From NCBI GenBank assembly GCA_013289685.1, contig JABCZL010000010.1:236017-300016 (forward strand): 64,000 nucleotides of DNA. Direction: 5' to 3'. The stretch comes from Acidobacteriota bacterium. GTDB taxonomy: Bacteria > Acidobacteriota > Terriglobia > Terriglobales > Acidobacteriaceae. The position numbers and the translations under genes were made by a program. This document shows, in pieces, positions 1 to 64,000 of the stretch (positions within the stretch are counted from its first letter, which is position 1; each line of letters opens with the position of its first letter). The notes below the pieces were generated by a model. The model ran no database searches and was not told the DNA's origin. It worked only from the letters and a program-made list of their open reading frames with translations.

Positions 1-1084
1 TGCCAGGAAGAATTTGATGAGGAGTAAAGGGATTGATCAGTTGCAGGCCACCGACGTTGCCGCTGTAGTCATAATCGCCACTTGCATCAGGCGTCGTCAT
101 CGCAGTGGTTGGAACGAAACCGTTGAACGGGATCCCGTGGCGCTGCATCTTGGCCTGATAATCCGCAAAGAAGAACGTCTTGTTCTTCTGGATGGGGCCT
201 CCCAGCGAACCGCCAAACTGATTCAGATTGAACTTTTCAACCGACGTTGCGAAACGGCTGGCGGCATCCAGTTTCGTGTTGCGGAAGAACTCGAATAGCG
301 AACCATGCCACTGATTCGATCCTGACTTCGTCGTAACGAGTACTGTGGGACCAGCGCGTTCCCCGTATTCCGCAGAGTAGTTGTACTCGAGAACCTTAAA
401 TTCCTGGATGTCGTCGATCGAAGAGAAGATTGCGATCCCGCCTTCATCCAGTTGATTGTTGTCATTGCCGTCGAGCAGCCAGTCGGTACTCTGAGCGCGC
501 GAGCCACCTACCGAAAGCGAAAAGGAGCCGCGAGTGGAAGCTTCGCTGCTGGCGGCGCCATTGAAGAAGCTGGTGGGGCTGGTCTCTGCGGTCGTGCCCG
601 GCGTCAGCGTTGCCAGTTGCACGAAATTTCGTCCATTCAAGGGGAGTTCCGCAACTTCCTCGGCGGTGATGACTTGACCGAGGGTTGGGGTTGTCGTCTC
701 GACTGCGACCTCCGTTGCATTTACCTCAACGTTCGTACTCACGGATGCTGGAACAAGTTTGAAGTCGAGTTCGCGGTGTTCATCGATCTGCAAGCGGACG
801 TTCTTCGCTTCTGAAGCCTTGAATCCTGTGGCTTCGACTCTAATTGTGTAATCGCCGACGCCGAGCAAGGGAACCAGGAAGTGCCCAGTATCGTCGGCCT
901 TCGACTCGCGAGAACTGTTTGTGGCCTGGGCGATCACTGTTACTTTGGCGCCGGCCACCACCGCTCCGGAATTGTCCGTGACCGTGCCCGAGAAACTCCC
1001 GGTGGCCTGACCGTACAGGAGAGGGGTGAACAGACATGCCAACGAGCCGAGAATCAACGCGACGCGCACCTTCTGACTGAACAT
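1..1084 (-). CDS. TonB-dependent receptor / Oar-like protein with N-terminal carboxypeptidase-regulatory-like domain (3' end outside window)
   Basis: Reading the minus strand from ATG at 1084 gives MFSQKVRVALILGSLACLFTPLLYGQATGSFSGTVTDNSGAVVAGAKVTVIAQATNSSRESKADDTGHFLVPLLGVGDYTIRVEATGF..., a signal peptide plus CarboxypepD_reg-like domain, then a plug-like LDGNDNNQLDEGG...EFKVLEYNYSAEYG. The frame is open to position 1, which is why it is missing from the ORF track. Confidence 0.9.
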   Translation of the reverse strand, partial: MFSQKVRVALILGSLACLFTPLLYGQATGSFSGTVTDNSGAVVAGAKVTVIAQATNSSRESKADDTGHFLVPLLGVGDYTIRVEATGFKASEAKNVRLQIDEHRELDFKLVPASVSTNVEVNATEVAVETTTPTLGQVITAEEVAELPLNGRNFVQLATLTPGTTAETSPTSFFNGAASSEASTRGSFSLSVGGSRAQSTDWLLDGNDNNQLDEGGIAIFSSIDDIQEFKVLEYNYSAEYGERAGPTVLVTTKSGSNQWHGSLFEFFRNTKLDAASRFATSVEKFNLNQFGGSLGGPIQKNKTFFFADYQAKMQRHGIPFNGFVPTTAMTTPDASGDYDYSGNVGGLQLINPFTPHQILPG

Positions 1085-1114
1085 TGCTTGAACCCCTTTC
1101 GGTGGTTGCACCGC

Positions 1115-1147
1115 ACAAAGAAAAAGACCCTCCCGCTTCGCGAGAGG
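1115..1147 (-). terminator. terminator-like hairpin in the leader of the TonB-dependent receptor
   Basis: Minus strand: CCTCTCGC-GAA-GCGGGAGG (8-bp stem, one G-U) followed by gtctttttctttg, between the putative promoter and the start codon. Confidence 0.5.
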
Positions 1148-1176
1148 ATAGGAGGTCCCCAGACCGCAGACACGGC

Positions 1177-1205
1177 TTATAAATTGCCCCTCACCGGTAA
1201 GTCAA
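1177..1205 (-). promoter_or_regulatory. sigma70-type promoter for the TonB-dependent receptor (TTGACT - 17 nt - TTATAA)
   Basis: Minus strand reads TTGACT taccggtgaggggcaat TTATAA; the spacer is exactly 17 nt, about 95 nt upstream of the ATG. Confidence 0.6.
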
Positions 1206-1334
1206 GTAGTTTCGCAGTAGAACAGGATTAGACGCTGCTATTCTTCCGCATCGGCCGATGCGGAAAACCGCTTCGTGATGTTGATTGTTGAGAGTTCGAG
1301 CAATCGGCGATGTGCAGCAAGGCGCAGATGCTGC

Positions 1335-2267
1335 TCAGAGTGGCCGGCGAAGACACTCGGCGTCAAAGCGAGCGCGGTCATAAAAAGATTTCTGCGTTCC
1401 CACGCCTGTGGTGGACAAGGCGGCGTAGAGATTGGCGCGGCGAACCGCTTCCTTTTCGGGCACTCCCTCGCCCAGAAACACGGCGAAGCTGCCGATGAAG
1501 GCATCGCCGGCGCCGGTGCTGTCAATGGCGTTGACCACGAACGGCGGCACGTGTTCGATGGCGTCGCGGCTTGCGAGAAGAGATCCATTCGCACCCAGCG
1601 TGATGATCACGCGGCGAATGCCGCTGGTCAGGAGTTTTTCGGCGCACTTCTTCGCGTCTTCGACACTTTTCACCGGGCAGCCGGTAATCGTCTCGGCTTC
1701 ACTCTCGTTGGGAACGAAGTAGTCGAGGCCCTTCAGCGCACCCAGTTCGACGGGCTGCGCAGGGGCGGGATTGAGGATGCAGCGCACGCCGTGCTTACGC
1801 GCGAACTCGATCGTGTAATAAACGGTCTGCAGCGGAATTTCGAACTGCAGCACGATGCAATCGGCGGACTTCAAGGTCTCAGCAGCGGCGTCAACATCGG
1901 CGGGCTTGAGCGCATCGTTCGCTCCCTTCACCACCAGAATGCGGTTCTGACCGTTGGGTTCGACGAAGATGGGGGCGACCCCACTCGACAGTCCCTCGAC
2001 TTGCTTCACGTGAGTAGGATCGATTCCCTGCTTGCGGAAGTTCTCGATGGTCGCGGGACCGAAGAGGTCGCTGCCCACGCGCGCGACCATGAAAACCTCC
2101 GCGCCACACAGACGCGCCGCCACGGCCTGATTCGCGCCCTTGCCGCCGAAGCCGAGATCGAATTTCTGTCCGAAAATAGTTTCGCCAGGCTTAGGGAATT
2201 GATTGGTGAACGTCGTCAGGTCAATGTTGGCGCTGCCAACTACCGCAATTCGAGGGCGCTTCGCCAT
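1335..2267 (-). CDS. rbsK: ribokinase (PfkB family)
   Basis: [54 protein letters not shown]-like N-terminus; [17 protein letters not shown] PfkB signature. Confidence 0.93.
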   Translation of the reverse strand: [310 protein letters not shown]

Positions 2268-2409
2268 AGTCGTCTCCGAAAGCCTGAGGAAGGCCGAGTC
2301 TATTCAGCGCACCCGGAACATGTCAACGGGAAGGTCATCAGCTCTCGATGGAAGAGCCGTATTTTCTGCTATAGTTTCGTTCCTCGACAGTCAGACCCGG
2401 GAGGATCCC

Positions 2410-3303
2410 ATGCCCCGCAATGTCCGCTGTGCCTTGATTCAAGCCAGCAACGCGCTCTCGACCGAACGCCCGCTCGCACAAATCAGGAAGGCGATGATCG
2501 ACAAGCACCTGAAGCTGATTGAGCAGGCAGCGCGCAAAAAGACGCAGGTCCTCTGCCTGCAGGAACTTTTCTACGGCCCTTATTTTTGCGCCGAACAGAA
2601 TGCCCGTTGGTACGAACTGACCGAACGCGTGCCCGACGGCCCGACCACGCGACTCATGCAGAAAATTGCGGCCAAGCACCGCATGGTGATCGTGGTTCCA
2701 GTCTATGAAGAGCAGATGCCGGGGGTTTACTTCAACACCGCCGCGGTCATTGACGCCGACGGACGCTATCTCGGCAAGTACCGCAAGCATCACATCCCGC
2801 ACTGCCATCCTGGATTCTGGGAGAAATTTTATTTCACTCCCGGCGATCTTGGTTATCCCGTCTTCGAAACCAAGTACGCGCGCGTGGGCGTGTACATTTG
2901 CTACGACCGCCATTTTCCGGAGGGCGCGCGCATCCTCGGATTGAACGGCGCCGAAATCGTTTTCAATCCTTCCGCGACTGTGGCTGGACTCTCGGAATAT
3001 TTGTGGGAACTGGAACAGCCAGCGCATGCCGTGGCCAACGGGTACTTTGTAGGAGCGATCAATCGCGTGGGGACCGAGAAGCCGTGGAGTATTGGCGAAT
3101 TCTACGGCAAAAGTTATTTCTGCAATCCGCGGGGCAAGATCATCGCTCAGGCCAGCCGCGACAAAGACGAAGTGGTGGTCGCCGATCTCGACCTCGACAT
3201 GATCGCCGAGGTCCGCAAGGTTTGGCAGTTTTTCCGCGATCGTCGACCGGACAGCTATGGTCCCCTGACGACGCAGAGCGGAACATCTGCCGCAGCGGAC
3301 TGA
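2410..3303 (+). CDS. carbon-nitrogen hydrolase, beta-ureidopropionase / N-carbamoylputrescine amidase type
   Basis: Start chosen at MPRNVRCALIQASNAL within the longer ORF 2203..3303; nitrilase Glu-Lys-Cys features (LCLQELFYGPYF, KYRKHHIPH, GVYICYDRHFPEGARILGLNGAEIVFNPSAT). Confidence 0.88.
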   Translation: MPRNVRCALIQASNALSTERPLAQIRKAMIDKHLKLIEQAARKKTQVLCLQELFYGPYFCAEQNARWYELTERVPDGPTTRLMQKIAAKHRMVIVVPVYEEQMPGVYFNTAAVIDADGRYLGKYRKHHIPHCHPGFWEKFYFTPGDLGYPVFETKYARVGVYICYDRHFPEGARILGLNGAEIVFNPSATVAGLSEYLWELEQPAHAVANGYFVGAINRVGTEKPWSIGEFYGKSYFCNPRGKIIAQASRDKDEVVVADLDLDMIAEVRKVWQFFRDRRPDSYGPLTTQSGTSAAAD

Positions 3304-3334
3304 GTGTAAGTTCTTATCGTTAACTAAACAACCA

Positions 3335-4774
3335 ATGACGATCCCGGACCCCACGCAACTCCGCGCGCGAATCGAATCCAGCCCGCTGTATAACGAGGAC
3401 CTCGCGCCAGCCAGCGCCGAGCGCCGGCACTGGGGCACGTACAACTTCGCAGCACTGTGGGTTTCGATGTCGGTGAACATCCTGACCTACATGCTGGCTG
3501 CGAGTTTGATTCAAGGAGGAATGAACTGGAAGCAGGCGGTTGCGACCATCTTCCTGGGCAACGTAATCGTGCTTGCTCCAATGCTGCTGAATTCGCATCC
3601 CGGCGCAAAGTACGGGATTCCGTTTCCGGTTCTGGCTCGCGCTTCGTTCGGAGTTCTAGGGGCGAACGTCGCGGCAGTTCTGCGCGCGCTGGTCGCGTGC
3701 GGATGGTTCGGCATTCAGACCTGGATCGGCGGCGAGGCCATCAGCACCTTGCTGGCGACGATTGTTCCCAGTTGGAAAACTTTCTCGTATGGTCCGGCCA
3801 TCTGCTTTTTTCTTTTCTGGCTGATCAACCTTGCGGTCGTGCTCAAGGGAATCGAGTATATTCGCGTTCTGCAGGGCATTAGTGCGCCCGTCTTGCTGGG
3901 CGTTGGACTGCTTTTGTTGGGATGGGCCTATCACGCGGCCGGTGGCTTCGGCCCCATGTTCTCGGTGCCCTCGCGGTTCACGACGTTTTCTGAATTCCTG
4001 AAGTTCTTGATCCCCGCGCTCAACGGCACCGTTGGTTTCTGGGCTACAGTATCGCTAAACATCCCCGACTTCACGCGGTTTGCGCGTAATCAGCGGGAGC
4101 AGGTGATTGGTCAGGCCTTGGCCCTGCCAACCACGATGACGCTATACGCCTTCGTCGGGATCGTTGTCACCTCGGCGACCGTGGTCATCTATGGGACTGC
4201 GATCTGGGATCCCGTGCAACTGCTGAGCCGCTTTCATTCGCCCGTGGCGGTGGTGATCTCGCTGGTCGCGATTCTGCTGGCTACACTCAACGTGAACATC
4301 GGCGCCAATGTAGTTTCGCCGGCGAATGATTTTTCGAACCTGTGGCCGCGTGGAATTAGTTTTCGTACGGGCGGCGTCATCACTTGTTTTATGGGGATCG
4401 CGCTGATGCCCTGGAAGCTGCTCGCAAACTACGGAACATTTATTTTCGGCTGGCTGGGCGGATATGCGGCTTTTCTGGGGCCGGTGGCGGGAATCATGAT
4501 CTGCGACTATTTCGTCATCCGGCGGCGAGTATTGCAGGTGGACGACCTGTATCTTCGAGGCGGACTCTACGAATACTCGCGGGGATTCAACTGGTGCGCG
4601 GTTGTGGCGCTGGCGCTGGGAGCGGGCTCCGCTCTCGCTGGGCTAGCCGTTCCATCCATGCGCGCGCTCTATGACTATTCGTGGTTCGTCGGCTTCGCAG
4701 TTGCGTTCGTGGTGTACTACGCGATGATGAAGGTTCAGCAACAAACAACGATTGCTCCGCAGGTATCCGCCTAG
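3335..4774 (+). CDS. NCS1-family nucleobase/allantoin/hydantoin:cation symporter
   Basis: 479 aa, multiple TM segments; NCS1-like WGTYNFAALWVSMSVNILTYMLAASLI, IPFPVLARASFGVLGANVAAVLRALVACGWFGIQTWIGG. Confidence 0.92.
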   Translation: MTIPDPTQLRARIESSPLYNEDLAPASAERRHWGTYNFAALWVSMSVNILTYMLAASLIQGGMNWKQAVATIFLGNVIVLAPMLLNSHPGAKYGIPFPVLARASFGVLGANVAAVLRALVACGWFGIQTWIGGEAISTLLATIVPSWKTFSYGPAICFFLFWLINLAVVLKGIEYIRVLQGISAPVLLGVGLLLLGWAYHAAGGFGPMFSVPSRFTTFSEFLKFLIPALNGTVGFWATVSLNIPDFTRFARNQREQVIGQALALPTTMTLYAFVGIVVTSATVVIYGTAIWDPVQLLSRFHSPVAVVISLVAILLATLNVNIGANVVSPANDFSNLWPRGISFRTGGVITCFMGIALMPWKLLANYGTFIFGWLGGYAAFLGPVAGIMICDYFVIRRRVLQVDDLYLRGGLYEYSRGFNWCAVVALALGAGSALAGLAVPSMRALYDYSWFVGFAVAFVVYYAMMKVQQQTTIAPQVSA

Positions 4775-4777
4775 CGA

Positions 4778-5782
4778 CTACGTCTTTCTTTCTTTCAGGA
4801 ATTCGGGAAGGATATCTCGCTGATAGATATCGAGCGTCTGCTCTTCGTCTCCACACATGAGATAGATGTTAAATTGCGTGACCCCCGCCGCTGCCAGATC
4901 GCGCAACTTCTTACGATGAGCTTCGGCTGGCCCAACCAGGCAGAATCGGTCGATCACTTCGTCGGAAACGAAATCTGCGTTGTCGCTGCCGACTTCGCAA
5001 TGGTGCTGATAGTCATAGTGGCCGCGATCCTGCACGAACGATGTAAGTGCAGGCGGAAGGTCTTCGGGCTTGTATTGCCGGATGAGATCCATCACATGAT
5101 TCGAGACCAGAGCGGGGAACCATCGCACACGCTCGCGAGCCACGCTCAAATCACTTGAGACCCAAACCGGCGCGGCGGCCATCACCTCGATGCGGCCGGG
5201 ATCGCGTCCCGCGGCGCGAGCACCTTCTTTCACGAATCCCATGCACCATGCGATTAGCGCGGGATCGGCAAACTGCAGAATGATGCCGTCGGCCACTCGT
5301 CCGGCCATGTGCAGCACTTTGGGACCGTACCCTGCAATCCAAACTCGCGGAGAATCTTTGGCCCAGGTGAGTCGAGTCGGTTGACCGTCGTGTTGCACCT
5401 CTTTGCCGGACGTAAGATCGCGAAACTCCGCCACCGCGGCTTCCAACTGCGACCAACTGACAGGCTTCTTGCCCATCACGCGGCGCGAGCTGTCGCCGCG
5501 GCCGATGCCGAGTTCCATCCGTCCACCTGAAATCAGATTGAGAGTTGCAAACAAGCTGGCCGTTACGGTCAGGTCGCGAGTCGCAGGATTCGTCACGCAC
5601 GTACCCAGGCGCATACGCTGCGTGTTGGTCGCCATCAGCGTCAGCAGAGGATACGGTTCCTTCCACAAAACGTGAGAATCGAAAATCCAGCCATATTCAA
5701 AACCGGCGCCCTCGGCCTGCCTCGTCAGGCCTACGATTCGTTCGATCGAGATGTCAGGTTTCAATGCGATGCCGAATTGCAT
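4778..5782 (-). CDS. LLM-class flavin/F420-dependent oxidoreductase
   Basis: Luciferase-like TIM-barrel motifs: MQFGIALKPDISIERIVGLTRQAEGAGFEYGWIFDSHVLW, GGRMELGIGRGDSSRRVMG, RVWIAGYGPKVLHMAGRVADGIILQ. Confidence 0.85.
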   Translation of the reverse strand: MQFGIALKPDISIERIVGLTRQAEGAGFEYGWIFDSHVLWKEPYPLLTLMATNTQRMRLGTCVTNPATRDLTVTASLFATLNLISGGRMELGIGRGDSSRRVMGKKPVSWSQLEAAVAEFRDLTSGKEVQHDGQPTRLTWAKDSPRVWIAGYGPKVLHMAGRVADGIILQFADPALIAWCMGFVKEGARAAGRDPGRIEVMAAAPVWVSSDLSVARERVRWFPALVSNHVMDLIRQYKPEDLPPALTSFVQDRGHYDYQHHCEVGSDNADFVSDEVIDRFCLVGPAEAHRKKLRDLAAAGVTQFNIYLMCGDEEQTLDIYQRDILPEFLKERKT

Positions 5783-5916
5783 GGCCGGTCCCTCTCATGG
5801 AGAAGCAATTCAAGAACTGATTGTGAACTGAGTCACTGAAGTGCGGCAGTTTAGCATAGAATTCTTCTCTCATAACGGCCAGAGTCGCGGCGCCGGCCGA
5901 GCCGACGGAGGACTCG

Positions 5917-7314
5917 ATGGGTTTCGACACGATCATCAGAAACGGTTCCGTGGTGACGGCAACCGACACTTATACCGCGGACATTGCCATTGCGAAGGGC
6001 AAGATCAGCGCCATTGGAACTGATCTTCCGGCGCAGAACGCCAGCAGAATTCTGGACGCGTCGGGCAAACTCGTCTTGCCCGGGGGAATCGATGTTCATA
6101 CTCACCTTGATATGCCATTCGGCGGCACGACCAGCGCCGACGACTTTGAAACCGGTACACGGGCCGCGGCGTTCGGCGGTACAACCACCCTGATTGACTT
6201 TGCAATTCAGTACAAAGGCCAGCCCTTGCGACAGGCCTTCGATACTTGGATGAGCAAGGCAGCGAACAAGGCCACCTGCGATTACGCTTTCCACTGCATC
6301 GTGACCGACGTCTCGGGCGGGCAGCTTTCTGAAATGAACGATCTGGTGGACGAAGGCGTGACCAGCTTCAAGCTCTTCATGGCGTATCCCGGCGTGTTCA
6401 TGCTCGACGATGGCAGCATCTTCAAAGCTCTGCAAAATACGGCGAAGAGCGGCGCGCTGGTCTGCATGCACGCGGAAAACGGGAGCGCGATTGACGTCAT
6501 CGTGCAACAGGCTTTGGCCGAGGGAAAGAGAGCGCCGAAGTACCACGCGCTCACTCGTCCTACTACAGCAGAGGCCGAGGCGGTAGGACGCGCGATTGCG
6601 CTTGCCGAGATGGCGGGCGCGCCTATCTACATCGTCCACTTGAGCTGCAATGACGCGCTCGAGAAAATTCGCGAGGCACGAGACCGCGGACTTCCCGTTT
6701 ACGCCGAGACCTGCCCGCAATATCTGTATCTCTCCCTCGACAACATGGATGCGCCCGGTTTCGAAGGAGCGAAGTACGTATTCACTCCGCCGCTGCGGGA
6801 GAAATGGCACCAGGAAAAACTTTGGCAGGGCCTGAAGCACGATCATTTGCAGGTTGTCTCCACGGACCACTGCCCGTTTTGTTTTAAGGAGCAAAAAGAA
6901 ATGGGCCGCGACGACTTCACGAAAATCCCAAACGGAGGTCCAGGCGTGGAGCACCGCATGAGCCTGATCTTCTCTGGCGGCGTTGCCAGCGGACGTTTCA
7001 ATGCGAACCGCTTTGTGGAACTGGTCTCCACGACTCCAGCCAAACTGTTCGGGCTGTACCCGCGCAAAGGCACCATCGCGGTTGGCAGCGACGCCGATCT
7101 TGTGATTTTCGATCCCAAGCGCAAACACACCATCAGCGCCAAGACTCACCATATGCGCGTCGATTACTCGATGTTCGAGGGCATCCAGGTCACGGGCATG
7201 CCCGACGTCGTTCTTTCGCGAGGCGAGGTTGTGGTAGAGGGAGAAAAATTCCTGGGTCGCGCGGGACGAGGAGAATTTCTGCGACGCGCAACTTATGCAC
7301 AGGTGAATGGCTAG
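5917..7314 (+). CDS. hydA: dihydropyrimidinase / D-hydantoinase
   Basis: GGIDVHTHLDMPFGGTTSADDFETGTRAAAFGGTTTLIDFA, DEGVTSFKLFMAYPG (Lys bridge), VSTDHCPFCF, GTIAVGSDADLVIFDP. Confidence 0.95.
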   Translation: MGFDTIIRNGSVVTATDTYTADIAIAKGKISAIGTDLPAQNASRILDASGKLVLPGGIDVHTHLDMPFGGTTSADDFETGTRAAAFGGTTTLIDFAIQYKGQPLRQAFDTWMSKAANKATCDYAFHCIVTDVSGGQLSEMNDLVDEGVTSFKLFMAYPGVFMLDDGSIFKALQNTAKSGALVCMHAENGSAIDVIVQQALAEGKRAPKYHALTRPTTAEAEAVGRAIALAEMAGAPIYIVHLSCNDALEKIREARDRGLPVYAETCPQYLYLSLDNMDAPGFEGAKYVFTPPLREKWHQEKLWQGLKHDHLQVVSTDHCPFCFKEQKEMGRDDFTKIPNGGPGVEHRMSLIFSGGVASGRFNANRFVELVSTTPAKLFGLYPRKGTIAVGSDADLVIFDPKRKHTISAKTHHMRVDYSMFEGIQVTGMPDVVLSRGEVVVEGEKFLGRAGRGEFLRRATYAQVNG

Positions 7315-7398
7315 ACTTCGCAATCTCAACATCGGCAATCTCACTTGTGGCTTCCGGAGAAGAAGAGTACAGTTACTCGTTTTCCAAGGGAGAACGCG

Positions 7399-8376
7399 AT
7401 GTACACGCCTCCGAGTCTGACGATCGCGCTGTTGATGATGATTACCAGCGCCATCTGCTGGGGTTCCTGGGCTAACACCTACAAGGGCGTCAAGAATTAT
7501 CGTTTCGAACTTTTCTATTGGGACTACGCGATCGGCATTCTTCTGATTTCTCTGATCCTGGCCCTCACCATGGGCAGCAGCGGCCACGATGCTTCCAGCT
7601 TCGTGAATAACATCCAGGCCGCGGACGCTTCCAACATCGTCTCTACTCTGGTCGGCGGGGCCATTTTCAATCTCGCGAATCTTCTGCTCGTTGCTGCAAT
7701 CGACATGGCGGGACTGGCGGTCGCGTTCCCCGTGTCTATTGGAATCGCGCTGGTCGTGGGCGTCGTGTTGAACTTCATCCTGCAACCCAAAGGCAACGGC
7801 CTGCTCTTGGCGGGAGGGGTTGTGTGCGCTTTCGTTGCCGTTGTGCTCGACGGAAAAGCTTACGGAAGTCTGGCGAGTTCCGGGCGCACCGTTTCGAAAA
7901 AGAGCATTGTCACTTGCGTAGTGTCAGGTGTGCTCATGGGGCTGTGGAGCCCCTTCACGACCTACGGCACGACCCGCGGAAACGCGCTGACTCCGTACAG
8001 TTCCGTGGTATTTCTCACTCTGGGCGCGCTGCTGTCGTGCTTTGTCTGGAATCTTTATTTCATGAAAAAACCGCTCGCTGGGGAACCAGTCGGCTTCGGC
8101 GGATTCTTCACCGCTCCGGCGTCGGGACATCTGCTCGGCTTGCTCGGCGGAGTGATCTGGGGCACGGGAACGGTGTTCAATGTTGTGGCCGGAAAAGCGA
8201 CTACCTTCGCCATCTCTTACGCGATTGGCCAATCCGCCCCGATGGTCGCGGCGTTGTGGGGAGTGTTAGCGTGGAAAGAATTTGCGGGCTCGGGAAAGAG
8301 CGCCAAATTTTATCTTGCTCTCATGTTCCTCTTCTACGGGTTGGCGATTCTGCTGGTCGCGCGCGCGAACGGCTGA
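7399..8376 (+). CDS. GRP/RhaT-like multi-TM sugar or nucleoside transporter
   Basis: Start MYTPPSLTIALLMMITSAICWGSWANTYKGVKNYRFELFYWDYAIGILL; about 10 hydrophobic segments. Substrate unknown. Confidence 0.75.
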   Translation: MYTPPSLTIALLMMITSAICWGSWANTYKGVKNYRFELFYWDYAIGILLISLILALTMGSSGHDASSFVNNIQAADASNIVSTLVGGAIFNLANLLLVAAIDMAGLAVAFPVSIGIALVVGVVLNFILQPKGNGLLLAGGVVCAFVAVVLDGKAYGSLASSGRTVSKKSIVTCVVSGVLMGLWSPFTTYGTTRGNALTPYSSVVFLTLGALLSCFVWNLYFMKKPLAGEPVGFGGFFTAPASGHLLGLLGGVIWGTGTVFNVVAGKATTFAISYAIGQSAPMVAALWGVLAWKEFAGSGKSAKFYLALMFLFYGLAILLVARANG

Positions 8377-8400
8377 GGGCGATTCCGAAACCAGCTTCGC

Positions 8401-9630
8401 CTAGAGCAGCATGCCGGCAATGGATGCCGACATCAGGTTGGCCATCGTCCCCGCGAGCATGGCGCGGACGCCCAGCCGGGCCAGTTCGCCTCGCTTGTTC
8501 GGCGCGAGCGCACCAATGCCGCCAATCTGGATTCCAATCGAACTGAGATTCGCGAAGCCGCACAGCGCGAAGGTGGCAATCGTGAACGAGCGCGGATCGA
8601 GTACCGCCCTTTGTGGCCCGAGCATGGAAAAGGCAACCAGCTCATTAAGCACCATGCGGGTGCCCAGCAGGTTGCCGATCGCCGGACAATCGCGCCAGGG
8701 AATTCCGATGACCCAGGCCACCGGCGAGAACAGCACGCCAAGAACGCTCTCCACGCTCACTGGGAACCACGCGAAGTGGTGGTGAATGCCGCCGAAAATG
8801 CCATCGAGTAGATGGACCAGCGCGATAAACGCAATCAGCATAGCGCCGATGTTCAACGCCATGTGCAAGCCGTCGCCGGTACCACGCGCGATGGCGCCCA
8901 GCAGATTTTCGTGGCTTTCTTTCGTCGTTTCCTCCTCACTCATCACCACGCGCCCGGCGGTTTTGGGCACTTCGGTTTCGGGCACGAGCATCTTCGAAAC
9001 GAGGATGGTGCCGGGAGCAGTCATAATCACGGCGCTGAGCACATGCCGGGGCTCAGCGCCGAAGGCGAAGTAGGCGGCCATGATCGAGCCGGAGACGTGC
9101 GCCATGCCGCTGGTCATCACGGTCATGAGTTCGGAGCGGGTGAGTTCGGGCAGGAACGGGCGAATGGTCACCGGCGCTTCCGTCTGGCCCATGAAGATGC
9201 TGGCGGCAACGTTAAGTGACTCCGCGCCGCTGGCGCCCATGATGCGCGTCATTGCCCAGGCCGCGATCCGAATGACGAACTGCATAATGCCATAGTGATA
9301 CAGAATTGCGAAGAGGGCACAGATGAAAACAACGGTCGGCAGCACCTGGAACGCGAAGATGAAACCGACGCTCGAACCCTGCTTGCCCAGCGGGCCGAAG
9401 ACGAATTCGGAGCCGAAGTAGGCATAGTTGAGAACGCGATTGGCAGCGTCGCCGGCGACCTGGAAGATGCGGCGGCCATAGTCCACACGCAACACGAAAA
9501 TCGCGAATGTGATCTGCAGGCCGAGTCCCCAGGCAACAGTCTTGACGCGAATGGCGCGACGATTCGTGGAGAAAACGTAGGCGAGCCCGAGCATCGTCAG
9601 CAGGCCAAGAATTCCTGTGAATCGTCCCAT
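8401..9630 (-). CDS. nupC: NupC/CNT-family concentrative nucleoside transporter
   Basis: FMGQTEAPVTIRPFLPELTRSELMTVMTSGMAHVSGSIMAAYFAFG, ALCGFANLSSIGIQIGGIGALAP. Confidence 0.93.
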   Translation of the reverse strand: MGRFTGILGLLTMLGLAYVFSTNRRAIRVKTVAWGLGLQITFAIFVLRVDYGRRIFQVAGDAANRVLNYAYFGSEFVFGPLGKQGSSVGFIFAFQVLPTVVFICALFAILYHYGIMQFVIRIAAWAMTRIMGASGAESLNVAASIFMGQTEAPVTIRPFLPELTRSELMTVMTSGMAHVSGSIMAAYFAFGAEPRHVLSAVIMTAPGTILVSKMLVPETEVPKTAGRVVMSEEETTKESHENLLGAIARGTGDGLHMALNIGAMLIAFIALVHLLDGIFGGIHHHFAWFPVSVESVLGVLFSPVAWVIGIPWRDCPAIGNLLGTRMVLNELVAFSMLGPQRAVLDPRSFTIATFALCGFANLSSIGIQIGGIGALAPNKRGELARLGVRAMLAGTMANLMSASIAGMLL

Positions 9631-10983
9631 TCAGTTATTCTCCCCGGATTTTCCGATGACTCTGTGGATGAGAGGCCGCTTCGCCGCCGGCGGCGCATCC
9701 GAGACCAAGCAACTCGCCTCGATCAGTTGCCGGGCGCGCGCGGCTTTTGCTTCGGCATTGTAGTGGATGGTCGCGATCGGCTCGCCGGCCGCCACTCGAT
9801 CTCCAACTTTCTTGTGCAGCACAATCCCTACCGCAGGATCGACGGAGTCTTCTTTGCGTTCGCGCCCGCCGCCCAGGATCACACAGGCGGTGCCGATCTG
9901 CTCGCACTGCATCGACGTGAGATATCCAGCCTTTAGGCTTGGAACCTGCATGTTGTATTGCGCCTGGGGCAACCGCTTGGGGTCATCGATGACTCGCGGA
10001 TCGCCGCCCTGCAGTTCCACCATCTGCTGGAACCTTTGCAGCGCTTTGCCGGATGAAATTAGCTTCGCGCCCTGCTGTTTCCCTTCGGCGACCGTATTCG
10101 AGACCCCGCCCAGATGCAGCATCCATCCCGTAAGTTCCAGGCAGAGTTCCCGCAAATCTTCCGGGCCGCCGCCACGCAAGACTTCTACGACTTCAACCAC
10201 CTCCAGCGCGTTGCCGATCATGTTTCCCAGCGGCTGATCCATATCCGTGATCAGCGCAACGACCTGTTTGCCCATCCGCTCTCCGGTTTCAACCATGAGT
10301 TCGGCGAGGAAGGCCGCGTCTTTCTCGCTCTTCATGAAAGCGCCGGACCCAGTCTTCACGTCGAGCACCAGCGCGTCGATGCCTTCCGCCAACTTCTTGC
10401 TCATGATGGAAGCGCAAATCAGATACGGACTCTCCACCGTGCCCGTGACGTCTCGCAATGCGTAGAGCTTGCGATCGGCGGGTGCAATCTCTGCTGTCTG
10501 ACCGATCATGGCGCAGCCGCAGATTTCAAGGACACGGCAGAACTCTGCCACCGACAGATTCACATTGAAGCCAGGAATGGATTCCAACTTATCGAGCGTT
10601 CCGCCGGTGTGCCCCAGACCGCGCCCACTGATCATCGGAACCGCTACGCCTGCAGCGGCAACCAGCGGAGCCAGCACCAGAGAAGTTTTGTCGCCGACGC
10701 CGCCCGTGGAATGTTTGTCGACTTTTTTTGGCGCTAATGAAGAGAGATCCAGCACATCGCCCGAATGCAGCATCGCATCCGTGAGGGCGGCCGTCTCTGG
10801 GCGCGTCATCCCTTTCAAGACCACGGCCATCAGCCACGCGGAGACTTGATAGTCCGGAATCTCGCCCTTGGTGTAGGCGCTCACCAGACCCTCGATTTCG
10901 GCTCGCGACAGTTCCGCGCCATCCCGTTTTTTGCGGATCACATCAATCGCGCGAAACGTTTGCGGCACGGTCGGTTGGCTCAC
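9631..10983 (-). CDS. deoA: pyrimidine-nucleoside / thymidine phosphorylase
   Basis: FRAIDVIRKKRDGAELSRAEIEGLVSAYTKGEIPDYQVSAWLMAVVLKGMTRPE; DKHSTGGVGDKTSLVLAPLVAA. GTG start at 10983 overlaps the cdd stop (GTGA); the ORF-track ATG at 11115 lies inside cdd. Confidence 0.94.
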   Translation of the reverse strand: MSQPTVPQTFRAIDVIRKKRDGAELSRAEIEGLVSAYTKGEIPDYQVSAWLMAVVLKGMTRPETAALTDAMLHSGDVLDLSSLAPKKVDKHSTGGVGDKTSLVLAPLVAAAGVAVPMISGRGLGHTGGTLDKLESIPGFNVNLSVAEFCRVLEICGCAMIGQTAEIAPADRKLYALRDVTGTVESPYLICASIMSKKLAEGIDALVLDVKTGSGAFMKSEKDAAFLAELMVETGERMGKQVVALITDMDQPLGNMIGNALEVVEVVEVLRGGGPEDLRELCLELTGWMLHLGGVSNTVAEGKQQGAKLISSGKALQRFQQMVELQGGDPRVIDDPKRLPQAQYNMQVPSLKAGYLTSMQCEQIGTACVILGGGRERKEDSVDPAVGIVLHKKVGDRVAAGEPIATIHYNAEAKAARARQLIEASCLVSDAPPAAKRPLIHRVIGKSGENN

Positions 10984-11390
10984 TGTAAGCGGAATCCTTC
11001 TGGAAGAAGTTCTGTAATGTGCGCTTGCTTGGGTCCGGCAGAGCCCTGGAAAAAGATTGTCGCATCGGGGCCGAATTCGTAAATCACCTGCCGGCACGCT
11101 CCGCAAGGTGAACACGCGACGCCATGATCGTTGGTGACGGCCACCGCCTGAATCTCGATCTTGGGGCCCAATTGGGCGACGGCGGTGAAGATTGCGGTTC
11201 GCTCGGCGCAGTTGGTCATTCCGTAGGAGGCGTTCTCGACATTGCAGCCAGAAACAATTTTCCCATTGGTCAGCAGGATGGCTGCGCCCACGTGGAAGTG
11301 GGAGTACGGAGCATGCGCATTCTTCATCACCCTGATGGCCGCTTGCTCCAGTTTTTTCCGTAGGTTCGCGGAGATTGTGTTCTTGGGCAT
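10980..11390 (-). CDS. cdd: cytidine deaminase
   Basis: NAHAPYSHFHVGAAILLTNGKIVSGCNVENASYGMTNCAERTAIF ... PCGACRQVIYEF. Confidence 0.96.
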   Translation of the reverse strand: MPKNTISANLRKKLEQAAIRVMKNAHAPYSHFHVGAAILLTNGKIVSGCNVENASYGMTNCAERTAIFTAVAQLGPKIEIQAVAVTNDHGVACSPCGACRQVIYEFGPDATIFFQGSAGPKQAHITELLPEGFRLQ

Positions 11391-11647
11391 AGAAAAAATT
11401 GAAATTTATCGTGCAGGCGAATTAGCTCTCCGAATCCGCCGAATCGTGCGCCATTGTAAACCTTTGTCGGGTTCTGGGCCATTTCTTGCCGAGCGACGAC
11501 GCGGAGCGCACCGGGGGATTCGAATTCGCGTTGTCACATTGCCTAACGTACAATTGCGACTCGTGGAGTCCAGCTCGTGTTCGGAAGGCACGGGTATGCA
11601 CCGAATGGATTGGAATTCTCATCGAATGTTAAGAAGGCAAAGCTGCG

Positions 11648-12703
11648 ATGTCCGTCGATGACCGATATAACAACCTAGCGCACAAATCGGGAGGCGAGTC
11701 CGCCTCCGGCGAGCAACACCCCACCAGTACAGTCGCCACGCTCGCTGGACGTCCACTCCTTTCGAACGCTGGGATTCCTCTCGATCTGAAGTGGCTGCAG
11801 GAAGTTCGCGTGAACACGAGTGCGGTGGAACGCCGCGCCCAGACGCAGGTGGCGCGCCGAACGGTCAAGAAAGAGTGGCAGGCGGCGTGGCTTCTGCGCG
11901 CGATCTCCTGTATGGATCTGACGACGCTCTCAGGCGATGACACGGATGAGCGCGTGCGGCGACTCTGCGCGAAAGCGCGACAGCCCATCCAGCAGGATCT
12001 CGTTCAGAAACTCGGCATCGAAGATCTCGGCATTAAGGTGGGTGCAGTTTGCGTGTATCACGCTTTCATCGAAACCGCGCTGCATGCGCTAGAGGGAAGT
12101 GGAATTCCCGTCGCCGCCGTTTCCACCGGATTTCCCGCGGGGCTGTCGCCGCTTCCGGAGCGCGTCGCGGAAATTCGACGGTCGGTGGAAGCAGGGGCGC
12201 ATGAGATCGATGTCGTCATCACGCGCGCCCATGTTTTCGGCGGACGCTGGCAGGCGCTCTACGACGAAGTCGCGACGTTCAAGCAGGCTTGCGGCGCGGC
12301 TCACATGAAAGTCATACTGGGCACTGGCGATCTGCTGACCTTCCGCAACGTGGCGCGTGCCAGCTTCGTGGCCATGATGGCGGGAGCAGACTTCATTAAA
12401 ACTTCGACCGGAAAAGAACCGACCAACGCCACTCTGCCGGTGAGCCTGGTCATGGTTCGCGCCATCCGGGAATACGCGCAGCAAACCGGAATGGCAGTCG
12501 GTTTCAAACCGGCGGGCGGGATCCGTACCGCAAAACAGTCTCTCGACTGGCTGGCCCTGATGAAAGAGGAACTCGGACTGTCCTGGATGCGAGCAGAGTT
12601 ACTTCGCTTCGGCGCGAGCGGGCTGCTGGGAGATATCGAGCGACAACTGGAGCACTATGCAACCGGGCGCTACTCCGCCGAATATCGTCATCCCATTGCA
12701 TAG
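11648..12703 (+). CDS. deoC: deoxyribose-phosphate aldolase (N-terminally extended)
   Basis: DLTTLSGDDTDERVRRLC, GAVCVYHAFIETAL, HEIDVVITRAHVFGG, MKVILGTGDL, GADFIKTSTGKEPTNAT, VGFKPAGGIRTAKQ. Confidence 0.94.
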   Translation: MSVDDRYNNLAHKSGGESASGEQHPTSTVATLAGRPLLSNAGIPLDLKWLQEVRVNTSAVERRAQTQVARRTVKKEWQAAWLLRAISCMDLTTLSGDDTDERVRRLCAKARQPIQQDLVQKLGIEDLGIKVGAVCVYHAFIETALHALEGSGIPVAAVSTGFPAGLSPLPERVAEIRRSVEAGAHEIDVVITRAHVFGGRWQALYDEVATFKQACGAAHMKVILGTGDLLTFRNVARASFVAMMAGADFIKTSTGKEPTNATLPVSLVMVRAIREYAQQTGMAVGFKPAGGIRTAKQSLDWLALMKEELGLSWMRAELLRFGASGLLGDIERQLEHYATGRYSAEYRHPIA

Positions 12704-12753
12704 CAGGACAGGCGCTAAGAGTTGATGATCCAAAGAACAGCGAGCCGAAGCCA

Positions 12754-15150
12754 ATGAGCATTGCCGAAAAGTTTGTCAGTATGGAGTATGGACCCGCTCC
12801 CGAAGATCCCAAAGAAGCGGGAGCATGGCTGGAGCGTCATGGCCGGCGTTTTGAACTCTTCATCGGCGGAACGTGGCAGCCGCCCACGGCGGGAGAATAT
12901 TTCGACACGACCGATCCTTCGAATGGCGAAAAGCTGGCCGCGGTCGCTCAGGGTGGTGTTGCTGACATCGACTCCGCGGTTCGCGCTGCCCGCGCGGCCT
13001 CTCCAAAATGGCGCGCTCTCACTCCGCACGCCCGCGCACGCTATCTCTACGCCCTCGCTCGGCTGGTGCAAAAGCATTCACGGCTCCTGGCGGTGCTTGA
13101 AACCATGGACAACGGGAAGCCCATCCGCGAGAGCCGCGACATCGATATTCCTCTGGTGGCCCGGCATTTCTACTATCACGCTGGTTGGGCGCAGTTGCTC
13201 GAACAAGAATTTCCCGAGCACGAACCTTGCGGCGTAGTCGGCCAGATCATTCCGTGGAATTTTCCGCTCCTCATGTTGGCGTGGAAAATCGCGCCAGCGT
13301 TGGCGACGGGAAACACGGTGGTCTTGAAGCCCGCTGAGTTTACTCCGCTGACGGCGCTGCTGTTTGCAGAACTTTGCCAGGAAGCAGGGTTACCGGCCGG
13401 AGTCGTCAACATCGTGACCGGAGATGGACGAACTGGCGAAGCGCTGGTGAAACATCCCGACGTCGACAAGATTGCGTTCACCGGCTCAACTGAGGTTGGA
13501 CGCGCCATTCGCAGCGCGACCGCCACAAGCCACAAACGGCTGTCGCTCGAGCTGGGCGGCAAGTCTCCGTTCATTATTTTCGAAGATGCTGACCTCGACA
13601 GCGCGGTTGAGGGCCTGGTTGATGGAATCTGGTTCAATCAGGGGCAGGTATGCTGCGCAGGTTCGCGCCTGCTGATGCAGGAGAGCATCGCTGAGCCGCT
13701 GATCGCAAAGATTCACGACCGCATGAGCACCCTGCGCATTGGTCCACCGCTCGACAAAGCGATTGACATCGGCGCCATCGTCGCGCGCGTGCAGCTGGAC
13801 CGTATTGAACGCATGGTGGCGCAAGGCGTTGCGGACGGTGCGACCTGCTGGCAGCCACAAGTCACGCTGCCTGCGCGAGGATTTTATTATCCGCCGACGC
13901 TTCTCAGCAATGTGCATCCCACGTCGATCGTGGCGCAGCAGGAAATCTTTGGTCCGGTGCTGGCTGCGATGACGTTCCGCACTCCGAACGAAGCAGTGGA
14001 ATTGGCCAACAACACGGTCTATGGACTCGCGTCCTGCGTGTGGAGCGAGAACATCAACGTCGCGCTGCACGTAGCCGCGCAACTCAAGGCTGGCGTGGTG
14101 TGGGTGAATTGCACGAATTTGTTCGACGCCGCCTGCGGCTTCGGCGGATACCGCGAGAGCGGATACGGCCGCGAAGGCGGCCGCGAAGGCTTGCTCGAAT
14201 ACATGGAACCCACGTGGTTCAAGCACGCCCCAAAGCTGCCGGCGGCGAACGCTCTCACCCCAGAAAAAGCAGTTGGACAAACAGAAGAGCGGCCCGACGC
14301 GAGTGCGCCTGCCATCGATCGCACGGTCAAGCTCTACATCGGCGGCAAGCAGGCGCGCCCCGACTCCGGATACAGCATGGAAGTGCACGCGCCCGACGGC
14401 CGGTTGCTGGGCGAAGCCCCTCTAGGAAATCGCAAAGACATACGCAATGCAGTTGAGGCGGCTCGCAAGGCGGAATCGTGGGCGAGGGCGACGGCGCACA
14501 ATCGCGCCCAGGTTCTGTATTACTGCGCAGAAAATCTTGCCCAGCGCCAGAACGAGATCGTCCATCGTCTCTCGGCGGCTGTGGGGGAGAAGCAAGCCGC
14601 TGCTGAAGTCGAACTTGGCATCGAGCGCATTTTTTCGTATGCGGCGTGGGCCGACAAGTTCGACGGCGCCGTGCACAATCCGCCATTCCGCAATATTTCA
14701 ATTGCGATGAACGAGGCCATTGGCACGGTCGGCGTGATCTGTCCCGCGGAAGCGCCGCTGTTGGGCTTTCTGTCACTCGTGTTGCCGTTGCTCGCAGTGG
14801 GAAATACCGTAATTGCAGTTCCCTCGGAGAGATACCCACTTATCACTGGCGACCTCTACCAGCTCTTCGACACGAGTGATCTGCCAGGTGGCGCGGTCAA
14901 CATTGTGACGGGCTATGCGTCGCAGCTATTGAAGACTCTGGCCGAACACGACGACGTCGATGGCCTTTGGTGTTACGGAGACGAAGCTACGGTGTCGGCC
15001 GCGAAAGCGATGTCTATCGGCAACTTGAAACAGGTCTGGACGAACGAGGGCCGAGTTATTGATTGGTTCAACCCGAAACTGGCGGAAGGCCGCTGGTTCC
15101 TCGAGCACGCCACCCAGGTGAAGAACATCTGGGTCCCGTACGGCGAATAA
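12754..15150 (+). CDS. tandem two-domain aldehyde dehydrogenase (ALDH16-like); C-terminal domain lacks a visible catalytic Cys
   Basis: 798 aa. N-terminal ALDH domain complete (IIPWNFPLLMLAWKIAPALATGNTVVLKP, FTGSTEVGRAI, LELGGKSPF, FNQGQVCCAGSRL). C-terminal half restarts an ALDH fold (LYIGGKQARPDSGYSMEVHAPDGRLLGEAPLGNRKDIRNAVEAARKA) but is truncated without a G-Q-x-C motif. Confidence 0.88.
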   Translation: MSIAEKFVSMEYGPAPEDPKEAGAWLERHGRRFELFIGGTWQPPTAGEYFDTTDPSNGEKLAAVAQGGVADIDSAVRAARAASPKWRALTPHARARYLYALARLVQKHSRLLAVLETMDNGKPIRESRDIDIPLVARHFYYHAGWAQLLEQEFPEHEPCGVVGQIIPWNFPLLMLAWKIAPALATGNTVVLKPAEFTPLTALLFAELCQEAGLPAGVVNIVTGDGRTGEALVKHPDVDKIAFTGSTEVGRAIRSATATSHKRLSLELGGKSPFIIFEDADLDSAVEGLVDGIWFNQGQVCCAGSRLLMQESIAEPLIAKIHDRMSTLRIGPPLDKAIDIGAIVARVQLDRIERMVAQGVADGATCWQPQVTLPARGFYYPPTLLSNVHPTSIVAQQEIFGPVLAAMTFRTPNEAVELANNTVYGLASCVWSENINVALHVAAQLKAGVVWVNCTNLFDAACGFGGYRESGYGREGGREGLLEYMEPTWFKHAPKLPAANALTPEKAVGQTEERPDASAPAIDRTVKLYIGGKQARPDSGYSMEVHAPDGRLLGEAPLGNRKDIRNAVEAARKAESWARATAHNRAQVLYYCAENLAQRQNEIVHRLSAAVGEKQAAAEVELGIERIFSYAAWADKFDGAVHNPPFRNISIAMNEAIGTVGVICPAEAPLLGFLSLVLPLLAVGNTVIAVPSERYPLITGDLYQLFDTSDLPGGAVNIVTGYASQLLKTLAEHDDVDGLWCYGDEATVSAAKAMSIGNLKQVWTNEGRVIDWFNPKLAEGRWFLEHATQVKNIWVPYGE

Positions 15151-15284
15151 TCCGCGCCGAGCCAGCACCATTGCATTTGTTTCGGTCCGGCGCTAGCATA
15201 CTTCGGTCTACTTCATCGCCCGGCATCATTGGCTCTCTTGCAAGTCTTTGTTTGACCACGTTCGTCAAACCTTAAGGAGGACAT

Positions 15285-16790
15285 ATGGGCATTGCAGTTT
15301 CCCCGCAGATTCATCCGCAGGTCGCGGAGTTCATCGACAAACCACGAAAGATGCTGATCAACGGCAGGTGGGTGAACGCCGCCTCCGGAAAAACCTTTCC
15401 TACATACAATCCAGCCACCGGCGAGGTTCTTGCTCAGGTCGCGGAAGGCGATCGCGAGGACATCAATCAAGCCGTGAAGGCCGCTCGCAACGCCTTTGAC
15501 AACGGCCCCTGGCGCCGGATGAGTGCGTCTGAGCGTGGCCGCCTGATCTGGAAGCTCGCCGATCTGCTCGAGCAACATACCGAGGAGTTCGGTTACATCG
15601 AGAGTCTCGACAATGGCAAGCCGCTGAACATTGCCAAGGCCGCCGACGTCCCGCTCGCAGTCGACTTGCTCCGCTACATGGCGGGATGGGCGACCAAGAT
15701 CGAGGGCAACACCATTCCGCTCTCGGTCCCGTACACGCCGGGCGCGAAATATCTGGCGTACACGCTGCGCGAGCCGGTCGGAGTTGCAGGGCAAATCATC
15801 CCGTGGAATTTCCCGCTTCTGATGGCCGCATGGAAACTTGGTCCGGCACTGGCCACGGGTTGCACGGTGGTGCTGAAACCGGCCGAGCAAACCCCGCTCT
15901 CCGCGCTGCGTTTGGGCGATCTGATCATGGAGGCCGGCTTCCCCGAAGGTGTGGTCAATATTGTCTCCGGCTACGGTGAAACCGCAGGCGCGGCGCTGGC
16001 CGCGCATCCCGACGTCGACAAAATCGCTTTCACAGGATCGACGGAAGTCGGCAAGCTGATTGTCCACGCTGCCGCCGGAAATCTGAAGAAGGTTTCTTTG
16101 GAGTTGGGAGGTAAGTCTCCGAACGTTGTATTCAAAGACGCCGATCTTGAGATCGCCATCCCCGGCTCCGCCAGCGCCATTTTCTTCAACCACGGACAGT
16201 GCTGCTGCGCGGGTTCACGGCTGTACGTCGAGAAGGCGGTGTACGACCAGGTGGTTGAAGGAGTCGCGGAGCAGGCCCGGAAGATTAAGGTTGGATCGGG
16301 CCTTGAGCCTGACTCCCAGATGGGCCCGCTGGTTTCAGAAGAACAGTTGAATCGCGTATGCGGATATCTGGAATCCGGATTCTCTCAAGGCGCAAAGGCC
16401 CTGGCCGGTGGCCACAAGGCTGGTGACCGCGGATACTTCGTGGAGCCCACGGTGCTTGTCAACACGCAAGAAAACATGAAGGTCGTGCAGGAAGAAATTT
16501 TCGGACCGGTCGTGGCGGCGATGCCATTCACCGACCCGGAGGAAATCATTCCCCGGGCCAACAACAGCGAGTACGGCCTGGCTGCCGCGGTGTGGACGCG
16601 CGATATCGGGAAGGCACATCGCATGGCCGAACAGCTTCGCGCCGGGACCGTCTGGATCAACTGCTACAACATCTTCGATGCGGCCCTGCCGTTCGGGGGA
16701 TACAAGCAGTCCGGATGGGGCCGCGAGATGGGCCACGACGCTCTCAGCCTCTACACACAAACCAAGTCGGTGTGCACGCGAATCGCTTAG
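15285..16790 (+). CDS. aldehyde dehydrogenase
   Basis: KMLINGRWVNAASGKTFPTYNPATGEVLAQVAEGDREDINQAVKAARNAFDNGPWRRM, FTGSTEVGKLI, LELGGKSPN, FNHGQCCCAGSRL. Strong Shine-Dalgarno aaggagg just upstream. Confidence 0.95.
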   Translation: MGIAVSPQIHPQVAEFIDKPRKMLINGRWVNAASGKTFPTYNPATGEVLAQVAEGDREDINQAVKAARNAFDNGPWRRMSASERGRLIWKLADLLEQHTEEFGYIESLDNGKPLNIAKAADVPLAVDLLRYMAGWATKIEGNTIPLSVPYTPGAKYLAYTLREPVGVAGQIIPWNFPLLMAAWKLGPALATGCTVVLKPAEQTPLSALRLGDLIMEAGFPEGVVNIVSGYGETAGAALAAHPDVDKIAFTGSTEVGKLIVHAAAGNLKKVSLELGGKSPNVVFKDADLEIAIPGSASAIFFNHGQCCCAGSRLYVEKAVYDQVVEGVAEQARKIKVGSGLEPDSQMGPLVSEEQLNRVCGYLESGFSQGAKALAGGHKAGDRGYFVEPTVLVNTQENMKVVQEEIFGPVVAAMPFTDPEEIIPRANNSEYGLAAAVWTRDIGKAHRMAEQLRAGTVWINCYNIFDAALPFGGYKQSGWGREMGHDALSLYTQTKSVCTRIA

Positions 16791-16853
16791 CAACGACTGG
16801 CTTAGCAAAGATCGCTTGGTAACGATCGCTTGGCGACTCTCGAATATTAAAAG

Positions 16854-16890
16854 AAAAGGACGGTGGTCCACGCCACCGTCCTTTTGTTTT
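16854..16890. terminator. bidirectional intrinsic terminator between convergent ALDH (+) and pyrR (-)
   Basis: aaaaggacggtgg-tccacg-ccaccgtcctttt followed by gtttttt; 13-bp perfect stem with A tract and T tract. Confidence 0.85.
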
Positions 16891-16925
16891 TTATTTCTAT
16901 CGCCCGCGCAGATTCTTTCCCGGCT

Positions 16926-17498
16926 CTATCTTTCCATCAGAAGAACTTTCTCCGCTTCATCGATCTCAGTCAGCTTAACCTCGATGACTTCATTTGCGGT
17001 GGTCTGCACGTTGCGGCCGACGAACGTGGCCTCGACCGGAATCTCCCGGTGCCCGCGGTCAATCAGTACGCAAAGTTGCACTCGCCGCGGCCTGCCGTGG
17101 GAAAAGAGAGCGTCCAGCGCCGCTCGCGTCGTGCGCCCGGTGTACAGAACATCATCGACCAGCACAATGTTCTTATCCTCGATCTCAAACCCGATCTCCT
17201 TTTCCTGCACCACCGGCTTGGGTCCGAGGGTCGAGAGATCGTCGCGGTAGAAAGTGATATCCAAAGTCCCCACGGGCACCTTCGCAGCGTTCTCGATGCG
17301 CGTGATAATCTTGCCCAATCGTTCTGCGATGGGAACTCCGCGGCGGCGAATTCCTACCAGCCCCAGGCCATCGACCCCGCCATTCTTTTCGACAATTTCG
17401 TACGCCAGTCGCACCAGCGTGCGCTCAATTTCCGAGGCGGACATGAGTTGTGCCTTCTGACGAAGGCCTGTCTTGCGCGAAGGATTCTTTGCATTCAT
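16926..17498 (-). CDS. pyrR: PyrR: bifunctional pyr operon regulator / uracil phosphoribosyltransferase
   Basis: ASEIERTLVRLAYEIVEKN, LVGIRRRGVPIAERL, ITFYRDDLSTLGPKPVV, NIVLVDDVLYTGRTTRAALDAL (PRPP loop), LIDRGHREIPVEATFVGRNVQT. Confidence 0.94.
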   Translation of the reverse strand: MNAKNPSRKTGLRQKAQLMSASEIERTLVRLAYEIVEKNGGVDGLGLVGIRRRGVPIAERLGKIITRIENAAKVPVGTLDITFYRDDLSTLGPKPVVQEKEIGFEIEDKNIVLVDDVLYTGRTTRAALDALFSHGRPRRVQLCVLIDRGHREIPVEATFVGRNVQTTANEVIEVKLTEIDEAEKVLLMER

Positions 17499-17603
17499 TA
17501 GGAGTTGTGCCTCTGCAGCCCCGAAGCCGGCAACTCAATGTAGTCAACGCGCTCGCGAAGGTCAAGCGCCGTCGCGGGAAGACGTGTGTGCAGATGGGTT
17601 CGA

Positions 17604-19457
17604 TTACTCCACTAGGAAGTTTTGCGGCTTGGACTTGTCGACCGGCTCTGCAGGTTCGATCTTCGCTTGCAAGGCCGAGTCCGGGCAGGGACAATCGGTT
17701 CTAATGGTGCGAGCCAGCGGAGGGTTCCCCTGGCACACCGACACCAAATCCACGGCCTCGGGATTTTGGCTTGCCGCATCCGTCGCCACGATCCCCACAC
17801 CTTTGTTCCTACCCAGAGCCTTGGCTCGATACAGGGCTGCATCCGCCAGCGCAATCGACTCTTCCGCACAAATCGCTTCAAAGGCGCCGCGGCTCCAGGG
17901 ATACGCCGCCCACCCGACCGAGCACGTCTTTCTTACCGAGATGCCGTGGCCTAGATCGAACGATTCCGACGCCATCACTTCCAGAACGCGGCTGCAGAAT
18001 GCCGGCGTGCCCGATGGATCGGTGGACCGGCTCATGATCAGGAATTCTTCTCCGCCCCAGCGCACCAGCACATCAGACTTGCGCACCACTGTAGAGAGCC
18101 TTTGGGCCACGAGTTGCAGCAACCGGTCTCCCGCCGGGTGACCGTGGCGGTCGTTCACTTCCTTGAAGAAATCCACGTCGACCATGATGAACACCAGATC
18201 GCGATGATCCATTTTTCGGATGTCAGTGCCCCGCGCGCGCTGGTAATTTCGCAGCACCTGTCCGGCCTCGGCCGTGAGTATCTCTTCCAGATAGCGCCGG
18301 TTCCACACCCCGGTCAGCACGTCGGTGAAAGAAATTTCCTGCAGTTCGAGATTCTTGCGCTGCAGTTCCAGCCCGTGCCAGCGCAGCGAATGTTCCTTGT
18401 TCTCCAGTTCATCCTTGAGCCGGCACATTTCATCCAGGTTGTGCCGCGATAATCGCAGCAGGCTGAGTAATTCCTGATCCAGCAAATGCTGCTTCAGAAA
18501 TACCAGAGCGCCCATCACCAGCATAACCGCGACCGTCAGCAACAGCCGGTAGGTGCGCACCTTCTGGGGCGCATCTCCGCCGAATTGCGCCCACGCCACC
18601 ATCAACGGAGTGACGAACACCGCCACCATGGCGATACGCGCTTTCCAAATTTCGTAACCGCGAGTTGAAGGCTCCTCGATGGGATCCTGGGTCGTGTCTT
18701 CGCGCGGCAGGAAGCCAATCCGCACGAACCAGACCATTCCGGCCACCAACGGCACATCGAACAAACTGCCGGTGTAATAGAGATGCAAATCGATCGCTTC
18801 GCTGGCCATGAGCGACGCGACACAATACAGCAGAGTTGCTACGAAGAGATGGAAGTAGATTCTGCGCCACGCGCCGTGGCTCCGCCGCCACACCAGGATC
18901 AGTCCCGCCGCCAGTACGAGTTCTTCGGAAACATAGAGCAAGTCAAAACTTCTGCCGTAGAGAGATTCGACGGGGTGCACGTACTGCCACGGGATCACGA
19001 CAAACAGATACAGAAACAACCACCATGCAAACAGCAGTGCAAAGTCGAGGGTTCCGACTCGGATGGTGCGATTATCCCGTTGAACATGCGGCTGAATCGC
19101 CACCGCAGCGGTCATGGGAACGATATGGAGGAAAAGAATGACATCGCCGACAAAAGGATTAGGCGCCTCGTGCCGCAGGTAGACTTCTATATAAGTCCAC
19201 ATGACTTGCGAGACCAGCCACATTCCCAGGCCCAGGCCCATAAGCGCCCAGAATAGCCGGGCCTTCGGTGAAGCGGTTTTTACATTGGCGAGAACGGCGA
19301 CGGTGGCGCAGAACAGAATGAGATTTTGCAGAATGTCGCCAAAAGCAGTGAGAACAAATCCGCGCGGCGCCAGAAGAGACAGCACAAAGTGAACGCACAC
19401 CACGGCGCACACGATGGCCGTCCACCTCCGGGCGTGCTGAAGCGGAGAATTTCCCAC
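17604..19457 (-). CDS. membrane-anchored diguanylate cyclase (GGDEF domain)
   Basis: About 10 N-terminal hydrophobic segments, then SFTDVLTGVWNRRYLEEIL..., FIMVDVDFFKEVNDRHGHPAGDRLLQ, RWGGEEFLIM. RKSD (RxxD I-site) lies 5 aa before GGEEF. Confidence 0.93.
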   Translation of the reverse strand: MGNSPLQHARRWTAIVCAVVCVHFVLSLLAPRGFVLTAFGDILQNLILFCATVAVLANVKTASPKARLFWALMGLGLGMWLVSQVMWTYIEVYLRHEAPNPFVGDVILFLHIVPMTAAVAIQPHVQRDNRTIRVGTLDFALLFAWWLFLYLFVVIPWQYVHPVESLYGRSFDLLYVSEELVLAAGLILVWRRSHGAWRRIYFHLFVATLLYCVASLMASEAIDLHLYYTGSLFDVPLVAGMVWFVRIGFLPREDTTQDPIEEPSTRGYEIWKARIAMVAVFVTPLMVAWAQFGGDAPQKVRTYRLLLTVAVMLVMGALVFLKQHLLDQELLSLLRLSRHNLDEMCRLKDELENKEHSLRWHGLELQRKNLELQEISFTDVLTGVWNRRYLEEILTAEAGQVLRNYQRARGTDIRKMDHRDLVFIMVDVDFFKEVNDRHGHPAGDRLLQLVAQRLSTVVRKSDVLVRWGGEEFLIMSRSTDPSGTPAFCSRVLEVMASESFDLGHGISVRKTCSVGWAAYPWSRGAFEAICAEESIALADAALYRAKALGRNKGVGIVATDAASQNPEAVDLVSVCQGNPPLARTIRTDCPCPDSALQAKIEPAEPVDKSKPQNFLVE

Positions 19458-19538
19458 GTTTAAGATTGTAAGTTCGCCGACGCGCTCAACTGTATTACCG
19501 AAGTAATCAAAGCAAGCAGCGCAGGGGTATATTTCTGC

Positions 19539-20819
19539 TTACGAAAGTGCGACGGAAAAATGCTGCACGAAACGGTAAACATCCTGGTATGAGTTGTATA
19601 GCGGCACCGCGGCAACTCGAAAAGTATCCGGTTCACGCCAGTCTCCGATCACCCCTGCCGCCGCTAAGCGGTCGCATAGTTCGCGGCCTTTGCCGCGTAC
19701 GCGGATCGAGAGTTGCGCACCCCGGCGCTCCGGTTCACGCGGCGTGATGACGGAAAACTTCAACTTCGGAGAAGCGTGTTGTCCAAGGAGAAATTCCATG
19801 TATGCCGTAAGCGACACGCTCTTGGCACGCAAGCGGTCCAGGCCGGCCTCGGAAAGAACTTCCATGGAAGCGCGGAGAGGGGCCAGTGCCAGAATCGGAG
19901 GATTGCTCAATTGCCAGCCCTCCGCCCCCGCCATCGGCCGAAAATCCGGGCCCATCTGGAAGCGAGTCTTCTCGTCGTGCCCCCACCATCCCGCAAAGCG
20001 CGGCAGTTCCCACGCACGGGCGTGGCGCTCGTGGACAAAACATCCTGCAACACATCCCGGACCGCCGTTCAAATATTTGTAACTGCACCACACCGCGAAA
20101 TCGGGTCCCCAGTCGTGAAGCCGCAGAAGTATATTTCCGGCAGCGTGAGCCAGGTCAAATCCCACGACACATCCTTTGCGCCGCCCCGCTCTTGTGATGC
20201 CCGGCATGTCGAAGACTTGCCCCGTGACGTAGTTCACTCCGCCCAGCAGGATCAGAGCGATCGACGCGCCTTCGCGTTCGATCAGCGACTCAATGTCTTC
20301 GTCCCGCATGCAGGACTCGCCGTCACGCGGAGTAAGTTTGAGCAGCGCCGTGGCAGGGTCAAATCCATGGAAGTGAATTTGCGACTTCACCGCATATTGA
20401 TCCGAAGGAAAAGCGCCGCGTTCCACCAAGATCTTGTGTCTCTCCGTTGTGGGACGGTAGAACGACGCCATCATCAGGTGAAGGTTCACCGTCAAAGAGT
20501 TCATGACGACGACCTCAGTCGGAAGCGCCCCAACCAGCGCCGCCGTCTGCTGCGTTAGCAGCCGGTGATAGGGCATCCACGGATTCTTTCCATGGAAGTG
20601 CCCTTCGACGCCGAGTTGCGCCCAATCGCGCATACCCTGCTCCAGATAAACGCTGGCTGTTTTCGGTTGCAGCCCGAGGGAGTGGCCGCACAGATAAATG
20701 CTGTCATCCCCTCCGTTGGTCATTGGAAGGCAGAAGCGTCCGCGAAAGTGCGCCAACGGATCGCTGGCATCCATCGCAACCGCAAACCCTTCGCCGGCCT
20801 GAAACGAGGTGCCGGTCAC
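19539..20819 (-). CDS. kynU: kynureninase
   Basis: IYLCGHSLGLQPKTASVYLEQGMRDWAQLGVEGHF, VVMNSLTVNLHLMMASFYRPT, FDLAHAAGN, VWCSYKYLNGGPGCVAGCFVHERHA (PLP Lys). GTG start at 20819 overlaps the kmo stop; the ORF-track ATG is at 20876. Confidence 0.93.
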   Translation of the reverse strand: MTGTSFQAGEGFAVAMDASDPLAHFRGRFCLPMTNGGDDSIYLCGHSLGLQPKTASVYLEQGMRDWAQLGVEGHFHGKNPWMPYHRLLTQQTAALVGALPTEVVVMNSLTVNLHLMMASFYRPTTERHKILVERGAFPSDQYAVKSQIHFHGFDPATALLKLTPRDGESCMRDEDIESLIEREGASIALILLGGVNYVTGQVFDMPGITRAGRRKGCVVGFDLAHAAGNILLRLHDWGPDFAVWCSYKYLNGGPGCVAGCFVHERHARAWELPRFAGWWGHDEKTRFQMGPDFRPMAGAEGWQLSNPPILALAPLRASMEVLSEAGLDRLRAKSVSLTAYMEFLLGQHASPKLKFSVITPREPERRGAQLSIRVRGKGRELCDRLAAAGVIGDWREPDTFRVAAVPLYNSYQDVYRFVQHFSVALS

Positions 20820-22183
20820 GAAACCATCTCCAGAGGCGTCAGTTGGCTGCGAATCAAACGGTCGGCTTTGCTCCAATCCAGATCTTCCATGCGCTCGACC
20901 GAATCACAAAGTTCCGTGAGCATGCGGTCCTGCACTTGTCCCCGCTTCAAGGCAGTCGCATACGGAATACGGTGAAACGTCACCATCGCGTACTTAGGCA
21001 CAAAAAGCTGCGGATACTTCGCCTCCAGTGCTAGCTCAACTTTCTTGCGAAACAGGAATCGTGGGTCGGCCACACGATCTCTCATCTCCACAAAGTTTTC
21101 GACTGCCAAGTCGGCAATCGCATCCGTGTTGACTTTTCGCGCCTCCTCGAACTCGCTGAACACGCGTCTCCAGTCGGCGCCGTGCTGGTCGAGTAGTTCC
21201 AGCAGGCACGTGCAGTCTTCGAAACCGCAATTGATTCCTTGTCCAAAGAAAGGAACAATCGCATGCGCGGCATCCCCCAACAGCAGAGCCCGCCCGTCCA
21301 CATGCCACGGCGAGCATTTGACGGTCACCATCGCGCCCGTGGGATTAGCGAAAAAGTTGTCCGCCAGGTCGGGCATCAGAGGAATCGCGTCCGGAAACCG
21401 GGACTGGAACAACTTGATCACGGCAGACGCTGTGGCCAATTGGGCAAAACTGTCCGCCCCTTCAAATGGCAAAAACAGAATGCACCCGAATGTCCCGTCA
21501 ACATTGGGCAACGCGATCAACATGAAGTTGCCGCGCGGCCAGATGTGCAGAGCATGCGTTTCCAGAACATGTTTTCCGCCTGGACCGGCAGGAATGGTCA
21601 GCTCCTTGTAGCCGTAATCCAGATACTGCTGCGAAAAGTTGAAGCGGCTCAGCTTCAACATCTCGCCTCGAATCGCCGAAGCCGACCCGTCGCACCCGAT
21701 CACCACGCGTGACTCAATCGTTCGCTCTTCCCCAATCCGCTCATCTCGCAACTGAAGCGCTCCCGTCTTGAGATCGATCCCGGTGCAGCGTTGCTGAAAA
21801 TGAATCCTCACGCCCTGGTCTTCTGCGGCATTCATCAGGGCAATATTTAATTCGGCGCGGGAAATCGAATGGATGACCTCAGCCTCATTCTTTCCATAGG
21901 GCTGGAACGTGATCTCCGATGTTACCGAGTGCATCATCCTTCCCTTCATCGGAATGATGATCTTTCGCATCTCGTTCCACTGACCCGCTTCGGAGAGCGC
22001 GTGAATCCCGCGGGTGGATAGGGCCAGGTTGATCGAGCGTCCGGCGCTGATGCGGACGCTCCGCATATCGGGCCGTCTCTCGTATATCTCGACGTTGAAG
22101 CCACGCTTCACCAGGCCTAGAGCCAGAAGAGGTCCGTTGAGCCCGGCACCAATCAGTGAAATGGTTTCGGCTTTGGCAGTCAT
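20816..22183 (-). CDS. kmo: kynurenine 3-monooxygenase
   Basis: FAD motif ISLIGAGLNGPLLALGLVKRGFNVEIYERRPDMR, AGRSINLALSTRGIHAL, LLLGDAAHAIVPFFGQGINCGFEDC. Confidence 0.95.
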   Translation of the reverse strand: MTAKAETISLIGAGLNGPLLALGLVKRGFNVEIYERRPDMRSVRISAGRSINLALSTRGIHALSEAGQWNEMRKIIIPMKGRMMHSVTSEITFQPYGKNEAEVIHSISRAELNIALMNAAEDQGVRIHFQQRCTGIDLKTGALQLRDERIGEERTIESRVVIGCDGSASAIRGEMLKLSRFNFSQQYLDYGYKELTIPAGPGGKHVLETHALHIWPRGNFMLIALPNVDGTFGCILFLPFEGADSFAQLATASAVIKLFQSRFPDAIPLMPDLADNFFANPTGAMVTVKCSPWHVDGRALLLGDAAHAIVPFFGQGINCGFEDCTCLLELLDQHGADWRRVFSEFEEARKVNTDAIADLAVENFVEMRDRVADPRFLFRKKVELALEAKYPQLFVPKYAMVTFHRIPYATALKRGQVQDRMLTELCDSVERMEDLDWSKADRLIRSQLTPLEMVS

Positions 22184-22228
22184 GACGAAAGAAGCGTGAA
22201 GTCAGATTCGGCGGAGCAACTCTCTCTG

Positions 22229-24085
22229 CTACTCCGTCAGCAGCGTGCGCGCCTCCCACAATTCCGGGAAGAATTTCTTGTCCAGCGTCAGTTTCAAATA
22301 AGACGACCCTGCGGTCCCGCCCGTTCCCATGCGCACGCCAATCACGCGCTCCACCAGTTGAATGTGGCGCAGCCTCCAACTCACCACGAGTTCGTCGAAT
22401 TCTGTAAGCCGCTCGCAGACGTCAATCCAGTCCCGATTGCTGCGTTCATCCCGATACAAAGAAAGCACCGCCCGGGCCCGCGCGTCGAACCCCTCACGCT
22501 CGTTCGCCTTGTCATCGATCTGAAGCTTTCCCATGGTCCGCAATGCATCGAAGAAAACATCGTGCAAAGACGGCTCCCTCAATCTCCGTTCCAGAAGAGC
22601 GTGCGCTTCCGGCGTCGGCCGGTGATAACGCAGCATCTTTTCGTCCTTCAGGCCGCAAAGGAATTCCAACTCGCGAAACTGTTCCGACTGGAATCCGCTC
22701 GCCGGCTCCAGCTTGCCGCGGAACGCCATAAAGTGCGTGGGCAACATGGTTTCAAGGATGGTGAACTGTTCCACCAGCACTCGCGTGATTTCCGTGCAGC
22801 GCCGCAATAGCCGCGCCGCTTCGTAAACCTCGTCGCGCGATTTTGGATTCGCGCCCGCTCCCCGCAGATTTGCGACGACCGCATCCAAATCGTGCAGCAA
22901 TTCCTTGAACCACAGTTCGTAAGTCTGGTGCACGATGATGAACAGCAATTCGTCGTGATGCTGCGGCGATGACTGCGAGTGTTGCAAGCTCAACAACTCC
23001 GGAACTTTCAGGTACGAACTGTAAGTCAGTTGCTCGCCGTGTGGCACCGTGGGCGCCGTTGTTGTCTCTTGGCCTGTCGTCGACGCACTGTCGCGTTTTA
23101 GACCGAGAAAATCCGCCGCATTCCCGCCCAGCAGGAGTTCTTTTGCCTCTGCGGTCAAAGCACTCGATCGAATCAATGTCCCCACGCGATGTTCGCCCAG
23201 CGGAAAGGGATAGTCTGAGCCCAACATCACTCGCTCCGCTCCCATGGTTCCGACGAGAAACTGCAGCGCGCGCTCGTCGAAGACCGCCGAATCCACATAG
23301 AAACGATTCACATACTGGCTGGGAGGCAGTTCGCAAACGCCGTGCGCCACCGGATGATGTTGCCAGGCATTCTCCAACCGTCCCAGCAGAAATGTGAAAC
23401 CGCCCCCGCCGTGTGCGAAGCAAATACGCAGAGTCTTCGGCAATTTGTCGAACGCTCCGCCCAGGATCATCGCCACAATGCCAAGCTGCGTCTCGGCGGG
23501 CATGCCGACGGTCCACGCCATCATGTACTTCGGCATGCGCTGCGACCCCAGCATGTCCCAGGGATGCACCAACACCGCCGCACCTTGATCCGCGCAGTGA
23601 TGCAGGAAGGTCACAATGCCGGGATCGTCCAGATTTTTTTCTCCAACGTGATTGCCGATTTGCACTCCCAGATGGCCCGCACGCATGCACCGGGTCACTT
23701 CCTGACACGACGCGTCAATATCCTGCAGTGGAACCTGGCACAGCGACTTCAGTCGTCCCTTGCCCTGCGCGCACAGTTCCAGCGCCGCGTCATTGAACAG
23801 TCGCGCGCAATCCAGCGCATGCTCCACCGGGCGCTCGTAGGCGAACAGCACCGGCGTGGCCGAGAGCACTTGCATCTCGACTCCGTCGCGATCCATTTCG
23901 TTGAGCCGCACTTCCGGATCCCAGCATGCGGAATAAACCTGGCGAAAAAATCGATCACCCACCATGATTTCCGCCTTGCCAGGCTCGGTGTGCTTGATCC
24001 ACGGCCAGTTGGGAGTGCCGTAGCGCGCCGCCAGATCCGGCCAGGTGCGTGGAAAGAAATGATTATGGATGTCGATGACTGGCAT
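22229..24085 (-). CDS. apparent fusion: ACMSD-like amidohydrolase (N-terminus) + tryptophan 2,3-dioxygenase (C-terminus)
   Basis: Single 618-aa ORF. N-terminus: MPVIDIHNHFFPRTWPDLAARYG (HxH), FAHGGGGFTFLLGRLENAW, RVMLGSDYPFPLGE. C-terminus: LTYSSYLKVPELLSLQ...HDELLFIIVHQTYELWFKELLHDLD, SWRLRHIQLVERVIGVRMGTGGTAGSSYLKLTL. Linker SASTTGQETTTAPTVPHGE. Confidence 0.9.
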   Translation of the reverse strand: MPVIDIHNHFFPRTWPDLAARYGTPNWPWIKHTEPGKAEIMVGDRFFRQVYSACWDPEVRLNEMDRDGVEMQVLSATPVLFAYERPVEHALDCARLFNDAALELCAQGKGRLKSLCQVPLQDIDASCQEVTRCMRAGHLGVQIGNHVGEKNLDDPGIVTFLHHCADQGAAVLVHPWDMLGSQRMPKYMMAWTVGMPAETQLGIVAMILGGAFDKLPKTLRICFAHGGGGFTFLLGRLENAWQHHPVAHGVCELPPSQYVNRFYVDSAVFDERALQFLVGTMGAERVMLGSDYPFPLGEHRVGTLIRSSALTAEAKELLLGGNAADFLGLKRDSASTTGQETTTAPTVPHGEQLTYSSYLKVPELLSLQHSQSSPQHHDELLFIIVHQTYELWFKELLHDLDAVVANLRGAGANPKSRDEVYEAARLLRRCTEITRVLVEQFTILETMLPTHFMAFRGKLEPASGFQSEQFRELEFLCGLKDEKMLRYHRPTPEAHALLERRLREPSLHDVFFDALRTMGKLQIDDKANEREGFDARARAVLSLYRDERSNRDWIDVCERLTEFDELVVSWRLRHIQLVERVIGVRMGTGGTAGSSYLKLTLDKKFFPELWEARTLLTE

Positions 24086-24102
24086 TTACGATTTTTCCGG
24101 GA

Positions 24103-24645
<543 letters not shown>

Positions 24646-25074
24646 TTATTTCATTTTCTCCGGTTTGTAAGCCATAGCTCGGATTTCGATCAGCAAATGC
24701 GGATGCGGCAACTGGTGCACGGCCACGGTCGTTCGAGCCGGACCATCGTAACCGAAGAACTCGCCGTAGACCTCGTTGTATCCTGCGAAATCGTTCATGT
24801 TCACCAGGTAGGTCGTCACTTCGACAACATCTTTAAGGTGCGCACCTACGCTTTGCAGAATGTCGCGGACGTTCTCGAGGACGGCTTTCGTCTGGGCTCG
24901 AATATCAAGATGAGTCGTCCCAAACTCATCCACCTGTGCACCGGCGATTGAATTATCGGCGCGGCGCGCGCTGGTCCCGGACACAAACAGAAAATCGCCC
25001 GCGCGCTTGATGTGTGGATACTTGCCGCGCGGCTTCGCCTTCCCCGCCATCACCTGGCTTTCGACTTTCCCCAT
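24646..25074 (-). CDS. RidA/YjgF-family protein, probable 2-aminomuconate deaminase
   Basis: [38 protein letters not shown]-like [43 protein letters not shown]; operon context. Confidence 0.85.
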
Positions 25075-25096
25075 GTTTGCGTTTCCGCTCGCAGTC

Positions 25097-26587
25097 TTAC
25101 AGCCGAATACAAATATTGTTCAGTTCTGAATAAAAATTCAGGGAGTGCATGCCGCCTTCGCGTCCGATCCCCGAAAGCCCGGCGCCGCCAAACGGGGTTC
25201 GCAGGTCCCGCAGAAACCAGCAATTCACCCAGGTAATGCCCACGTTCATTTGCTGCGCGACGCGGTGACCGCGCTTCAGATTCGTCGTCCAGATCGACGC
25301 CGCCAAGCCATACTTCGTATCGTTCGCCATGCTCACCGCTTCCTCTTCCGTGTCGAAGGGTGCGACATGGCACACCGGCCCGAAAATTTCTTCTTTCACG
25401 CAGCGCGCCGACTCCGGCAACCCAGTATAGATCGTCGGTTGCACGTAGAAACCGTTGTCGAGCTCATTACCGAACTCGGGAATCCCGCCGCCGGTCACCA
25501 CTTCCGCTCCCTCTTCGCGGGCCAGCCGGTAATACGACATCACCTTCCCACGATGTTGCTCGGAAATCAGCGGCCCGAGATCGGTGGTCTTCTCCAGCGG
25601 AGATCCAATGCGCAGGCTCTCGGCCTTGCGTTTGAGCGCCTCGACGAATTTACCAAACATCGCTCGCTCGACGTAAACCCGCTCCGTGCACAGACAAACC
25701 TGGCCGGTATTGAGGAATATGCTTTCGCTCACTCCATTCACCGCTTCTTCAAAGTCACAGTCGGCGAACACGATCGCGGCGTTCTTACCGCCAAGTTCAA
25801 ACGAAACTGGTTTTACCGAAGCTGCCACGGCCTTCATAATCGCGGCTCCAGTCTGGGACTCGCCGGTGAAGGTCACCGCATTCACGTCGGGATGCTGAGT
25901 GAGAAATTCGCCTGCCGAGTTCGGCCCGAACCCGTGTACCACGTTATAGACTCCGTCAGGAATTCCAGCTTCCTTCATGACCTCGGCGAGCAGCGTCGCA
26001 GTCGCCGGAGTTTCCTCAGAAGGTTTCACGACCACGGTGTTGCCGCACGCCAAGGCAGGCGCAACTTTCCACGTCAGCAGCAAGAGAGGGAGATTCCAGG
26101 GCGTAATAATTCCCACCACTCCGAGCGGCTTGCGCACGGCATAGTTCAGCGTGCTCTTGCCGTCCGGCGTTTCGGTCTGAAAGGATTCGAGAGCCGCGGT
26201 CTTGATGACGTCCGCAAACACCCGGAAATTTGCTGCCGCTCGCGGAACATCCAACTTCGAGGCCAGTGCCACCGGCTTGCCGGTATCTGCGACCTCGGCC
26301 GCGACAAAACAATCGAACCTGGCTTCGATCGCGTCGGCCACTCGATGCAGACGCGCAGCGCGGTCGCGGATTCCCAGCCGCGCCCACTCTCCTCGCAATG
26401 CCTTGCGGGCGGCCTGCACGGCATCATCGACCAATCCTTGATCTGCTTCTGTGACCTGCGCGATCACGCTGCCCTCCGCCGGGTTCACATCAGCGAACTC
26501 CCGCTTCCCGCGCACGAACTGCCCGTCGATGTAATTCAGGATGAACTTCAAGTTGGCGAGAACCCCGCCGCATCGTAACAGCCTCAC
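25097..26587 (-). CDS. 2-aminomuconate 6-semialdehyde / 2-hydroxymuconic semialdehyde dehydrogenase
   Basis: ALDH motifs ([67 protein letters not shown]) and kynurenine operon context. Exact start uncertain. Confidence 0.88.
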
Positions 26588-26617
26588 CGGAGACGAAGCA
26601 ACGTTCCGGTAGAGGGC

Positions 26618-27454
26618 TCAGTTGTTGCGTTCCTGCAAATATCTGTGCAGCGCATCCTGCCATGTGGGCATGGCAATTCCATACCGCTGCAGGCTCTTCG
26701 ACGAAAGAACGGAGTACGCCGGACGCGGCGCCGGACGCGCCATTTGCTGACTGGTGACTGGACGCATCTCGGTGGCGAGCCCCGCGCCCTTCACAATTTC
26801 GCGGGCGAATTCAAACCACGAGCAATCCCCGGCGTTCGTCACGTGCACAATTCCGCGGGCCTGTGCGCGGCATAGCGAGATGATCGCCCTCGCCAAGTCC
26901 ACGGTGTAGGTTGGACTGCCTCGCTGGTCATCGACCACATCCAACGTCGGCCGAGTTGCCGCGAGTTTGAGAATTGTATCCGGAAAGCATTTTCCGCCTG
27001 TCCCAAACAGCCACGAAGTCCGCGCGATGCAGCACTCCGCCATCACGTCAAGCAGCCGAACCTCCGCCTCCGCCTTCGACCTTCCGTAAACACTTTGCGG
27101 ATTGCGCGCGTCTCCCGTTTCGTAGGGCGACGTTTTCTTTCCATCGAACACATAATCTGAACTGAGAAAAAGCAGCTTCGCGCCAGTCTGCTGCGCGGCC
27201 TTGGCGACATTCACTGCCCCATCGCGATTCACTGCGTATGCCAGATCCGGGTGACTCTCGCACTCGTCCACGTTGGTGTAGGCCGCTGCCAGCACAATCC
27301 ATTCGGGGCAAGTTCTCTCCGCCACTTCCTGTACTCTCCCGGCAGCGCGAATGTCTACGTCGCGCGAGCTGAGGCCGATAACCTCGTCGCCCCGCCATTC
27401 GCGCATGAGCACCTTGCCCAGAAGACCCGAGGCGCCAAAAATTGTTACTTTCAT
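26618..27454 (-). CDS. rfbD: dTDP-4-dehydrorhamnose reductase
   Basis: VTIFGASGLLGKVLMREW, AVNRDGAVNVAKAAQQTGAKLLFLSSDYVFDGKKTSPYET, SVYGRSKAEAEVRL. Confidence 0.94.
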   Translation of the reverse strand: MKVTIFGASGLLGKVLMREWRGDEVIGLSSRDVDIRAAGRVQEVAERTCPEWIVLAAAYTNVDECESHPDLAYAVNRDGAVNVAKAAQQTGAKLLFLSSDYVFDGKKTSPYETGDARNPQSVYGRSKAEAEVRLLDVMAECCIARTSWLFGTGGKCFPDTILKLAATRPTLDVVDDQRGSPTYTVDLARAIISLCRAQARGIVHVTNAGDCSWFEFAREIVKGAGLATEMRPVTSQQMARPAPRPAYSVLSSKSLQRYGIAMPTWQDALHRYLQERNN

Positions 27455-27473
27455 TCAGTGATTTTTCCCGCGG

Positions 27474-28055
27474 CTATGCGAACGTCTCAGCGTCGTGCAG
27501 AGCCATGCCGCGCTGGTCTTTCGCCGACACGATGGGATCACCTTCCAGTTTCCAATCAATCTTCAACCCCGGATCATTCCACATCAGCGTGCGTTCGTGC
27601 TCCGGCGCATAGTAATCGGTGGCCTTGTACAGGACCTGCGCTTTTTCCGAAATCACGAGGAATCCGTGCGCAAAGCCTGCTGGAATCCACAGCATACGTT
27701 TGTTCTCGCCCGACAGCCGCACCGCTTCCCACCGGCCAAACGTCGGAGAAGTCCGGCGCACGTCTACCGCAACATCGAGGATCTCGCCTTCCACTGCACG
27801 GACCAATTTTCCTTGCGGCTGTTTGATCTGATAATGCAACCCGCGCAGCACATTCCGTCGCGAACTGGAATGATTGTCCTGCACGAACCGTTCCTTGATT
27901 CCCAATTCTGCAAAAGCCCGCTCGTTGTAGCTCTCCAGGAAAAATCCCCGCTCGTCACCAAACACTCGCGGCTCGAGAATGACGACGCCGGGAAGAGAAG
28001 TCGGGATTTTTCTGATCGCATCCATTTCTGATTTCATCCAGGCTTCGCCGCACAC
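27474..28055 (-). CDS. rfbC: dTDP-4-dehydrorhamnose 3,5-epimerase
   Basis: GVVILEPRVFGDERGFFLESYNERAF, FVQDNHSSSRRNVLRGLHYQ, LWIPAGFAHGFLV. Confidence 0.96.
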   Translation of the reverse strand: MCGEAWMKSEMDAIRKIPTSLPGVVILEPRVFGDERGFFLESYNERAFAELGIKERFVQDNHSSSRRNVLRGLHYQIKQPQGKLVRAVEGEILDVAVDVRRTSPTFGRWEAVRLSGENKRMLWIPAGFAHGFLVISEKAQVLYKATDYYAPEHERTLMWNDPGLKIDWKLEGDPIVSAKDQRGMALHDAETFA

Positions 28056-28071
28056 CTGAACTGCGACAATC

Positions 28072-28965
28072 TCAAAACACTTTTTCCCGCAAAAGCTGCA
28101 GCAGGTAGGCGCCGTAGCTGCTGTTTTTCATGCTGCTGCCAATCTTTTCCAGTTCGGCGGCTGTGATGTAGCCGGAGCGATATGCGATTTCCTCCGGACA
28201 CGCCACCATCAACCCCTGCCTTTTCTCGATCGCCTGGATGTAGAGCGCAGCATCCATCAGCGATTCGTGAGTACCCGTATCGAGCCACGCCATGCCCCGC
28301 CCCATTACCACCACTTCCAGTTTTCCTTCCTTCAAGTACGCCCGATTGACGTCAGTGATCTCCAGTTCGCCGCGCGCGCTCGGCTTTAGCGATCGCGCAA
28401 TCTCCACCACCTGGCCATCGTAGAAATAAAGTCCCGTGACTGCATATCGCGATTTCGGCAGCTTTGGTTTTTCCTCGATGCTCAGCGCACGCCCGTGCGC
28501 ATCAAACTCAACCACCCCGTAGCGCTCCGGATCGTGCACAGGATAAGCGAACACCCTGGCGCCGTGAACTTTCGCCGCCGCCTCGCGCAGATCTTTCCCC
28601 AGATCGTGCCCGTAAAAAATATTGTCGCCCAGCACCAGAGCACAGGGACTGCCATCCAGAAACTCTTTCCCCAGCAGAAATGCCTGTGCGATCCCCTCGG
28701 GCTTGAGCTGCGCCAGATATCGCAGGCGAATCCCATACTGGCTCCCGTCGCGCAGCAGCGCCTGAAATCGGGGCGCATCTTCGGGAGTGGAAATCACCAG
28801 GATGTCCCGGATGCCCGCCAGCATCAGCGTGCACAGCGGGTAATAAATCATGGGCTTGTTGTATACGGGAAGCAGGCTCTTCCCCATGACCTGCGTGACC
28901 GGATACAGACGCGTACCCGACCCTCCCGCCAGAATGATGCCTTTGTATCGCGTGCTTTCTTGCAT
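28072..28965 (-). CDS. rfbA: glucose-1-phosphate thymidylyltransferase
   Basis: [52 protein letters not shown]. Confidence 0.97.
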
Positions 28966-28998
28966 GATCCGTCTGTCTTTCGCTCGAGTTGTTCGGCA

Positions 28999-30060
28999 CT
29001 ACCCCGAATAGTGCGTGGCCACCCACTGCCGATAACTCCCACTGGTTACATCCCGCACCCACGCCTCATTTTCAAGATACCAGCTCACCGTCTTGCGAAT
29101 GCCGGTTTCAAATGTGGCTTTCGGCTTCCATCCCAGTTCGCGTTCGATCTTGCGCGCGTCCATCGCATAGCGGCGGTCGTGGCCCGGCCGATCCTTCACA
29201 AACGTGATCAGCTCGCGGCGGGATCGTCCCGCTTGCGGTAGTTTCTCATCCACAAGATCGCAGATCGTCTGCACGATCTCAATGTTCGGCTTCTCGTTCC
29301 AGCCACCGATGTTGTAAGTTTCTCCCGGCCTGCCCCGCCGCAGCACGGTTGCAATCGCCTCGCAGTGGTCCTCCACGTAAAGCCAGTCGCGGACGTTCTT
29401 GCCATCCCCGTAAACCGGCAGAGCCTTACCATCGCGCGCGTTGAGGATCATCAGCGGAATCAGTTTTTCCGGGAATTGAAATCGCCCGTAATTATTCGAG
29501 CAGTTCGTAGTGAGGGTCGGCAGGCCATAAGTGTGGTGATAGGCGCGCACCAGATGATCGGACGCAGCCTTCGACGCGGCATAGGGACTGTTCGGGGCGT
29601 ACGGAGTAATTTCGCTGAACGGCGGATCCTGCGGGCCGAGCGAGCCGTACACTTCGTCCGTGGACACATGCAGGAACCGAAATCGATTCCGCCGGTCATC
29701 CAGGAGCGCGCTCCAATAGGCTCGCGTCTCTTCCAGCAGGGCGAACGTTCCGTCGACATTGGTGCGAATGAAATCTTCCGGACCCCGGATCGAACGGTCC
29801 ACGTGGCTTTCCGCGGCGAAATGCACGATCGCACCGGGCTGGTGCTTCTCCAGCAACTGCCGGGCCAGGGCGCGATCACCGATATCGCCGTGGATAAACT
29901 GGTAACGGTCGGCTGCGATGCCCTCCAGATTGTGCAGGTTCCCTGCGTAGGTGAGCTTATCGAGGTTAATGATGAACCAGGACTCGTCCAGCATTTGTTG
30001 CAGGACGAAGTTGGAGCCGATGAACCCAGCGCCGCCGGTGACCAGAAGAGTATTTCGCAT
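28999..30060 (-). CDS. rfbB: dTDP-glucose 4,6-dehydratase
   Basis: [21 protein letters not shown] (start moved to ATG at 30060), [48 protein letters not shown]. Confidence 0.96.
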
Positions 30061-30122
30061 GTTCAGTGTGGCAAGCGTCCGCGCAGCTGCGCCGCGCCCT
30101 TCGCACGCCACGCAGTCGATTG

Positions 30123-30153
30123 TAAATAAAAAGGACGGGGTTAACCCCGTCCT
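30123..30153 (-). terminator. palindromic hairpin with T tract on the minus strand
   Basis: Perfect 22-nt palindrome aggacggggtt/aaccccgtcct (30132-30153); on the minus strand it is followed by tttttattt. Confidence 0.65.
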
Positions 30154-30250
30154 GCGCTCGAATGTCGTTATTTCTTGCTATCTAAAGTGGTTCTGGAGAT
30201 TCCTACTCTTCCGCGCACCCCGACTGCTTCTGCCTGTTACGATTTCTCGA

Positions 30251-31267
30251 ATGAATCCCGCAGCCCTCTTCCTCGCATCTGGCGACTCGCTTTACCCGGG
30301 GGCATTGCTGCTGGGGCTGGCTGTTATGACCGCGCGTCCTTCCGGATCCCGAAGACTGCAGAGCCTGCACAGTCTGGCGATATGGCTGGGCTTTTCGCTG
30401 ATTGTAATGGCCAGCCCGCCGGTTTCCGGGTGGATGGCAGTTGTGTTCTTGGCGGCCTTCTTTTTGTGGTTCGTCGCGAAGGGTCGGGTTCGGGGTGATC
30501 TGATCTGGACCCGGTTGCGTGTCACTGCGGCCGCGATTCTGCTGGTGTGGCTGCTCGCTGTCCCGAGCTCGGAACTCCTTCGACGCCGCATGCCGCGCAT
30601 TCACGTGGACGCTAGCTATCATCTCGTCGTGATTGGGGATTCTATCTCCTCCGGCATCGATGCCCATACGCCAGCCTGGCCAACTGTCCTCCAGCGGCAG
30701 ACGGGCGTTCCCGTACAGAATCTATCCCGCGCAGGCGCCGGCATTGTCGAAGCACGGGCGATGGCGTCCCGAGTTCAGTCTAAGGACACCCTCATTCTGA
30801 TCGAGATCGGCGGAAACGATCTGCTCTCCGGCATGTCGTCCGCGGAATTCGGTCAAGCCCTCGAGTCGCTGCTTTCCTCGCTGTCGATGCCGGGCCGCAC
30901 GCTCGTCATGTTCGAACTTCCGCTATTGCCCCACAAGATCGGCTTCGGGCAAATGCAGAGACGCTTATCGACGAAGTATGGCGTTTTTCTGGTCCCGAAG
31001 CATTTCTTTACGCGAGTGCTCGGCGGCACCGATGCTACATCCGACGGATTGCATCTATCCGAGTCCGGGGCGCGGCAAATGGCAACTCTCGTGGCACAAG
31101 TGCTCTGCCTACAACCCGCCAGACCTGCGACGCGGTCATCAAGTTCGGAATTCCGCCCCGGTATTTATCCGGCTCGCCGTTCCTCACGGTCGCCAGCAGC
31201 TACGGCTGTCACGCTGGGCTTCTTGATGGGCGCCTCCGCGGGTTCGGCGCCCATCACTTTGAAGTAG
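30251..31267 (+). CDS. membrane-anchored SGNH/GDSL hydrolase
   Basis: N-terminal hydrophobic segments, then VVIGDSISSGIDAHTPAWP (block I), ILIEIGGNDLLSGM (block III), TSDGLHLSESGARQMA (block V). Confidence 0.85.
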   Translation: MNPAALFLASGDSLYPGALLLGLAVMTARPSGSRRLQSLHSLAIWLGFSLIVMASPPVSGWMAVVFLAAFFLWFVAKGRVRGDLIWTRLRVTAAAILLVWLLAVPSSELLRRRMPRIHVDASYHLVVIGDSISSGIDAHTPAWPTVLQRQTGVPVQNLSRAGAGIVEARAMASRVQSKDTLILIEIGGNDLLSGMSSAEFGQALESLLSSLSMPGRTLVMFELPLLPHKIGFGQMQRRLSTKYGVFLVPKHFFTRVLGGTDATSDGLHLSESGARQMATLVAQVLCLQPARPATRSSSSEFRPGIYPARRSSRSPAATAVTLGFLMGASAGSAPITLK

Positions 31268-33672
31268 GCCTTTTCAATGCCTTCGGCGACCATCTGCCAC
31301 TGATATTGCTCTTTGATCCGTTTCCTTGCAGATCTTCCCGCGGCCTCCCGCACCGCCGGATTCGCAATCAAGAAACGGAGCCGGTCTGCCAGGTCTGCCG
31401 CGCTCCCGCGCTGGAACGTGAATCCAACTCCGTCGACCACTTCGCGGTTTTCCGGAACGTCGCTCGTCAGCACGCATAAGCCGGCTCCCATCGCATCGAG
31501 CAGTGCCAGCGACAGGCCTTCCAGATCCGAGGGCAGCACAAACACCATCGCATTGGTGAGCAATTCATCGAGCGTCTCGCCCGAAACCCAGTCGAGCACG
31601 CGGATGCGGTCACTGGCGTGCGTGCGCAACTCCCGGCTGTATTCGTCGCAGTAACTCGCTGCCCCGGCCAGAACCAGTTTCACATCCGCGTCGATCTGCT
31701 CAAACGCCTCGACCAGCAAATGGCAGCCTTTTTCCGGCGAAAATCTTCCTAGAAAGAGAACGTACTTCCCGGGATCGAGGCCCCACTCCAGAATTTTCCT
31801 GGGCTCACTCCTTTTCCGCAGGACTCCACCGTTGGGCACGTAGAACGCTTCCATCCCGTGAATTTCGCGATAGCGTTGTTGCAGAGCTCGCGACACTACC
31901 ATCGTTCCGTTGGGAAGCCGCACTGATGCTCTCTCCCCCAGCCGCAGGACGCCTGACGCGAGTCGCCCCCATTTCTTGCGCTGCCAGTCCAGTCCTTGCA
32001 CGGTTACCGCCGTCTTTTTTCCGAGCATGCGCGGAACAAAGGAAACCAGCGCCGGCCCCAGCGCGTGATAGTGGACCACGTCATACCGCTGCGTGAGCGC
32101 GTGCGCGGTGCTCAGCAGCGTGTGAAGCACTGTTTCCAGGTGCTTGGACCGGATCGTGGGGAGCCGCACCAGCCGCATGCCGTTGTGCTCCAGAATCGCT
32201 GGAGTGAAGTAACTGCGGCAATACACCGTGACTTCGTGCCCCATCGCAGCCAGCCGTTTCCCCACCTCTTCGTAATAGGTCTCAATCCCGCTGTATTTTG
32301 AGATCACTCCCCGCCCGCCGATAAACGCCACTCGCAGCCTGCGTGCCGCGTCCCCTGATATCGGACTCTCATTCTGCGCATTAGACGTTCGGGGCCACAT
32401 CCGCCTCGGTGCCTGATTCGTCACTGTGACCTCGAGGTTTCGCAGCGCCTTGCCCGCAGCCAGGCCTTTATACAAACTCAGTAGTTTCCGATAATGTCCC
32501 TCGGGCGTGTGGCGCTGGCGCACCGTCTCCCAACCCGCGCGTCCCATCTTGTCAGCCAACTCCGGGTTCGACCCCAGCGACCGAATCGCGCCGGCAAGTT
32601 CATTCACGTCTCCCGGACGATACAAAAGTCCCGTCTCCCCCTGGCGCACCAGTTCCCGCCTCGATCCCAGATCGGAGGCCACCACAGCGCGCCCCTCGGC
32701 ATAAGACTCAAGGATGGTCTTCCCCAGCGTCTCATAGGCGTGGGAAGGGAACACCGTGAACTGCGACTTGGCAATCAGTGAGTCCCGTTGCACGCGTCCC
32801 ACCTGCCCCACAAACTCCACGTTCGACAACTCCAGGAAGGTCGCCAATGCCTGCAATTCTCCTCGCTGCGGCCCATCGCCCGCGATGACCAAGCGCATCT
32901 GCGGAACTTGTTGCATCGAACGCAGCAGGTCATCGACGCCCTTCTCTGGAGATAGTCTTCCGAAGTACAGCAGCGGCCCATCGTTTTTGGGGTTCGGCTC
33001 CCGCAATTCGTGAGTCTTCTGAAAGTGCGGCAGCACTTCAAACTTACTGCGGTCCCACCCGTGTTCCACAAACTTGTCGCGTACAAACTGACTGGGGGCC
33101 AGGAACAGGTCCACGCACTCGCGGTACGTACCTAGCCACCGGTGTACGTAGGCCTCGCTGGTCAAAACCATCCGAGCGCCCAGTCCCGGATAGCACCTGC
33201 GCTGCAGAACATGCCAGAATTCTCCCCCCTTGCAGGCCTCGCAGGCCGCCCCATGCGACACCAGGTTGTAGTTCGGGCAAAGCACCTTAAAGTCATTCAC
33301 GTGATACAGGACTGGAACGTTCTGCGCTTTCAATTCCCACAGAATCGACGGTGACAAATGGTGATAGATACTGCGAACGTGCGCGACATCGGGCCGAAAC
33401 TCCTCGATCATGGCGCGGATCCGCCGCCGCGCGTCGGTTGAGTAAATCGCATGCCCCACCCGCCCGGCCTTCTGCCACCACCTCGCTTTCGCTTTGAAGT
33501 CGATGTTCGGCACAAAGTATCGATCGTACGGAGTCGGTTCCCCGCGCGGATCGGCCATCGAAAACAGCGCCACTTCATGGCCCTGGGCCCGCATCAGCTC
33601 CATCGCTTCGAACAGGTAAACCTCGGTCCCGCTGAAGGGATAGTTATATTTGTTGCAGTACAAAATTCTCAT
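31165..33672 (-). CDS. two-domain GT4 glycosyltransferase (two consecutive GT-B units in one ORF)
   Basis: First unit MRILYCNKYNYPFSGTEVYLFEAMELM...LLYFGRLSPEKGVDDLL...SYAEGRAVVASDLGSRREL; second unit RLRVAFIGGRGVISKYSGIETYYEEVGKRL...VLFLGRFSPEKGCHLLVEAF...LPSDLEGLSLALLDAMG. ATG at 33672 preferred to the ORF-track start 33885. Confidence 0.9.
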   Translation of the reverse strand: MRILYCNKYNYPFSGTEVYLFEAMELMRAQGHEVALFSMADPRGEPTPYDRYFVPNIDFKAKARWWQKAGRVGHAIYSTDARRRIRAMIEEFRPDVAHVRSIYHHLSPSILWELKAQNVPVLYHVNDFKVLCPNYNLVSHGAACEACKGGEFWHVLQRRCYPGLGARMVLTSEAYVHRWLGTYRECVDLFLAPSQFVRDKFVEHGWDRSKFEVLPHFQKTHELREPNPKNDGPLLYFGRLSPEKGVDDLLRSMQQVPQMRLVIAGDGPQRGELQALATFLELSNVEFVGQVGRVQRDSLIAKSQFTVFPSHAYETLGKTILESYAEGRAVVASDLGSRRELVRQGETGLLYRPGDVNELAGAIRSLGSNPELADKMGRAGWETVRQRHTPEGHYRKLLSLYKGLAAGKALRNLEVTVTNQAPRRMWPRTSNAQNESPISGDAARRLRVAFIGGRGVISKYSGIETYYEEVGKRLAAMGHEVTVYCRSYFTPAILEHNGMRLVRLPTIRSKHLETVLHTLLSTAHALTQRYDVVHYHALGPALVSFVPRMLGKKTAVTVQGLDWQRKKWGRLASGVLRLGERASVRLPNGTMVVSRALQQRYREIHGMEAFYVPNGGVLRKRSEPRKILEWGLDPGKYVLFLGRFSPEKGCHLLVEAFEQIDADVKLVLAGAASYCDEYSRELRTHASDRIRVLDWVSGETLDELLTNAMVFVLPSDLEGLSLALLDAMGAGLCVLTSDVPENREVVDGVGFTFQRGSAADLADRLRFLIANPAVREAAGRSARKRIKEQYQWQMVAEGIEKAYFKVMGAEPAEAPIKKPSVTAVAAGDREERRAG

Positions 33673-34945
33673 GAGGAATGCTCTCTGTCGGCCTGGCGAT
33701 CCTCTGGAGAAATAAGTCGCCAAAGGATTCCAGGTTCTTGCTGCGGTTGAAATTCTGGCGAACCTGCACCCGGGCCGCACGCCGTACCCAGTGCAGTTGC
33801 CGGGCCGCCGAATGGATGCCGGGACCAAGCTCGGGATGATCGGGCGCCTGCACCATGGATCGAATGAAGAGCAGCCGATCCACAAACTCGTCCAGTGATC
33901 CTGGTTCGTACAGGAACCCGGTCTTACCCGCTATCACGAGCTCAGGAATTCCGGTGATCACCGGTGCCAGCACGATCTTTCCGCGCGCCATGGCCTCCAT
34001 TAGCACCAGCGGAATCCCCTCGCTCCGGCTCGTCAGCACCACCACGTCAGCCCGGTCATACAGCGAATTCATCTGCGCGCGCGCTACGTGACCCAGCAAG
34101 GCGACTCGTCTCTCTAGACCATGCTGTCGAATCAGCGATTCCAGGTTGCGCCGCTCTGGTCCCGCTCCCGCGATTGCGCACTCGAAATTCACTTCGCGGC
34201 CGTGAAGGTCCGCGCAAGCGCGAACCAAAAACGCGTGATCCTTTACCGCATGCAGCCGTCCCACGGCCAGGAGCGTAAACGGACCTCTCCTCGTATTCAC
34301 TCTCGAGACCGGAAGCGCCGCGGAGTCGGATACTTCCACGCCCAATCGAGCTACTACCACTTTCTCCCCATCCACCTTGGGATAATGTTCGAGAATGTAG
34401 CGCCGGTTGTACTCCGACACGGTGAGGCAGAACCCGCAGTTCACAAGCTTGGTATCGAGATATGTCGCATGCAGCAGCAGGTCTGAACCGTGCAACGTCA
34501 TACTGAATTCCACGCCCAGCAGCCGTGCCGCTACCATGGCGATCCACGATCCCAAATATCCATGGTGAACGTGGATGTGCTCGATCCCGCTTCCTTCCAA
34601 CCGCACCGCGTAGCAAGCCCCCAGCCAGGTGTGTGCCAATGCCTTTATCCGCCTGATCGGTCCCTCCCTGCCGTGGAACACCACACGGAAAATCAGCGGC
34701 CTGATCAGTTTCATGCGCCGGAGGCAGAGCCACATGGCGTGCAGAAGAATGGTTCCGTGCGGCGGGCGCAATACGATTTGCGGCTCACATTTGGCCCCCC
34801 AGTCTTCACCCGGAGCAGTCTTACGCACGCTGCCCGCAATCACGCGCACTCCCAGCCTGCGCAGCTCCTCGATCTCTTCGACCACATAAGGCTCGACGGC
34901 AGAGGGAAACTGATTGGCGAGATAGGCGACGGTTAGCGTGGCAAT
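33644..34945 (-). CDS. GT4 glycosyltransferase (start codon uncertain)
   Basis: LTVAYLANQFPSAVEPYVVEEIEELRRLGVRVIAGS, LLAVGRLHAVKDHAFLVRACADL, VVVLTSRSEGIPLVLMEAMARGKIVLAPVITGIPELV. Upstream part of the 505-aa ORF overlaps the ligase gene and looks non-coding. Confidence 0.85.
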   Translation of the reverse strand: MATLTVAYLANQFPSAVEPYVVEEIEELRRLGVRVIAGSVRKTAPGEDWGAKCEPQIVLRPPHGTILLHAMWLCLRRMKLIRPLIFRVVFHGREGPIRRIKALAHTWLGACYAVRLEGSGIEHIHVHHGYLGSWIAMVAARLLGVEFSMTLHGSDLLLHATYLDTKLVNCGFCLTVSEYNRRYILEHYPKVDGEKVVVARLGVEVSDSAALPVSRVNTRRGPFTLLAVGRLHAVKDHAFLVRACADLHGREVNFECAIAGAGPERRNLESLIRQHGLERRVALLGHVARAQMNSLYDRADVVVLTSRSEGIPLVLMEAMARGKIVLAPVITGIPELVIAGKTGFLYEPGSLDEFVDRLLFIRSMVQAPDHPELGPGIHSAARQLHWVRRAARVQVRQNFNRSKNLESFGDLFLQRIARPTESIPHENFVLQQI

Positions 34946-36249
34946 GCCTCCGCTCGGCGGCGCTGCGCCGCCAGCATGCCGGCCATCGTGAAGAGCAAAG
35001 CGTTCACGAATTGGTAGCTCATGACCACCAGGGCCGCATTCACCCAATACACGGCCAGCAGAACCGGCCAAATTCGGTGAAACTGCGAATCGAGGAACCC
35101 ATCTTTTTCGCCGGCCGGAATCGCACCTCGTCCCAGTCGCCACATTTCCCACATCAGCCACAGATACAGCGCCAGCCCCGCCATTCCCTCCTCCACCAGC
35201 AATTCCAGATACGTGTTGTGCGGATACAAAACCTTGTCTTTGTACTCACTGACATACCGGGGTAACTCGGCCGGCATCTGGTGAAAGCCCCATCCCATCA
35301 GCGGCCGGTCCAGAAACATTTGCCAACTGCCCGCATAAACCGCGACGCGAAATTCCACAGGTTGGCGTTCTTCCAGCCGGTCACCCAACGCCCCGCCCAA
35401 CTCGTGCGAGCTCAGAACCACCGCCAGCGCTAAGCCCGCCATTAACGCCAGCCCCAGACCCGCGCGACGCAACGTGCGGTTCTTCGAAAGAAAGATCAGC
35501 GCTATGACAGATCCGGCAAACGACAACCAGACCGCCCGCGTCATGGTGGCCAGGATCGCGACGGGCACGGAGGCCAACAAAACCGCTATCTTTCGTCCTC
35601 GAACACTTCCTCGCTGATACGCATGCAGAGCGACCAATCCAAGGATGTTTAGCGAGACGCCATTCGCTACCGCTTGCAGGAACGGCCCCCGCGCCCGGTC
35701 CGCATGAAACCCGAGGCTTTCATCCAGAATGAAACGGGGGAAAATCAGGGCGTGCGCGTCCGACAGGAAGGCGATTGCGGTAAAGCTCAGATACGCCAGC
35801 ACCAGCAAGGCATACACCTCAAACTGGCGGAATTTCCTTTCCTCCGTGAACACCAGCCCAGCCGCGTAAAAAAGCGCGAACGGAACAATGAACTTCGATG
35901 CCAGCAGGCTCCAGGTCTCGCTATCGAATGGTTGTCGAATCACGGTTGCCAGCGCCAGCACGGTCAGTCCAAGCATCGGCCAGTGGATTCGTTCCACCAC
36001 GAAAAGCCGTTGCCGCTGCACCATCGCCCGTCCCACCACTCCCAGCACGAGAAGCCCGAAGGCCACGCGGTCAATCTCGAAGAACGGTACATTCTCGTGC
36101 CGCAGCAACATTGCCGTCAGCATCGCCAAAAAAAGCAGCGAAGGCGCGACCATGAGCGCCTGCAAGGGACGCAGAGAAATCCCAACCGCCCAGACCGACA
36201 CACCGACGCCGATTCCCGACCGTGCTGGTCTTAGGGAGAGCGACTGCAT
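34933..36249 (-). CDS. O-antigen ligase / Wzy-like polymerase
   Basis: About 10 TM segments; Wzy_C-like GWGFHQMPAELPRYVSEYKDKVLYPHNTYLELLVEEGMAGLALYLWLMWEMW. ATG at 36249 overlaps the upstream stop (ATGA). Confidence 0.88.
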   Translation of the reverse strand: MQSLSLRPARSGIGVGVSVWAVGISLRPLQALMVAPSLLFLAMLTAMLLRHENVPFFEIDRVAFGLLVLGVVGRAMVQRQRLFVVERIHWPMLGLTVLALATVIRQPFDSETWSLLASKFIVPFALFYAAGLVFTEERKFRQFEVYALLVLAYLSFTAIAFLSDAHALIFPRFILDESLGFHADRARGPFLQAVANGVSLNILGLVALHAYQRGSVRGRKIAVLLASVPVAILATMTRAVWLSFAGSVIALIFLSKNRTLRRAGLGLALMAGLALAVVLSSHELGGALGDRLEERQPVEFRVAVYAGSWQMFLDRPLMGWGFHQMPAELPRYVSEYKDKVLYPHNTYLELLVEEGMAGLALYLWLMWEMWRLGRGAIPAGEKDGFLDSQFHRIWPVLLAVYWVNAALVVMSYQFVNALLFTMAGMLAAQRRRAEALPR

Positions 36250-37862
36250 CAGTCCCCGCTCCCCTTCACCACGGCCAGAACGGTTCTCAACAGAATTCGC
36301 ATGTCTGACCTCAGACTCCACGTCCGGATGTATTCGCGATCCAGTTCCATGCCTCGCTGAAACGAAGGATCGCGACGAGCCGTTACCTGCCACAGCCCGG
36401 TGATACCTGGCGTCACGTCTAACCTTGCCAAGTGCTCGATCTCATAAGCCGCTACGTCATCCAGCGGATGTGGCCGGGGCCCCACTAAACTCATCTCCCC
36501 TTTCACGACGTTCCAGAGTTGAGGCAGTTCGTCCATGCTGTACCGTCGCAAAAGATGCCCCAGCCGGGTGATCCGTGGATCATTCGCGATCTTGAAAAAC
36601 GGTCCTGACCGCTGGTTACCCACTCGCAGACGATCTTTCAACGCATCGGCATCGCTCACCATGGTGCGGAACTTGTGGCACTGAAACAGCCTTCCCTTGC
36701 GTCCAGCCCGTTGCGCGCAATAGAGAACAGGCCCCCGCGAATCGAGCGTGATCAACACTGCGATCGCTGCCAACAAAGGCGACAGGACCGTCAACGCCAA
36801 GCCCGCTCCCATGACATCCACCACCCGTTTCAGCGCCAACTCCGCCGACGGCAATCGTTCCGCGTGCAGGCAAATCACGGGCATGTCCCCGATTCGCTCG
36901 AAGTCCGTCCCTGTGGGTTTACATCCGAACAATTCCGGAACGATTGCCACATCCAGCCGCAAACGCCGGGCCTCGCGCAGCACCTGCAAGGTCACAGTCC
37001 GGTCGTGCGGCGGCGCCAGAATTACCTCGTCTACAAATCCCATGCGCGCGAGCCGGGCGAGATCGCTCACCCGCCCGATCACGCCGTTGGCCAACGGCCT
37101 CTCGTTGTCCAGAAGTCCAGACACGGTGCGCCCGGCTTCGGGATGCAACCCCACATAGGCCGCCACGCGCCGTCCCGCGCCTCCGGCTCCCACAATTAGC
37201 ACGCGGCGCCCATCCGCGCCCGGCCGCTCGCGACTCTCCTGCCCCGCGCTTTGCCAGCGCCACGTCCACAGAGCGCCAAAGTGCAGCAAGCCCGCCGCGC
37301 AAAACAATCCAGTCATCGTCCATGGAGCCCCCTGCAAGCCATAGGCGAAGCACAGCACAGTCGTCGCCCCCAGGACGGACTTGCCGAGAATGCGCGCCTG
37401 CCGCCGCAGATCTTTGCCTACAGCGTGAAGCCCCTGGGTGTACCCCATCAACGTGATCAAAACCGCGTGCAGCAACGCGATGCCCAATAGAAAGACCGGC
37501 GCTCCAGCCGCATACCTGAACAGGCGCACATGGGGAAACACCGCTCGAAGCGGGACCATCAGCGCACCAATCGACAGCCAATTCAGAGCCACCAGCGCGA
37601 AGTCGGCCGCCGTGGAGCGCGCCCATTTCAAGGCCATCCGGCTCTGCAGCGGACCCGGCAGGAATAGCGCTAGTGCGTTCTCAGGCGCCCTCTCCACGCC
37701 CTCTGTCGCGATCGGCGACACCTTTTCTAACGTGGCGAGCCTAACCGATCCAGCGGGCTTCTTTCCCCCACCAATAAACGCTGGAGTTTCTCCGGGAATC
37801 AACCGCGCCCAGTCGACCACCTGCGGTCTCTGTCGCTCCGGATTAAGAAAAGGAGAAGACAT
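36249..37862 (-). CDS. polyprenyl glycosylphosphotransferase (WbaP/WcaJ type)
   Basis: N-terminal TMs and Rossmann-like RRVLIVGAGGAGRRVAAYV; C-terminal KRVVDVMGAGLALTVLSPLLAAIAVLITLDSRGPVLYCAQRAGRKGRLFQCHKFRTMVSDAD, YSMDELPQLWNVVKGEMSLVGPRPHP, PGITGLWQV. Confidence 0.96.
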   Translation of the reverse strand: MSSPFLNPERQRPQVVDWARLIPGETPAFIGGGKKPAGSVRLATLEKVSPIATEGVERAPENALALFLPGPLQSRMALKWARSTAADFALVALNWLSIGALMVPLRAVFPHVRLFRYAAGAPVFLLGIALLHAVLITLMGYTQGLHAVGKDLRRQARILGKSVLGATTVLCFAYGLQGAPWTMTGLFCAAGLLHFGALWTWRWQSAGQESRERPGADGRRVLIVGAGGAGRRVAAYVGLHPEAGRTVSGLLDNERPLANGVIGRVSDLARLARMGFVDEVILAPPHDRTVTLQVLREARRLRLDVAIVPELFGCKPTGTDFERIGDMPVICLHAERLPSAELALKRVVDVMGAGLALTVLSPLLAAIAVLITLDSRGPVLYCAQRAGRKGRLFQCHKFRTMVSDADALKDRLRVGNQRSGPFFKIANDPRITRLGHLLRRYSMDELPQLWNVVKGEMSLVGPRPHPLDDVAAYEIEHLARLDVTPGITGLWQVTARRDPSFQRGMELDREYIRTWSLRSDMRILLRTVLAVVKGSGD

Positions 37863-37904
37863 TTCAGCTCATTTCCACTTCATCGCCTTCAATCTCGGCC
37901 GCCG

Positions 37905-38624
37905 CTACAACCGCCGGTAAATCCCATCCGGAATGGGAAAGACCCTGTCGCTCAAGACGGTGCCGAGGATGCGCACCTGCGCCGCTTCGAGCATTCCTTT
38001 GATCTTGCGCGCCATGATCCGCCGCGTACGTTGGGCCGACAACACCAGGATGATTCCATCCGCGAACTGCGCCATGGCCGTCGCCAGGTTCGATTCTCCG
38101 GCAGGCGGCGCCTCCACAATCGAGTACCCAAACTGCATGCGCACGTCCGCCAGATACGAATGCAATGCGGCGGTGGCAACCCAATCCACATTCTTCCCCA
38201 CAGCCGGCGCCAGCCACAGATTGGCGCCCACCCGGGTCGCGGTATGGCGCAGCGGCGTGCCGGCATTCTGTGCCTGGCGCTCCGTCACCTTCACTGGATA
38301 CGTTTCCTCATCCGACACAAGCCGCGGATACTCTCCCACGACGGCAATAGTTCCCTCCGTCTCCAGCGCCAGGGCCTCGCCGACTTGCCTGCAAATCGTT
38401 CGCACATCCGTCTCGGGCTCGAGCGCGCTGAATACGACTTGCCGCACTGGGCGTCCGACATTCGAAAAAAAGACCTGGCGGACCAGTCCCCGAATCTGCT
38501 CTCGGGCGAAGTCTTCGGGATTCCATCCTCCCTCGTGCGCTACACTTCCTTCTCTCGAGCGAACATGCTCCCGCCCGTTCGTTTCGGCAAACAACACTTC
38601 CGCGCCCATAATCCCTTCTCTCAT
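37905..38624 (-). CDS. BY-kinase-like (CpsD/CapB fold) exopolysaccharide protein without a recognisable Walker A motif
   Basis: Position downstream of the Wzc/GumC-like gene (ATGA overlap); RQVVFSALEPETDVRTICRQVGEALALETEGTIAVVGEYP where GEGKT[ST] is expected; FGYSIVEAPPAGESNLATAMAQFADGIILVLSAQRTRR resembles the Walker A'/B region. Confidence 0.7.
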   Translation of the reverse strand: MREGIMGAEVLFAETNGREHVRSREGSVAHEGGWNPEDFAREQIRGLVRQVFFSNVGRPVRQVVFSALEPETDVRTICRQVGEALALETEGTIAVVGEYPRLVSDEETYPVKVTERQAQNAGTPLRHTATRVGANLWLAPAVGKNVDWVATAALHSYLADVRMQFGYSIVEAPPAGESNLATAMAQFADGIILVLSAQRTRRIMARKIKGMLEAAQVRILGTVLSDRVFPIPDGIYRRL

Positions 38625-40123
38625 GCGGAAAGACTTCCTCGCGGCCTTCGCGGCAGCGACGCCAGAACCGGAGAATCCAAGTACGCCAACACGTCATCCG
38701 GAGTGCGGAATGCGGGATCTACATAGTCGGCCGCGAACGCCGCGCCCGTGCCCGCCGCCCCGGCTGCGGCCAATCCAACCACCAGCACCGACCACGCGGA
38801 CCAGACTGGCAGTGCAGGGGCGATGGGATGCTCCGCGATCGCCACGTTGACGATGCCCCGCTCATCCAGCGCGTCGTCCATCCGTGCTTCTTCCTGTTTC
38901 TTCACATACAGAAGATAGTTTTCCTGCGCGGCTTTCTCTGTGCTGAGCAAGTCATCCTGGGTGATCGCGTCCTCGCCCAGTTCTTGCGCCACTGTGCGGT
39001 AGCCGGTTTCCTGTGCAGCCGTCGCCGCTTCCCGCGCCTGGAGGCCCCGCAATTGCACTTGCATGCGCTGCAGTTCCGACTTTGCCCATTCGTAATGCGC
39101 GTTCTTGTCGGTAGTTTCATCGCGCAGCGGCAATACGTTCTCCGCAGCGATCGTCGCCTCGGCCTGCGCAATCTGCTGGTCGACTTCCTGCACCAGGCGG
39201 TGGCCGGGCTCGAACTTTGTCAGCAACTGGGTCCGTTTCAACTGCAGATCCAGCAAACTCGCCTTCAGCGACTTCAGCAATTCCGGATTGTCGGCCATGC
39301 GAACCTGCGTGGTGGTCCGCTCCGGCATTTTCGTCAACAGATCCGCAAGTTCCCACACTCTCTGTTGTGTCTCGGCGAGATCGATCCTCGTCTGCCGGTA
39401 GTTGGCGTCGACGTCGCTCAACTTCTGTAGGGCCAGGTCGCGCTGCTGTGCTGCCGCCACTACTCCATGTCCCGCGCTGAAAGACAGCAGTTGCCGTTGC
39501 GACTCTTCCAGTTGCCGCCGCGATTCGCCAGTCTGCTGCTGAAAGAAGCCCAACTCGCCGGTGGGACGATGCACCTCCATATGCTTCTCCAAGTACACCT
39601 TGGCCACCGACTGCAACACCTTCGCGGCCACACGCGGATCGTCGGCTGCGTAACTGATCGCGATCAGGTTCGTTTTCTTGACCGGCTCCACTTGCAGCTT
39701 CCTGGCCAGCCTTCGCGCCGCCCGTTCGACTCGCTCCGCATTGCCCTCGCCGAGCCGCAGAAAATGAAACCAGTCGCGCCCGCCCACCCCGGTTTCTTCC
39801 ACCACCCGCCGCAGGACCTCATCGTCCCGCAGCAACTCCACCTCGGAATTCAATTCCTCCTCGGTGATCGCCATGCGCGTCAAGTCGAGCGGAGCGTTTT
39901 CCGCCGCGCTCACCGGAGCGTCCGCGCGCCCCCGCCGCACCAGCACTTTCATGTTGGCCTGATATTTCGTTCCCACCACCGCATACAGGACGGCAGCCGC
40001 CAACACCAGTCCCGACGCGCAGACGAAGACCCTTCGTTGGCGGAACAACACCGTGGCCAGTTCCCGCATAGTTGGCGCCGGTGTCTGGTCTCGCTCTCGA
40101 ATTGGGTCTTCGTCTGCTGACAT
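38621..40123 (-). CDS. polysaccharide co-polymerase / chain-length determinant (Wzz/GumC-like)
   Basis: TMRELATVLFRQRRVFVCASGLVLAAAVLYAVVGTKYQANMKVLVRRGRAD; long coiled-coil middle; C-terminal TM VWSAWSVLVVGLAAAGAAGTGAAFAADYVDPAFRTPDDVLAYLDSPVLASLPR. Confidence 0.92.
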   Translation of the reverse strand: MSADEDPIRERDQTPAPTMRELATVLFRQRRVFVCASGLVLAAAVLYAVVGTKYQANMKVLVRRGRADAPVSAAENAPLDLTRMAITEEELNSEVELLRDDEVLRRVVEETGVGGRDWFHFLRLGEGNAERVERAARRLARKLQVEPVKKTNLIAISYAADDPRVAAKVLQSVAKVYLEKHMEVHRPTGELGFFQQQTGESRRQLEESQRQLLSFSAGHGVVAAAQQRDLALQKLSDVDANYRQTRIDLAETQQRVWELADLLTKMPERTTTQVRMADNPELLKSLKASLLDLQLKRTQLLTKFEPGHRLVQEVDQQIAQAEATIAAENVLPLRDETTDKNAHYEWAKSELQRMQVQLRGLQAREAATAAQETGYRTVAQELGEDAITQDDLLSTEKAAQENYLLYVKKQEEARMDDALDERGIVNVAIAEHPIAPALPVWSAWSVLVVGLAAAGAAGTGAAFAADYVDPAFRTPDDVLAYLDSPVLASLPRRPRGSLSA

Positions 40124-40143
40124 GCGAGTGGGGGAATCTTTTT

Positions 40144-40929
40144 CTACAAATGAGCAGGGCTTAGGTACGCGCCGAGAGAAGCTTTGGAGAGGAAGCGACT
40201 GATTTTCGAAATCGTATTTTGCGGCACGAAGACCAGATCCCCCGCCCGAAGATGAGCATCTTCTTTCAGGCTCTTCTGCTTCAGCATCTTCTTCAGGTTG
40301 AGCAGCCGGGTTTCCACCAGATCGTCATTCACCCGCCGGAACAGCACCACCTGGGAGTGCTTGGATTGCTGCGTCAGCCCTCCCGCAATCTGTACCGCTT
40401 CGGCCACGGTCGTATCCGATCGCAGTTCGTACTTTCCCGGCTTGCCTACTTCGCCGCCCACAATGAAGTAAGGCCTCTCAAACTCCTTCAGCGTCACCGC
40501 CGCCTGGGGATCGTGCAGATATCCGCGATACGCCTTCTGCACCGCCTCGCTGAACTGCTCCAGGTTCAGCCCCTGCACCTCAACCATGCCGGCGTCTTTC
40601 AGCATCACGTAGCCGTCCGGCTGCACGGTCAGGGTCTGGTTGAATTCCGGTGCGACCGTGAAGCTGATCTCCACGACATCGCTGGGTCGAAGCCGGTAGA
40701 GCGGATGGCGTTCCCCTCCAAGCGTGGGGTTTCCCAAGCCATCCGCTCCTCCGGGTTTTGCGGCCGTTGTACCATTGCCTCCCGCTCCTGCCCCGGTAAA
40801 GCCGGATCGGGAAGTCTCTTTGTTTCCGCCCAGGTCTGTTTTCTCGCCCTGCGCGTACGCGGCCGAACAACACTCCAGAGCCAACAGCACGACTGCTATG
40901 GATCGGACGAATATGAAAAGGCGCTTCAT
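40144..40929 (-). CDS. polysaccharide export protein (Wza/GumB-like, SLBB)
   Basis: Signal peptide MKRLFIFVRSIAVVLLALECCSAAYAQG; YRLRPSDVVEISFTVAPEFNQTLTVQPDGYVMLKDAGMVEVQGLNLEQFSEAVQKAYRGYLHDPQAAVTLKEF; YFIVGGEVGKPGKYEL. Confidence 0.93.
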   Translation of the reverse strand: MKRLFIFVRSIAVVLLALECCSAAYAQGEKTDLGGNKETSRSGFTGAGAGGNGTTAAKPGGADGLGNPTLGGERHPLYRLRPSDVVEISFTVAPEFNQTLTVQPDGYVMLKDAGMVEVQGLNLEQFSEAVQKAYRGYLHDPQAAVTLKEFERPYFIVGGEVGKPGKYELRSDTTVAEAVQIAGGLTQQSKHSQVVLFRRVNDDLVETRLLNLKKMLKQKSLKEDAHLRAGDLVFVPQNTISKISRFLSKASLGAYLSPAHL

Positions 40930-41538
40930 TTCTCCTTGAGCCGCACCGTTCGCTCTGAGCGCCACTTGCTTCTATGACCCTCTACTGCGCAAGTTAAGCT
41001 CATGCTGGCGTTCGAACAAGACATGGAAAGTGTCGTCCACCAAAGTAGAACGATCTCCCTTTTCGGGAAACGCTCCTGTCGCACGAAGGGTCGTACTAAA
41101 TCAATGGGTTCTGAAGATTTATCCGTGTCAACCGCGCAAAAAGGGTTTGGGAGTACGTCTCTGCTCAGCGTACCCACAAAAGTAGACTTGCATGTTTGTC
41201 ATGTCACAGGAATTGAAGACCGATTCTTTGTAGCCAGGGAGCCTGCAATCCGGCAGCACCGCGCATTTCGGGCGAAACCGCAGTGCGGACGCCGACCGTT
41301 CGTCTTTCCTCTCATCTCGTTGTGCTCGGGAGCTCCAGCTTTCCACAGAGCAACCTTCCATTCCTCAACTTTCCCCCACACAGAAATTTCGATTCCCGTT
41401 TTGAACGCGGCACTCAGATATTGTGATCAGTTTCCTTGTAGATCGAGCGTCCCCTCCCTACAATCGGCGCATCGTTTCTCTTCGAGTTTTTGGGAGACCT
41501 GCTTGACGAGTCTGCAGTCCGCCGCCGCTTCCGATGCT

Positions 41539-42237
41539 ATGGGTGTCCTCATCGCGGACTCCAATCGCATGCAAGCCCAGCTGCTGGCGAGCGCGCTGCG
41601 CCGCCGGCCGGAGTTTCACATCACCACCTGCCCGATGGACACCATCTCCATCCTCGAGGCGATCACCGCGAAACTTCCCCAAATCGCCGTGCTGTCGTTG
41701 AGCCAGCGCGCCAACGTCCTCGAAACGGTGATGACCCTGCGCCGCTTTAACCTTTCGCACCCCCAGATCCCGAAAGTTTTGCTGGTCGACACCTGCGACC
41801 GCGAACTCGTGGTCAGCGCGTTTCGCTCCGGCGCCCGCGGAATTTTTTCCATCACCGATGCCAACCTGCGCATGCTCTGCAGGTGTCTGCTGCGCGTAGC
41901 CGCCGGACAAATCTGGGTCAACACCGAGCAACTCAATTACCTGATGGATCTGGTCTCCGAAGTGCCCTCGCTGCGCGTGCTCAACTCCCGCGGCGGCAGC
42001 CTGCTGACACCGCGCGAGGAACAAGTCGTCGCCCTCGTCGCCGAAGGCCTCTCCAACCGCGAGATTGCCCGCGAACTCAATCTCAGCGAGCACACCATCA
42101 AGAAATATCTTTTCCGAATCTTCGAGAAACTCGGGGTCTCGACCCGTGTCGAACTCGTCCTCTACGCGGTTAACAACGGAGATCCCCGTCAGGCCGAGTG
42201 GCTGGGTAGCGCCGCCCGCGTTCCGCCCAGCGCCTGA
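41539..42237 (+). CDS. LuxR/NarL-family regulator with degenerate receiver domain
   Basis: MGVLIADSNRMQAQLLASALRRRPEFHI...IAVLSLSQRANVLETVMTLRRF...; HTH LTPREEQVVALVAEGLSNREIARELNLSEHTIKKYLFRIFEKLGVSTRVELVLYAV. A start further upstream is possible (for example TTG near 41502). Confidence 0.88.
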   Translation: MGVLIADSNRMQAQLLASALRRRPEFHITTCPMDTISILEAITAKLPQIAVLSLSQRANVLETVMTLRRFNLSHPQIPKVLLVDTCDRELVVSAFRSGARGIFSITDANLRMLCRCLLRVAAGQIWVNTEQLNYLMDLVSEVPSLRVLNSRGGSLLTPREEQVVALVAEGLSNREIARELNLSEHTIKKYLFRIFEKLGVSTRVELVLYAVNNGDPRQAEWLGSAARVPPSA

Positions 42238-42261
42238 GCCTGGCGATCACTCCCCCTCCCA

Positions 42262-42726
42262 TTGAAAACCCCGCACTTCGCCCTGTATAACTTGGGACGG
42301 AATTCCTTGCCCGATCCCGCTTCCAACCCGGCCCCCGCGCCCCAACCCCAGCCAGAGCGGAAGTCGCGCCGCTGGACCATCGTTGCCGCCGGACTGCTTC
42401 TGCTCGCGCTCGCTCTGGTGGTGATCTACACCAGCCGGGCTGCGTTCTCCAGTCCGCTCGCTCTCGTGGTCGTGGCGGCCATCGGACTCGCCGCACTCCT
42501 GCTGCAACTGCGCCTTCGCAAGGACGAGAGCACCCAGGTAAGGAACGACGTCCGCGCGCCACTCTGGCTCAATGCCCTGGGAATCGTGTTCGCGGTCTCG
42601 GCGGTTTTCGCCGACGTCTTCCATCTCAGCGCCAACCTCATGCCGGTCGCTGCGCTGGGATCCGTCCTATGCTTCGCGATCAGCGGCACCACGGTATTGA
42701 GGGCGCTGCGGAAGAAAAGAAAGTAG
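42262..42726 (+). CDS. small membrane protein, unknown function
   Basis: 154 aa with about 4 TM segments (RWTIVAAGLLLLALALVVIY, SPLALVVVAAIGLAALLLQL, WLNALGIVFAVSAVFADVF, LMPVAALGSVLCFAISGTTVL); TTG start. Confidence 0.6.
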   Translation: MKTPHFALYNLGRNSLPDPASNPAPAPQPQPERKSRRWTIVAAGLLLLALALVVIYTSRAAFSSPLALVVVAAIGLAALLLQLRLRKDESTQVRNDVRAPLWLNALGIVFAVSAVFADVFHLSANLMPVAALGSVLCFAISGTTVLRALRKKRK

Positions 42727-42730
42727 CAGG

Positions 42731-42869
42731 GGCTTCCGGCTCTCGGCGTCCGGCTTCCGGAAAACATTTCGAAACGCTGGTCGGCACGGGCGTTCCGCGA
42801 ACGTGAAAATCCTGGTTGGTTGAGATTTCGCAGACGGGAAGATTTTCCGAAAGCCGAGAGCCGGAAGCC
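42731..42869. repeat. long inverted repeat between convergent genes (17-bp perfect arms)
   Basis: ggcttccggctctcggc at 42731-42747 and its exact reverse complement gccgagagccggaagcc at 42853-42869. Confidence 0.85.
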
Positions 42870-42878
42870 GAGAAAAGC

Positions 42879-43772
42879 CTATCTCTTAAACTCCACCGCC
42901 ACGGTCGTCTCCGCCACCGCCGGCTCCCCATTCACCCGGTACGGCTCAAACTTCCACCAGCGCAACGCGTCCATCGCCGCCCGCGCCAGTACGTCTGGGC
43001 CATTCAACGCGTGCATGCTTACCACCGACCCATCCCGCCCCACCACAATATCCAGCGCGATCACGCCCTGCAGGTTCGCCTTCCGCGCTTCCGCCGGATA
43101 CGTGGGCTCCACCTTATGGACCAGCAACTTCTCCATTACGTCAGCCGCAACCTGCGCCTGCGGTTTGTCGGTGGCCGACACTACTTCCGGAGTCTTCAAC
43201 CCTGATTCCAACTCCTCCCAGCCCTGATTCCAGCGCCACCAGAACACTGCGGCCGCGATCGAAGCGAGCACGAAAAGGGTCAGAAAGATGATCCATCCCA
43301 TCCCGCGCCGCTTCCTCCTTGGATTGCGTGGCCCTCCGCCTCCCGAACTTTCCCCACCCGTTCCGCCGGAATCCGTTTCCGTTTTCGCCGCTTGAGCGGG
43401 AGCCGCGGTGATCTCCGTCTCCACCCTCACTGCGTTTGCCCAGGTTCGAATCGCCGCCTGCTGCTCGGCCGACAGCCCCACAAACTCAAGCCCGCAGCGC
43501 AGCTGGTCCTGATAGCGCACCATCGCCCGCGTCCGCAGCGCGCGCGCCGCGGACGGCAGTTGCACTTCAACCCCCACCGCTTCGCCTGGAACCAGTTCCC
43601 CCGCCAGCATGGCCGCAATCCCGCGCTCGCACACGTTCAGCGACCGCCCCGGCACGGTGTCGGGAATCCCCGACCGCAGGACCGTCACATCCAGCGGCGC
43701 CTGCACCTGAAACCGCGGCATCCGCCTCCGCGACGGCCCACTCCACCCCCGAACTTGTGCCTCAGTCGCCAT
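42879..43772 (-). CDS. PilZ-domain / TonB C-terminal fusion protein
   Basis: N-terminus SRRRMPRFQVQAPLDVTVLRSGIPDTVPGRSLNVCERGIAAMLAGELVPGEAVGVEVQLP (PilZ-like), then TM GWIIFLTLFVLASIAAAVFWWRW, then HKVEPTYPAEARKANLQGVIALDIVVGRDGSVVSMHALNGPDVLARAAMDALRWWKFEPYRVNGEPAVAETTVAVEF (TonB_C). Confidence 0.85.
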   Translation of the reverse strand: MATEAQVRGWSGPSRRRMPRFQVQAPLDVTVLRSGIPDTVPGRSLNVCERGIAAMLAGELVPGEAVGVEVQLPSAARALRTRAMVRYQDQLRCGLEFVGLSAEQQAAIRTWANAVRVETEITAAPAQAAKTETDSGGTGGESSGGGGPRNPRRKRRGMGWIIFLTLFVLASIAAAVFWWRWNQGWEELESGLKTPEVVSATDKPQAQVAADVMEKLLVHKVEPTYPAEARKANLQGVIALDIVVGRDGSVVSMHALNGPDVLARAAMDALRWWKFEPYRVNGEPAVAETTVAVEFKR

Positions 43773-43788
43773 GGTTCTCTTATGGTCT

Positions 43789-43830
43789 TGTCATTCCGAC
43801 CCTGAGCGAAGCGAAGGGGAGGAATCTGCT
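43789..43830 (+). repeat. dispersed repeat type A copy 1
   Basis: tgtcattccgaccctgagcgaagcgaaggggaggaatctgct; near-identical to 44667-44710. Confidence 0.8.
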
Positions 43831-43900
43831 TCCGCTTATGCGGGTCTGGGGTCTCAGACCAGTCCAGGCCGAGCAAAGCTCGGCTCGCTCTCTTCGCAAA

Positions 43901-43941
43901 ATCCCCACTTCTCGCAAACGACGCGAGAAATGGGGCACCCC
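43901..43941 (-). repeat. dispersed palindromic repeat type B copy 1
   Basis: atccccacttctcgcaaacgacgcgagaaatggggcaccc; close to the reverse complement of 45129-45172. Confidence 0.8.
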
Positions 43942-43955
43942 AACTGCTTAATCAG

Positions 43956-44633
43956 CTATCTTCTCAACTCCACAATCTCACTTCCCCGTGCAAACAGCAC
44001 CACACTCGCCATTCCGACAAACAACCCATGCTCCACCACGCCGGGCATATCGCTCAACTCCCGCGCCAACCCATTCGCATCCGGAATCTGCCCAAACCGG
44101 CAATCCAAAATGTGATTGTGCTCGTCGGTCACAAAGGGCTTCCCATCGGCCCCGGTTCTGACGGATACCTGCGCCCCCAGAGCCGCGATCCGCTTCGCCA
44201 CCAGCGCCTGCGCAAACTGGATCACCTCCACCGGCAGCGGAAATTTCCCCAGCACCGGCACCTGCTTCGACGCGTCCGCCACAATCACCAACTGCTCGGT
44301 CGCCGACGCCACAATCTTCTCCCGCAGCATCGCTCCGCCGCCGCCTTTGATCAAGCGCAGTTGCGGATCCACTTCATCCGCTCCATCTACCGTAACCGCA
44401 ATCTCCTGACATTCATCCAGCGTAGTCAGCGGAATCCCCAGACTCGCAGCTAGTTCCCGCGACTTTACCGAAGTCGGAATCCCACGAATCCGCAGTCCGG
44501 CCTTGACCCGCTCGGCGAGTAGCTTAATAAAGAATGCCGCCGTCGACCCCGTCCCCAGCCCGACGACCTGACCATCTTTCACGAACTGCAAACTCGCACG
44601 CGCCGCCGCCTCTTTTTCCTGATCGTTCGCCAT
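43956..44633 (-). CDS. rpiA: ribose-5-phosphate isomerase A
   Basis: MANDQEKEAAARASLQFVKDGQVVGLGTGSTAAFFIKLLAERV, TVDGADEVDPQLRLIKGGGGAMLREKIVASATEQLVIVADASKQVPVLGKFPLPVEV. Confidence 0.96.
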   Translation of the reverse strand: MANDQEKEAAARASLQFVKDGQVVGLGTGSTAAFFIKLLAERVKAGLRIRGIPTSVKSRELAASLGIPLTTLDECQEIAVTVDGADEVDPQLRLIKGGGGAMLREKIVASATEQLVIVADASKQVPVLGKFPLPVEVIQFAQALVAKRIAALGAQVSVRTGADGKPFVTDEHNHILDCRFGQIPDANGLARELSDMPGVVEHGLFVGMASVVLFARGSEIVELRR

Positions 44634-44666
44634 TTTGTTTCGCGCAGCACTCCCATTCCAAAAGGT

Positions 44667-44710
44667 TGTCATTCCGACCCCTGAGCAACGCGAAGGGGGA
44701 GGAACCTGCT
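44667..44710 (+). repeat. dispersed repeat type A copy 2
   Basis: tgtcattccgacccctgagcaacgcgaagggggaggaacctgct. Confidence 0.8.
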
Positions 44711-44732
44711 GTTCCCTCGCCAAAACGACACT

Positions 44733-45119
44733 CTACCCCAAAATCCTCTCCGTATAAATCAAATACCCCGCCAGCACCAACCCAAACAGCACCGTCAAAG
44801 CCGTGATCAGGTCCAGCACAAATCCCGCCGGCTCAAACGTCCCTGAATCCAGCTGCGCCCGCGTCTTGCGATACCGCACCAGCCCCGCCACCACCAACCC
44901 CACGCCCGCGACAATCGCGCCCGACCCCATCCACACCGACATCCCCGCCGTCCGCACCGGATGCCCCTGGAGCGCCGTCAGTTGCCGCATGGCAATCGCG
45001 AACCGCCCAATCGCGAACCCAAATACCACGATTGCCGCCCCGGTCCGCACCCAGGCCAGAAACGTCCGCTCATTCGCCAGATGGTCGCGTGCCCGATTCG
45101 GATTTGCACTTTCCACCAC
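44733..45119 (-). CDS. DUF202 (YidH-like) membrane protein
   Basis: RDHLANERTFLAWVRTGAAIVVFGFAIGRFAI plus two more TM segments. Confidence 0.9.
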   Translation of the reverse strand: MVESANPNRARDHLANERTFLAWVRTGAAIVVFGFAIGRFAIAMRQLTALQGHPVRTAGMSVWMGSGAIVAGVGLVVAGLVRYRKTRAQLDSGTFEPAGFVLDLITALTVLFGLVLAGYLIYTERILG

Positions 45120-45128
45120 AATTCCTCC

Positions 45129-45172
45129 GGGTGCCCCATTTCTCGCGCGTTCTTGGCGCGAGAAGTGGGGAT
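45129..45172 (+). repeat. dispersed palindromic repeat type B copy 2
   Basis: gggtgccccatttctcgcgcgttcttggcgcgagaagtggggat. Confidence 0.8.
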
Positions 45173-45208
45173 TTTAGACAGCTCCAGCCGCAGCGCATAC
45201 CGCCAGCA

Positions 45209-45598
45209 TTATTCCACAGCTTTCCCGATCACAACCCCCGCTCCCACAAGATTCTTGATCAACTCCTCCGGCACGCCATGCCGCTCTTTCAAGTACTGTG
45301 GATCGTTATACGTGACCATGACCTTGCCCGCCACGTCCTCCGCCACCAGCGCCTTGAGGGGCAGATCAATCGCCAGGCTCGGAGCCGCCACCATCAGCGG
45401 CGTTCCACCCTTCGGACTCCCAAAGATCACGACCTTCGTCGGCCTCATCTTCAATCCAACCTTCTCGGCCTCGCCGCTGTGATCGATGACCGCGAACACC
45501 TGCATTCCCTTCTCCACGAACGCCGCCTGCAGCCGATTCACCGTGTCCTCGACCGAATAATGACTGGCTACCGTAACCAATCCTTTCCCTTGCGCCAT
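45209..45598 (-). CDS. DUF302-family protein
   Basis: GLVTVASHYSVEDTVNRLQAAFVEKGMQVFAVIDHSGEAEKVGLKMRPTKVVIFGSPKGGTPLMVAAPSLAIDLPLKALV. Confidence 0.9.
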   Translation of the reverse strand: MAQGKGLVTVASHYSVEDTVNRLQAAFVEKGMQVFAVIDHSGEAEKVGLKMRPTKVVIFGSPKGGTPLMVAAPSLAIDLPLKALVAEDVAGKVMVTYNDPQYLKERHGVPEELIKNLVGAGVVIGKAVE

Positions 45599-45689
45599 CT
45601 CCTTCACCTCCGCAGAACGCTCGATTGTAAGGAAAATCTCGCAGCGCTCCAAGGACACGAGAGCAATCCATAGCTACAATATTATTCGC

Positions 45690-46496
45690 ATGAAAATCCC
45701 GGCGCTCATGTTGCTGACTTTCATCGCTCTCTCCGCCCCAGGAAGAGCCGCCGCCCAATCCCAGCCAGAAGAGGTTGTCTTTCCCGGCGACGGACGGCAG
45801 TTGCACGGCTTTCTCTGGAAACCGGCGGGCAGCGGTCCTTTTCGTGCGATCGTCTGGAATCACGGCAGCGAGAAGCTTCCGGGCTCCGAACCGGCGCTGG
45901 CCAATTTTTACACCGCCCATGCCTACGTGTTTTTTGTTCCGCATCGCCGAGGCCAAGGCCGCTCCCCGGGAGACTACATCCAGGATCAGATCGCGCATGC
46001 CCCTCCGGGCCAGCGTGCCCAGCGCATGATCGACTTGCAAGAGGCCGAGGTCGACGACGTTATTGCCGGCTTGAATTATCTGAAGTCTCTGCCCTTCGTC
46101 GATCCCGCGAAGATCGCCATTTCAGGATGCTCCTACGGTGGCATCCAAACCCTGCTGGCCGGCGAGCGCGACCTGGGGGTAAAGGCGCTGGTGCCGTTCG
46201 CTCCGGGAGCGATGTCGTGGGGGCAAAACCCGTTCCTCGAAGACGTCCTGATTCGCGCGGTCGATCGCGCCCGAGCGCCCGTGTTCCTGATTCAGGCGGA
46301 AAACGATTTCAGTCTCGATCCCAGCCACGTCTTGAGCAAAGAGGCGAATAAGAAGCACAAAGAATTTCAATCCAAGATCTACCCAGCCTTCGGCAAGATC
46401 CATCACGATGGCCATTGGGGATTCTGTTCCTCGGCGACAGAAGTGTGGGGAGCGGATGTGCTGGCCTTTCTCGACGCACAGATGAAGGCTCAGTGA
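45690..46496 (+). CDS. secreted alpha/beta hydrolase (dienelactone hydrolase-like)
   Basis: Signal peptide MKIPALMLLTFIALSAPGRAAAQS; IVWNHGSEK, KIAISGCSYGGIQTLLAGE (nucleophile elbow, Cys/Ser), HDGHWGFC. Confidence 0.85.
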   Translation: MKIPALMLLTFIALSAPGRAAAQSQPEEVVFPGDGRQLHGFLWKPAGSGPFRAIVWNHGSEKLPGSEPALANFYTAHAYVFFVPHRRGQGRSPGDYIQDQIAHAPPGQRAQRMIDLQEAEVDDVIAGLNYLKSLPFVDPAKIAISGCSYGGIQTLLAGERDLGVKALVPFAPGAMSWGQNPFLEDVLIRAVDRARAPVFLIQAENDFSLDPSHVLSKEANKKHKEFQSKIYPAFGKIHHDGHWGFCSSATEVWGADVLAFLDAQMKAQ

Positions 46497-46570
46497 AGTT
46501 CTCTCAACGCCGCCCCGTCAGCATGCCGATGCCGTAATTACTGCGCCTCGCCGTCGTGCCGAGCGGCGGC

Positions 46571-48802
46571 TTACTGCACGACCTGGCTGACGGATGCTGT
46601 GCTCTTGGCGATGTTGGAATCTCCTTGATACGTCACGGTAACCGTGCTCGTCCCCGCCGGTACCGATGACGTCGTCAGTCTTGCTTTGCCGCTGCTGAGT
46701 TGTGCTGTCCCCAGCACAGTCTTCCCCGCGCTGAACGTGACTGGCCCGGTCGGGACCACGGTTGGCGAAGTGATCGTCGCCGTGAACTTCACCGCCTGCC
46801 CTTGCGCGGACGGGTTCGGCGACGAAGTGAGCGTGGCCGCACTCGTGGTCTCCAGCACCACCTGGTTCAGCACGGCGGATGTGCTGCGCAGGTTCGCCGC
46901 GTCGCCCGCGTACACCGCCGTCAGCGGATAGGAGTCGGCATTGAGATTGGATTTGGTGAGAGTCGCGACACCGCTACTGTTGAGTGTTGCCGAACCAATC
47001 GAGTAGATACTCCACTTGAAGTTGACTTTCCCCGTCGGCGTGATTGAACCGGCTGAGGTGACCGTCGCGGTCCAAGTTACTTTCTGACCGTAGGTGGAGG
47101 GGTTCAGGCTGGAGATAATGGAGGTCGATGTCGTGAACTTGCTGGCCGGGTTCACAACTTGCTTGAGCCCGGGTGACGTGCTGGCAACGAAAGTGGAATC
47201 TCCGGGATAGGTGGCAGTAATCGTGAACGTGCCTGCGGGCAGCGAGGAGGTGGTCAGGGACGCGCTGCCTCCGCTCAGTGATCCGGTGCCTAAGACTGCC
47301 GATCCATTGTTGAAGGTGACGACCTCTCCGTAGGGTGGTGTTCCGGCCGTAGAACTCACTGTGGCCGTGAAGGTGACTGCCTGCCCGACCAGCGAAGGAT
47401 TGGGCGAGGAGATCAGCTTTGTGGCGGTGGGAGTGCTGAAGATGGTGTTGTTTATTAGCACCCCAACGAATCCCTTTAGCGGCCTCGCGGCGCTGAGCTG
47501 CAAATTTGCGGCCACCAGATCAGGCTTGCCATCGCCATTCACATCCGCAACCGCTAAAGACCAAGCGTAGTAGCCGCCGGAACCGAACACAACTTCGGGC
47601 TGGAAGGTTCCATCCCCATTACCCAGGAACACGCCGATCCCGCCGTCTCCCTTGCTGTCAATTTGAAAGGTCACCGCCAGCAGATCTAGCTTGCCGTCGC
47701 CATTCACGTCCGCCACAGCCACGGAAGGATTGCCAAGCCCAGTTGCTCCCCCATAGGTCACTACCGGCTGGAAAGTCCCATCACCGTTTCCCAACACGAC
47801 GCTCACGTTGCCACTCTCGCCATCCATTGCCACGACGTCCAGCTTGCCATCCCCATTCACGTCTGCAACCGCGATTGAACTGGCCCCCAGCCCGCCAAAA
47901 CTATAGTTTACTTCTGGCTGGAAGGTCCCATCGCCGTTACCCAATAGCACGCCTATACCACCCGCAACTCCAAGGAGCAAGTCGGGCTTGCCGTCGCCGT
48001 TTACATCCGCAATCGCGACCGCCGTTGCCTGATCCGCTGATATGTTCTTCACCGGTTGGAAGGTTCCGTCACCATTGCCCAATAGCAAGCCCACGATGCC
48101 GTTGCTCGTCTCCACCAAATCCGGTTTGCCATCTCCGTTTATGTCTGCCACCGCAACGGCATAGGCAGTGCTCGAGCCTGTGCTGTACGACACGCCCGGC
48201 TGGAAGGTTCCGTCGCCGTTCCCCAAAAGCACACCCACTCCGCCGACAGAACAATTTGATCGACTAAAGCACTGGTTCGCCACCACAAGATCGGGTTTCC
48301 CATCGCCGTTCACATCCGCGACTACCACTTCCTCGGACCTGGGTCCACCCGAACTATAGGTCACGGCCGGTTGGAAAGTGCCGTCGCCGTTGCCCAGCAG
48401 CACGCCCACGCTGGAATTCAAGTAGCACGTGATGCTGCCGGGGCAATAATTCGCCACTAGCAGATCAGGCTTGCCGTCGCCGTTCACGTCTGCGACCGCA
48501 ATGGAAAACGCTTCGTAGCCTCCCGAGTAATAAGACACGGCCGGCAGGAAAGAGAGAGAACTACCCGGGGTTGTCGAAGGAGAGTGGATTGTCCGCTCTT
48601 GCAATGGGCTCGCAGCGGCAGCGTCTTCCGGCGGTATCAGATCCATTCTCGGCGGTGTTTCGTGGCCCGCCGACGCAACCACAGCAGCACTCTTCGACTG
48701 CCCTGCACCCTTCACTTGTGCTGGGGCGGACACAATGGTGAGCGTGGCGAGTGCGATCAGCACCGCGGCGAAGAATATCTTCAATTGTGTGTGATTCCGC
48801 AT
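46571..48802 (-). CDS. secreted FG-GAP/VCBS-repeat protein with C-terminal Ig-like domains
   Basis: Signal peptide, then about 8 repeats of VLLGNGDGTFQPxVxYSxGG...VAVADVNGDGKPDLV, then three Ig-like repeats (SSPNPSLVGQAVTFTATVSS...). Confidence 0.9.
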   Translation of the reverse strand: MRNHTQLKIFFAAVLIALATLTIVSAPAQVKGAGQSKSAAVVASAGHETPPRMDLIPPEDAAAASPLQERTIHSPSTTPGSSLSFLPAVSYYSGGYEAFSIAVADVNGDGKPDLLVANYCPGSITCYLNSSVGVLLGNGDGTFQPAVTYSSGGPRSEEVVVADVNGDGKPDLVVANQCFSRSNCSVGGVGVLLGNGDGTFQPGVSYSTGSSTAYAVAVADINGDGKPDLVETSNGIVGLLLGNGDGTFQPVKNISADQATAVAIADVNGDGKPDLLLGVAGGIGVLLGNGDGTFQPEVNYSFGGLGASSIAVADVNGDGKLDVVAMDGESGNVSVVLGNGDGTFQPVVTYGGATGLGNPSVAVADVNGDGKLDLLAVTFQIDSKGDGGIGVFLGNGDGTFQPEVVFGSGGYYAWSLAVADVNGDGKPDLVAANLQLSAARPLKGFVGVLINNTIFSTPTATKLISSPNPSLVGQAVTFTATVSSTAGTPPYGEVVTFNNGSAVLGTGSLSGGSASLTTSSLPAGTFTITATYPGDSTFVASTSPGLKQVVNPASKFTTSTSIISSLNPSTYGQKVTWTATVTSAGSITPTGKVNFKWSIYSIGSATLNSSGVATLTKSNLNADSYPLTAVYAGDAANLRSTSAVLNQVVLETTSAATLTSSPNPSAQGQAVKFTATITSPTVVPTGPVTFSAGKTVLGTAQLSSGKARLTTSSVPAGTSTVTVTYQGDSNIAKSTASVSQVVQ

Positions 48803-49019
48803 GGCGATCTCCTTCTAAGTCCACGAGGATTGGGCACGCGCGCATTCGTGGACTGCCCCGAAGAACAAGAACGGCCAGCTCAGACAGAATCGGCTTTCCA
48901 GGAGAGACTCTGGTGAGGTATTCGCGATCTACCGGAGGACAATGCGCCCTCCCGGAAGGGTTGTCAAGGGTGTACATGGACGCCAAAGATCCGAGCAAGT
49001 CCGTAGTCATCACCTAGAT

Positions 49020-49243
49020 CGAGCAATGGTCCTTTTGATTCAGGCCGAGAACGACTAAAGTCTTGCCCCCGGGCCATGCTTTGACCAAGGAAGCCGCTAA
49101 GAAGCACAAAGATTTTCAATCCAAGATCTAACCCGGCATTCGGCAAGACCGGACATGACGGAAACGGGGATTCTGTTCCACGGCCACCGACGTTTGGGAG
49201 CCGACGTGCTGGCCTTTCTCGGCGCAGCAGATGAACGCGCCTT
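49020..49243 (+). pseudogene. decayed fragment duplicating the 3' end of the alpha/beta hydrolase at 45690-46496
   Basis: ccttttgattcaggccgagaacgac...aagccgctaagaagcacaaagattttcaatccaagatctaacccggcattcggcaagac...ggggattctgttcc...gacgtgctggcctttctcggcgcagcagatgaa aligns by eye to 46280-46490 with frameshifts and an in-frame stop. Confidence 0.85.
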
Positions 49244-49360
49244 GAAGATGTTGGGGCCGAAGTACCGAAAGGCTTGGAACTGGGTGCTATCTGCGCCGCA
49301 CGTAACGGTGTAAACTCACCTGCTCGATCGAAATACAGCCGCGCTTGAGGAGCACTCTTG

Positions 49361-50335
49361 ATGGACCCAAATATCCCTGCCGGAATCATCCTTGGTTTGA
49401 TTGCCTGGTTTCTACTGCGCTACCTGGCTGGCGGCATTTATACCGTCGATCAGAACGAGCGCGCGGTGAAGACCAACTTCGGTCGCGCCGAAAGAATCCC
49501 CGGAGCCACCACCCTCAACGATCCCATCTCGGCCGGGCTCGACGCCGAGGAAAAGCAGCGCTACCAGTATCCCCAGGTTCGCGTCATTATGCCGGGGGGG
49601 CCTTATTTCAAGTGGCCGTGGCAAAGGATTTACAAGGTTTCGATCGCCACTCAGACCGTCAATATGGCATTCGATCCCGACACCCCCGGCGCCAATCAAG
49701 CCGGCACTATCGTGGACGCCGTGACGAAGGACCAGCTCAACACCGGACTCACCGGCCAGATCCGCTACCGTATTTCCGAGCGGAATCTCTATGCCAAGAT
49801 TTTCGGCGTCAAGAATCCCATCGCTCATGTCATGGGCTATTTCGTTTCCGTGTTGCGCGAGCGCATTGCCACCTTCGAAGCGCCCGCCGCTGCCGGCGTT
49901 GACCCCACCACGAGCGGCATCTCTATTAATGACCTTCGCAAGAATCTCCGCGACCTCAACGAACACATGGACCGCGAGTGCAGTTCTTCCGAGGCTCGCT
50001 ATGGCATCGTACTTGACGCCTCCTTGATCACCGGCATCGACCCGCCGCCCGAGGTCGAGTCCGCGCTCGCCGCCATCAACACCGCGCACAATATGGTTTC
50101 GTCCGACGTCAGTCTCGCGCAGGCCACCGCCGACCAGCGCATCGAGCAGTCCAAGCGCGCCGCCGAAATTGAAACCCTCAAAGCTCAAGCTGAAGTCCAG
50201 CCGCTTATTTCTCTGGCAGATCAATTATCCGCACTCAAAGGGACCGGGGAAGGAGCCTTGCGCGCGTACGTTCGCAACGTGCGTCTCGGCCTTTTCGGCA
50301 ATGCCCAGCAGGTTGTCGTGGAGACCAAGCAATGA
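49361..50335 (+). CDS. SPFH/band-7 (stomatin/prohibitin-like) membrane protein 1
   Basis: GGIYTVDQNERAVKTNFGRAERI...GPYFKWPWQRIYKVSIATQTVNMAFD...QIRYRISERNLYAKIFGVKNPIAHVMGYFVSVLRERIA...IAQSK-like helical tail. Confidence 0.88.
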   Translation: MDPNIPAGIILGLIAWFLLRYLAGGIYTVDQNERAVKTNFGRAERIPGATTLNDPISAGLDAEEKQRYQYPQVRVIMPGGPYFKWPWQRIYKVSIATQTVNMAFDPDTPGANQAGTIVDAVTKDQLNTGLTGQIRYRISERNLYAKIFGVKNPIAHVMGYFVSVLRERIATFEAPAAAGVDPTTSGISINDLRKNLRDLNEHMDRECSSSEARYGIVLDASLITGIDPPPEVESALAAINTAHNMVSSDVSLAQATADQRIEQSKRAAEIETLKAQAEVQPLISLADQLSALKGTGEGALRAYVRNVRLGLFGNAQQVVVETKQ

Positions 50336-51279
50336 CTCTACTTATCGCCGCTGCTGTCACATTCTTCGCCTGCTTCGTCCTGGTACCCGTGGTCTTCTGG
50401 TTGCTGCGTTTTTTCGGGTTCTATGCGATCGTGGAAGAGCGCACGTGCAATGTCTATGTCCTGTTCGGCAAGGTCGTGGCGGTCATCGATGAACCCGGGT
50501 TGCACCTTCTCCTCTTCAAGCTGGGCTTGAAGGCGCCGATTGTCCGCTGGCTCGGTAAGCTGTATGTCCTCGATATGCGAATCGACCAGCAATATCTGCG
50601 CAGCCAGCCGGTGAACTCCGAAGAAGGCGCGCCCATGGGCATCGGCATCTGGTATGAGATGTTCATCAGCGATCCGGTCGCGTTCCTGTTCAAGAACGCC
50701 GATCCGCGCGGCTCGCTGGCTACCAACGTCAGCAATTCCACCGTCCGTTGCCTCAGCAACCTGAAGCTCGCCGACCTGCTGCAAAACCGCCACGCCATGA
50801 GTCAGACCGTGCGTACCGAAGTTTCCCCGCAATCGCACGACTGGGGGTACAAGCTGGGTTCGGTCTACATCCGCAAGGTCCACTTTCGCGACGCCCAAAT
50901 GATCGAGCAGATCGAAGAGAAAGTCGTGAACCGGCTACGCCAGGTCACTTCCTCGATTAAGCAAGACGGCTCCAACCAGGTGAGCATCATTACCAGCACC
51001 GCCGAGCGCCAGGCGGCCGTTGAATTTGCGAAAGCCGCCGCCATGCGGCCTCGCATTGTTGGAGAGGCACTCAACAGAGTCGCGGCGGATCCCGATGTCG
51101 AAGAGGCGATGTTCGAGATTCTCGAGATTCAGAAGATCATCGACAGCAAGGCGCGCATCACGCTGATTCCAGAGAAAGGCGGCATACTTCCCGAACTGCT
51201 GGCTTCTACTTCTCGTTCGACGGACGCACCGTCGCCATCACCTGCGCGCCCGAAGGGTCCTGCCACCGCCCAGAGTTAA
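50332..51279 (+). CDS. SPFH/band-7-like membrane protein 2
   Basis: ATGA overlap with the preceding gene; FFGFYAIVEERTCNVYVLFGKVVAVIDEPGLHLLLF...VRTEVSPQSHDWGYKLGSVYIRKVHFRDAQMIEQIEEKVVNRLRQVTSSI. Confidence 0.85.
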   Translation: MTLLIAAAVTFFACFVLVPVVFWLLRFFGFYAIVEERTCNVYVLFGKVVAVIDEPGLHLLLFKLGLKAPIVRWLGKLYVLDMRIDQQYLRSQPVNSEEGAPMGIGIWYEMFISDPVAFLFKNADPRGSLATNVSNSTVRCLSNLKLADLLQNRHAMSQTVRTEVSPQSHDWGYKLGSVYIRKVHFRDAQMIEQIEEKVVNRLRQVTSSIKQDGSNQVSIITSTAERQAAVEFAKAAAMRPRIVGEALNRVAADPDVEEAMFEILEIQKIIDSKARITLIPEKGGILPELLASTSRSTDAPSPSPARPKGPATAQS

Positions 51280-51341
51280 CAAGGGAGTCCAGTTCGTGCC
51301 GGTGACACTTGCCGTCGAGTAGACTATCCGCGGAGAATCAC

Positions 51342-52682
51342 ATGCCAAGCGCCCGACACTCCAAGCTCGTCAGATGCAGCCTCGCAATCGCCTTCGCAGC
51401 TTCCACTATTTTCGCGGCACACCGAGCTCAAGCCCAGGCCGACTACCAGCCCACCCCTGAGAACCTGCAAGCCCGCCGCGAATTCCAGGACATGAAGTTC
51501 GGTATGTTCATTCACTGGGGCGTCTACAGCGTGCTCGGAGACGGCGAATGGGTCTTCCACGAGCGCCATCTCAAAGTCGACGAATACAATCGCCTGCCTG
51601 CATTTTTCGATCCCGAGAAATTCGACGCCCAGGCCTGGGTTGCCCTCGTCAAAGCAGCCGGCATGAAATACATCACCATCACCTCGCGCCATCACGACGG
51701 CTTCGCCATGTTCGACTCGAAAGTTTCCGACTGGAACATCGTGCAGCGGACGCCGTATAAGAAAGACCCGCTGAAAATGCTGGCCGACGAGTGTCACCGC
51801 CAGGGCATCAAGCTCTTCTTTTATTATTCGCAGCTCGACTGGCACAATCCCGACTACTTCCCGCGCGGCGCAACTAGCTGGAATAACGGCCGCCCCGACC
51901 ACGGCGACTGGAACGCCTACCTCGACACCTATATGGACGGCCAGTTGACCGAGCTACTCACCAACTATGGCCCCATCGGCGGCATCTGGTTCGACGGCAT
52001 GTGGGACAAGCCCGACGCCGACTGGCATCTCACCAAGACCTACGCGCTCATTCATCAGCTACAGCCAGCCGCGCTCATTATTCCCAACCATCATCAGACG
52101 CCGCGCCCCGGCGAAGACGTGCAGACCTTCGAGCGCGATCTCCCCGGCCAGAACACCGCCGGATTCAATACCAAGTATGTGAGCACGAACATCCCGCTGG
52201 AAAGTTCCGACACACTCAACGGCGCCTGGGGATTCAACATCGGCGACAGCAACTACAAGAGTCGGGAAGAATTGGTGCGCAAGCTGGTCCGCGCGGCCGG
52301 AAACAACTCTAACTTGCTGCTGAACATCGGGCCGTACCCGAACGGTGAGATTGATCCGCAGTTCGTCAGCCGCCTGCACGCCGTCGGCGACTGGCTCGCA
52401 AAATACGGAGACTCGATCTACGGAACTCGCGGAGGCCCCATCCCGCCCGGCGATTGGGGAGTCACTACGCAAAAAGAAAATAAGATCTACGTCCACGTAC
52501 TGAATTGGGGATCTCCCCTGCTGGCCCTGCCGCCGATCGCTGGGAAAATATCAGCGGCGCAGGTGATGATCGACGGCGCCAAAGCCGACGTCACGCAAAA
52601 CCCAGAGGGCGTAATCCTGAAACTCCCCGCCCCGAAGACCGACGAAATCGACCGCGTGATCGTGCTGACTGTCGCCAAATAG
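51342..52682 (+). CDS. GH29 alpha-L-fucosidase, secreted
   Basis: FQDMKFGMFIHWGVYSVLGDGEWVFHE, KYITITSRHHDGFAMFDSKVSDWN, YGPIGGIWFDGMWDKPDADW; signal peptide from the ATG at 51342. Confidence 0.95.
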   Translation: MPSARHSKLVRCSLAIAFAASTIFAAHRAQAQADYQPTPENLQARREFQDMKFGMFIHWGVYSVLGDGEWVFHERHLKVDEYNRLPAFFDPEKFDAQAWVALVKAAGMKYITITSRHHDGFAMFDSKVSDWNIVQRTPYKKDPLKMLADECHRQGIKLFFYYSQLDWHNPDYFPRGATSWNNGRPDHGDWNAYLDTYMDGQLTELLTNYGPIGGIWFDGMWDKPDADWHLTKTYALIHQLQPAALIIPNHHQTPRPGEDVQTFERDLPGQNTAGFNTKYVSTNIPLESSDTLNGAWGFNIGDSNYKSREELVRKLVRAAGNNSNLLLNIGPYPNGEIDPQFVSRLHAVGDWLAKYGDSIYGTRGGPIPPGDWGVTTQKENKIYVHVLNWGSPLLALPPIAGKISAAQVMIDGAKADVTQNPEGVILKLPAPKTDEIDRVIVLTVAK

Positions 52683-52683
52683 C

Positions 52684-52784
52684 TTGTCATCCTGAGCGGC
52701 GTCTTTTTGCCGCGAAGGATCTATGCAACTGGCGGGAAGTGCCTAGATCCTTCGCGCGCAAAGAACGCGCGCTCAGGATGACAA
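52684..52784. repeat. nested inverted repeat between convergent genes
   Basis: ttgtcatcctgagcg (52684-52698) / cgctcaggatgacaa (52770-52784), plus inner cgcgaaggatct (52711-52722) / agatccttcgcg (52745-52756). Confidence 0.9.
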
Positions 52785-52797
52785 ATCTGTTTTTGCT

Positions 52798-53949
52798 TCA
52801 TCCCTTCGCCGCCCACAGCCCACCGTGCTGGTAAGCCAGGTTTCCGATCTGTCCCGCGCGCGCCGCTGCGACCCCCGTCTCTACCGGCGCGTTCGGCTCT
52901 TTGCGGCTCTTCACGCAGTCGAAGAAATTCTCCATGTGTGAAATGGTGCCGTCGAGTACACTGCGTGCGCTGACCGCAGGATTCTTCTCCTCCTCCACAT
53001 GTTCACGATGAACCGTGAACCTGCTGCGATTGATCTTCAACGTCGCATCCGTCCCGCGAAATTCCAACCCACCGTCGTCGATGGACGAATTCATCATCCC
53101 CTCATACACCACATCGAAGCCGGGATAGCGAAACGCTGCCTGGATCGTATCCGGACAATCCCACTGCTCGAAAATATATTTGTCCGCGATCATCACTGCG
53201 TTCCGCGGCTGATCGGCCTTCATCGCCCAGTGCACCACATCGATCCAGTGGGTGAATAAGTCGGTCATCGCGCCGCCGCCAAAATTCCAGAACCATCGCC
53301 AGTGGTCGAACTTCTCCTGGCTGAAGGGCTGGTCAGGCGCGGATCCAAGCCAGGCCTTCCAATCGAGTGCCTCTTGATCCATCGGCTTCGGCGGCCTGCT
53401 CCGGTGATAGTTCTGCCACCAATAGGTTCTCACCTGCACCACGCGGCCCAGTCCGCCCCCCTGAATGATGTCGACCGCGTCGCGAAAATGACTCCAGCTG
53501 CGCTGCTGCATGCCGCACTGCAAAATCTGCTTGCTGGACCGCACCGCGCGGGTCAGCGTGGCGCCTTCCTCCACGGTGTGCGTGACCGGCTTTTCCAGAT
53601 AGACGTCCTTGCCCGCTTTCAGAGCCTCGACCGCCATGGGCACATGCCAGTGGTCCGGGGACGCAATAATCACCGCATCAATATCCTTGGCCAGCACTTC
53701 CCGATAATCCAAGTGCGCGGTGGCGAGACCGTTGGATTTCTGCACGATAAAGTCGCGGTTCGGGCCATACACATCGCTCACGGCCACAATCTGGTAAGGC
53801 GCGACCTTATCCGCGGCATCGAGAAGCCCCCGCATCCGGTGCCCCGCTCCAATGACTCCAATACGAAGCGTGTCGTTAGCGCCGAACACGCGGGTTGAAG
53901 CCAGCGCAGTAAGTCCACTTGCAATGATGAAATTGCGGCGAGTAATCAT
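52798..53949 (-). CDS. Gfo/Idh/MocA-family oxidoreductase with Tat-like signal
   Basis: MITRRNFIIASGLTALASTRVFGANDTLRIGVIGAGHRMRGLLDAA, DAVIIASPDHWHVPMAVEALKAGKDVYLEKPVTHTVEEG. Confidence 0.95.
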   Translation of the reverse strand: MITRRNFIIASGLTALASTRVFGANDTLRIGVIGAGHRMRGLLDAADKVAPYQIVAVSDVYGPNRDFIVQKSNGLATAHLDYREVLAKDIDAVIIASPDHWHVPMAVEALKAGKDVYLEKPVTHTVEEGATLTRAVRSSKQILQCGMQQRSWSHFRDAVDIIQGGGLGRVVQVRTYWWQNYHRSRPPKPMDQEALDWKAWLGSAPDQPFSQEKFDHWRWFWNFGGGAMTDLFTHWIDVVHWAMKADQPRNAVMIADKYIFEQWDCPDTIQAAFRYPGFDVVYEGMMNSSIDDGGLEFRGTDATLKINRSRFTVHREHVEEEKNPAVSARSVLDGTISHMENFFDCVKSRKEPNAPVETGVAAARAGQIGNLAYQHGGLWAAKG

Positions 53950-54098
53950 GGATAGATCCTCCACTCCGTTTTGTGCGGAATGATCCTATCAAGTTTTTGT
54001 CCGCTGGCAAGCGCTCAATGACCAGTGGTCAAAACGTTAAATCGTGTTTACGTCAACTGTCGTGGATTCCGGCGCACGAGCGGCGTACATTGCTGTTT

Positions 54099-54623
54099 AT
54101 GAAACGATTCAGTTGGTTGCTCTTACTGTCACTCGCCACGGTCTATCCGGCTTTCACGCAAGAAACTGCAAACAAGATGTTGAAGGTCAGTCTTCGCAGT
54201 GAAAACCCGTCGTGCAATATCAATGGCGATCTACAACTCGAAATCACTCGAGAGAATGTCGGCGCTCCTGATCTGATTGTGCCTCGCTGGTGGGGGTGGG
54301 GAGGGGGTCGGACAAATATCTGGGTCTACGACGACAAAGGTAAAGAGGTGGTGACAACGTTCTTGGCAGATGAACTGCCACCACCGCCAAAGCCTTGGGA
54401 TTTCATCCTTCTGGATAGGGGCGAGTTCGTTGGAACACGCGTGAACGAGCCGGTCAAACATTTCGTTAGCAAGCCCGGTGTGTACGAACTCGTGGTCGAG
54501 TACGCGAGTTACTGGTCCGAGCAGGATGCGAGGGAAGTGATGAAAATGCCCGATGCTCCATTCTGGTCGCGAGAACGTGGATCGTTGCTATCGAACCGCA
54601 TCAAGGTGATCGTTACCAAGTAG
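54099..54623 (+). CDS. secreted hypothetical protein
   Basis: Signal peptide MKRFSWLLLLSLATVYPAFTQE, then LKVSLRSENPSCNINGDLQLEITRENVGAPDLIVPRW, a beta-rich domain. Confidence 0.7.
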   Translation: MKRFSWLLLLSLATVYPAFTQETANKMLKVSLRSENPSCNINGDLQLEITRENVGAPDLIVPRWWGWGGGRTNIWVYDDKGKEVVTTFLADELPPPPKPWDFILLDRGEFVGTRVNEPVKHFVSKPGVYELVVEYASYWSEQDAREVMKMPDAPFWSRERGSLLSNRIKVIVTK

Positions 54624-54712
54624 TCCACTGGCGAAAGATCCCCATAGCTCTCACTGACCTCAATCGATTCCACAGCGCGTTCATCTACTCAACTTCTGCT
54701 AGAATCCCTCCC

Positions 54713-55147
54713 GTGAAACGTCGAACATTACTCCAAGCGATTCCTGCCGCCGCATTCCTTCCGGCGACACTTTGGGCCACTTCCCAGCAAGACCATGCCG
54801 CTCCCACGCAGGCCGGCGTCTACGAACTCCGCGTCTATCACGCCGCCGCGGGGAAATTGGCAGACCTGCTGACACGCTTCCGCGAGCATACCGTAAAACT
54901 CTTTGACCGCCATGGCATGAAAAGCGTCGCCTACTGGACGCCCGTCGATGAGCCCGACAAGAGCAACACTCTGATCTACATCCTCTATCATCCCAGCCGC
55001 GAAGCAGCCGCCGCCAACTGGAAATCTTTTCAGGACGACCCGGAATGGAAGAGCGTCCACGACAAGTCCGAGGTGAACGGCAAACTCGTGGACAAAGTGG
55101 ACTCCACCTTCATGGCCCTGACCGACTTCTCCCCGCCCTTGCGCTAA
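54713..55147 (+). CDS. NIPSNAP-family protein with signal peptide
   Basis: GTG start; VYELRVYHAAAGKLADLLTRFREHTVKLFDRHGMKSVAYWTPVDEPDKSNTLIYILYHPSREAAAANWKSFQDDPEWKSV. Confidence 0.92.
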   Translation: MKRRTLLQAIPAAAFLPATLWATSQQDHAAPTQAGVYELRVYHAAAGKLADLLTRFREHTVKLFDRHGMKSVAYWTPVDEPDKSNTLIYILYHPSREAAAANWKSFQDDPEWKSVHDKSEVNGKLVDKVDSTFMALTDFSPPLR

Positions 55148-55167
55148 GAAGTAAAGATAAACGTAAC

Positions 55168-55233
55168 GCCGGGTGCGCATTTCTCGCGTCCTTTGCTGAG
55201 AAAGCCTGCCCTGAGCGCAGCGGAAGGGTGGGG
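55168..55233. repeat. dispersed repeat, apparent mosaic of types A and B
   Basis: gggtgcgcatttctcgcgtcctttgctgagaa (type B-like) joined to ccctgagcgcagcggaagggtgggga (type A-like). Confidence 0.6.
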
Positions 55234-55239
55234 ATTGCC

Positions 55240-55956
55240 CTACGATTGGCAAATCTTCTCCAGCGCCATCCGGCTGCGGATCACCAGGGTCGCCCCCTTC
55301 ATCTGCATCAACTGCTTCTTCTTGAACTCGGAGAACAACCGGCTGACCGTCTCGCGCGTCGTCCCGATAATCTCCGCAACTTCCTCGTGGGTCATGGTGA
55401 GCTTCACCTGCGCCGAGCCGTCCTCCTGCGCGGTCTTGGTCGACCACGAGAGCAGGAGCTTGGCAAATTTTTCAGACGGTGAAACGGAGAGCCCCAGCGT
55501 GCGGATCTCTTCATACGCCACGTAGTAGTTGCGGCTCAACTGCTGCGCCACGCGCACCGCTACCTCCGGAAAGTCCCGCAACAGGTGCAGCAAAGAATCT
55601 CGAGGAATGAAATTCGCCTGGCCCGGTTCCATCATCTCGGCGGTCACTTCGTACGGCCGGTTCGACACCACCGCGTTCAGACCGAGAACGTCTCCCGAGT
55701 CCGAGACCTTGGTGATGATGGTCTTGCCTTCGCGCGACGACGTCGACAATTTTGCCTTGCCCACGCATAGCACGAACACGCCGCGCGGTTGCTGCCCCTC
55801 GATAAAGAGCATCGCTCCCTTGGGATAAACAGCGGTCGATTTGATCTCGTTCAGCCGTTGAGCGGCCTGCAGCGAAAGATTGCAGAACAGATGTTCTCCC
55901 CGTACCGGGCAACTGACACAGTTATCAAGAATATTAAGACCATAAGGAGCCCGCAT
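55240..55956 (-). CDS. Crp/Fnr-family transcriptional regulator with N-terminal Cys cluster
   Basis: MRAPYGLNILDNCVSCPVRGEHLFCNLSLQAAQRLNEIK...cNMP-binding-like GAMLFIEGQQPRGVFVLCVGKAKLST; HTH LTMTHEEVAEIIGTTRETVSRLFSEFKKKQLMQ. Start at 55956 preferred to 56220. Confidence 0.92.
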   Translation of the reverse strand: MRAPYGLNILDNCVSCPVRGEHLFCNLSLQAAQRLNEIKSTAVYPKGAMLFIEGQQPRGVFVLCVGKAKLSTSSREGKTIITKVSDSGDVLGLNAVVSNRPYEVTAEMMEPGQANFIPRDSLLHLLRDFPEVAVRVAQQLSRNYYVAYEEIRTLGLSVSPSEKFAKLLLSWSTKTAQEDGSAQVKLTMTHEEVAEIIGTTRETVSRLFSEFKKKQLMQMKGATLVIRSRMALEKICQS

Positions 55957-56184
55957 AAGAAATCCTCCCTTGGGCCAGGAGTAGCCGTAAATCCTCGGCT
56001 CTTCGTCTCCGCCCACGGGAATGGTATGGCACGCCCCCCACCAAATCCCGGGCACCGGCCAGCTCGCAGCAGGATGTCCGTATGTGATAGAAACAAAGTA
56101 AGTTGTAGCTATATTCCAGGATTGCGCCAGATTCACGCGCACTCGCGGATCCGCCCAATCTGGGTTATTTCCCACACACCGGTG

Positions 56185-56200
56185 CGTGATCTGAATCACG
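56185..56200. promoter_or_regulatory. perfect 16-nt palindrome resembling a Crp/Fnr-type operator
   Basis: CGTGAT-CTGA-ATCACG; FNR-type half-site geometry (TTGAT-N4-ATCAA) with G replacing T at the outer position. Confidence 0.5.
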
Positions 56201-56257
56201 AATTGTTGTGATTTGAGCACTCAACGGGATCTAACCGAAGGCTATCCTCGTCGTCAA

Positions 56258-57010
56258 TCAGGGCCCTACCGTTACCTGCAGAGGTCCGGGCGTTTTCAGG
56301 TCAGCCCGGTAAATCAGCTTTCTCGGCGCCACCTCACCCACGGCGTCGACATGAACAACGTATCCCCCGTGCGGAAGCGTCTCGCCAAAGGGCAATTCCT
56401 TGGCAACCGTACCCCGCCGCAGCACGAAATGTTGATACCCGATGGCGGTCGCCCGGCCATTCTCCGCCACCGCCAGCACGTAGTACGTCAGATCCATATC
56501 GTCGGGCGAGGTGTTGGTAACTTCCACACTCCCTTCAATCCGGTTCGCGGTCACATGCGCCGGCGCCTTCCAATTCAGGGTCAGGGCCGCCAACACCCGC
56601 AGCACAAATCCCTTTTGCACCGCCGACTCCCGATCGCCAGCTTCGGTCGCCGACACCGTAAACTGAAACTCTCCCGGACGCTCCGGCTCCCCCTGGAGAA
56701 GTCCGGTATCGTCGAGTTTCATGCCCGGCGGCAGCGCCCCCTTCTCAACCTTCCAGTGAAGCGCCGACACCCCGCCACGAGCGTGCAGGTGAATCCCATA
56801 CTGTCGATGCGGATACGCGTCCGGCAATTGGGAATCGTTCTCAATGACCAAGCTCCGCTGGTCCTGAGGCGCCGCTGGCGCACCCTCAGCCAGTTCACTT
56901 CCTGCCTCAACCGGCCCAAGCTGGCATCCCGCCATCCCCACGGCGCCCGCTAACAGCAGGACCAGTTTCAGAACCCGCTCCGTCCTTTGCACCCTCGTCA
57001 TCTTGCCCAC
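56258..57010 (-). CDS. putative lipoprotein with Ig-like (He_PIG-type) domain
   Basis: LKLVLLLAGAVGMAGCQLGP lipobox; LPDAYPHRQYGIHLHARGGVSALHWKVEKGALPPGMKLDDTGLLQGEPERPGEFQFTVSATEAG. Confidence 0.75.
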   Translation of the reverse strand: MGKMTRVQRTERVLKLVLLLAGAVGMAGCQLGPVEAGSELAEGAPAAPQDQRSLVIENDSQLPDAYPHRQYGIHLHARGGVSALHWKVEKGALPPGMKLDDTGLLQGEPERPGEFQFTVSATEAGDRESAVQKGFVLRVLAALTLNWKAPAHVTANRIEGSVEVTNTSPDDMDLTYYVLAVAENGRATAIGYQHFVLRRGTVAKELPFGETLPHGGYVVHVDAVGEVAPRKLIYRADLKTPGPLQVTVGP

Positions 57011-57291
57011 CTTAAATCGATCAGCGCGATCAGCGGCCCTAACCCCGATACCCTACTCTCCCATAATTCTCCCGCTTCCGTATAAGAATGTTCTGCCAGC
57101 GCAATCTTGCGCCCGCCCCCCATGAACTCCTTCGTGATACTTCGTGCCCTTAGTCGTTTGAGCTTTTTCTCCCGGATGGTCAAAGCGACCCCAAAACCGA
57201 GGTCACATTGACTTGGATTTGAGATTTCTGACAAACTACGCTCTGGGGAGTTCTCTCGCGTTCCGCATTCCTGTTGCACGAATTCAGTTTT

Positions 57292-57705
57292 ATGGAACTG
57301 TTGCTCAATCTAGCGTGGCTGCTGTTGGCGCTGCCGGCTTATTGGCTGTGGCGCGTCTCCAGAACTGTCCCCGCTGGCCGTAAGATCAGCTCCTGGCAAT
57401 GCCTGCTGGCCTTGGGTTGCATGCTTGTCATCCTCTTCCCGGTGGTTTCGGCCACGGACGACCTCTGCGCCATGCGGACCGAGATGGAAGAATCGCCGGC
57501 CAGCAAGCGCACCGTCCGGCAGGCGAGCCCCGACAAAGTCTCGGCCTGGAAGTGGCAGAGTCCTCCCGCACTTGCCGGATCAACTAATTTTTTGATTGTG
57601 AATGACGAGGACTGGCAGCAAATGCCGGCCGCCTCTCTGTCTGTGCCGGCAGCGCCCGCCATCCAGCGGGCGGGCCGCGCTCCTCCTGCTTCTTTCCCCG
57701 GTTAG
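57292..57705 (+). CDS. small membrane/periplasmic protein preceding the RND efflux operon, unknown function
   Basis: MELLLNLAWLLLALPAYWLWRV and CLLALGCMLVILFPVVSATDDLCAMR hydrophobic segments; no recognised domain. Confidence 0.6.
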   Translation: MELLLNLAWLLLALPAYWLWRVSRTVPAGRKISSWQCLLALGCMLVILFPVVSATDDLCAMRTEMEESPASKRTVRQASPDKVSAWKWQSPPALAGSTNFLIVNDEDWQQMPAASLSVPAAPAIQRAGRAPPASFPG

Positions 57706-57795
57706 TCCCTCGCATCACCTAGTTAAAAGAATCACGGCGAAGTGTTTATTAACCTTTGCGAAATAGTTAGTTGGGAAACTAGATCGTAGTGTCGT

Positions 57796-57813
57796 CGGCG
57801 GATTCGTCCGCCG
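57796..57813 (+). promoter_or_regulatory. UUCG-capped hairpin in the leader of the efflux operon
   Basis: cggcgga-ttcg-tccgccg, 7-bp perfect stem, about 65 nt before the TolC-like ATG. Confidence 0.5.
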
Positions 57814-57877
57814 GATACAACCCGTTACCGAAGCCCTTTTCTCGGGGCGGGCCGGCGGATGCCCATGGAGTTCCTAA

Positions 57878-59170
57878 ATGCAGTGGAAATTTCTTAGCGT
57901 AGCGGTGGCCCTCGGCGCCGCCAGTCTGCTGGCCCAGACAGCGCCCCAGACGGCCCTTCCGGCCGCACCCCAGGTCTGGAATTGGGACGAGGTCAAAGAC
58001 CGCTTCCGTCTGAACAACACGACGCTGATGGCCGGCTTCTTGAACATTGACGAATTGAAAGCGCAAGAAATCACGGCGCATCTCCGCCCCAATCCCGGCT
58101 TCACCTTTTCGGCGGACGGCACCCAGATTGCCCCCAGCCACGGCGTGTGGCAACCGTTTGCCGGCACTTTCATCTCGCCCGGTGTCAGCTATTTATTCGA
58201 GCGGCGGGGCAAGCGCGAGTTGCGCTTCCAGGCCGCCAAGGAAGGCACCGCCATCGGCATCGCCCAGAATTCGGACTTGGAGCGCAATCTGCTGTTCAAT
58301 CTGCGCAGCGCGTTCGTCGGCGTCCTCCAGGCCAAAGCCGTGCTCCGCCTGGCCCAGGATAATCTCGACTACTACGACAAGGTTCTGAAAATCAGCCGCG
58401 ACCGCTTCCAGGCCGGCGATATCGCGCAGATTGATCTCGACCGGCTGGAACTGCAGCGCTTGCAGTATGAATCCGACCTGCAGACGGCGCTGGTCAATCT
58501 GCGCACCACCAAGATCAACTTGCTCGCACTGCTCGACGATCGCCGGCCGGTCGACAGCTTCGACCTCGACGGGTCCTTCGATTTCAACGAAGACGTTCGT
58601 GCCCTCGACGACTATCGCAAAGACGCACTCGATGCCCGTCCCGACCTGCGCGCCGCCGTGCTCTCGGTAAAGCAGGCGGAAACCAATTACAAGCTGGCCG
58701 AGGCCAACGGATCCACCGATCCCACCATCAGCCTGTGGTACACCCACAACGGTTCCTACAACAATCCGGACGCGCTCAACACGCTGGGGGCGAGCGTCGG
58801 CATCCCGCTGCGGATTTTCGATCGCAACCAGGGCGAAAAGCTGCGCACGAAAATTGACATCAAGCGCAATGAGAAACTGCGCGACGGCGTCGAAACCCAG
58901 GTCTACAGCGACGTGGATTCCGCTTTCGCCGTGGTGAACAGCAACCTGAACTTGCTCAAGCCTTACAAGCGCCAGTATCTGGATCAAGCCGTGCGCGTGC
59001 GCGACACGATTCTGTTTTCTTACCAGCACGGCGGGGCATCGTTATTGGATTTCCTGAATGCGGAAAGCGACTATCGCACGGTGCAGTTGAGCTACGTCAA
59101 TCTGATCGGTTCTTATCTGACGGCGGCTGCGCAAATGAATATGGCAGTAGGACGAGAGGTCATCCCATGA
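57878..59170 (+). CDS. TolC-family outer membrane efflux protein (CzcC-like)
   Basis: Signal peptide, long helical repeats (KAVLRLAQDNLDYYDKVLKISRDRFQAGDIAQIDLDRLELQRLQYESDLQTALVNLRTTKINLLALLD), GASLLDFLNAESDYRTVQLSYVNLIGSYLTAAAQMNMAVG. Confidence 0.93.
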   Translation: MQWKFLSVAVALGAASLLAQTAPQTALPAAPQVWNWDEVKDRFRLNNTTLMAGFLNIDELKAQEITAHLRPNPGFTFSADGTQIAPSHGVWQPFAGTFISPGVSYLFERRGKRELRFQAAKEGTAIGIAQNSDLERNLLFNLRSAFVGVLQAKAVLRLAQDNLDYYDKVLKISRDRFQAGDIAQIDLDRLELQRLQYESDLQTALVNLRTTKINLLALLDDRRPVDSFDLDGSFDFNEDVRALDDYRKDALDARPDLRAAVLSVKQAETNYKLAEANGSTDPTISLWYTHNGSYNNPDALNTLGASVGIPLRIFDRNQGEKLRTKIDIKRNEKLRDGVETQVYSDVDSAFAVVNSNLNLLKPYKRQYLDQAVRVRDTILFSYQHGGASLLDFLNAESDYRTVQLSYVNLIGSYLTAAAQMNMAVGREVIP

Positions 59171-60321
59171 AAACGAATTCTTCATCCAAACATCTGACGA
59201 CGATTCTATCGTCGGCGTTGTGTTCCATGCTGGCCCTCGGGCTCGGCGCCTGCAATGGCGCCAAGGCGGACCCGAATGCCGAGGCGCCCCCGAAAGCAAC
59301 CGTCGAGCCCGACCTCGACGCCAACAACTTCAAAGTCGACCACCCCGATCAGTTCCCGTTGGTGACCGCAGTGGAGCACAAGGCCGTCTCCGCCCTGAAC
59401 GTGACCGGCGTCGTGCAACCCGACATTACCCGCGCCGTGCCCGTGATCTCCCTGGCTACCGGGCGAGTCGTGGAAATCAAGGCCAGACTGGGCGACACGG
59501 TCGAAAAGGGACAGCTCCTGCTGAAAGTCCGCAGCAACGACGTTTCCGGCGCCTACCAGACCTATATCAAGGCGGAGAACGATGAGCGCCTGGATCGTAT
59601 CCAACTGGAGCGAGCCCAGACTCTCTACGACAAAGGCGCCATCGCCAAAAGCGCCCTCGAACAAGCAGACGACACCGAAGCCGATGCTAAGGCCGATCTG
59701 ACTGCCGCTACGGAGCAACTGCGCACCCTCGGCATCGATAAAGACCATCCCTCCGGCATCGTCGATATCGTCGCACCCATCTCGGGCGTCATTACCGATC
59801 AGCAGGTCACCAACGCGGCGGGCGTCCAAGGGTTGTCGGGTCCGAATCCTTTCACCATTTCCGATCTGTCCTACGTCTGGATCATCTGCGACGTCTACGA
59901 AAACGATCTCGACGCGGTGCGCGTCGGTGACTCCGCCGACATCCATCTCAACGCCCATCCCAACCAGGTATTCCAAGGCCGCGTCGATAATATTCTGCCG
60001 GTTCTCGATCCCACCATCCGCACCGCCAAAGTCCGTCTGGAAGTGAAGAATCCCGGCCAGATGCGCGTCGGAATGTTTGTCACGGCCACGTTCTACGGCA
60101 AGCAACCGGAGGCTCACTCCGCAATCCCGGCGAGTGCGATTCTGCACCTGCACGACCGTGAGTGGGTTTACGCGCCGCTGGGGGCGGGGCATTTCAAACG
60201 CCTCGAAGTGGTCACGGGCAACATGCTGCCCGGCAACCTGCAGGAAGTTGTATCGGGGATCAAGCCCGGAGATCGAGTGGTTTCGAATGCTTTGGTATTG
60301 CAAAACACGGTGGAGCAATAG
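59167..60321 (+). CDS. RND efflux periplasmic adaptor (CzcB/CusB-like lipoprotein)
   Basis: Lipobox ALGLGACNG; VISLATGRVVEIKARLGDTVEKGQLLLKV; IVDIVAPISGVITDQQVTNAAGVQG. ATGA overlap with the preceding gene. Confidence 0.94.
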   Translation: MKTNSSSKHLTTILSSALCSMLALGLGACNGAKADPNAEAPPKATVEPDLDANNFKVDHPDQFPLVTAVEHKAVSALNVTGVVQPDITRAVPVISLATGRVVEIKARLGDTVEKGQLLLKVRSNDVSGAYQTYIKAENDERLDRIQLERAQTLYDKGAIAKSALEQADDTEADAKADLTAATEQLRTLGIDKDHPSGIVDIVAPISGVITDQQVTNAAGVQGLSGPNPFTISDLSYVWIICDVYENDLDAVRVGDSADIHLNAHPNQVFQGRVDNILPVLDPTIRTAKVRLEVKNPGQMRVGMFVTATFYGKQPEAHSAIPASAILHLHDREWVYAPLGAGHFKRLEVVTGNMLPGNLQEVVSGIKPGDRVVSNALVLQNTVEQ

Positions 60322-60365
60322 CCCTCATGATGCCTGAACTCAACTACCGATTCGCTTTTGGGTGG

Positions 60366-60424
60366 CGCAGCGCTTCCAGCGCTGCGATCAGGCCTTGCCT
60401 CGCTGTCAGGGTTTTAGCCCCTGA
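60366..60424. repeat. double-hairpin intergenic element between adaptor and pump genes
   Basis: cgcagcgct-tcc-agcgctgcg (60366-60386) and tcaggg-ttttagc-ccctga (60406-60424). Confidence 0.7.
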
Positions 60425-60448
60425 GGCGGCAAACTGTCGGGTGACGAA

Positions 60449-63400
60449 ATGATCCGTCGAGTCGTTGATTTCGCTCTCAACAACCGCCTGCTCGTCCTGG
60501 GCTTCGCCCTGCTACTTTTCGCCGGGGGGATCGTTTCCTTCAAACGGCTGCCCATTGAGGCCTATCCCGATGTAGCCGACAACTACGTCGAGATCATCAC
60601 GCAATGGCCGGGGATTTCGGCGGAACAAATCGAACAGCAGGTCACGATTCCTCTCGAAGTCGTCATGAACGGCATCCCCCAGGTCGTGCATCTGCGCTCC
60701 TTCTCGTTGTTCGGGCTTTCCGACCTGAAGCTGATTTTCGAAGACGGTTCCGACAATGCCTGGAATCGGGAACGGGTTCTGGAGCGACTGGCGCAGGTTA
60801 CGCTGCCCCCCGGTGTGGTGCCGCAAATGGGCACGGACTGGAGTCCGGTCGGCCAGATCTATTTTTTCACCCTGCGCAGCACCAATCCCGCCTATGACGC
60901 GATGGAGTTGAAATCCATTGAGGACTGGGTCATCGAAAAGAATTTCAAAGCAGTAGCCGACATTGTCGACGTGTCCAGCTTCGGAGGCCCCACTCGCGAA
61001 TACCAGGTTCGCGTCGATCCCAACAAACTCGTCTCCTACGGCCTAAGCCTGGCCCAGGTCGAGCAGCAACTGACCAACAACAACATCAATGCGGGGGGAA
61101 GCTTCATTCAGGAAGGTCTGCAGCAGATCAACGTGCGCTCAGTCGGATTGGTCGATCGCGCTCAGGATATCGAACGCACTGTCATCATGACCAAGAATGG
61201 CACGCCGCTCCGGGTGAAGGACATTGCCGTGGTTTCGCAGGGCCCGAAGATTCGATTGGGCCAGTTTGCCAGAGCCTTTCACCGCGAGAACGGGAAGATC
61301 ATCGACAACGACGATGTCGTCTCCGGCATCGTCTTGCTGCGCAAAGGCGCGGTTGCGGACGCGGCCCTGCAGGCGATTCACAAGAAAGTGGACGAACTGA
61401 ACGATCACATCCTGCCTCCGGGCGTGAAGATTGTTCCCTTTATCGATCGCAGCGATCTGGTTCACTTCACTACGCACACCGTGCTGCACAACCTGACCGA
61501 GGGCATGATCCTGGTTTCGATCATTCTTTTTATATTCCTCGGCAATGTGCGCGGCGCCTTCATCGTGGCCGCCACCATTCCGTTTTCGCTGTTGTTCGCT
61601 TCCATTTGCCTGGACTTGAGGCACATTCCCGCCAATCTCCTGTCTCTCGGTGCGTTGGATTTTGGCATGGTGGTCGACGGCGCGGTGGTGATGATCGAGA
61701 ACATCGTGCGCCATTTGGGCCACCAGAACGGAGTCAAGACAGCTCGCGAAAAAATCAGTGAGGCCTCGCACGAAGTCCAGCGGCCTGTGTTCTACGCGAT
61801 CGCCATTATCATCACCGCCTATTTGCCGATCTTCACGCTGGAGCGTGTCGAAGGCCGCCTGTTTCATCCTATGGCCTGGACCGTTGCCTTTGCCTTGCTG
61901 GGGGCGTTGCTCTTTTCGATTCTGATCGCCCCTGTGCTGGCCAGTTTCGCCTTCCAGAAGGGAGCGAAGGAATGGCACAACCCCGTGATGCACTTCCTCA
62001 CGGACCAATACCGGCACGCGGTACGATGGGCCATTCGCCGCCGTGTACTCACCATTGGTGTGGGCGTACTCGGCCTCTCCTTCACCATCTACCTGGCCTT
62101 CAGCGGCGTGATCGGTTCCGAGTTTCTGCCCCACCTGGATGAAGGTGCACTCTGGGTCCGTGGTACGCTCGCGCCCAGCACCGGACCGGACGAAGGGATA
62201 CGGGTAATGAACCAGGCCCGCATCGTGCTTTGCTCTTTTCCCGAGGTCCCGCAATGTACCAGTCAAACCGGGCGGCCAGATGACGGCACGGATACAACCA
62301 GCTTCTTCAATACCGAGTATTTCGTTGATCTCAAGCCCAAAGAACAGTGGCGGCCCGTCTTCCATGAGAACAAGGACGAACTGATTGCCGCCATGCAGCG
62401 CGAACTCGACAAGATTCCCGGCGTGGTCTGGGGCTTCTCTCAGCCCATCGAAGACAACATGGAAGAGGCCGTGAGCGGAGTGAAGGGCGCGCTGGCCACC
62501 AAAATCTACGGCGAAGACTTGAAAGTGTTGGAAGAGAAAAGCAACCAGATCGTCGGCATCATGCGCGGCATCAAGGGGGTCGAAGACCTTGGAGTCTTTC
62601 ATGTGCTCGGCCAACCCAACCTCAACGTAACGGTCGACCGCAATGCAGCCGCTCGTTACCAGATCAACGTCGCAGATGTGCAGGACGCGGTTCAGACCGC
62701 GGTCGGCGGGACGGCTCTGACCCAGGTTCTCAAGGACGAGGCGCGTTACGATCTTACCCTGCGCTACCTGCCGAAATATCGCGATACGCGGGAAGCAATC
62801 GAGAACGTTCGTCTGCTATCCCCTTCCGGAGAACGCGTATCTCTCGCCCAGCTCTGCAAGATCAGCGTGACCGACGGCGCCTCGGAAATCTATCGCGAGG
62901 GCAATCGGCGTTATGTTGCCATCAAATATAGTGTCCGCGGCCGCGACCTCGGGAGCACGGTTGAAGAGGCCATCAAGAAGGTGAACGAGCAGGTCAAGTT
63001 GCCCGTCGGCTACACCATCGATTGGGAAGGCGAATACGAGAGCCAGAAGAGGGCGGACGAGCGGCTGCTGATCGTGCTCCCCATCACGATTCTGGTCATC
63101 TTCATTCTCCTTTACACCATGTTCAAATCGTTCAAATGGGCGTTGCTGATCCTGGCCAACGTTGCCATGGCCCGCTTCGGCGGGCTGCTGGCTCTTCTGA
63201 TTACCGGCACCAATTTCAGTGTTTCCTCTGGCGTCGGTTTCCTGGCGCTGTTCGGCGTATCCGTGCAAACCGGAGTCATCATGCTCGAGTACATCAACCA
63301 ACTTCGCGCCCACCGCTACACCATCGAGGACGCCGCCGTGGAAGGAGCCGTGCTCCGGCTGCGGCCCATCATGATGACCATGCTCGTGGCAACGCTTGGA

Positions 63401-63598
63401 CTGTTGCCAGCCGCTCTCTCGCATGCCATCGGCTCCGACTCCCAGCGCCCCTTCGCCATCGTCATCGTGGGCGGTCTAATTGCGGACCTGGTGATGAGTA
63501 TCTTTCTGTTGCCGACCCTGTATGTCTGGTTCGCCGGCGAACGCGACGTCCTTCCCCACGTCGAAGAGGGATTCGAGGCAGGCGAGCACGTCGACTAG
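60449..63598 (+). CDS. CzcA/CusA-family heavy-metal efflux RND transporter
   Basis: 1049 aa; FALNNRLLVLGFALLLFAGGIVSFKRLPIEAYPDVADNYVEIITQWPGISAEQIEQQVTIPLE; LGALDFGMVVDGAVVMIENI; VSVQTGVIMLEYINQLR. Confidence 0.95.
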   Translation: MIRRVVDFALNNRLLVLGFALLLFAGGIVSFKRLPIEAYPDVADNYVEIITQWPGISAEQIEQQVTIPLEVVMNGIPQVVHLRSFSLFGLSDLKLIFEDGSDNAWNRERVLERLAQVTLPPGVVPQMGTDWSPVGQIYFFTLRSTNPAYDAMELKSIEDWVIEKNFKAVADIVDVSSFGGPTREYQVRVDPNKLVSYGLSLAQVEQQLTNNNINAGGSFIQEGLQQINVRSVGLVDRAQDIERTVIMTKNGTPLRVKDIAVVSQGPKIRLGQFARAFHRENGKIIDNDDVVSGIVLLRKGAVADAALQAIHKKVDELNDHILPPGVKIVPFIDRSDLVHFTTHTVLHNLTEGMILVSIILFIFLGNVRGAFIVAATIPFSLLFASICLDLRHIPANLLSLGALDFGMVVDGAVVMIENIVRHLGHQNGVKTAREKISEASHEVQRPVFYAIAIIITAYLPIFTLERVEGRLFHPMAWTVAFALLGALLFSILIAPVLASFAFQKGAKEWHNPVMHFLTDQYRHAVRWAIRRRVLTIGVGVLGLSFTIYLAFSGVIGSEFLPHLDEGALWVRGTLAPSTGPDEGIRVMNQARIVLCSFPEVPQCTSQTGRPDDGTDTTSFFNTEYFVDLKPKEQWRPVFHENKDELIAAMQRELDKIPGVVWGFSQPIEDNMEEAVSGVKGALATKIYGEDLKVLEEKSNQIVGIMRGIKGVEDLGVFHVLGQPNLNVTVDRNAAARYQINVADVQDAVQTAVGGTALTQVLKDEARYDLTLRYLPKYRDTREAIENVRLLSPSGERVSLAQLCKISVTDGASEIYREGNRRYVAIKYSVRGRDLGSTVEEAIKKVNEQVKLPVGYTIDWEGEYESQKRADERLLIVLPITILVIFILLYTMFKSFKWALLILANVAMARFGGLLALLITGTNFSVSSGVGFLALFGVSVQTGVIMLEYINQLRAHRYTIEDAAVEGAVLRLRPIMMTMLVATLGLLPAALSHAIGSDSQRPFAIVIVGGLIADLVMSIFLLPTLYVWFAGERDVLPHVEEGFEAGEHVD

Positions 63599-63618
63599 GG
63601 TAAAATCCCCGAGCAGAT

Positions 63619-63701
63619 GGGCCTGTGGTGTAAGGAACACAGCGGACGTCGACTGCGGTCGACGCTCGCAGATGCAAGTTCGAATCTTGCCAGGTCCACC
63701 A
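63619..63701 (+). tRNA. tRNA-like gene with encoded CCA but aberrant anticodon arm (83 nt); possible pseudo-tRNA
   Basis: Acceptor GGGCCTG (63619-63625) pairs with CAGGTCC (63691-63697, one G-U) + A + CCA; D-stem GTGT/ACAC; T arm GCAAG-TTCGAAT-CTTGC perfect. The middle 33 nt do not form a normal anticodon arm. Confidence 0.55.
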
Positions 63702-63734
63702 GGTTCAGCTGTCAGATGAGTCAAACGAAACCAA

Positions 63735-63772
63735 ACTTCTTGGCCACGGATTCACACGGATTTTCACGGATT
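63735..63772 (+). repeat. short tandem-like repeat of (t)cacggatt
   Basis: ccacggattcacacggattttcacggatt: three copies of cacggatt at irregular spacing. Confidence 0.6.
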
Positions 63773-64000
63773 GAACTGCGGGAATCAAGCTCTGGAGCCT
63801 TGGGTTGGGAAGGGATAGGCAGGGTTAGCTAGGAGCAAGAAGCTGAGAGCTGAAGGCTAATAGCTGACAACTGCAAAAAATAAGAGTTCCGAGGTGGTGT
63901 GGGGTCCATTCGTCTCGGCCAGTAGCTCGCGTTTGACCCTTGCTCGACCTGCTCTCGCTGCTTCCCTTGCGGGGTGCTGCGCGCGATCTTCGCTTGGGCT

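Follow-up and report, generated by a model that had tools for sequence, protein, structure and literature searches.

An open reading frame joining ACMSD and TDO in a kynurenine operon of uncultured acidobacteria: a predicted bifunctional enzyme

The window, i.e., the whole stretch of 64,000 nucleotides that was analysed, carries on one strand an operon with the gene order AMSDH - RidA/aminomuconate deaminase - 3HAO - [ACMSD::TDO] - KMO - KYNU (Table 1), in which ACMS decarboxylase (ACMSD) and tryptophan 2,3-dioxygenase (TDO) share a single reading frame. To judge from its genes, this operon is the catabolic 3-hydroxyanthranilate branch of tryptophan degradation. A gene for kynurenine formamidase was not recognised within the operon; the sole PF04199 match of the genome, which was not assigned as the formamidase, is located on a different contig, beside a gene resembling a thiamine-diphosphate decarboxylase by sequence. 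Directly upstream and on the same strand are the rmlBACD genes for dTDP-rhamnose (26618-30111, minus), with about 30 bp separating rmlD from AMSDH; this neighbourhood was present in most Sulfotelmatobacter relatives with enough flanking sequence, but a look at the operon's surroundings in other genera did not reveal it. Past the operon, genes for a further aldehyde dehydrogenase (15285-16790, plus), a phosphoribosyltransferase (16926-17498, minus) and a GGDEF protein (17604-19457, minus) follow, which are syntenic in many members of the genus.

Table 1. Genes of the operon, and domains of the fusion, with their positions in the window.
Feature	Position	Strand	Evidence and remarks
2-Aminomuconate 6-semialdehyde dehydrogenase (AMSDH), first gene of the operon	25097..26587	minus	PDB 7bzv/4i1w, 733 bits; PF00171
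RidA-type 2-aminomuconate deaminase	24646..25074	minus	PF01042; best PDB match 6izh (2-aminomuconate deaminase), E 7e-57
3-Hydroxyanthranilate 3,4-dioxygenase (HAO)	24103..24636	minus	PF06052; NF009763 and TIGR03037 over cut-off
ACMSD::TDO fusion ORF	22229..24085	minus	618 aa plus stop; ATG start
ACMSD domain, residues 1-332	23090..24085	minus	PF04909; alignment to 2hbv
Linker, residues ~333-351 (~19 residues)	23033..23089	minus	Ser/Thr/Pro-rich; predicted disordered
TDO domain, residues 352-618	22232..23032	minus	PF03301; alignment to 2nw7
Kynurenine 3-monooxygenase (KMO)	20816..22183	minus	PDB 6lkd/5fn0, E 1e-102
Kynureninase (KYNU), last gene of the operon, overlaps KMO end	19539..20876	minus	TIGR01814, 440 bits (cut-off 246)

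A preliminary description of this DNA had reported one uninterrupted frame of 618 amino acids containing both domains in complete form, without naming a strand, and a Ser/Thr/Pro-rich linker near 23040-23100. The list of open reading frames, Pfam and a sequence search of the PDB agree with the former and place the frame on the minus strand, the opposite strand of the same stretch being interrupted by stops; the linker, at 23033-23089 (Table 1), is consistent with the position given earlier. A search of the organism's own genome returned the fusion gene as its sole match for TDO and as its sole match for ACMSD.

In the N-terminal half, Amidohydro_2 (PF04909) was matched at residues 4-329 with 120 bits (cut-off 26.4) over the whole profile (1-289), and the closest solved protein for residues 2-328 was the ACMSD 2hbv (E 1e-119). 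Alignment to 2hbv showed that the predicted zinc ligands H7, H9, H174 and D291 are all present, as well as H225, R48, R236 and W191. For the ACMSD of Pseudomonas fluorescens, roles were described for the zinc residues His9, His11, His177 and Asp294 and for His228, Arg51, Arg239 and Trp194, with Arg239 being contributed by the adjacent subunit, across the interface (PMC11650718). The counterpart of this residue acting across the dimer is R236, according to the same alignment. The gene for HAO adjoins the fusion gene, and that for AMSDH is part of the same operon.

In the C-terminal half, Trp_dioxygenase (PF03301) starts at residue 352 with 192.7 bits (cut-off 34.9), and the closest solved protein for residues 352-615 was the Xanthomonas campestris enzyme XcTDO (2nw7, E 2e-51). 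Alignment to 2nw7 located the distal H386, F382, the substrate arginine R456, T588 and the axial H574, the predicted heme ligand, which we equate with His240 of XcTDO; the loops are PASG (461-464) and GTGG (587-590). Immediately past the linker, Y355, Y358 and L359 match the N-terminal arm of TDO, which completes the tryptophan pocket of the neighbouring subunit (PMC5071832). The narrow equivalog TIGR03036 gave 240 bits, under its cut-off of 390.7; this model is narrower than the TDO enzyme, since those free TDOs of the phylum that come from full kynurenine operons fall short as well (about 237-248 bits; a Sphingopyxis TDO reached 358). In each half, the catalytic residues checked were invariant in 19 fusions of the same genus. 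By sequence, both halves look intact: the first is predicted to decarboxylate ACMS, and the second would be a catalytically complete TDO of bacterial type. In relatives, long frames (e.g., 739, 761 and 1125 aa) had hinted at further TDO fusions; they were rejected, as they overlap the neighbouring KMO or KYNU genes.

The preliminary description had proposed a search for frames matching both families and had named a sequencing error at the junction as a reason for doubt. The search yielded 44 distinct intact fusion sequences (39 plus five with a differing TDO motif) from Candidatus Sulfotelmatobacter and, within its family, four or more further genera, a group of uncultured acidobacteria of soil and peat; an error at the junction is ruled out by these uninterrupted frames, and a frame extending through both domains in 44 distinct homologues is far beyond chance. 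An artefact of assembly or sequencing, a general possibility with any single assembly, has a practically negligible probability and is refuted by the same frame in metagenome-assembled genomes (MAGs) that were obtained independently, at different sites and by different studies, as well as in the one-contig genome G440. TDO matches were obtained in 21 of 25 genomes (24 relatives of the same genus and the genome itself); 19 of these frames were intact fusions, one was broken at a run of N (G014/L089) and one by a short deletion within the ACMSD half (G021/L101), both in MAG contigs and both probably faults of assembly.

Among 397 genomes of the order, fusions occurred in genera g1, g220, g221, g231 and g260, and the gene was altogether missing from some genomes of g1; since genus g252 (see below) moreover carries the two enzymes unfused, the fusion is not essential, which weighs against the scaffold reading given below. 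When the species set of GTDB was scanned with patterns within the ACMSD half, about 40 loci of Acidobacteria covering both halves were obtained, mostly from MAGs assigned to Candidatus Sulfotelmatobacter or to unnamed Acidobacteriaceae. No single match spanning both halves was obtained in the rest of a 396-genome sample of the phylum, in 399 genomes of Pseudomonadota or in 72,556 plasmids; the remaining phyla were covered through the GTDB scan and the plasmid search.

A structure model of the fusion chain as a monomer, built from a diverse alignment of 88 sequences, had a pLDDT of 92.1 and a pTM of 0.59, with values below 50 only at residues 335-349; it replaced an earlier model from a genus-only alignment (pLDDT 63). 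Foldseek matched the halves to solved enzymes (TMt 0.95 for ACMSD and about 0.85 for TDO). The model suggests that the two domains fold independently and that their mutual placement is not fixed. Cleavage of the chain within the linker, which would yield ordinary separate enzymes, is in keeping with the disorder predicted there; this reading is improbable, as the main genus has no conserved linker sequence able to serve as a protease site.

Measured from the end motif of ACMSD to the start motif of TDO, the linkers of 39 fusions are 20-57 residues long. An ATG is found in five of them, each time at a different place, and the linker of the fusion in the window contains no Shine-Dalgarno sequence; internal re-initiation, giving a free TDO, was rejected on these grounds. 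In eight pairs of sequences, dN was 0.007-0.078 in both halves and dS was 0.24-1.7, with a linker dN of 0.15-0.53. Thus, purifying selection acts strongly on both halves, and the linker drifts yet stays in frame. The low dN of the domains relative to dS and the lack of a shared start in the linker mean that the two halves, as well as the frame across their join, are being preserved, with no evident separate start for TDO. Neither length nor sequence of the linker is conserved, which counts against a precise scaffold.

In g252, represented by two genomes (G560 and G620), ACMSD and TDO are separate genes that are read in different frames, with an overlap of 8 nt between the stop of the former and the start of the latter. 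The order AMSDH-RidA-HAO-ACMSD-TDO-KMO-KYNU is that of the fusion operon (the G620 stretch was seen without AMSDH); identity to the fusion is 73-75% for TDO and 58-60% for ACMSD. Other families of the phylum share the pathway genes in an operon HAO-ACMSD-KYNU-KMO-TDO, where two genes lie between the unfused ACMSD and TDO. The TDO half shares 75% identity with free TDOs of f73, a family of the same phylum in which TDO adjoins a kynureninase-like gene and a nearby ACMSD was not found; its identity with free TDOs from its own family is only about 40%. The ACMSD half clusters in a tree with proteobacterial ACMSDs, apart from those of other families of the phylum. Thus, the two halves have different closest relatives.

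In a TDO tree rooted with f73 and other free TDOs, g252 nests inside the fusions; a single clade of fusions was rejected (AU p 0.017), although this group was put to the test after the tree had been seen and g252 comprises only two genomes. A tree of the concatenated operon placed g252 beside the fusion of G470 (98/96; midpoint root). A position within fused clades implies either fission or repeated fusion; one fusion with subsequent fission would require fewer steps, neither course being proved. The N-terminus of the free TDO of g252 (L172, L173) contains an SGGCP stretch, of which GCP is retained in the longer linkers of eight deep fusions from other lineages (L134, L136, L148, L149, L174-L177) and absent in the main genus; it may be a relict of the N-terminus of a free TDO. 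One could also speculate that a Cys-Pro beside a heme enzyme is a heme-responsive motif.

The overlapping genes of g252 show how a fusion could have arisen near-neutrally, i.e., when adjacent and translationally coupled genes for ACMSD and TDO were joined by an indel or the loss of a stop, with little gain beyond co-translation. This origin, a real though lesser possibility and the main rival, fits almost as well as a scaffold: the linker evolves nearly freely, and the unfused state coexists with the fused ones and, on the TDO tree, nests inside them. What speaks against it is the retention of the frame across at least five genera and 44 distinct sequences, together with the likely technical nature of the two seeming breaks within the main genus.

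TDO starts the kynurenine pathway by converting tryptophan to N-formylkynurenine, and ACMSD comes in several steps further on, where it decarboxylates ACMS ahead of the cyclisation to quinolinate. Formamidase, KMO, KYNU and HAO act between them, so that the established order of the pathway upholds the earlier claim of non-consecutive steps; the fusion therefore passes no substrate from one half to the other. Channelling between the two active sites is very improbable, because the substrate of ACMSD is not N-formylkynurenine and those four enzymes intervene. In its favour, the fused enzymes belong to one pathway, and a complex of HAO, ACMSD and AMSDH was proposed in published models (PMC10143591).

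As a monomer, ACMSD is inactive; the dimer is active and the tetramer more so (PMC10143591). TDO is a homotetramer (PMC5071832). The fusion would fix a 1:1 dose of the entry enzyme and the branch-point enzyme, and the obligate TDO homotetramer could serve as a core concentrating four tethered ACMSD domains, which would thereby be favoured into active dimers or tetramers. This is the preferred reading, to which we give about even credence: a bifunctional chain, with a zinc-dependent ACMSD at the N-terminus, a short flexible linker and a heme TDO at the C-terminus, in which the TDO tetramer would hold ACMSD in active oligomers at equal dosage. The architecture of the chain is shown by its single frame, its conservation and its intact active sites, whereas activities, oligomeric state and benefit are what we infer. 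As the preliminary description had proposed, stoichiometry or a scaffold has more in its favour than channelling, in view of the published properties of both enzymes; the scaffold effect itself stays conjectural. Rather doubtful is the further proposal that the oligomeric state of the fused ACMSD, and with it the activity, is set by the tetramerisation of TDO, a process dependent on heme and tryptophan; if true, the gatekeeper enzyme would act as a switch at the branch point late in the same pathway.

Fused pathway enzymes as such are common, and the ACMSD and TDO families are known drug targets. A description of an ACMSD::TDO fusion was not found in the open literature, in agreement with the preliminary description, beyond which the present analysis adds the minus strand, the operon context, the conservation in several genera, the differing relatives of the halves, the split genus and the relict linker motif. 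Regulation of the kynurenine pathway at the ACMSD branch point has been called unknown (PMC10143591). With entry and branch-point enzymes fused in nature, and with naturally split relatives to set beside them, ACMSD oligomerisation as a control point becomes directly testable, and the fusion could also be a ready-made bifunctional catalyst.

Comparison with known systems shows 52% identity over the N-terminal half to the ACMSD of P. fluorescens (PDB 2hbv, 4ifk), with the zinc ligands and both substrate arginines shared; that protein is a free-standing enzyme of 334 aa, whereas here it is fused. The TDO of X. campestris (PDB 2nw7, 7p46) is about 36% identical and has the heme and Trp-site residues and the PASG/GTGG loops in common, but it is free-standing, and its Tyr113 corresponds to Phe452 in the fusion. 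MarE, a TDO-like monooxygenase forming 2-oxindole, shares the TDO fold but has DATG/SLGGR loops (PMC11904535); a function of this type was rejected, since the loops of the fusion are of the TDO type. In fungal FluG, an amidohydrolase domain is likewise connected by a linker to another enzyme on its C-terminal side, although, unlike in ACMSD::TDO, the partner is a glutamine-synthetase-like ligase from another pathway (PMC6478659).
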